A DNA stretch of 24,013 bases from a virus, in IMG/VR virus record IMGVR_UViG_3300030060_003039, positions 283 through 24,295 of that record. The stretch is one strand, 5' to 3'. Position 1 is the stretch's first letter. Each line of letters starts with the position of its first letter. The notes beneath the pieces are model-generated. The model was not told the DNA's origin. It ran no database searches and saw only the letters and a program-made list of their open reading frames with translations. Positions 1 through 24,013 of the stretch are shown one piece after another. The position numbers and the translations under genes were made by a program.

Positions 1-241
1 AGAAAGAGACGCTGAACTATTCACTAACAAACTAACTGCTCTTCTATTCCCTGAGGAAAAAACACAGAACATGGAAGACAACTTAGAACTACAAGAAATT
101 CTGATTGATAAATGGTGCGAAGAAAAAACAACACCAAGAACAATCAAATGTGGTTTCTATGGTTGTGGTGCAACTTTTCCAATCTCAGTTTTGGAAGATA
201 CAGATTTTTGTCCAGAGTGCGAAGAGCCTTTTGATCTATAA
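1..241 (+). CDS. Zinc-ribbon protein, C-terminal part (5' end outside window)
   Basis: The frame is open from the first base (first full codon at 2) to TAA at 239-241, giving 79 visible residues. The start lies outside the window. The first half is acidic and probably helical. The last third carries two cysteine pairs, C-x4-C then C-x2-C about 16 residues later, the pattern of a small zinc ribbon. The protein ends a few residues after the second pair. A strong terminator-like hairpin follows within 25 bp, so this is the last gene of a plus-strand transcript. The function is unknown. In phages such terminal zinc ribbons are often nucleic-acid or protein-interaction modules, but nothing here says which. 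The overlapping frame beginning at 105 has no zinc motif and reads through the terminator, so it is not accepted. Confidence 0.72.
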   Translation, partial: ERDAELFTNKLTALLFPEEKTQNMEDNLELQEILIDKWCEEKTTPRTIKCGFYGCGATFPISVLEDTDFCPECEEPFDL

Positions 242-262
242 CCTAAAAATACCAAACAAACC

Positions 263-292
263 AAAAGGGCAGTATTTTACTGCTCTTTTTTT
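263..292 (+). terminator. Rho-independent terminator
   Basis: A near-perfect stem pairs AAAGGGCAGTA with TACTGCTCTTT (one G-T pair) around a three-base loop and runs directly into seven T residues. It lies 22 bp after the zinc-ribbon stop codon. Confidence 0.85.
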
Positions 293-790
293 AGTTCACG
301 ATTAGTGAAACATTTTTTAAGGGCTATTTTAAGCCCATACAGAGAGTTTAAGTGTTTTTATATATGATTTACCCTAGATAAAAGTTTGATAGTTTTTGAA
401 CTCTGATAAAGGTTACAGAGGTGTTATATAGGCATCTATTAATATATACTAATATCATTAGGTAACTCTAAGTAAATTAATGCTTGACCTGATATGTGGT
501 TGTGGTAATGAAGAGTGTGGTTTTTTTTAGCGATTGCGAAAGAGACCACGAAGACACGCTAGGTTGCGAAGTTCCAACACAAAAGAGTGATTGAATGTTG
601 GGTCTCTGAAATGAGATTAAAGGCATTGTCGTTATAGTCCGACATTTTAACCTCTCCCTGATTGATGAGAAGATTTTAGGTGGCAAAGTTTTTAGAAAAA
701 ATCACGAGGTTAATACTGATAAGGAAATGTGTGTTTCCTCTGATGATTGCGAAAGCATGAAATCAGCTAACCTTAATTCATGGAGTTTTT
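293..790. promoter_or_regulatory. Gene-free leader region with promoter-like repeats
   Basis: I see no convincing coding frame here. The 69-codon minus frame at 477-686 has no ribosome site and an unusual composition. The stretch holds a small hairpin GGGCT-ATTTTA-AGCCC (321-336) and two copies of an element containing TACAGAG (337-352 and 413-432) that recurs at 7014-7044. From 480 to 760 the base composition is visibly richer in G and C than around it. The heptamer TTGCGAA occurs three times (534, 564, 747). A hairpin with stem GGAAA/TTTCC lies at 723-738. It probably carries the promoter or promoters and an untranslated leader for the genes starting at 791. Confidence 0.5.
413..432 (+). 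promoter_or_regulatory. Promoter-like repeat, copy C
   Basis: TACAGAGGTGTTATATAGG matches the element at 7026-7044, TACAGAGGTGTTAATATAG, with a one-base length difference. The right half reads as an extended -10 (TG-T-TATATA). A T-rich tract precedes it in both copies, but no good -35 hexamer is correctly spaced. It could be a phage-specific or host-factor-assisted promoter. Confidence 0.4.
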
Positions 791-1075
791 ATGCCAAAAG
801 ATTATGGTCAATTTGACGAAAGCATATGTGATCTTGCAAATGAGATTACATATGAAATATCACAACTTGTTAGAGAAAAGTTGACTGAACTTAACAAGAA
901 TAATGCCCATCTAAGTTCTAATACTTATGTTCAATATAATGTTAATTCAGATGAACTTGACATTGCAGTTAATCAATTCTGCAAAGTTGGAGATGTAATA
1001 GATGCTATATCTATTGTGCCAATTTATTTCATAGAGCCGAGATTTGGTGGACAAGTTCCAAATATAAAGAAATAG
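791..1075 (+). CDS. Hypothetical protein, 94 aa
   Basis: The ATG follows the ribosome-binding site GGAG with 6-base spacing and the frame is closed by TAG. The first 40 residues look helical and acidic; the C-terminal part is mixed and ends in a glycine/proline-containing basic tail. I recognise no domain. It is the first gene after the long leader and is followed at once by a hairpin terminator, so it may be transcribed strongly and partly on its own. A highly expressed first gene of this kind is often an early host-takeover protein in phages, but that is inference from position only. Confidence 0.7.
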   Translation: MPKDYGQFDESICDLANEITYEISQLVREKLTELNKNNAHLSSNTYVQYNVNSDELDIAVNQFCKVGDVIDAISIVPIYFIEPRFGGQVPNIKK

Positions 1076-1087
1076 CATAACAATCTA

Positions 1088-1113
1088 AATGGGGAGTTAG
1101 CACTCCCCTTTAT
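1088..1113 (+). terminator. Hairpin terminator after the 94-aa gene
   Basis: A perfect GGGGAG/CTCCCC stem with loop TTAGCA is followed by TTTATTT. The weak T-tract suggests partial termination, leaving some read-through into the next genes. Confidence 0.65.
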
Positions 1114-1132
1114 TTAATCAATAGGAGTTTTT

Positions 1133-1462
1133 ATGAGAAATTTAAATAAAGATGAAATAAAGTTATTAAGATTATTAAGTGATACATACAATTTTCTTAA
1201 TGTTTCTGATGTATCTGCAGACAAGTATAACATGAAAGATTATTCAAAATTAAATTACATAAATGCAAAACACGTTAATGATCTGCCAAGTTCGTTAGTG
1301 TGCAAGTGCAATAACATTGCTGAAATTATGAGGAGTGTAATTGACGATAATGAAATGTATGAATGGTTTGCAAGAATTGATTTTGATTTAGATCAGTTAG
1401 TTAGAGCAATGCATACAATTAACCATGATAAGCAAACATATATGCCAGAGGAGTTATTATGA
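1133..1462 (+). CDS. Hypothetical protein, 109 aa
   Basis: A good ribosome site (AGGAG) precedes the ATG. The protein begins with a charged helical stretch rich in Lys, Leu and Asp and ends in an acidic, probably helical segment; one C-x-C pair lies near residues 62-64. No family is recognised. Its stop overlaps the ATG of the next gene by four bases (ATGA), so the two are translationally coupled. It belongs to the run of small accessory genes before the MoxR/VWA block. Confidence 0.7.
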   Translation: MRNLNKDEIKLLRLLSDTYNFLNVSDVSADKYNMKDYSKLNYINAKHVNDLPSSLVCKCNNIAEIMRSVIDDNEMYEWFARIDFDLDQLVRAMHTINHDKQTYMPEELL

Positions 1463-1656
1463 AATTTTTAAAGTATACAAATATTCAAGGTTGGTTGCAT
1501 GAGTTCGCAACAGACAACCTCAGTCTAGATAGCCTAAAAGATATCGTTTATCGTCAAGGCTATAATTTATATCAGATAAAGTTTATCAAAAAATTTGAGG
1601 TGGAGGTTATGGTAACCTCAAACACCACAAACAAAATTTATAAAATTAAAAATTAG
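1459..1656 (+). CDS. Hypothetical protein, 65 aa
   Basis: The start overlaps the stop of the previous gene (ATGA) and an AGGAG site lies inside the upstream coding end. It is a small basic protein with a helical first half. The C-terminal half alternates basic and hydrophobic residues, as expected for beta strands. No known domain is seen. The tight coupling supports it being real. Confidence 0.65.
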   Translation: MKFLKYTNIQGWLHEFATDNLSLDSLKDIVYRQGYNLYQIKFIKKFEVEVMVTSNTTNKIYKIKN

Positions 1657-1664
1657 GAGAAACC

Positions 1665-1856
1665 ATGAAAGATACAATCAAGATTGAGATTAGGTCTCAC
1701 TATGGAAAACAACATTTTTATCCCATGTGTCCTAATGGGAAGTTGTTTTCTGAAATAGCAGAAACAAAGACTTTAACATTGGAAGTTTTAAAAAGAATTT
1801 CAAAAATAGGTTTCCAAGTTGAAGTAGTTAATCAAACAACAATAGAGGGTTTATAA
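1665..1856 (+). CDS. Hypothetical protein, 63 aa
   Basis: AGGAG precedes the ATG by 6 bases and the previous stop is only 8 bp away. The sequence opens with a beta-like stretch, has a short Cys-Pro-Asn-Gly turn, and then a helix-like Leu/Lys/Ile segment ending in another strand. This would fit a compact alpha/beta fold, but no family is recognised. It is co-transcribed with its neighbours. Confidence 0.65.
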   Translation: MKDTIKIEIRSHYGKQHFYPMCPNGKLFSEIAETKTLTLEVLKRISKIGFQVEVVNQTTIEGL

Positions 1857-1878
1857 TAACCAATAGAAAGGGAGTGCT

Positions 1879-2571
1879 ATGCACAAAGAAAAGAAGTTGT
1901 CTGCGAACTTATCAGCAGAAAATATTGAAAGACTTGCTAAGACAGAGGGAGAATTTCAAAAATTAAAAGACAATCGTGCTGAAGATTATCAATCAATCCA
2001 AGAGAAAAAGTTGGATCAATATGCAACATTGATATCCCATATCAAGCCTATCTGGAAATCAAATAAGACTGATAGCAATAATCTTGGAAGACAAGATGGA
2101 ATAGATATGAGAACAGATCTTATAACTGATGTTGGAATGAGCCAGTCCAACGCTAAGGTTTTATATGAAAAGTCTGTGCAGTTTGTCGCTAAGTTTGAAG
2201 ATGAAATCCCTACTCAGGCAACACCTGATAGTGTTTTGCAAGTGTTCGCACAAAAATCTATCAAGTCTCAGAATGATTTAAAAAAATCTGTGTCTGAAGA
2301 AAAAGATCAGGATCTTGCAGAACAAATATCAAGAAAGTTATTTGGCAAAACCAAGATACAAAAAGTCAAACAAGAAGATGGCACAACCATTGAGGAAGAA
2401 GTCTACATTCCAACAGACCTAGATGCAGATAAGGTGCAGAAAGTGTGGGAAGTTTTACAAGACAAAAGAAGAGAAAGACTTGCTCATGATACGGCATCTG
2501 CTGATGCACAGAAAAAGACTTCTGAAGATAACGACATTGCTAACAGAATAGATCAGGCATTAGCAAGTTAA
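1879..2571 (+). CDS. Hypothetical helical protein, 230 aa
   Basis: The start has a good site (GGGAG). The protein is highly charged and rich in Lys, Glu, Asp and Gln, with long helical stretches at about residues 1-50, 85-145 and 185-230 that could form coiled coils. It has no signal peptide, membrane segment or cysteine. The more structured middle contains a threonine/glutamate-rich turn near residues 165-175. Its size and helicity suggest a soluble scaffold or adaptor protein, but no function can be assigned. It is separated from the next gene by a hairpin terminator at 2586-2608. Confidence 0.75.
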   Translation: MHKEKKLSANLSAENIERLAKTEGEFQKLKDNRAEDYQSIQEKKLDQYATLISHIKPIWKSNKTDSNNLGRQDGIDMRTDLITDVGMSQSNAKVLYEKSVQFVAKFEDEIPTQATPDSVLQVFAQKSIKSQNDLKKSVSEEKDQDLAEQISRKLFGKTKIQKVKQEDGTTIEEEVYIPTDLDADKVQKVWEVLQDKRRERLAHDTASADAQKKTSEDNDIANRIDQALAS

Positions 2572-2585
2572 TCAAATGCACAAAG

Positions 2586-2617
2586 TAAGGCAGAAACTCT
2601 CTGCCTTATCTTGTTTA
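2586..2617 (+). terminator. Rho-independent terminator
   Basis: A nine-base-pair perfect stem, TAAGGCAGA/TCTGCCTTA, with five-base loop AACTC is followed by TCTTGTTT. It lies 14 bp after the 230-aa gene and separates it from the MoxR/VWA block. Confidence 0.75.
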
Positions 2618-2642
2618 TTTGAAACTTAACAGAGGAGAAAAT

Positions 2643-2882
2643 ATGAATAAACATAAACAAATAATCAATTTTGCCAGAGGCAAGATTGTATCAGGAACTT
2701 TCACTAAATTAGATGGAAGTATTAGAGAATTTTGGGGAGTGTTAAAGCATGAGCCAAGAGACAAAGACTACCTAGTTACAACCTATGATTTTAGAAAGAA
2801 AGAATATCGTAGGTTTAGACTAGATCAAGGCAACATTAAATTAGTTGTTGCAAATAAAACTTTTAACATTCGTAACCAATAG
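2643..2882 (+). CDS. Small SH3-like (WYL_2/DUF2693-type) protein, 79 aa
   Basis: The ATG at 2643 is chosen over the in-frame ATG at 2619 because GAGGAG lies just before it. The body has the pattern of the small phage SH3/Sm-barrel family often annotated DUF2693 or WYL_2: a strand with Gly-Thr-Phe-Thr, a Lys-x-Asp-Gly-Ser-x-Arg turn, a Trp-Gly-x-Leu strand, then Thr-Thr-Tyr-Asp and a basic Tyr-Arg-Arg-Phe-Arg strand. Members are thought to bind nucleic acid or ligands, but the role is not established. It directly precedes the MoxR gene (8 bp gap) and is probably co-transcribed with it. The family call is from pattern memory. Confidence 0.55.
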   Translation: MNKHKQIINFARGKIVSGTFTKLDGSIREFWGVLKHEPRDKDYLVTTYDFRKKEYRRFRLDQGNIKLVVANKTFNIRNQ

Positions 2883-2890
2883 GAGATATT

Positions 2891-3934
2891 ATGCGAATAA
2901 ATACTGCTGAGAAGATAATCACAAAATCAATCAAAGAAACTAAAGACAGAAAAAATGGCGAACTTCCAATATGCCCTTTTGTCTTGGGTGCAATGGGTAT
3001 AGGTAAAACTCATTTAGTTAAACAAGTTGCAGATAATTTGAATATGTTTCTTGTAACAACCAACCTTGCTCAATATGAGCCATCAGATATTGGTGGTATG
3101 CAAATGCCTGATGGGGATAACATGAAAGTGTTAAAACCAAAATGGTTGCTTAGTGAAGACCAAAGATCAGACAAGATCAAAGAGGGTTTTGATGGAGTTA
3201 TGTATTTCTTTGATGAACTGCCTCAAGCACCAATATTGAACATGAACATATTTGCAACAATCTCTGACGAATATAGAGTTGGGGAATATAAAGTTCCTAT
3301 GGGAGATGTTGTCTTGTGTGCTGGGAATAGAATGTCTGACAGATCAGGCACAAATCAAATGCCAATGCATTTAAAGGATAGGATCACAACAATAGAAGTT
3401 GAGCCTAACTTAGATGATTGGTGCAAGTATGCTAGTTCAAAAGGCATAGACCATAGAATAATATCTTGGTTAAGATTTAAGCCTGAGTTTCTACACAAGT
3501 TTGATCGTGATGCTAATGCTTTCCCTACTCCAAGATCTCATGAGAGAGTTAGTCAGATCTTATCTTGGGAGTTAGATGAAGACACAATGTATCATGCAGT
3601 CTCTTGTCAGATTGGCGAAAGTGCTAGTGCAAACTTGTTTACTCACATTCGTATTCACGATAGATGCCCTAACCTAGATGATATCGTAAAAGATCCAGAT
3701 GGTGTTGTAGTTCCTGAGGAGATGGCGATTGCTTTTGCTACAACCTCAGGTCTTGTTAGCAAAGTTAATGATGGCAACATGGCAAATATCTTGAAGTATG
3801 TATCAAGAATGTCAGGGGAGTTCCTTGCTTGTTTTGTTAAAGATGCAGTTGCTAAGAATAGGGAGTTCTTGCAAAACAAGGCATTGAGATATGAACTTTC
3901 ATCTAATGGGAAACTTAAAGAACTCGTATTATAG
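2891..3934 (+). CDS. MoxR-type AAA+ ATPase
   Basis: This is a 347-residue AAA+ ATPase. Walker A GAMGIGKT lies at residues 33-40, Walker B ends in Asp108-Glu109 (VMYFFDEL), a sensor-1-like Cys-Ala-Gly-Asn follows near 145, and a Leu-Lys-Asp-Arg arginine-finger region follows. A Thr-Pro-Arg sensor-2 motif lies near residue 215. Family knowledge: MoxR ATPases assemble as hexamers and remodel or activate partners, usually together with a VWA-domain protein encoded next door. That partner is exactly the next gene (8 bp gap; the AGGAG site overlaps this gene's stop). The ATPase therefore probably powers a chaperone-like or conflict module carried by the phage. All catalytic motifs look intact. Confidence 0.9.
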   Translation: MRINTAEKIITKSIKETKDRKNGELPICPFVLGAMGIGKTHLVKQVADNLNMFLVTTNLAQYEPSDIGGMQMPDGDNMKVLKPKWLLSEDQRSDKIKEGFDGVMYFFDELPQAPILNMNIFATISDEYRVGEYKVPMGDVVLCAGNRMSDRSGTNQMPMHLKDRITTIEVEPNLDDWCKYASSKGIDHRIISWLRFKPEFLHKFDRDANAFPTPRSHERVSQILSWELDEDTMYHAVSCQIGESASANLFTHIRIHDRCPNLDDIVKDPDGVVVPEEMAIAFATTSGLVSKVNDGNMANILKYVSRMSGEFLACFVKDAVAKNREFLQNKALRYELSSNGKLKELVL

Positions 3935-3942
3935 GAGAAAAA

Positions 3943-5064
3943 ATGAGAACTTTAGAAAACAAAATATCAAGGTCTAACATTAGACTGATGGTAGACAAAG
4001 TGAGAAAGGGTTGGGGTTTTTATGCCTCAATCCTTTTTAAAATGGATATGATTAAGGATAACGATATCCCAACAATGGCAACAGATGGAGATAAAATATT
4101 TTATAATCCTGAGTGGTCAGACACATTAACTGAGGAAGAGTTAGACTTTGTTAGATGTCATGAGGGTATGCATAGAGTTTTAAGGCATCATCTCAGGACA
4201 AAAGACAGAGACAAAAGATTGTGGAATATTGCCACAGACTTTGCCATTAACTCTATCTTAAAAAAGTCAGGTATGACCATGCCTAAAGATGGTCTGTTTG
4301 ATCCAAAATACGACAACATGAGTGCTGAAAAGATTTATGCATTACTTGAAAAAGAAATGGACAAATCGCCTCAATGTTCTTGGGGAAACATTATACCTAA
4401 AGACAAGACAGAAGATGAAACCAGAGTTGAAGAAAGTATAATTATGCAAGAAACAACAATGGCATTACAGAATGTGAAAGACATTGGCAGTCTTCCTAGT
4501 GATATAAAAGATCTTATCCAAGAAATGGAAAGGTCTCAGGTTGATTGGTCTTCTGTTATAAGAAGAGTTGTTGGAGGAGATCAGCCTGAAGACTATACAT
4601 TCAGGAGACCAAACAGAAGATCACTACATTGTTTTGATATGTTTATGCCAAGCACATTAAAACTTGGTTGTGGAGATGTTGTTGTTTGGGTTGATACCTC
4701 TGGATCAGTATCTAATAAGGAACTCTCCCATGCTCTGGGGGAGATCAATGCTATATCTGAGGATATGCAACCTAACTCAGTAACTATTTTCTATGCTGAT
4801 ACCGATATACAAAAAACAGAAAGGTATGAGAAAGGAGATATTATTGAGAATTTAAACGTAAAGGGAAGAGGGGGAACTGATCCCATGTGTGTATTTAAAC
4901 ACATTGAAGATAACGACATGAATGTAGATAGCATGGTTTGTATAACTGATATGGGTTTTTACAAGTTTCCTGAGAATGTTGATTATCCTTTGTTGTGGGT
5001 ATCAACAGATCTAAGAGCCAACGTGCCACCTATTGGGGAAATTACTTTCCTCAAGGTGGCATAG
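3943..5064 (+). CDS. HExxH (DUF2201-like) plus VWA-domain protein, MoxR partner
   Basis: A 373-residue two-part protein. The N-terminal half matches the DUF2201 metallopeptidase-like family: His73-Glu-Gly-Met-His77 followed by His-His and Leu-Arg, then a Trp-Asn-Ile-Ala-Thr-Asp motif with Asp99, a plausible third zinc ligand. A charged linker (140-215) leads to a VWA-like domain with a complete MIDAS: Asp251-Thr-Ser-Gly-Ser255, Thr312 in Gly-Gly-Thr-Asp-Pro, and Asp336. This architecture usually accompanies MoxR ATPases, and here the ATPase is the gene just upstream. The VWA part would dock on the ATPase and present substrates. Proteolysis by the HExxH part is possible but unproven in this family. 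The end of the gene contains a strong hairpin (5025-5060). Confidence 0.88.
   Translation: MRTLENKISRSNIRLMVDKVRKGWGFYASILFKMDMIKDNDIPTMATDGDKIFYNPEWSDTLTEEELDFVRCHEGMHRVLRHHLRTKDRDKRLWNIATDFAINSILKKSGMTMPKDGLFDPKYDNMSAEKIYALLEKEMDKSPQCSWGNIIPKDKTEDETRVEESIIMQETTMALQNVKDIGSLPSDIKDLIQEMERSQVDWSSVIRRVVGGDQPEDYTFRRPNRRSLHCFDMFMPSTLKLGCGDVVVWVDTSGSVSNKELSHALGEINAISEDMQPNSVTIFYADTDIQKTERYEKGDIIENLNVKGRGGTDPMCVFKHIEDNDMNVDSMVCITDMGFYKFPENVDYPLLWVSTDLRANVPPIGEITFLKVA
5025..5060 (+). other. Two-tier stem-loop at the 3' end of the VWA gene
   Basis: GCCACCT (5025-5031) pairs with AGGTGGC (5054-5060). Inside it GGGGAAA pairs with TTTCCTC (one G-T) around tetraloop TTAC. Fourteen base pairs in 36 nt ending just before the stop codon suggest an RNA processing, stability or attenuation element between the VWA gene and the 349-aa gene. 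No T-tract follows directly. A weaker AAGTTA-ATAA-TAACTT hairpin with TT lies at 5069-5084. Confidence 0.45.
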
Positions 5065-5114
5065 CCACAAGTTAATAATAACTTTTATATGATAGTAGTT
5101 TAAGGAGTTACCAA

Positions 5115-6164
5115 ATGAATATAATAAAATTATCTAATGTAATGAAACAGATTGAGAATAATGGAAACAAGGCAATGTCCACCCATCTTTTTCATTATAA
5201 TGTAGCGAAGAAAAATATTGAGATGTTGAGACATTTTAAAAACATTTATGGAATATCAGGAGAGCAGATGAAACATCTGGTAGAATATGAAAAAACTGGT
5301 TTTAGTAATCAAGATCAGTATGGATATCCGAACTCTACTGCATCTGCTAAAAGAGATGATGTTACAAAAGCAGTTAGCGTTATTAGTGGAATTATTGAGT
5401 ATCAAGATAGAACTTATTTCACTCATTATACTGATTTATTAAAATCTATATTTACATATAGGAAACACGCTAAAAGAAATAGTCTATTAGATCCTAGTTT
5501 TAAAAATCCATCTAACATTGTGGATAAATGGGCAGTATTATCTGCTAAGGTCTGCTATGAATGGTGGAGAGACAACCACCAAAGGTCTACAATTCACATT
5601 GGTGTTCAAGGCTATGATATGCATAAAGAAATACAAGCAATATCAAGAGTTCATGCTGATAAACCTTTTATAATTAAGGAAAAAAATCACGTTGTTGTAG
5701 ATAACTATTATACAATTCAACCTGATTGTTATGATAGCCAATGGACTAAGGAAAACAGAATTGCCATTCCACCTTTATGGTATAACTCAATCTACAGACA
5801 TGGCATGGCAAGTGTAGTTTATAAAAGTAGACCATGTATGGTTATTAGAGCAAAGCCTAGACCAGTTCAAAGGTTAAAGGATAAAGGCATAGATGTTTTT
5901 ATTGCTGATGTTGTTTCTTGTAAAAATTCAGTTATTGAACTTATCCAAAATTTATACTTGGTCGTATACAAAACCAAGAAATGGAAGAAACATGAAAGTG
6001 GAGAACAATATGCAATGACCACTTCACAGAAAAGAATTTTTGCACCAAATAAGTTTGACGTTATGGGCGAATGTTTAGTTGCTTGTAATGAAAATCTTAA
6101 AATTGCAGAGAACACCATTAATGGAAGATTAATGGGTGGCATAACCAAAGCCTTAGATATTTAG
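5115..6164 (+). CDS. Hypothetical protein, 349 aa (third gene of MoxR/VWA block)
   Basis: Ribosome site AAGGAG precedes the ATG. The first 170 residues look helical, with many Lys, Asn and Tyr; the rest mixes strands and helices with several aromatic residues and a basic Arg-Ala-Lys-Pro-Arg-Pro stretch near 250. Cysteines at about 208, 246, 273 and a C-x7-C spacing near the end do not form an obvious zinc site. No signal peptide or membrane segment is seen. I do not recognise the family. Its position 50 bp after the MoxR and VWA genes, with nothing large after it, makes it the natural candidate for the client or effector of that ATPase pair. This is inference from gene order only. Confidence 0.75.
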   Translation: MNIIKLSNVMKQIENNGNKAMSTHLFHYNVAKKNIEMLRHFKNIYGISGEQMKHLVEYEKTGFSNQDQYGYPNSTASAKRDDVTKAVSVISGIIEYQDRTYFTHYTDLLKSIFTYRKHAKRNSLLDPSFKNPSNIVDKWAVLSAKVCYEWWRDNHQRSTIHIGVQGYDMHKEIQAISRVHADKPFIIKEKNHVVVDNYYTIQPDCYDSQWTKENRIAIPPLWYNSIYRHGMASVVYKSRPCMVIRAKPRPVQRLKDKGIDVFIADVVSCKNSVIELIQNLYLVVYKTKKWKKHESGEQYAMTTSQKRIFAPNKFDVMGECLVACNENLKIAENTINGRLMGGITKALDI

Positions 6165-6173
6165 GGAGTTGTT

Positions 6174-6398
6174 ATGCAGAGTGAAAAAACGAACTTCAGT
6201 CATAGAGGGTTTTGTTACCATCATAAATTCAATATGACTGAAGATGGTAGGATAATTTTTCAGCACGATATAACTAAGAAAAATGAGCCTAGTAATGTTG
6301 TCTTTGTTTATTGGGGAATTACAGATAGACCATTAAATGAAGATGAATTTAAATCTTATGTAGATCAAATGATTAGAGTAACAGAAAGTGGGTATTAA
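6174..6398 (+). CDS. Hypothetical protein, 74 aa
   Basis: The ATG follows AGGGAG with good spacing, 9 bp after the previous stop. The short sequence has a His/Cys/Tyr-rich N-terminal part (Cys-Tyr-His-His), a central strand region with Trp, and an acidic C-terminal helix. The histidines could bind metal, but there is no recognised pattern. The next gene's ATG follows directly on its stop codon. Confidence 0.62.
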   Translation: MQSEKTNFSHRGFCYHHKFNMTEDGRIIFQHDITKKNEPSNVVFVYWGITDRPLNEDEFKSYVDQMIRVTESGY

Positions 6399-6584
6399 AT
6401 GAGTAAAATAAAAACTTGGGTGGAATTGCCACCAGAAAAATTAACATGGTCAGAGGCTATGTTAGAAATTGAGGGAGTAGTAAATGAAGAGGTCAGCAGA
6501 TTGGCAAAAAAAAGAACAAACCAATCTACTGAGTTAGCATTGCTATTAAACAAATCATTACAAATAATTAAGAGGGGATATTAA
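6399..6584 (+). CDS. Hypothetical protein, 61 aa
   Basis: The start immediately follows the TAA of the previous gene. The protein is mostly helical: a Trp-rich beginning (Lys-Thr-Trp, Leu-Thr-Trp), then an amphipathic helix with many Glu, Lys and Leu. No domain is recognised. The ribosome site is weak, so translation probably depends on re-initiation after the upstream stop. Confidence 0.58.
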   Translation: MSKIKTWVELPPEKLTWSEAMLEIEGVVNEEVSRLAKKRTNQSTELALLLNKSLQIIKRGY

Positions 6585-6585
6585 T

Positions 6586-6771
6586 ATGCCAATGTGTGAA
6601 TTACTAACTATGCTTTACAAATTGAGATATGATGTTGAAAAGCAAAATGGAACTCATTACGACCATATGAGAAGTCTGGATAAAATGATACAGATTGTTA
6701 AGCCTTATGCAGACCAAGAAAATAATAATGAAAAACATTCAGAGGAGTTATTTGATGAACTATCTAATTGA
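6586..6771 (+). CDS. Hypothetical protein, 61 aa
   Basis: The start at 6586 follows GAGGGG, one base after the previous stop. It is a small helical protein with a Met/Leu/Tyr-rich first half and a strongly acidic, Asn-rich tail. Its last codons contain the ribosome site (GAGGAG) and the start of the 26-codon frame at 6755. No family is recognised. Confidence 0.58.
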   Translation: MPMCELLTMLYKLRYDVEKQNGTHYDHMRSLDKMIQIVKPYADQENNNEKHSEELFDELSN

Positions 6772-6835
6772 TTTCGTAACTTGTTTATTAATGTTTATAA
6801 TAATAATTGGCACAATATATGTTGTGCCATTTTAA
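6755..6835 (+). CDS. 26-residue membrane micropeptide
   Basis: This short frame begins at an ATG seven bases after a perfect GAGGAG site and overlaps the end of the previous gene by 17 bp. After Met-Asn-Tyr it is almost entirely one hydrophobic helix (Leu, Ile, Val, Phe, Met, with a single Cys and Gly), closing with Val-Pro-Phe, which is enough to span a membrane once. Small phages use single-span peptides for lysis regulation, superinfection exclusion or membrane stress; which applies here is unknown. The strong ribosome site argues that it is translated. Its end overlaps a GGCACAA/TTGTGCC hairpin. Confidence 0.5.
   Translation: MNYLIDFVTCLLMFIIIIGTIYVVPF
6809..6835 (+). terminator. Hairpin at the end of the plus-strand gene train
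   Basis: GGCACAA and TTGTGCC form a seven-base-pair stem around TATATG, followed by ATTTTAAG. It lies at the end of the last gene before a 280 bp gene-free stretch and probably acts as a (weak) terminator. Confidence 0.45.
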
Positions 6836-7115
6836 GAATTGAGGGAAAGCACACTCCTCTGTGAGTGGGTGGACAAGTTCCTCTCTCAATGCCATGTATC
6901 TCTAGTCATAATATGCCCTCATAAATTTATTACATATTATGGTATGAGCAAATCTGTGGTGCTTTTTAAATCATAAGACAGAAAATATATGGAAACTTGT
7001 CATTTTTATCTCGTTTTAAGAGCCATACAGAGGTGTTAATATAGTCTCATGTGTCATTGCACCTGAGAATATTAATTCTTTTGTGTGGCTATTTAAATTT
7101 AATTATGGAGAATAT
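6836..7115. promoter_or_regulatory. Gene-free region with stem-loops and a promoter-like repeat
   Basis: I see no gene. The first part (6838-6892) can fold: ATTGAG pairs with CTCAAT at its ends, CACTC/GAGTG forms an inner hairpin with loop CTCTGT, and GGA/TCC a small third stem. The second part carries an element at 7014-7044 shared with the leader at 327-432. This region probably starts a new transcript for the three genes at 7116-7731. Confidence 0.45.
7014..7044 (+). promoter_or_regulatory. Promoter-like repeat, copy B
   Basis: TTTTAAGAGCCATACAGAGG matches TTTTAAGCCCATACAGAGAG at 327-346, and TACAGAGGTGTTAATATAG matches the element at 413-432. The gene at 7116 starts about 70 bp downstream with site TATGGAG. 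Similar elements ahead of two separate gene groups are what one expects from a promoter family. Confidence 0.45.
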
Positions 7116-7274
7116 ATGAAAAAACTTATGGAAGACATTATTGAAGATGTATCAAGTATGTCTGTTGACGAATTTCAGACTGCTTGTGAAGATAATAAAA
7201 TAGAGTGCAATGTAATAGACGAACTTGTTTATGAGTTAGCACAATGTTTAAAACAAAAAAAATTGGAGAAATGA
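7116..7274 (+). CDS. Hypothetical acidic protein, 52 aa
   Basis: The ATG at 7116 is preferred to the in-frame ATG at 7083 because GGAG lies eight bases before it and none precedes 7083. The protein is acidic and helical (Glu, Asp and Met-rich first half), with a Cys near residue 24 and a basic Lys-Lys-Lys tail. It has no recognised domain. It is the first gene after the promoter-like repeat at 7014-7044 and is followed two bases later by a membrane protein gene. Confidence 0.6.
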   Translation: MKKLMEDIIEDVSSMSVDEFQTACEDNKIECNVIDELVYELAQCLKQKKLEK

Positions 7275-7275
7275 T

Positions 7276-7521
7276 ATGATTAATTTAATATTAAACCACT
7301 CTAAGTTAATTGTTGGTATATGTGTAATCTTATTTGGGATAGCAACAATACCAGTATCACTAATGATTATAGACACCTCAGAAACCAACATAGATAAAGC
7401 AAATATATTTGATTATTTTATATGGTTTACTGGTTGTGTTGTCCTGCTATCTGGAGTTTTGTTTGCATTATTTGGAACTTCTATAATAGAGGACTATGCA
7501 AGAAATAAAAGTTATCGTTAA
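7276..7521 (+). CDS. Two-span membrane protein, 81 aa
   Basis: Site GGAG precedes the ATG. Two hydrophobic segments at about residues 10-32 and 47-69 are joined by a short polar loop with Asp, Ser, Glu and Lys; the tail is short and basic (Tyr-Ala-Arg-Asn-Lys-Ser-Tyr-Arg). Both ends should lie in the cytoplasm by the positive-inside rule. The size and topology resemble class II holins, but no endolysin is nearby and the gene sits among early-type accessory genes. A membrane-acting exclusion or host-takeover protein is therefore equally possible. Confidence 0.65.
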   Translation: MINLILNHSKLIVGICVILFGIATIPVSLMIIDTSETNIDKANIFDYFIWFTGCVVLLSGVLFALFGTSIIEDYARNKSYR

Positions 7522-7539
7522 CTTCTAGGAGTTTTAGTT

Positions 7540-7731
7540 ATGCTTTTAATAATGACTTATCCTTATTTTCTTTATGTAATATTTGGAGTTGTAGTGTTTT
7601 TCACTTCATTAGTTTTCATTGGGAAAATAGTCAAATACAATCCATTGGTTTATATATGGCTATCTTGTTTTGCACTAGGACATAGTTTGATTTTGTATGG
7701 TGCGAAAGAATTGCTTTTTTACTATGGATAA
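7540..7731 (+). CDS. Two-span membrane protein, 63 aa
   Basis: AGGAG lies eight bases before the ATG. The protein is nearly all hydrophobic: one segment at about residues 6-28, a short Lys-Ile-Val-Lys-Tyr-Asn turn, and a second segment at 35-58, ending in an aromatic tail. It is co-transcribed with the preceding membrane protein; the pair could act together in the inner membrane. No family is recognised. A strong stem-loop follows four bases after the stop. Confidence 0.62.
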   Translation: MLLIMTYPYFLYVIFGVVVFFTSLVFIGKIVKYNPLVYIWLSCFALGHSLILYGAKELLFYYG

Positions 7732-7734
7732 ATG

Positions 7735-7768
7735 TTTAAGGGGAGTGAAGAACTCCCCTTAAATTTGT
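7735..7768. terminator. Strong hairpin terminator between convergent blocks
   Basis: A perfect 12-base-pair stem, TTTAAGGGGAGT/ACTCCCCTTAAA, with loop GAAGA is followed on the plus strand by TTTG. It separates the plus-strand genes ending at 7731 from the minus-strand gene ending at 7819 and may work in both directions. The stem core repeats the GGGGAG/CTCCCC stem of the terminator at 1091-1108. Confidence 0.75.
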
Positions 7769-7818
7769 AGCCTATGTGAGTTGCCTCAAGTTATAAGTAT
7801 TCTTATACAAGTTTTATG

Positions 7819-8322
7819 TCAACCATTATTCCACATTTCGTAAAACTCGTCTATTATCGTAGATAGAGTTCCCACCTTATTTTCATCTTTTATCCATTCC
7901 TTTTCTTTTTCAGACAAACTTTTATTTTCAATTAATTTCATAAGCACTTCTTTATAGATCCTATCCAATTTAGAGGTAACATATTTTATACACCCAACAA
8001 CTTTCTGTCGGCGTACATTCCCCCCACCATCAAATCTTGAACTTTTAACTTTAGGCTCAAAACTCATTGCCTTAACTCCCACCAGTCCTGACACATTAAA
8101 ATCTGATTGAAGTCTCTCTATAACTTTGTAATGGGAAAGCATGATAGTATCGTTGAGTAATAACGTATCTAGGATCGTTTGATTAACAACCCTCATTCTT
8201 ACTGCATTAGTGTTTCCAATGAACTCAGGTTTAAGTTCCTTATTATGATGCAAGTAAGTTTTTTTAGAATGGAATTTCGTCTTCATCTTTGTCTGATCCA
8301 TTAGATTTATACTTTTCCTCAT
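7819..8322 (-). CDS. Hypothetical protein, up to 167 aa, after primase-helicase
   Basis: The frame overlaps the end of the primase-helicase gene by 59 bp. The start is uncertain: ATGs at 8322, 8301 and 8286 are all possible and none has a good ribosome site, so coupling to the upstream gene is likely. The body has the order Leu-rich helix, Tyr-Lys-x3-Glu-Arg-Leu, Gly-Leu-x-Gly, then Leu-Asp-Arg-Ile-Tyr, a Lys-Ser-Leu-Ser-Glu-Lys-Glu turn and a C-terminal amphipathic helix ending in Glu-Met-Trp. This resembles the layout of DUF6456-type proteins, but the match is weak. It is the last gene of the minus-strand replication block, so a regulatory or replication role is plausible. Confidence 0.65.
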   Translation of the reverse strand: MRKSINLMDQTKMKTKFHSKKTYLHHNKELKPEFIGNTNAVRMRVVNQTILDTLLLNDTIMLSHYKVIERLQSDFNVSGLVGVKAMSFEPKVKSSRFDGGGNVRRQKVVGCIKYVTSKLDRIYKEVLMKLIENKSLSEKEKEWIKDENKVGTLSTIIDEFYEMWNNG

Positions 8323-10075
8323 GTGAAGTGGGCATAAGCATTTTATCCCTCTCGTAAAACTTTCCCATAGTCTCGTAGGTAGTCGTTACCTTGTCAAACA
8401 AAAGACTGCACTCCCCAATAGTTCCAACCCAAGCAAACCTACATTTCCATATTATAACTTCACTAACATTAGATCCTGATGGGTTAGGTCTATGTATCGT
8501 CAATCCAATATCTGCTTTTGCAAACCATGATGCACTTCCTGAGATATCATATCCTTTTGGTGGTGGAGTAGACCCATCATCTCTTCGCATCATTTTAGTT
8601 GGGTGGGCAACAAACCAAATGTGAATACTATGTGCCTGAGCAAAAACCCTTAACTTTGTAAGCATTTCACTTATCCAGTCTGTCTCTGAAGTATTTGGGT
8701 CTCTAGCAATATAATTGTATGGATCTATGATAACACCTCTTATGCCATGCCTCATAACTGCCACTTTCATTCTTTCAATTATGCTATCTAAAGAGGACAA
8801 AGATCCATCTGCCTGATACAAAAAACTAAAATGTTTTTGCACAAAATCCTTGCCCTTTTTTAAATCATCTTCATCTAATCGGGGTGTTGCACCATCAAAA
8901 AATGGTTTTTTTAAATACTTACTAATTAATTTTGCTATGTGTATTCTTGGCTCATTCTCAAAAGAGCAAATGCCAAACTTCCATTTTTTTTCTTTGGCTA
9001 TGTTTACCATGACCTGATCTATGAATTCAGACTTTCCACTTGATGGGTGTCCAGTTACAACAGATAACTGACCCTCTACAATAGTGTATATTTCGTCAAC
9101 CTCTTGATATCCTGTAGAAACACCTGTGCCTATGCCTTTCTCATATATATCGTCAACCTCTTCATAAAAATGTGAGGCATCATATAATCCTGATACTGGA
9201 TATGGAACTGGTTTCGTGGCTATCTCGTCTAATTTATCAGCACCATGTTTTGTTAAAACCTCATTTGCATCTTTGCAGTCATCAGGGTATTCAATCTTCC
9301 AACATTTATCTTTCCCAACCCTACGAGCAATTTCTTCTGCCATAGCATTGCCTGATTTGTCGTTGTCCAATGCCAAAATTATTTTGTTGCACTTATCTAA
9401 TTTGTTTTTTGCATTGTAAATAAACTTAAACTTTGTGTCTTCTTGTGGATCTATTTTCCCATCAGTTACTTTCATGACTGCACCATGAGGTATTGAAACC
9501 ACTTGTTGTAAACCTATCTCCATAAAACTCAGACAATCAATTTCCCCCTCACAAATAATGACCCAATCTCTATCCTCAACATTGTCAATATTGTAAAAGT
9601 TTAATGCAGACCCATAACTAGAAAACCCTTTAAATGGGAAACTCCTAATCTTGGCATACTCTAGTTTGCCTTTGTTAAAATAAGGAAAAACAATACAATT
9701 CTCTTCCTTGTTAGTGCCTGATATAAATTGCCTTGTAGTTTTTATTCCTGATTTAATCGCAGTATCTTTTGATATTCCTCTGCTACTTAAATAATCTATT
9801 ACATTTTTGTTGTCATTAATGTTATCCCAATTTTTTTCTACTACTTGGCTCAATGGCTCTCTCCTAATCAATCTTAAATTATTTTGTTTTATTTTGATTG
9901 CACCATCTTCTGCACAATGCCAACAATTATAAACAATTAAATTGTCTTCAACCTTTAAAGATAATGTTTGTAAATGTTTCTTTTTTCTAGTTCCTGAGCA
10001 GAAAGGACAAAACACTTTGTGCTGACCCAAACCCAGTCTAAGAGCATCAGATTTGATGCTATCACTAATTTGCAT
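8264..10075 (-). CDS. Primase-helicase, T7 gp4 type
   Basis: A 603-residue bifunctional replication protein. Zinc-binding Cys23/26 and Cys51/54 form the primase template-recognition finger. A TOPRIM domain at about 170-255 has Cys-Glu-Gly-Glu-Ile-Asp (E176/E178) and Asp237-Asn-Asp239. A RecA-like DnaB-family helicase at about 320-545 has Walker A GHPSSGKS (342-349), a catalytic-type Glu in Ser-Phe-Glu-Asn (E373), Walker B ending at Asp451, and His491 in the Val-Ala-His-Pro motif. The acidic tail ending in Glu-Ile-Pro-Phe resembles the partner-binding tails of phage replisome proteins. It would unwind DNA and make lagging-strand primers at the fork. The start is set by GGAGAG six bases upstream of ATG. 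A promoter candidate lies at 10109-10136. All key residues are present. Confidence 0.95.
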   Translation of the reverse strand: MQISDSIKSDALRLGLGQHKVFCPFCSGTRKKKHLQTLSLKVEDNLIVYNCWHCAEDGAIKIKQNNLRLIRREPLSQVVEKNWDNINDNKNVIDYLSSRGISKDTAIKSGIKTTRQFISGTNKEENCIVFPYFNKGKLEYAKIRSFPFKGFSSYGSALNFYNIDNVEDRDWVIICEGEIDCLSFMEIGLQQVVSIPHGAVMKVTDGKIDPQEDTKFKFIYNAKNKLDKCNKIILALDNDKSGNAMAEEIARRVGKDKCWKIEYPDDCKDANEVLTKHGADKLDEIATKPVPYPVSGLYDASHFYEEVDDIYEKGIGTGVSTGYQEVDEIYTIVEGQLSVVTGHPSSGKSEFIDQVMVNIAKEKKWKFGICSFENEPRIHIAKLISKYLKKPFFDGATPRLDEDDLKKGKDFVQKHFSFLYQADGSLSSLDSIIERMKVAVMRHGIRGVIIDPYNYIARDPNTSETDWISEMLTKLRVFAQAHSIHIWFVAHPTKMMRRDDGSTPPPKGYDISGSASWFAKADIGLTIHRPNPSGSNVSEVIIWKCRFAWVGTIGECSLLFDKVTTTYETMGKFYERDKMLMPTSHEEKYKSNGSDKDEDEIPF

Positions 10076-10108
10076 GATTACTCTCCATTTGCTACAAGAA
10101 AAAACATA

Positions 10109-10136
10109 ATGCTAAAATAAACCATAATCAAGTCAA
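10109..10136 (-). promoter_or_regulatory. Sigma70-like promoter for primase-helicase
   Basis: On the minus strand TTGACT (10136-10131) and TAGCAT (10114-10109) are 16 bp apart and point at the primase start 34 bp further on. Upstream lies a perfect palindrome AACTTATAAGTT (10148-10159) that could be an operator. Confidence 0.45.
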
Positions 10137-10236
10137 AAGTTAACTATAACTTATAAGTTCAATATTAGATAGAAGATCCTAAAAACAGCCTAAAACAAAA
10201 AGAACTTTAAAATTAAACTTTTATAAAATGCTCTCT

Positions 10237-10274
10237 TATATACTGGTATATACTAGATAATATACCAGTATATA
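10237..10274. repeat. Perfect 15-bp inverted repeat, AT-rich
   Basis: TATATACTGGTATAT (10237-10251) and its exact complement ATATACCAGTATATA (10260-10274) flank the eight-base spacer ACTAGATA. GTATATACTA also occurs as a direct repeat 22 bp apart (10246 and 10268), and a third related ATATACTA follows at 10284. It sits between the minus-strand gene ending at 10292 and the primase promoter. It may be a replication origin, an operator for a dimeric regulator or a cruciform; with no T-run beside it, a terminator is less likely. Confidence 0.7.
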
Positions 10275-10291
10275 CTAATAATAATATACTA

Positions 10292-10615
10292 TTACCAGTT
10301 AGAGTGATTTTGAATAAAATTTTTTAATTTATGACCTAAATATCTTCCAATGATAGGTTTGCTAGAAAGTATTTCGTAAATAGATTTTTTTACAACCTCT
10401 GCATTTAATTCTGCAAGATCGCATACTTGGGAGAAGTCTGCACCTAATATCCATTTCCCCACTTCAATCTTTTCTTTTGTAGTTCCTAAATAACTATCAG
10501 AAATCGCTTGGCACACTACATATCTCCATAGGCGTAACTCTGATGTGAACTCTAGGTCTCTCCCTATCCAGACCCCAGAATATATGTTTTTGTTTAACTT
10601 GTCTGTCATTAACAT
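10292..10615 (-). CDS. Small phage protein overlapping rusA-like gene, 107 aa
   Basis: The frame starts inside the resolvase gene and shares 119 bp with it in another reading frame. A shorter GTG start at 10516 with a GGAG site would nearly remove the overlap, but it would cut the Leu-Trp-Arg-Tyr-Val-Val-Cys-Gln-Ala-Ile-Ser-Asp segment. That segment resembles the N-terminal half of a widespread phage helical protein (L-W-R-x-V-x-x-Q-A-I-x-D followed by Trp-Ile/Leu-x-Ser/Gly-x-Asp-Phe-x-x-Val-Cys-x-Leu-Ala). I therefore prefer the long form, which has AAGGGA before its ATG. The known relatives have no firm function; they often sit in replication or regulatory regions. Confidence 0.68.
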   Translation of the reverse strand: MLMTDKLNKNIYSGVWIGRDLEFTSELRLWRYVVCQAISDSYLGTTKEKIEVGKWILGADFSQVCDLAELNAEVVKKSIYEILSSKPIIGRYLGHKLKNFIQNHSNW

Positions 10616-10889
10616 ATATTTTCCCTTGCATACAATCCAAGATAACGCTTTCGTCTAAGTCAGGTCTTCTTGATTGATAATATATTTTTATCTCAACCTT
10701 TACATCTATTTCAATAAGTTTTTCTAAAACTGGACATTGGGCATCAAATAATTTTACATAATTTCTTGCTTTTTCTGATTTTATTACACCAAATCTTTTT
10801 CCAAAGTTTACGATTTTTCGGCTATTACTCTTAGATGCAGGTTCTCCATCTATAATAAATTTGGTGCTTGGATATATTTTGTTTGACAT
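10497..10889 (-). CDS. rusA: RusA-like Holliday-junction resolvase
   Basis: A 130-residue protein with the RusA layout: an early strand with Asp-Gly-Glu-Pro, a basic Lys-Ser-Asn-Ser-Arg-Lys patch, then Arg-Arg-Pro-Asp-Leu-Asp-Glu with Asp77 and Asp79, Asp85 in the following helix and Asn-Asp-Arg-Gln-Val with Asp95. These acidic residues form the metal-binding active site in the family. RusA cuts four-way DNA junctions, here probably resolving replication and recombination intermediates before packaging. The length fits (about 120-140 aa). The ribosome site is weak, and the start codon overlaps the -35 box of the divergent plus-strand promoter. Its C-terminal quarter also encodes part of the overlapping 107-aa protein. 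Confidence 0.85.
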   Translation of the reverse strand: MSNKIYPSTKFIIDGEPASKSNSRKIVNFGKRFGVIKSEKARNYVKLFDAQCPVLEKLIEIDVKVEIKIYYQSRRPDLDESVILDCMQGKIYVNDRQVKQKHIFWGLDRERPRVHIRVTPMEICSVPSDF

Positions 10890-10912
10890 TGTGTTACCTA
10901 GTAATATATATG
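10883..10912 (+). promoter_or_regulatory. Sigma70-type promoter of the recombination operon
   Basis: A perfect -35 box TTGACA (10883-10888) is followed 16 bp later by TATATA (10905-10910), or 18 bp later by TATATG. Transcription would start near 10917, just before the ribosome site GGAG at 10927 and the ATG at 10939. The -35 covers the rusA start codon on the other strand, so transcription in the two directions should interfere. Confidence 0.65.
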
Positions 10913-10938
10913 TGTATATAGCCTATGGAGAATTATAT

Positions 10939-11883
10939 ATGAAGATTACCAATAAATTTGGTTTGCCACAACCTTTTGTTGATTTTATAAAAAATGACAA
11001 GTATAGCAAGGGAGATGCAGATATATCTGTAACGTCTCTTATTGATAGTCCTAGAGTTTCTTTAATGAAACAAAAACACAAAGATGAAATAGAAATTGAT
11101 GCAATAGATCAGATATGGTCTTTGTTTGGAACATCTGTTCATGCGATATTAGAAAGATCAGAAGACACTCAATTTTCAGAAACAGAGCAGAGATTGTATA
11201 CTGATGTTGAGGGTTGGAAGTTATCAGGTGCAATAGACAGACAAGAGATAGATAAAAAAACTGGTTTAGTGGATATAGTTGATTACAAAGTTACTTCTGT
11301 TTGGTCTGTTATTTTTGGGAAGATAGAATGGGAGAGGCAGTTAAACCTTTACGCTTATCTGTGCGAAAAAAATTATCACCCAGTATTCACAGACTTTTCT
11401 GAGCAAAAAAAAGAAGTAAACAAATTAAACATTTGTGCAATTCTTCGTGATTGGAACAGACGAGAGGCAGAGCAAAAAGAGGGTTACCCAAAAACCCCCA
11501 TTGTTTTAGTAGATATTCCTCTTTGGTCAAAAGAAGAAAGAGAAAGATATGTTAATGAAAGAATTAATCTACACCAAAATGCACAGATAAATTTTGACAT
11601 GGGTGGAGATCTGCCACTTTGTTCAGATGAAGAAAGATGGAAAAAGAAAGACACTTGGGCAGTAAAGAAAAAAGGTCAGAAGAGAGCGATAAGAGTTTTA
11701 GAAAGTGAGAAAGATGCCATTGAGTATATTAATTGGCATGAGAAAACTGATAATGCTTATACACCCAAATACAATGGTGGGTATGAGATAGAATTTCGTC
11801 AAGGCGAATATAATAGGTGCAAGGGAAACTATTGTTCTGTTGCACAATTTTGCGATCAATTTAAAGGAGAGAAAAATGACTAG
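10939..11883 (+). CDS. PD-(D/E)XK nuclease, RecB/Cas4-like
   Basis: The ATG at 10939 is chosen over the in-frame codon at 10861 because GGAG precedes it and the longer form would begin inside rusA. The 314-residue protein has the RecB-family nuclease motifs in order: Gly-Thr-Ser-Val-His68 (x3) Glu72, Asp100 in a strand, Asp115-Tyr-Lys117 (the D/E-x-K motif), and Gln134-Leu-x3-Tyr138 (QxxxY). The C-terminus has three clustered cysteines (Cys294, 299, 305) in a Cys-x4-Cys-x5-Cys pattern. Related Cas4/AddB nucleases bind an iron-sulphur cluster with a fourth Cys near the N-terminus, which I do not see here. It is probably the exonuclease feeding single strands to an annealing protein. Confidence 0.85.
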   Translation: MKITNKFGLPQPFVDFIKNDKYSKGDADISVTSLIDSPRVSLMKQKHKDEIEIDAIDQIWSLFGTSVHAILERSEDTQFSETEQRLYTDVEGWKLSGAIDRQEIDKKTGLVDIVDYKVTSVWSVIFGKIEWERQLNLYAYLCEKNYHPVFTDFSEQKKEVNKLNICAILRDWNRREAEQKEGYPKTPIVLVDIPLWSKEERERYVNERINLHQNAQINFDMGGDLPLCSDEERWKKKDTWAVKKKGQKRAIRVLESEKDAIEYINWHEKTDNAYTPKYNGGYEIEFRQGEYNRCKGNYCSVAQFCDQFKGEKND

Positions 11884-12118
11884 CAAAGAAAAAACCAAAG
11901 AACTAATGAAACAATTAGAAAAAAGTAAACTTAAAAGAGCAAGGACAAAAAAAGGTAGGTTTGTTGCAGATGACCCAAGCACCCCAGAAAATGAGGCGTT
12001 TGTGAAGTCAGGCGTTCCTATAAATCATATTAAAGAGGCTACTAACAAGGCACAAAAATCAAAGCAAGATTTCTTTTTAGTATCTTGGTTAAGAAAATTA
12101 TTTGGAGTTGAAAAATGA
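11876..12118 (+). CDS. Hypothetical basic protein, 80 aa
   Basis: The ATG at 11876 overlaps the nuclease stop (ATGACTAG) and follows AAGGAGAG; the longer frame from 11840 lacks such a site. The first 35 residues are a lysine-rich helix. Then comes a short motif, Lys-Lys-Gly-Arg-Phe-Val-Ala-Asp-Asp-Pro-Ser-Thr-Pro-Glu-Asn-Glu-Ala, that I recall from small proteins of other tailed phages where the role is unknown. The C-terminus ends with Trp-Leu-Arg-Lys-Leu-Phe, as in an amphipathic docking peptide. It is coupled to both neighbours. Confidence 0.65.
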   Translation: MTSKEKTKELMKQLEKSKLKRARTKKGRFVADDPSTPENEAFVKSGVPINHIKEATNKAQKSKQDFFLVSWLRKLFGVEK

Positions 12119-12348
12119 AAGAAGATTTATGTTATTTACCCACACAAGGTTTGTGTAAAATAAATGAAATTCTTGACGATAGTTTTTTCCCAAGCGATAG
12201 GAAAAATATATTAAGTCAAGAATTAGTTACTTATTCAAAAACAAGAAGTTCAGTTAAGAAAGTTACATTTAAAAGAACTTTTTTGGGAAATCGCCACACA
12301 GATAGCACTCATGTGGAAATATTTAGTAATGAGGATTGCCATGAATAA
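12115..12348 (+). CDS. Hypothetical protein, 77 aa
   Basis: Its ATG overlaps the previous stop (ATGA). The protein has two Cys near the N-terminus (residues 6 and 14), a helical middle and a C-terminal part rich in strand formers, with a Cys-His near the end. No recognised domain. The next gene starts inside its last codons. Confidence 0.6.
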   Translation: MKEDLCYLPTQGLCKINEILDDSFFPSDRKNILSQELVTYSKTRSSVKKVTFKRTFLGNRHTDSTHVEIFSNEDCHE

Positions 12349-13096
12349 GAAACTTGATGAAAATATTGAAAAGATCATTAAAGAAATAGGTGTTCCCAAA
12401 GATCAAGCAGTATGGGATTGTCATGGAACTCCAGTTTTTAAACACAAGGCTCTGGAGAAAGTTGCAGTATCTAGGAATATAAAGTTTGATCCACCACAAG
12501 TATTAGAAAGCAATAGTAAAGAAAAGATTGTTTCTATACTGGTTAATGGGAGTATGGCAGACAAGTCTGAATGGTCTATTGGAGAGGCAAGTCCACATAA
12601 TAATAAAAATAGTTATCCCTATGCTATGGCAGAAAAGAGAGCAAAGGATAGGGTTATACTGAAGTTAGTTGGTCTTCATGGAGATGTTTATGCTGAAGAC
12701 GAGGCAGATAGTTTTAAAGAAGAAAGACCAGTTGAGGTAAAAGGTGGAACTGCTAAGAAAGAATTTGGCAATGAACTTGAAGACCTTGCAGAAAAAAACC
12801 CAATAGTTAAAGAAATAGTCAAAAATTTTCCTGACGCAAAGTTAGTTACTGATTTTGGAGATGAAAAAGATTTCTTTGATTTGGAAGATAATAAACAAAA
12901 GATATCTACAAAAGAAAAATTAGTAGAAGTTACAAAAGGTTTTATTGAAATTTATAAAAAAGATTATGACAAGGCAATAGAATTGTATGGAAAAAATAAA
13001 CTTTTGTTTATGCAGTTACAAAAACTGCACAAGGAAACCTATGATGATCTCATGGGTTGGATTACAAAAAACACCATTAAAAAAGGAGAAAAATAA
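12341..13096 (+). CDS. Putative recombination (ssDNA-annealing-type) protein, 251 aa
   Basis: Start at 12341 with GAGG seven bases upstream; the in-frame ATG at 12311 would lie deeper inside the previous gene. The N-terminal 125 residues have a compact conserved look: Lys-Ala-Leu-Glu-Lys-Val-Ala, Ile-x-Phe-Asp-Pro-Pro, Gly-Glu-Ala-Ser-Pro, and Tyr-Pro-Tyr-Ala-Met-Ala-Glu-Lys-Arg-Ala-x-Asp-Arg-Val-Ile-Leu-Lys. This is followed by a charged linker and a C-terminal helical region (about 190-250). The A-E-K-R-A-x-D-R helix and the neighbours (RecB-like nuclease upstream, a possible ssDNA-binding protein downstream) point to an Erf/Rad52-like annealing protein. I cannot see a diagnostic motif, so this is mostly context inference. 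Confidence 0.7.
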   Translation: MNKKLDENIEKIIKEIGVPKDQAVWDCHGTPVFKHKALEKVAVSRNIKFDPPQVLESNSKEKIVSILVNGSMADKSEWSIGEASPHNNKNSYPYAMAEKRAKDRVILKLVGLHGDVYAEDEADSFKEERPVEVKGGTAKKEFGNELEDLAEKNPIVKEIVKNFPDAKLVTDFGDEKDFFDLEDNKQKISTKEKLVEVTKGFIEIYKKDYDKAIELYGKNKLLFMQLQKLHKETYDDLMGWITKNTIKKGEK

Positions 13097-13344
13097 TGGA
13101 AGAAAAAAAATATCCACCAAGTGGCTCTTTGTTTAGCAATGAGCAAAAAAGAAGTGAAAATTCGCCTGACTATAGTGGCTACTTAGAGATAGATGATGAA
13201 GTTTATGATGATCTGTTAAATCAGAAGTCAAAGAATTCTGAGAAAATAAGTATGTCCTTAGTTGGTTGGAAAAAGGTATCAAGAAATGGAAAGGCTTTTC
13301 TAAGGATTGTTGCCAACAAAAGAGAAGAAAAGAAACCTTTTTAG
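13096..13344 (+). CDS. Small protein, possible ssDNA-binding/DUF736-like, 82 aa
   Basis: Its ATG shares one base with the previous stop (TAATG) and follows AAGGAG. The sequence has the layout Pro-Pro-Ser-Gly-x-Leu-Phe-x-Asn, then Ser-Pro-Asp-Tyr-x-Gly-x-Leu-Glu, an acidic helix, and Gly-Trp-Lys-Lys-x-Ser-x-x-Gly-Lys-x-Phe-Leu, ending in a basic tail. This recalls DUF736 and similar small OB-like phage proteins. In this position a helper of the annealing protein is likely. The family assignment is tentative. Confidence 0.65.
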   Translation: MEEKKYPPSGSLFSNEQKRSENSPDYSGYLEIDDEVYDDLLNQKSKNSEKISMSLVGWKKVSRNGKAFLRIVANKREEKKPF

Positions 13345-13356
13345 GAAAGTATAAAA

Positions 13357-13548
13357 ATGGAAGACAAATCAAAAAATGATAGTAATGATAGTAGTATTGT
13401 TGCAGATAAGGTAAGAAGTCCTTATAAAAAAAAGATTAGAAGACCTACTAGAAGAGTTCATGATGGAGATTTTCTAGCCATTGATGAATTGTCTAAGTAT
13501 CTTCATTTAAGCAAAATTTCCCATAATAACTGGTGGAAAGAGAAGTAA
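13357..13548 (+). CDS. AlpA/excisionase-like HTH protein, apparently truncated
   Basis: A 63-residue frame with an AGGAAAG site. After a basic tail (Lys-Lys-Lys-Ile-Arg-Arg-Pro-Thr-Arg-Arg) it carries Asp-Phe-Leu-Ala-Ile-Asp-Glu-Leu-Ser-Lys-Tyr-Leu-His-Leu-Ser-Lys, the first half of a MerR/AlpA/excisionase winged helix. It then stops after Trp-Trp-Lys-Glu-Lys. The missing wing and last helix appear in the +1 frame directly after (13511-13621). Intact relatives bind DNA and control excision or gene expression. The frame as it stands probably encodes a broken or altered regulator. Confidence 0.6.
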   Translation: MEDKSKNDSNDSSIVADKVRSPYKKKIRRPTRRVHDGDFLAIDELSKYLHLSKISHNNWWKEK

Positions 13549-13621
13549 AAGGCTTTGGAAAAAAACAGATGTTTCTAAGTGGATTACAAGTCAGATTAAC
13601 ACTTCTGGAAGTGAAAGTTAA
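13511..13621 (+). pseudogene. Out-of-frame C-terminal part of the AlpA-like protein
   Basis: This 36-codon open stretch has no start codon or ribosome site. It reads Lys-Phe-Pro, then Gly-Gly-Lys-Arg-Ser-Lys-Arg-Leu-Trp-Lys-Lys-Thr-Asp-Val-Ser-Lys-Trp-Ile, the typical wing and final helix of AlpA/excisionase proteins (G/K-F-P ... R-x-x-R-W-x-x-x-D/E-V-x-x-W-I). It continues the fold begun in the frame 13357-13548 but shifted by one base, with roughly ten residues of the second helix seemingly lost. Confidence 0.5.
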
Positions 13622-13626
13622 CTTCT

Positions 13627-14073
13627 GTGGAATATAGACCTAGATATGAGACAGAAAAAGATTTGTCTAATGAGAGCAGTATTACTAATTTTGTATCTAA
13701 AAGATGGAATATAAATTTTAGTAAACTGCCCATATCTTATAAATTAGATTATGCAATGTATAGAAATAAATCGTTAATGGGTTTTTGTGAAGTTAAAGTT
13801 AGACAATGCAAAAAAAACGACTTTGAAACATACATATTGTCGCTTGACAAAGTTATACAAGCAAAACTATTAGCAACAACAACAAAAACAAAGTCTGTCC
13901 TTATAGTATCGTGGGTAGACAAAATGGGTTGGATTGACCTTAGAGATAAGTTTGTTTGTCGTGAGGGTGGCAGAACAGACAGAAATGATTGGCAAGATGT
14001 AGAGCCAGTATGTCATTTTAGAATTGACAGATTTAGAGATATAAAAATGTCTGATGGGTTGTTGAGTATATGA
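13627..14073 (+). CDS. PD-(D/E)XK-like nuclease, 148 aa
   Basis: The likely start is the GTG at 13627; the first in-frame ATG would remove the active site. An in-frame stop at 13612 limits the choice, and the ribosome site is weak. The motif set is a helix with Glu16, Asp41 in a strand, Phe-Cys-Glu55-Val-Lys57-Val-Arg, then a Lys75 in a Ser-Leu-Asp-Lys-Val helix and strands with Ile-Val-Ser-Trp-Val-Asp. This is the usual order for small PD-(D/E)XK proteins. It could cut branched or damaged DNA during recombination, or nick host DNA. The stop overlaps the next start (ATGA). Confidence 0.7.
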   Translation: MEYRPRYETEKDLSNESSITNFVSKRWNINFSKLPISYKLDYAMYRNKSLMGFCEVKVRQCKKNDFETYILSLDKVIQAKLLATTTKTKSVLIVSWVDKMGWIDLRDKFVCREGGRTDRNDWQDVEPVCHFRIDRFRDIKMSDGLLSI

Positions 14074-14453
14074 AAAAGCAAAACAGAGATTATCGTGATG
14101 GAGATTATAGATTTTCTATCTATTGCACCAATGAAAAATACATAAGAAGTGCAAGACTTCAAACGAAAAAAGAATTTGAGGGTAATGAATTAAAAGCAGA
14201 TAGATATCATGTTGAGTTATTTAGAGGTATAGTTTCCCAAATTGATGCATATTGTTCGGTTTGTAAGGAAAAAGCAAATACTTTGGGAGACATAATACAC
14301 TTTTCTTGCTCAATGATACCAGTATGCACAGATTGTTTTAACAAAAATCCATTTGAAATAAACACTACTTCTAGTGGTTTTATTGTTACTAGCCAAAAGA
14401 TAGAAGATGATTTTAAAAAAATCGTTAATGAATTAGAAGAGGAAGAAAAATGA
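14070..14453 (+). CDS. Zinc-ribbon-containing protein, 127 aa
   Basis: ATGA-coupled to the nuclease. The N-terminal half is basic and strand-rich. A cysteine group in the middle, Cys-Ser-Val-Cys then Cys-Thr-Asp-Cys about 22 residues later, forms a likely zinc site. The tail is a long acidic helix (Glu-Leu-Glu-Glu-Glu-Glu-Lys). It may bind nucleic acid or a partner of the adjacent nuclease. No family is recognised. The next gene begins in its stop codon. Confidence 0.65.
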   Translation: MKKQNRDYRDGDYRFSIYCTNEKYIRSARLQTKKEFEGNELKADRYHVELFRGIVSQIDAYCSVCKEKANTLGDIIHFSCSMIPVCTDCFNKNPFEINTTSSGFIVTSQKIEDDFKKIVNELEEEEK

Positions 14454-14671
14454 ACGAAAATGTAAACAGACCAAAGCACTACAGAAAAGGTAAAGTTGAG
14501 TGTATAGATGCCATAAAATCTGCTACTGGAGATGGATATGAGTATTATCTTCAAGGCAATATATTAAAATATATATGGAGATATAAACATAAAAATTTAT
14601 TAGAGGATTTGGAAAAAGGACAATGGTATTTAAAAGAATTAATTAAAATAAAAAAGGGGAAAAACAAATGA
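14450..14671 (+). CDS. DUF3310 (SaV-type) protein
   Basis: A 73-residue protein that matches DUF3310 throughout: Asn-Arg-Pro-x-His-Tyr near the start, Glu-Cys-Ile-Asp-Ala-Ile, Tyr-Leu-Gln-Gly-Asn-Ile-Leu-Lys-Tyr-Ile-Trp-Arg-Tyr-Lys-x-Lys-Asn, then Asp-Leu-x-Lys-x-x-Trp-Tyr-Leu. The family is widespread in tailed phages and is sometimes annotated as a nucleotide kinase, but its biochemical role is not firmly known. It is ATGA-coupled on both sides. Its last codons and the next start lie in a 29-bp sequence repeated at the end of the following gene. Confidence 0.88.
   Translation: MNENVNRPKHYRKGKVECIDAIKSATGDGYEYYLQGNILKYIWRYKHKNLLEDLEKGQWYLKELIKIKKGKNK
14643..14671 (+). repeat. 29-bp direct repeat, copy 1 (gene-junction cassette)
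   Basis: TTAAAATAAAAAAGGGG then AAAAACAAATGA: last codons, ribosome site, stop and next start. It recurs at 14819-14847 with 28 of 29 identical bases. Confidence 0.9.
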
Positions 14672-14847
14672 GTAAATTATCTATTGCAGAAATACAAGAA
14701 AAAATTAACGACATTGAAAGTAGTTACTATAAGGGAAATAGACAAAGTGAGGAATGGTGGAGAATTACTGGAGATGTTGACCAAAAAGATAGAAAACTTT
14801 GGACTTATTATAATAATCTTAAAATAAAAAAGGGGGAAAACAAATGA
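14668..14847 (+). CDS. Hypothetical protein, 59 aa
   Basis: Starts in the ATGA overlapping the DUF3310 stop with AGGGG as ribosome site. It is a small charged protein with a helical first part (Glu-Ile-Gln-Glu-Lys-Ile-Asn), a Trp-Trp-Arg pair in the middle and a basic end (Lys-Ile-Lys-Lys-Gly-Glu-Asn-Lys) almost identical to the end of DUF3310. No domain is recognised. The whole gene is bracketed by the 29-bp direct repeat, so it looks like an inserted cassette. Confidence 0.65.
   Translation: MSKLSIAEIQEKINDIESSYYKGNRQSEEWWRITGDVDQKDRKLWTYYNNLKIKKGENK
14819..14847 (+). repeat. 29-bp direct repeat, copy 2
   Basis: Differs from the copy at 14643-14671 by one A/G change and again spans last codons, ribosome site and the ATGA overlap with the next gene. 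The spacing between copies is 176 bp. Confidence 0.9.
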
Positions 14848-15023
14848 AATTAAAAAAATTTAGAGTTAGTGCCACAATGGATATTGGGTATACTGCTCTT
14901 GTTGAGGCAGAAAACGAAGACAAGGCTTGGGAAATTGCAAGAAACAATGACCTTGAAGATTGGAAACAATCAGATAATGGTCATGACTGGACAATAGAAA
15001 ACATTTATGAGGAAAAGCAATGA
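14844..15023 (+). CDS. DpnD/PcfM-like small protein, 59 aa
   Basis: ATGA-coupled at both ends. The sequence opens with strands (Lys-Phe-Arg-Val-Ser-Ala-Thr, Gly-Tyr-Thr-Ala-Leu-Val-Glu-Ala-Glu), continues with a helix (Glu-Asp-Lys-Ala-Trp-Glu-Ile-Ala) and closes with a further strand. This is the beta-beta-alpha-beta pattern of small DpnD/PcfM-type proteins found on phages and mobile elements, for which no activity is established. The assignment is by pattern only. Confidence 0.62.
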   Translation: MKLKKFRVSATMDIGYTALVEAENEDKAWEIARNNDLEDWKQSDNGHDWTIENIYEEKQ

Positions 15024-15352
15024 AATCAATTATTAGTGAAGAAGATGTAGAAAAAGCAGTTGACTGGCTAAGGGATAATGTTGATGCATCTGCTAAGGCT
15101 AGAGCAACAAGAATATACTTAGAAGAATACAGAAAGTCATTAAAAGCACTACTTATGAGTAAATATCAAGATTTGTCTGTCTCTGCTCAAGAGAGAGAGG
15201 CTTATGCCCACCAAGATTATAGAGATCATCTTAAATCAATGCAAAATGCAATATATGAAGATGAAAGAATGAAGTTCTTTAGAGCATCTGCTGAAGTTAA
15301 AATTGAAGCGTGGAGAACTCAACAAGCGAATATCAGGGCGATTAAGTTATAA
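15020..15352 (+). CDS. Conserved phage helical protein, 110 aa
   Basis: ATGA-coupled to the previous gene. It is highly helical with conserved-looking segments Trp-Leu-Arg-Asp-Asn, Leu-Glu-Glu-Tyr-Arg-Lys-Ser-Leu-Lys-Ala, Gln-Glu-Arg-Glu-Ala-Tyr-Ala-His and Ile-Glu-Ala-Trp-Arg-Thr-Gln-Gln-Ala-Asn-Ile-Arg-Ala. I recall this pattern from many phages, always next to recombination or replication genes, with no known function. It is the last gene of the plus-strand operon and is followed by a long hairpin. Confidence 0.75.
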   Translation: MKSIISEEDVEKAVDWLRDNVDASAKARATRIYLEEYRKSLKALLMSKYQDLSVSAQEREAYAHQDYRDHLKSMQNAIYEDERMKFFRASAEVKIEAWRTQQANIRAIKL

Positions 15353-15355
15353 ACT

Positions 15356-15446
15356 AAAACTCACACTTTCCTACTGGTTGATACTGCACCCAAGTAATGG
15401 ATATGAAATAGACATTACGCAAATCGCCTAGAAAGTGGGGGTTTTT
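15356..15446 (+). terminator. Extended stem-loop terminator of the recombination operon
   Basis: AAAAC...CACTTTC (15356-15370) pairs with GAAAGTG...GTTTT (15431-15445), with a short mismatched middle, and ends in a T-run. The 60-nt loop contains its own GTAATG/CATTAC hairpin (15395-15418). The unusually large, structured loop suggests a processed RNA or a multi-part terminator. Confidence 0.5.
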
Positions 15447-15527
15447 CAAACTTCTACTGGAGATTGTATAGATTACAGCTCAACTTGTTGTAAAATTTGC
15501 ACCTAAATATCAAACTTTTATGAACGA

Positions 15528-15556
15528 TAACTTTTATCCTGACTCTTTAAATCCTG
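15528..15556. repeat. Direct repeat A, copy 1 (echo of the giant gene's 3' end)
   Basis: 29 bases identical but for one to 15678-15706, which covers the stop codon and last codons of the giant minus-strand gene. This copy is non-coding. Confidence 0.85.
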
Positions 15557-15563
15557 TGCTACA

Positions 15564-15592
15564 AAAAATAACATTAAAATCATAAACTTCTA
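15564..15592. repeat. Direct repeat B, copy 1
   Basis: AAAAATAACATTAAAATC plus ATAAACTTCTA, repeated at 15626-15654 with a single A/G difference; copies are 62 bp apart. Confidence 0.85.
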
Positions 15593-15625
15593 TGACACAT
15601 CTAGTGATCCGATTCGGCTGCCACG

Positions 15626-15654
15626 AAAAATAACATTAAAATCATGAACTTCTA
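15626..15654. repeat. Direct repeat B, copy 2
   Basis: Partner of 15564-15592, one base different. The sequence between the two copies is the most GC-rich part of this intergenic region. Confidence 0.85.
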
Positions 15655-15677
15655 GCGATATTTCTAAAAGTTAACTT

Positions 15678-15706
15678 TAACTTTTATCCTGCCTCTTTAA
15701 ATCCTG
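15678..15706. repeat. Direct repeat A, copy 2 (contains the giant gene's stop)
   Basis: Matches 15528-15556 in 28 of 29 positions and encodes the last residues (Gly-Phe-Lys-Glu-Ala-Gly) and the TAA of the giant protein. The spacing between copies is 150 bp. Confidence 0.85.
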
Positions 15707-18700
15707 CCGATCTCATTAATATCAAGCCTCTTCTCATGAGGTCGTTTATTCTTTCTCTTCTAATTCTAATAATGTTTTTCTTCATTTTTTCGTCTAGTCT
15801 AGGGTTTCTTTCAATCTCTCTTATCTGCCGTAATAAGCGATTTCTTGCATTATCTATTGCTTTTAGTCTTGGAATAATACTCAGTTGCTTTCTATTCGCT
15901 GCCAAAATATCGTTGATAGCGTCAATGTCTCCTGATCTTCTTGCTAAGTCAAATCTAGCTAATATAGTAAATGCATCTTTTCTGTTCTCTAAATAATTAC
16001 TTACATCTTCTCTGTCGCTAGGAGAAGCTATAACCTTCCTTGCAAAAGGAATAGCTCTAGTAACCGAGCCTTGAAAATCCCCGTTGACAGCGTCAATGAT
16101 ATCAAATGGCGATTCTAAACTTCTTTGAACAAATCTTCCTGCACCACCAGTCATATAATCAAACCAAAACTCCATAACATCTGGAGATAAATCTACAAAA
16201 CCACTCTCAACTTCATCTCCACCAGTAATCGTATTTAGCGAATTTGCTATTGTTTTAGCTATACCACTTGTGCTTGACCAATATGCTTGACTATTTGGTG
16301 TTGGTCTTGATGCAAACTGAGGCGACTCTTTAAAGATAGGATCTCCTTTGTAATCCTCGTTGATAGCCACGCTGACAAACGGATCAAGTACAGTAGGTGC
16401 TGCAAGGTTATAAAAATTATCAAATCCACCAAATGGACTTAAACTTTCAAATGCCGTACCAAAAATAGTTCTTGATGCTTGCCCTGCAGTGTATTCACCC
16501 CGGGCTGCTCTAGACATGGACCTCCCAAGGTTAACCGCTATGTTCATACCGTAAGCTAAAGGTATAGTTATAAATTTATCTTCTGCTAATCCAAATGTCG
16601 GTAACACTAAATTATGCTCTAGTATATATCTTGGAAGTTCATCGTAATCGTTAATACCATCTTCATCCTCATCCCCAGACAACATTGCGTTAATTGCATC
16701 TTGTGCCACACCATAAGCTATTAACCCAGCCCACACTTTTCTTACACGAGGCGATTTTACTGCTGCGTTTATAAGTGCCATGCTTCCTTGTAAAGATGCA
16801 TTATAAAATAAATACCAAGAGTTTAAGAACTGCTTCTGTTCACCGCCCTTCGCAAAGTTTACGGTTATGTTCCTAGCCGCTTGAGCTGCGCGATCATCGG
16901 AGAAGCCACGTTTTTTTAATGCAGAAAAAGTAGCAACACGAACACCGTTTTCAACTGCTGTGTTATAATCATCAAGAAACTTACCTAATCCCATAAATCC
17001 TTTTTTAACTAATCCTAACTTACCTTTTTTACTATTATCAGCAACATCACTTAATATGCCATTAATTCTATTCATTTGATCTTGCAAATCATTCATTTGG
17101 TTAGTTGCGTTTTTACCACCAGCATTAACAAATTTTAAATATTCTTTTGCCCAAAAATTATCTACATCACCATCACGAAGATTTTTTGCTATTCCTTTAA
17201 CAGCAGGTAATGCTCCCTTTAAAACCTCGCTAGTAATTCCTTTTGCATCATATTGTTGTATATTTACACCTGCTGTCTCAAGGTCTCTAGCAAAGTTTGG
17301 AATAACAAATGATGGATTATATGTTGTATTAATATTAGATAAATACCTGTTCAGCTTTCCAAGGGCCCTAGTAAAAGCGCCCACGCTATCAGGAGTCATG
17401 AAGCCTTTCATTGCTCTTGCTATTCTAGGATCTGTAAATGTTACATAAACATCTTTACCGTTTTCTCTTACGGTTAATACTTTGTCACGCATATCATTTG
17501 GTATTTCATCTTTTTTAAAATATACATGACTCAAATCTTGCATCTCACGCTTTAAGTTATCGTTAACTTCTACGCTTCCATCTTCAATGCCTCTTACAAG
17601 ATTTAAATATGATTTTCCAACTTTATTTCTCTCAGCATCTGCTATTGACTTATTGTTTTGAGAAAAAAGACTAGCAACTATATTTTCAGCATAATAATCA
17701 CTACCACCGCCTTCATCAGTTCTTATTCTTCCTAGTGCTTTTTTATCTGGTCTACCTATAGCACCAAATAAATTTCGTATTACAATGTTTTCTTTTCTTT
17801 CAACATTACTATTATCCTCTAATATTTCTTGCTCAAGTCCTAAATCACCTCGTAACGGAACATAATTATCATATATTTGTGTGTATTCATTGCCATCTTT
17901 ATCAACAAATACCTCTGGTATTAAACCACCATCTTTTCTTTCTTGGTTAGTAATTTGAACTATATCTTGAGCAGATTTTATTATACTATTAATTTTTGTT
18001 TTTTCCGCATCAGGAAGTGCATCAACCCAAGCAAGTATTCTATTAGCTTCGTTGGTATGCATGCCAGATGCTTTGTCATTTTTTAAATAGTTGTTTCTTT
18101 CTTTAGCATGCGATGCGTAAAGGATGGCATCTGCAAGTGCCATTTTTTTACTAGGATATCTGCCATCTGCAGCAATTCGGTAAAACTTTGATCTTATTGC
18201 TAAATCATCTAACATTGAATCATTTACATTTAAAGAATCTATAGTTTTTACCATTGGCTCAAAGTTTTCTTTTTGAACTTTGTCTACCTTAGCTCCTGCA
18301 ATACCGTGAAACAACTCCTCTCTCATATAAACATCTAAAGCATCAGTAATTTTAACACCAGCATCTCTAAGCCTGTCTATAAGAACTCCAACGGGTAAAA
18401 ATCTATCTTGTGCTTGTATTAATAGGTTTTGAGCAGCTTCTCTTGCTTTATTTTCTTCAACTCTTCCTAAAGTTAATGCATAACCTAACTTGCCTAATAT
18501 TTTAGATAAATTGTCATATCTAATTTTTTGCCTTGCCTCTTCAACCCCTCGAAGTGTAGCATCGCTGGTAGCCGTTTCTCCTTGAGTCATTGTAGGTGTA
18601 GCTCCTACAGCAGAATACTTATATAGTTTTTCTTCTGGATAAGAGGTTCTTATTACATATGTTCCAATTTTAAAAGTTTGACCATCAGAATCTAATGGTT

Positions 18701-21700
18701 GTCCAGCAGGAATAAACTTTAATGGTATAATTAATTTATGTCTTTTCGGACCTCTTGATGGCGTTTTATTAAACTCTAAGCGTAATCCAGTGGCTGTAGT
18801 GTCAACTATTTCTACGCCATTTTGTGCGCCTTTTGTTTGTTGAAAGTGCAGTTTAGCTAAATTATCAAACAATAACTCTTCTACAGAATTATATTTAAAC
18901 ACCTCTAACAATTCATCAGCATGGCTTTTATTTTTATCAGGTCTAATTGCATTAATATGTTTTTTACCATAACCGCTGTATAAAAATGCTTTACCCCTAT
19001 TTATTTCTTCATGCTTTCCATCTACATGAAGTATTACTCTAGTTCTATTACCATCGTTTATAGCACCATAAGCATATCTAGACGCTTGGCTTCCTTTAGT
19101 TCCATATAATCCTGTTACTCTAGGAACTCCAATTAACGAAAACTTTTGCTCTTCTATAGTTTCGTTTAAAGGAGCAAGATCTTCTTGAGGCACTTCACTT
19201 AATGCATCATAATCCTCTATTTCGGCTTCTGTGTACTCTCTCTTTTCATGCCCGATATTTTGAGCAACCTCTCCAGTAGAGCTGAGAGATTCTCCTCCTT
19301 CGTTTCCGATATCATCGAGTCGTTCTCTGTAATCTGAGGGGAGTGTTTCCCTGATTCTTTCTTCATCTATTCCTCTCTTTCTTAAAAAATCTATTGCAGA
19401 ATCCACATAATCATTGTCACTCCCAAGTCCGGGCCTAACTCCTATGCTTTTAAATAATCTTTTTTCTCCATACCAATGCGTAGCTTGAGCATCTGCTATA
19501 GTAACTGGTAAATTTATTCCTTTTTTTACTCTATTTCTATTTACTTGTTCTACAACTTTTGTATACAAATCACGAATAGCTTTTCTATGAGAAGGATTTT
19601 TAGGTTGCTCTTGCATTGTATCCGCTGAATTTTCAGCAAGTCTTTCAAATTTTTTAAAAAGTTCAGTTTTGTATTTGTTTAAAAATATTCTTGCTTTCTC
19701 TATGCCTTCTTTTTTTCTAAATGAAACATAGTCTTTTTGAAATGTATTATGAGCAAGAGTAGCAATTTCAGTAATATTAGATTCATTTACAATGTCTATA
19801 CCCAAGTCATCTGTTACTATTTTTAATCTTTGTTTCTCATCTGCTGTTCCATTAGTTAATGCTCTTTGCACTTCATCTAATGACTCTCTCCTGTTTTTTT
19901 CAAGAGTTTTATCTGTTCTTTTTACAAAAGGGGTTCCTAGTGTTCTATTAATGGTTCTCATAAACCATCTATCCATAGTTAGGTATTCATAGTTACCTAT
20001 AATATTTTGATAAAAAGCACCAATTTTACTGCCAAATATAAAAGAAAATGGCACAACTTCATCAACATTTTCATCAGAAATAACTGCTTTTTTACCTGTA
20101 ACCGTTTCTAAACCTAAAATAACAGGATCATTTTCTATTTCTTTTTTTGATGCAGTTTTAGATAAAAATTCTTTTATTTGTAAATCTGATAAGCCTTTTT
20201 CTTTTAACAAATTATAAGACCCTAAAGCCTTAATCATACCAGCAGATTGCATCCCTTGATTGGATAAATTAAATTTACCTGTTTCAACCCAGTTATCCAT
20301 ATGAAGTTTTAAAGCCGTGCTTTGTCCTTTTACTGACTCACCATTAGAGGTTACAGCTAATAAAAAATCAAAAGCAGAATCTGCATTTTTGTCTTCTTTT
20401 ATTATTGGTATATCTATAGCATATAATTTTTTAGCTACTTTAATCTTTTCATCATACCAACCGATTGCAGACTGATCCGCATCCAAAAATACTTCTAACT
20501 CTTGAGCCAATGCTTGTTTTGCTAACTCTCGTTCCTCTGGATTGTTAATATCTAATACAATATTTCCTCTTTGATCTTGAAACTTTCTTACTGCCTCTGT
20601 CATTTTAACAGAGCCTATAGGTGCTTGTTGTAAGAATTTTTTATCGTCATCAAGCAAATTAATTGCATTTATGTTTTCAGTAGTTAATCCTTTTACAGAA
20701 AACTTTTTTGTTCCTTGTGGCAATACCGCTACATCATCAAATATAGCCGCAACCATACCTAACTGTTGGCCAGTCCAATAACCAACAAAACCAGCATCTT
20801 TAATCTTTCTTTCCATTAATGTAGCAGATAACATGCCAATATCAGGATCTCCAGCCGCCTCTTTTGCAGCTTGTTTTCTATAGCCATTTGGATCTGCATC
20901 TAATGGATAAAGACGATTTACTTCTATTTTACCTTCATATGCATTATCCCCTACACCTACTTCTTTTCTATACCCACCATCTTCTCCAACATTTAAACCA
21001 TAATAGTTTCTTGATGGATAAGTGCTTGGAAATGTTCTTCTTCTTCGTGTTTCTTGACCACGAATGTTAAAGTTAGTTCCTTGTTTATCTGGGGATATTA
21101 CAGCTAGATTAGGTTCAAAAGAGTAGTGAGTTAATGTTACATATCCATCATTATCAACAGTAGGGTAATAACCTACCTCTTCTTTTATGTTTCTTTCTTG
21201 GCCTGCTTCAATTCTTGTTGGGCTAGAAATTCTGGATTTTTGCTCGGTTTCACGCTGATACCTTGTCTTTTTAAATTCTTCAGTAAGTTTTCGTATATTT
21301 GATTGACGCTCTGCTCTGCGTTTACCATCGTAAGTATTGGCTTCTTGTAATCCTTTGATTCCATCTTGTGTGTCCGTATACTCAAAGTTGTTTAAATTAA
21401 ATATGCCTTCTTGTTCTGCAGCTTCTCCAATGTACAATGCATCAGCATAATCGTCAACAAGCATTGTTGCATCCAAATAAAACATTCCATCTGGACCAGT
21501 CCAACCGCCTGCAAATATTTTAGTTTTTGACAACTGAGACATAATATAAATATTTTCAGCAAACTGGTATAGTGTCTCTTCATTTAAGTCTTGAGGCTTA
21601 ACCTTTATCTCTGCCGCTTTAACAGGAGCAACGGCTATACCTGAAGACATATCATCTAATGAATCTGGATCAACTGTAAACCCATCTGGATTATCTTTAA

Positions 21701-24013
21701 TAATGCCTAATAATCTGTTATTTAATGGCTCTGGTTTTGCAAAACCTATGCTTGAGTATTTGTAATCTTGTTTTCTACCAAAGGTGGGATTTTTAGCCAT
21801 AACAAGAGGGCCAATTTGCACGGCTCTATCAGCAGCTATAATTGGTTGTGTGGTTGTCCTGTCATAAAAATATGAATGTCTTTCTGGATCAAATCCAACT
21901 TGAACAAAAGATGGATCTAACATAGCAGATTGTGCTTCAGCAAATGCAGCTTCAGGAGTTGTTTTTTCTAATTTACCCTCTATTGTGGCAAATGGACCTT
22001 TCTGTGCGCCTGCTGCTATTCTAAGGCCTATTCTCTGGGCACCGGGTGTTGGCTCTAAAGAAACTCCATTTACAATAGCCACACTTTCATGAGATATTTT
22101 TCTATTATTTACATCATGAATAGTTGGAACCCAAACTCCTTTTTGAGTATATGCAGGAATATCAAGTCTTAATCTTACCGTTGTACCATTTTCTACATTT
22201 TGTAATTTATTTATAAATGGAACTTTATCTTTTGCCAAAGCCTCAGTCATACTCTCTGTTGTTGCAGGCTCTGGCACGGTTATATAAGGTATAATAGGTT
22301 TAAACTCATTTACTAACTTATCATACTCTGCATAATCTATTTTACCATCTTGTAAGTCTTGTGCTGCTTTTTCTAACTTAGGTAATCTTTGAGTTACATC
22401 TTTAAATGATTGTTTTATTCTTTCTATATTACCTTTTTCTGGAGCAATATAACCTGCAACAATACCAGCAGTGCTAAATTTTTTGTCACTTCTTATATTT
22501 TCGTTTCTGTCTCTTCTACCTATTTGCTTTTCTTCATTAGTAGTGCCAATATTTTCAAATATTTGCCCAGCCTCTGTAAACCCTTGTGATTGATGTGCAG
22601 TAAATATAGCTTTTATAAAGTTAACAATTTTTTGAAATATAGTTTTTGGTTTATTAGGCAATACCAATTTGCCATCTGCAAAGTCACGATACATTTCTGC
22701 AATAGCTTCTTCAATTTTACCATCAGAATCTAATTGAGGGTACATTTTAACAGCTCTTTCAGCATAACTGTATTGTCTAGTTACAGGTTTGCCGTCTATC
22801 ATAACGACATATTTTGTTGATTGAGCAGCATTAACAAGTATTTTTTGCTCTTTATTTGTTAATACACCTAAATTAAACAAAGCATGTATTATCTCATGAT
22901 TCATAACTGAAGCTAATTTTTGTTGTAAATCTGCTTCTGATAAACTTGGGTCATATATTTCCATAGCTAATCCTATGGTTTTATTAGAATAAAACCCTTC
23001 ATTAACAGTGCCTGTAGCTATTTGTTGTTGTGGAGTTAGTCCTTCTTTAGCAAGTATATTTTGAAAATCTAACTTAACATCGCCTAATCCTATAGCAGAT
23101 AAAGACTTTCTTAAAGCATCTTGAACTTTAGCAGACTTTGATTTGTATTCTTTAGTTTTTACATTTGCATTGTCAAATGCTACTTTTGCTTTTATTGGAG
23201 GAACTATTTGACTTGCTTTTAAAGCTGTTGTTCCAAGTTTTTTGTTTGATTCATTTGCTAAATTAATCGCTTGTTTAGATACAGCATCATAGTTTGTTAC
23301 TAAGTCATTGATTTGACCATCTAAATCATCAACAGGTTGTTTGTTTTGTAACTTTTCTTTTCTTTGTTTATTTAAATTATTTCTTTCATTTAATATTTCT
23401 TTTGCTCTAGCTTTTAACTGTTCTGCTTTTATTGCAATATCTTGTTCAGTGGTTGTAGTTGGAACTAATTTTCCTTTTTGTTTTTTGATAACTTCATTTT
23501 GTATTAACTTATCTCTAATTCTATTTATTACAGATTGAGGTATAGTTTTTCTTTTTTTAGTTTTTAAAGCATTTCTTGCATTAGCCTGATTAAATTCGCC
23601 TTTTAATTTTACTTGATCTTTTACTTTATTATAGTCTGCATCATTTATATCTGCATCTAAGTCTTTTGCTCTATTTAAAGCAACTTCTAAATCTGCCTCA
23701 GAAAGAGTTTCATCCCTAAGAGTTGGCTGATAAACATCTGGTCTATTGTCTATAACTTCTTGTCTAATGTGATCTGGTAGCATTGACAATGTTAAAAATT
23801 TAGCTTCAGGATCAGATGGTTCAGTTATAACCTTTCCTTGTACATTTGGAGATGGCAAACCTCTATTTAAAAAGTTTTGCGCATTTTGATTCATGACCCC
23901 AGCTGATTCTTTTAAAGCTCTTTGATCCTCTTGTAGCTCTCCTGTTTTTGTAAGTTTTTTAGACTTATCACCACCTATGATATTACCTGTACTACTCACA
24001 GTACCACCAATAA
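15684..24013 (-). CDS. Giant LPD38-type polyvalent phage protein, >2770 aa (start outside window)
   Basis: The frame is open from the right edge to TAA at 15684. A GTG at 23999 could be read as a start, but codons before it continue in the same Gly/Ser-rich style, so the gene probably begins outside the window. Residues are counted from that GTG. A Lys/Gln-rich helical N-terminus (1-330) is followed by a metallopeptidase-like domain with His368-Glu-Ile-Ile-His372 and Glu430-Glu-Ala-Ile-Ala-Glu. An ADP-ribosyltransferase-like region (about 940-1095) has Leu-Thr-His958-Tyr-Ser and ends Gly-Tyr-Trp-Thr-Gly, Phe-Asp-Asp-Val-Ala-Val. A region at 1620-1795 recalls Barnase/EndoU/RelE-type phage nuclease domains. 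The C-terminal LPD38-like part (about 2200-2600) contains Tyr-Asn-Pro-Ser-Phe-Val-Ile-Pro-Asn-Phe-Ala-Arg-Asp. Such proteins are thought to be packaged in the virion and injected. K-[FY]-S-x-x-G recurs five times between regions. Confidence 0.9.
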   Translation of the reverse strand, partial: IGGTVSSTGNIIGGDKSKKLTKTGELQEDQRALKESAGVMNQNAQNFLNRGLPSPNVQGKVITEPSDPEAKFLTLSMLPDHIRQEVIDNRPDVYQPTLRDETLSEADLEVALNRAKDLDADINDADYNKVKDQVKLKGEFNQANARNALKTKKRKTIPQSVINRIRDKLIQNEVIKKQKGKLVPTTTTEQDIAIKAEQLKARAKEILNERNNLNKQRKEKLQNKQPVDDLDGQINDLVTNYDAVSKQAINLANESNKKLGTTALKASQIVPPIKAKVAFDNANVKTKEYKSKSAKVQDALRKSLSAIGLGDVKLDFQNILAKEGLTPQQQIATGTVNEGFYSNKTIGLAMEIYDPSLSEADLQQKLASVMNHEIIHALFNLGVLTNKEQKILVNAAQSTKYVVMIDGKPVTRQYSYAERAVKMYPQLDSDGKIEEAIAEMYRDFADGKLVLPNKPKTIFQKIVNFIKAIFTAHQSQGFTEAGQIFENIGTTNEEKQIGRRDRNENIRSDKKFSTAGIVAGYIAPEKGNIERIKQSFKDVTQRLPKLEKAAQDLQDGKIDYAEYDKLVNEFKPIIPYITVPEPATTESMTEALAKDKVPFINKLQNVENGTTVRLRLDIPAYTQKGVWVPTIHDVNNRKISHESVAIVNGVSLEPTPGAQRIGLRIAAGAQKGPFATIEGKLEKTTPEAAFAEAQSAMLDPSFVQVGFDPERHSYFYDRTTTQPIIAADRAVQIGPLVMAKNPTFGRKQDYKYSSIGFAKPEPLNNRLLGIIKDNPDGFTVDPDSLDDMSSGIAVAPVKAAEIKVKPQDLNEETLYQFAENIYIMSQLSKTKIFAGGWTGPDGMFYLDATMLVDDYADALYIGEAAEQEGIFNLNNFEYTDTQDGIKGLQEANTYDGKRRAERQSNIRKLTEEFKKTRYQRETEQKSRISSPTRIEAGQERNIKEEVGYYPTVDNDGYVTLTHYSFEPNLAVISPDKQGTNFNIRGQETRRRRTFPSTYPSRNYYGLNVGEDGGYRKEVGVGDNAYEGKIEVNRLYPLDADPNGYRKQAAKEAAGDPDIGMLSATLMERKIKDAGFVGYWTGQQLGMVAAIFDDVAVLPQGTKKFSVKGLTTENINAINLLDDDKKFLQQAPIGSVKMTEAVRKFQDQRGNIVLDINNPEERELAKQALAQELEVFLDADQSAIGWYDEKIKVAKKLYAIDIPIIKEDKNADSAFDFLLAVTSNGESVKGQSTALKLHMDNWVETGKFNLSNQGMQSAGMIKALGSYNLLKEKGLSDLQIKEFLSKTASKKEIENDPVILGLETVTGKKAVISDENVDEVVPFSFIFGSKIGAFYQNIIGNYEYLTMDRWFMRTINRTLGTPFVKRTDKTLEKNRRESLDEVQRALTNGTADEKQRLKIVTDDLGIDIVNESNITEIATLAHNTFQKDYVSFRKKEGIEKARIFLNKYKTELFKKFERLAENSADTMQEQPKNPSHRKAIRDLYTKVVEQVNRNRVKKGINLPVTIADAQATHWYGEKRLFKSIGVRPGLGSDNDYVDSAIDFLRKRGIDEERIRETLPSDYRERLDDIGNEGGESLSSTGEVAQNIGHEKREYTEAEIEDYDALSEVPQEDLAPLNETIEEQKFSLIGVPRVTGLYGTKGSQASRYAYGAINDGNRTRVILHVDGKHEEINRGKAFLYSGYGKKHINAIRPDKNKSHADELLEVFKYNSVEELLFDNLAKLHFQQTKGAQNGVEIVDTTATGLRLEFNKTPSRGPKRHKLIIPLKFIPAGQPLDSDGQTFKIGTYVIRTSYPEEKLYKYSAVGATPTMTQGETATSDATLRGVEEARQKIRYDNLSKILGKLGYALTLGRVEENKAREAAQNLLIQAQDRFLPVGVLIDRLRDAGVKITDALDVYMREELFHGIAGAKVDKVQKENFEPMVKTIDSLNVNDSMLDDLAIRSKFYRIAADGRYPSKKMALADAILYASHAKERNNYLKNDKASGMHTNEANRILAWVDALPDAEKTKINSIIKSAQDIVQITNQERKDGGLIPEVFVDKDGNEYTQIYDNYVPLRGDLGLEQEILEDNSNVERKENIVIRNLFGAIGRPDKKALGRIRTDEGGGSDYYAENIVASLFSQNNKSIADAERNKVGKSYLNLVRGIEDGSVEVNDNLKREMQDLSHVYFKKDEIPNDMRDKVLTVRENGKDVYVTFTDPRIARAMKGFMTPDSVGAFTRALGKLNRYLSNINTTYNPSFVIPNFARDLETAGVNIQQYDAKGITSEVLKGALPAVKGIAKNLRDGDVDNFWAKEYLKFVNAGGKNATNQMNDLQDQMNRINGILSDVADNSKKGKLGLVKKGFMGLGKFLDDYNTAVENGVRVATFSALKKRGFSDDRAAQAARNITVNFAKGGEQKQFLNSWYLFYNASLQGSMALINAAVKSPRVRKVWAGLIAYGVAQDAINAMLSGDEDEDGINDYDELPRYILEHNLVLPTFGLAEDKFITIPLAYGMNIAVNLGRSMSRAARGEYTAGQASRTIFGTAFESLSPFGGFDNFYNLAAPTVLDPFVSVAINEDYKGDPIFKESPQFASRPTPNSQAYWSSTSGIAKTIANSLNTITGGDEVESGFVDLSPDVMEFWFDYMTGGAGRFVQRSLESPFDIIDAVNGDFQGSVTRAIPFARKVIASPSDREDVSNYLENRKDAFTILARFDLARRSGDIDAINDILAANRKQLSIIPRLKAIDNARNRLLRQIREIERNPRLDEKMKKNIIRIRRERINDLMRRGLILMRSAGFKEAG

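Follow-up and report, generated by a model that had tools for sequence, protein, structure and literature searches.

Does a short motif that recurs along a giant phage protein mark the places where this protein is cut into separate effectors? The question is raised by a stretch of viral DNA of 24,013 nucleotides (the window), corresponding to bases 283-24295 of a 24295-base virus record, whose minus strand encodes the giant protein P0001. The original prediction described five copies of K-[FY]-S-x-x-G at the domain borders of this protein, and suggested that they could be sites of self-cleavage. The frame (15684-24011, minus strand, 2775 aa read) is open at the end of the contig, and relatives extend by about 275 more N-terminal residues. 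Hence, the GTG at 23999, from which residues had been counted, is not the start of the giant, and we number residues in the open frame.

Motif copies and domains of the giant protein

All five copies were found, at residues four higher than those first given: KFSTAG at 511, KYSSIG at 751, KFSVKG at 1103, KFSLIG at 1623 and KYSAVG at 1798. Composition leads one to expect 0.06 copies, which bears out the claim that chance would give well below one, and 2000 shuffles never produced more than two. These copies also account for all five [KR][FY]S tripeptides in P0001. The protein, its domains and the motif sites are located in the window as follows.

15684..24011, minus strand: P0001, the giant multi-effector (polyvalent) protein, truncated N-terminally where the contig stops
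22554..23144, minus strand: zincin-type metallopeptidase domain, residues ~290-486, with HEIIH at 372-376 and EEAIAE at 434-439; folded in the model, with a weak zincin structure match (Z 3.4)
22884..22898, minus strand: HEIIH active-site motif; HExxH is present in 16/16 family representatives whose sequence covers the peptidase region
22464..22481, minus strand: site 1, KFSTAG, residues 511-516, in the low-confidence linker 486-530; relatives have K[FY]STAG or a near variant
21762..22424, minus strand: D2 domain, residues 530-750, a mobile module with function unassigned, found in 48 viral contigs in differing contexts
21744..21761, minus strand: site 2, KYSSIG, residues 751-756, on the C-terminal border of D2, touching the linker 753-760
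21243..21731, minus strand: D3a alpha/beta domain, residues 761-923, missing in the relatives L002 and L003
21225..21242, minus strand: candidate degenerate sixth copy, QKSRIS, residues 924-929, in the linker 924-946, at a position where K[FY]S[STK]I[AGS] stands in relatives
20709..21155, minus strand: ADP-ribosyltransferase-like (ART-like) domain, residues 953-1101; VIA-align Z 6.1 to MbcT (6fkg) and 5.8 to the anti-CRISPR 6kyf
20688..20705, minus strand: site 3, KFSVKG, residues 1103-1108, right after the ART-like domain (linker 1102-1140), at a mosaic breakpoint with 12 HSP ends
19152..20594, minus strand: D4 helical region, residues 1140-1620, from the AlphaFold model
19128..19145, minus strand: site 4, KFSLIG, residues 1623-1628, at a helix end shortly before the loop 1633-1639
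18630..19046, minus strand: D5 RelE/BECR-like domain, residues 1656-1794; weak match to RelE 2khe (Z 3.7, 77/89 residues)
18603..18620, minus strand: site 5, KYSAVG, residues 1798-1803, at the start of the linker 1796-1853
16113..16652, minus strand: LPD38 domain, residues 2454-2633; Pfam PF18857, E 6.3e-35

As in polyvalent proteins, LPD38 (recognized by Pfam) is combined in P0001 with ART-like, RelE-like and zincin-like domains (recognized by structure comparison, the last two weakly). The HExxH of the zincin is followed by the downstream glutamate (HEIIH 372, EEAIAE 434), and the HExxH...EExxAE signature is intact, as had been stated. The ART-like fold ends two residues ahead of site 3 and the RelE-like domain lies between sites 4 and 5, which matches the earlier description of one copy right after an ADP-ribosyltransferase-like region and of two copies on both sides of a nuclease-like one. 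Both folds are predicted from models and their Z values are modest. Foldseek gave no match with E <0.001 for either AlphaFold model, and searching PDB sequences with the ART-like domain yielded nothing credible.

The AlphaFold models covered residues 280-1180 and 1090-1960. Near the sites, the low-confidence stretches are 486-530, 753-760, 924-946, 1102-1140, 1633-1639 and 1796-1853; elsewhere, confidence is low mainly at the ends of the models and at 319-352, 1567-1592 and 1860-1909. Sites 1, 2, 3 and 5 are inside such stretches or touch them, and site 4 caps a helix of good confidence five residues ahead of a low-confidence loop. The check that had been proposed with structure models therefore puts all sites in or beside predicted linkers, and the location of the copies at module joints is supported by both the models and the mosaic breakpoints.

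Conservation of the joints among relatives

We analyzed relatives from three sources: five close ones from one scan, 80 loci from an alignment of the C-terminal region, and 48 loci from a scan with the D2 domain. At five of the six aligned joints the serine never varies, and at the remaining one its identity is 0.8; it is usually preceded by [FY], and the second position after it holds a small or aliphatic residue. Apart from the side that faces a domain at joint 1 and at joint 2, the flanks of the joints mostly have 12-32% identity. Judging from these alignments, the conserved core is [FY]-S-x-[IVA], and the initial K and the final G are not general. The expectation that the motif would be kept at borders while the flanks vary holds for this core, which outlasts the flanks, and fails for the first K and the last G.

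One relative (L043, 42-46% identity) has five K-Y-S copies, four of them at joints 1, 2, 4 and 5 of P0001 and one at the joint between D3a and the ART-like domain. In L002 and L003, both close relatives, the D3a-ART segment found between sites 2 and 3 in P0001 is missing, which means that one module was inserted or lost together with one motif; weakened copies (LYSSI, QFSMIP, SYSFIP) also occur in these proteins. Several LPD38 giants, including those of Vibrio and E. coli phages, are devoid of [KR][FY]S, and may use variants of the motif that we failed to recognize. The N-terminal MGMYSTISP of some relatives was considered as a copy and rejected, because it is part of a conserved N-terminal domain that has YRAIS or YNTFS in other lineages.

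The motif changes in step within lineages

Different lineages repeat different versions of the motif: R[RK]S[RV]I in L056 and L062, D[FL]S[SQ][IL] in L081 and L079, [DNE][FY]SA[LI] in L047, and K[FY]S.[IAV] in proteins of the window type. The lineages of L040 and L014 show little coherence. We replaced a hand-picked lineage test by programmed ones, over all zones and over homology-anchored joints, in which a program picks one Ser-anchored hexamer per joint for the best mutual likeness within the protein and the control shuffles the joints among lineages. With all zones, some of which were placed by hand after the motifs had been seen, coherence was 9.1 versus 4.1 in the control (0/600 shuffles, p<1/600). 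In the most conservative version, limited to the three joints placed by homology and mostly free of hand placement, it was 8.0 versus 5.1 (p=0.003), and serine was the strongest anchor at these joints (T 0.017; others at least 0.04).

This in-step variation of the joint signals in related viruses suggests that one factor, perhaps a protease, reads every joint, and we regard it as highly probable that the joint motif is a selected junction signal. Motif likeness between lineages is associated with likeness of the C-terminal region (partial r 0.47, p 0.002) and not with that of the peptidase domain (partial Mantel r -0.07, p 0.72, in a weak test with 18 sequences and a block of 190 residues). 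Since the motif variants follow the divergence of the C-terminal region, i.e. of the lineage, rather than that of the peptidase, the zincin acting in cis is not favored as the recognizer.

Possible cleavage or docking, and candidate proteases

The window stops inside the giant gene, and gene order was taken from a 59.5-kb relative, where a DNA ejection protein (phrog_4287) and a transglycosylase, in this order, immediately precede the giant in an ejection cluster. The phrog_4287 ejection protein is found in 12/12 related records. Together, these observations make it very likely that the giant is ejected with the DNA. Repetition, location at joints, conservation of the core relative to its flanks, lineage-coherent change, selection at the protein level and the context of ejection genes can all be read from the sequences.

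That recognition entails cleavage, by which enzyme, at which bond and at what moment, is inferred. The repeated motif would be a short linear recognition signal retained where modules join, and its most likely role is that of a proteolytic processing site. The cut, in or beside [FY]-S-x-[IVA], would be made by a protease of the phage (the zincin of the giant in cis, or a different enzyme) or of the host, and would free six kinds of segment (peptidase, D2, ADP-ribosyltransferase-like, helical, RelE-like, LPD38) as individual effectors. It could be made ahead of packaging, within the head, or once the protein has been ejected. We would put cleavage at the motif at about an even chance, and think it rather doubtful that the zincin of P0001 makes the cut. 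Reported processing of P1 DdrB and the detection of an LPD38 giant in JC1 virions are precedents in its favor. Counting against it are the lack of [KR][FY]S in several LPD38 giants, the weakened copies of L002 and L003, the position of site 4 on a confidently modeled helix, and the N4 virion RNA polymerase, which is packaged uncut. A similarly balanced judgment applies to the joint proposition that a podovirus-like marine phage ejects P0001 as a multi-effector protein and that the motif of P0001 is a junction recognition signal, most likely proteolytic. A more tentative extension, somewhat short of even, is that a family of dsDNA phages packs counter-defense effectors as one polyprotein, with a lineage-specific cleavage consensus co-evolving with a phage protease, and that the effectors are freed separately on entry. 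As in a polyprotein, the consensus is repeated at domain borders and kept while flanks vary, but once lineage was accounted for, the site variants did not follow the protease within the protein, in what was a weak test. The self-cleaving polyprotein of the original prediction is thus retained in part: the lineage-wise change of the motif fits a shared recognizer and gene order fits ejection, whereas self-cleavage by the HExxH domain failed that test (partial r -0.07).

The main rival to cleavage is a docking or packaging signal carried by each module, where the motif would bind the capsid, the scaffold, the portal, the ejection protein or an unfolding chaperone, and remain uncut. Conservation and lineage-coherent variation would suit any co-evolving binder, and the motif does track the phage lineage rather than the peptidase. 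There is a precedent for such signals in phage P1, where DarB has a short capsid-targeting sequence of more than 9 and fewer than 30 residues (PMC9024508). Moreover, in two of the relatives (L118 and L119) an amphipathic segment from the protein N-terminus recurs ahead of internal modules, which resembles a per-module signal. Yet, the P1 signal is not known from that text as a per-module repeat, whereas almost all joints here carry a copy, placed in linkers as cleavage would require. Also, in one related genome the other larger ORFs contain the strict motif only twice, within a DnaB-type helicase and in the transglycosylase. Docking is a less probable account than cleavage, and on the whole an improbable one.

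If the motif is cut, the enzyme may act in trans, which is a sub-case of cleavage. It could be a host protease, or a second HExxH protein of the phage itself:

3943..5064, plus strand: putative metallopeptidase with a VWA-like domain (DUF2201), candidate trans-acting protease; PF13203 E 5.3e-34, PF09967 E 1.2e-19, active-site motif HEGMH

The DUF2201 protein is encoded in the window and in 8/12 related records, being missing only from four records of at most 31 kb. Processing in trans would fit the lack of association between motif variation and the in-cis peptidase, and also the outcome of a search of six related records, which turned up no S78 prohead protease. Nevertheless, the DUF2201 gene is located among replication-type genes and its substrate is unassigned, while the in-cis peptidase is always present, with an intact HExxH, in the representatives reaching the region. 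We consider a trans-acting enzyme unlikely. No separate head protease came up among those ORFs of one 59.5-kb relative that were scanned. The coat protein of this relative itself matches fused 'protease and head' profiles.

Linkers and recombination seams

The motif could also reflect ordinary linkers, i.e. chance and homology at joints where K, S and small residues are just common. Since the motif had been chosen post hoc, we compared it with whichever [class][class]S.[class] pattern scored best in shuffled sequences. By this standard, P0001 alone reaches only p=0.087, which leaves some room for ordinary linkers, but two relatives are significant independently (L043 and L109, 0/150 shuffles each). 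An unsupervised search for S-anchored patterns gave nothing significant in most single proteins outside L043, L109 and L081, which is why the lineage variants depend on the joint tests. The raw enrichment of [KR][FY]S at borders (29/47 versus 11.8) ranks only ~115th among 14665 tripeptide classes; we dropped it as main evidence because relatedness inflates the figure. Finally, the K-[FY] of site 2 belongs to the end of the D2 domain, even in proteins without the remaining motif. Against these points, the motif is repeated at non-homologous joints and changes lineage by lineage, its serine is conserved far above the flanks, aromatic and aliphatic residues are atypical of flexible linkers, and control motifs showed no enrichment. 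The flexible-linker alternative that had accompanied the original prediction is thereby disfavored, and ordinary linkers are quite unlikely to explain the motif.

Motif sites fall where modules have been inserted and where mosaic breakpoints occur, but a DNA-level seam, where the motif would be a short homology for module exchange, was rejected as extremely improbable because the serine codons of the five copies (AGC, TCA, TCT, TCG, TCT) leave no common DNA word, and this mix of AGC and TCN indicates selection on the protein, the likeness not being that of copied DNA.

Relation to known systems

In the polyproteins of animal and plant viruses, one protease consensus is repeated at the module borders and alters in step within a lineage. 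P0001 differs from them in that it comes from a dsDNA phage, carries injected effectors instead of the whole proteome, and has cleavage as a candidate process. Its kind is already known, that of the polyvalent proteins, and the junction motif is what P0001 adds to it. We found no description of such a motif in the open-access literature searched. The accessible text of Iyer et al. 2017 (PMC5512222) presents giant phage proteins with zincin, ART-like, RelE/BECR-like and LPD38 domains, as here, and proposes that their peptidases are self-processing; a repeated lineage-specific junction motif was not found in this text, where the word 'linker' is absent. According to the same portion (PMC5512222), DarA and DdrB of phage P1 are proteolytically processed, and the virion RNA polymerase of N4, which bears a related peptidase domain, is packaged uncut. 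P1 DarB, DarA and DdrB resemble our case as a head-packaged defense against the host with two processed members, and differ in that the available descriptions include no repeated junction motif; the resemblance is drawn from these descriptions.

Phage proteins of 3000-4500 residues with many domains must be packed, passed through the tail and matured into effectors, and a junction signal offers a testable answer to how this is done. It is also a practical means to delimit modules, including D2 and D3a, which have no known function.

The DarB-like gp69 of the Burkholderia phage JC1 is a distant LPD38 homologue; an LPD38 giant was detected in purified JC1 virions (PMC9144972). It has the LPD38 C-terminus and a KYSVAP 27 residues before LPD3, but only three [KR][FY]S, another set of modules and no established junction series. 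A scan of viral contigs with LPD3 gave one locus only. A genome scan with the C-terminus of the giant gave no bacterial relative, and a search with the Pfam ART-PolyVal in 398 genomes matched two of them. The signs of the motif outside the P0001 family, KYSVAP in JC1 and RFSL in a bacterial protein, are hints only. In the latter, an ART-PolyVal protein, RFSL occurs three times around the ART region (p 0.11).

Modules and junction motifs

The segment of the giant multi-effector protein that lies between its first two K-[FY]-S-x-x-G sites (D2, residues 530-750, window 21762-22424, minus strand) is a mobile module. Its landmarks are, in order, RLDIPAYT, WVPTIHD, QVGFDPERHSYFYDR and VIQVGPLVLAKNP, and a scan of viral contigs with it gave 48 loci. 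In L127, L129 and L133 the module makes up a separate protein, about 266 aa long, and in the Roseobacter phages CRP-207 and CRP-9 it sits between the portal and coat genes. Between ARSKIT and RKSRIV, the related protein L056 has roughly 90 extra residues (in the region 885-1010), where L062 has a single KRSRII; judged by sequence, this stretch is another module-plus-motif insertion.

One protein hints that [KR][FY]S junctions exist beyond the giant's family. An ART-PolyVal protein of 3606 residues encoded by a bacterial genome (L153, genome G087) has three RFSL copies around its ADP-ribosyltransferase (ART) region, a count that is not significant alone (p 0.11).

RFSL copies in L153 (protein coordinates)
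Residues 2121, 2405 and 2676

A second recurrent motif

Another motif, [FYM][AS].GG, recurs across virion-type proteins of related phages (85 copies observed in 480 non-redundant ORFs vs 29.8 expected), in forms such as KYSSGGR, YAEGGSV, FADGGEV, SYAEGGLIEG and MAEGGVIRA. Some copies lie at module joints.

[FYM][AS].GG and the repeated segment (protein coordinates)
L118, residues 454, 899, 1027: motif
L119, residues 454, 740, 1136: motif
L149-L151: motif
L039, L083, L005, gene upstream of the giant: motif
L118 and L119, residues 1-30, about 205-235, 460-490: amphipathic N-terminal segment and its recurrences

In L118 and L119, the amphipathic N-terminus (VEQALKLVMG...) is found again inside the protein: its copies follow GG junctions and precede internal modules, and they score 57-58, where shuffles reach 44 at most. 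It is possibly a per-module signal.

The DUF2201 protein

The phage's second HExxH protein (window 3943-5064) matches DUF2201 metallopeptidase and VWA-like models and contains HEGMH, so the HNH endonuclease label of its family, phrog_1314, looks wrong.
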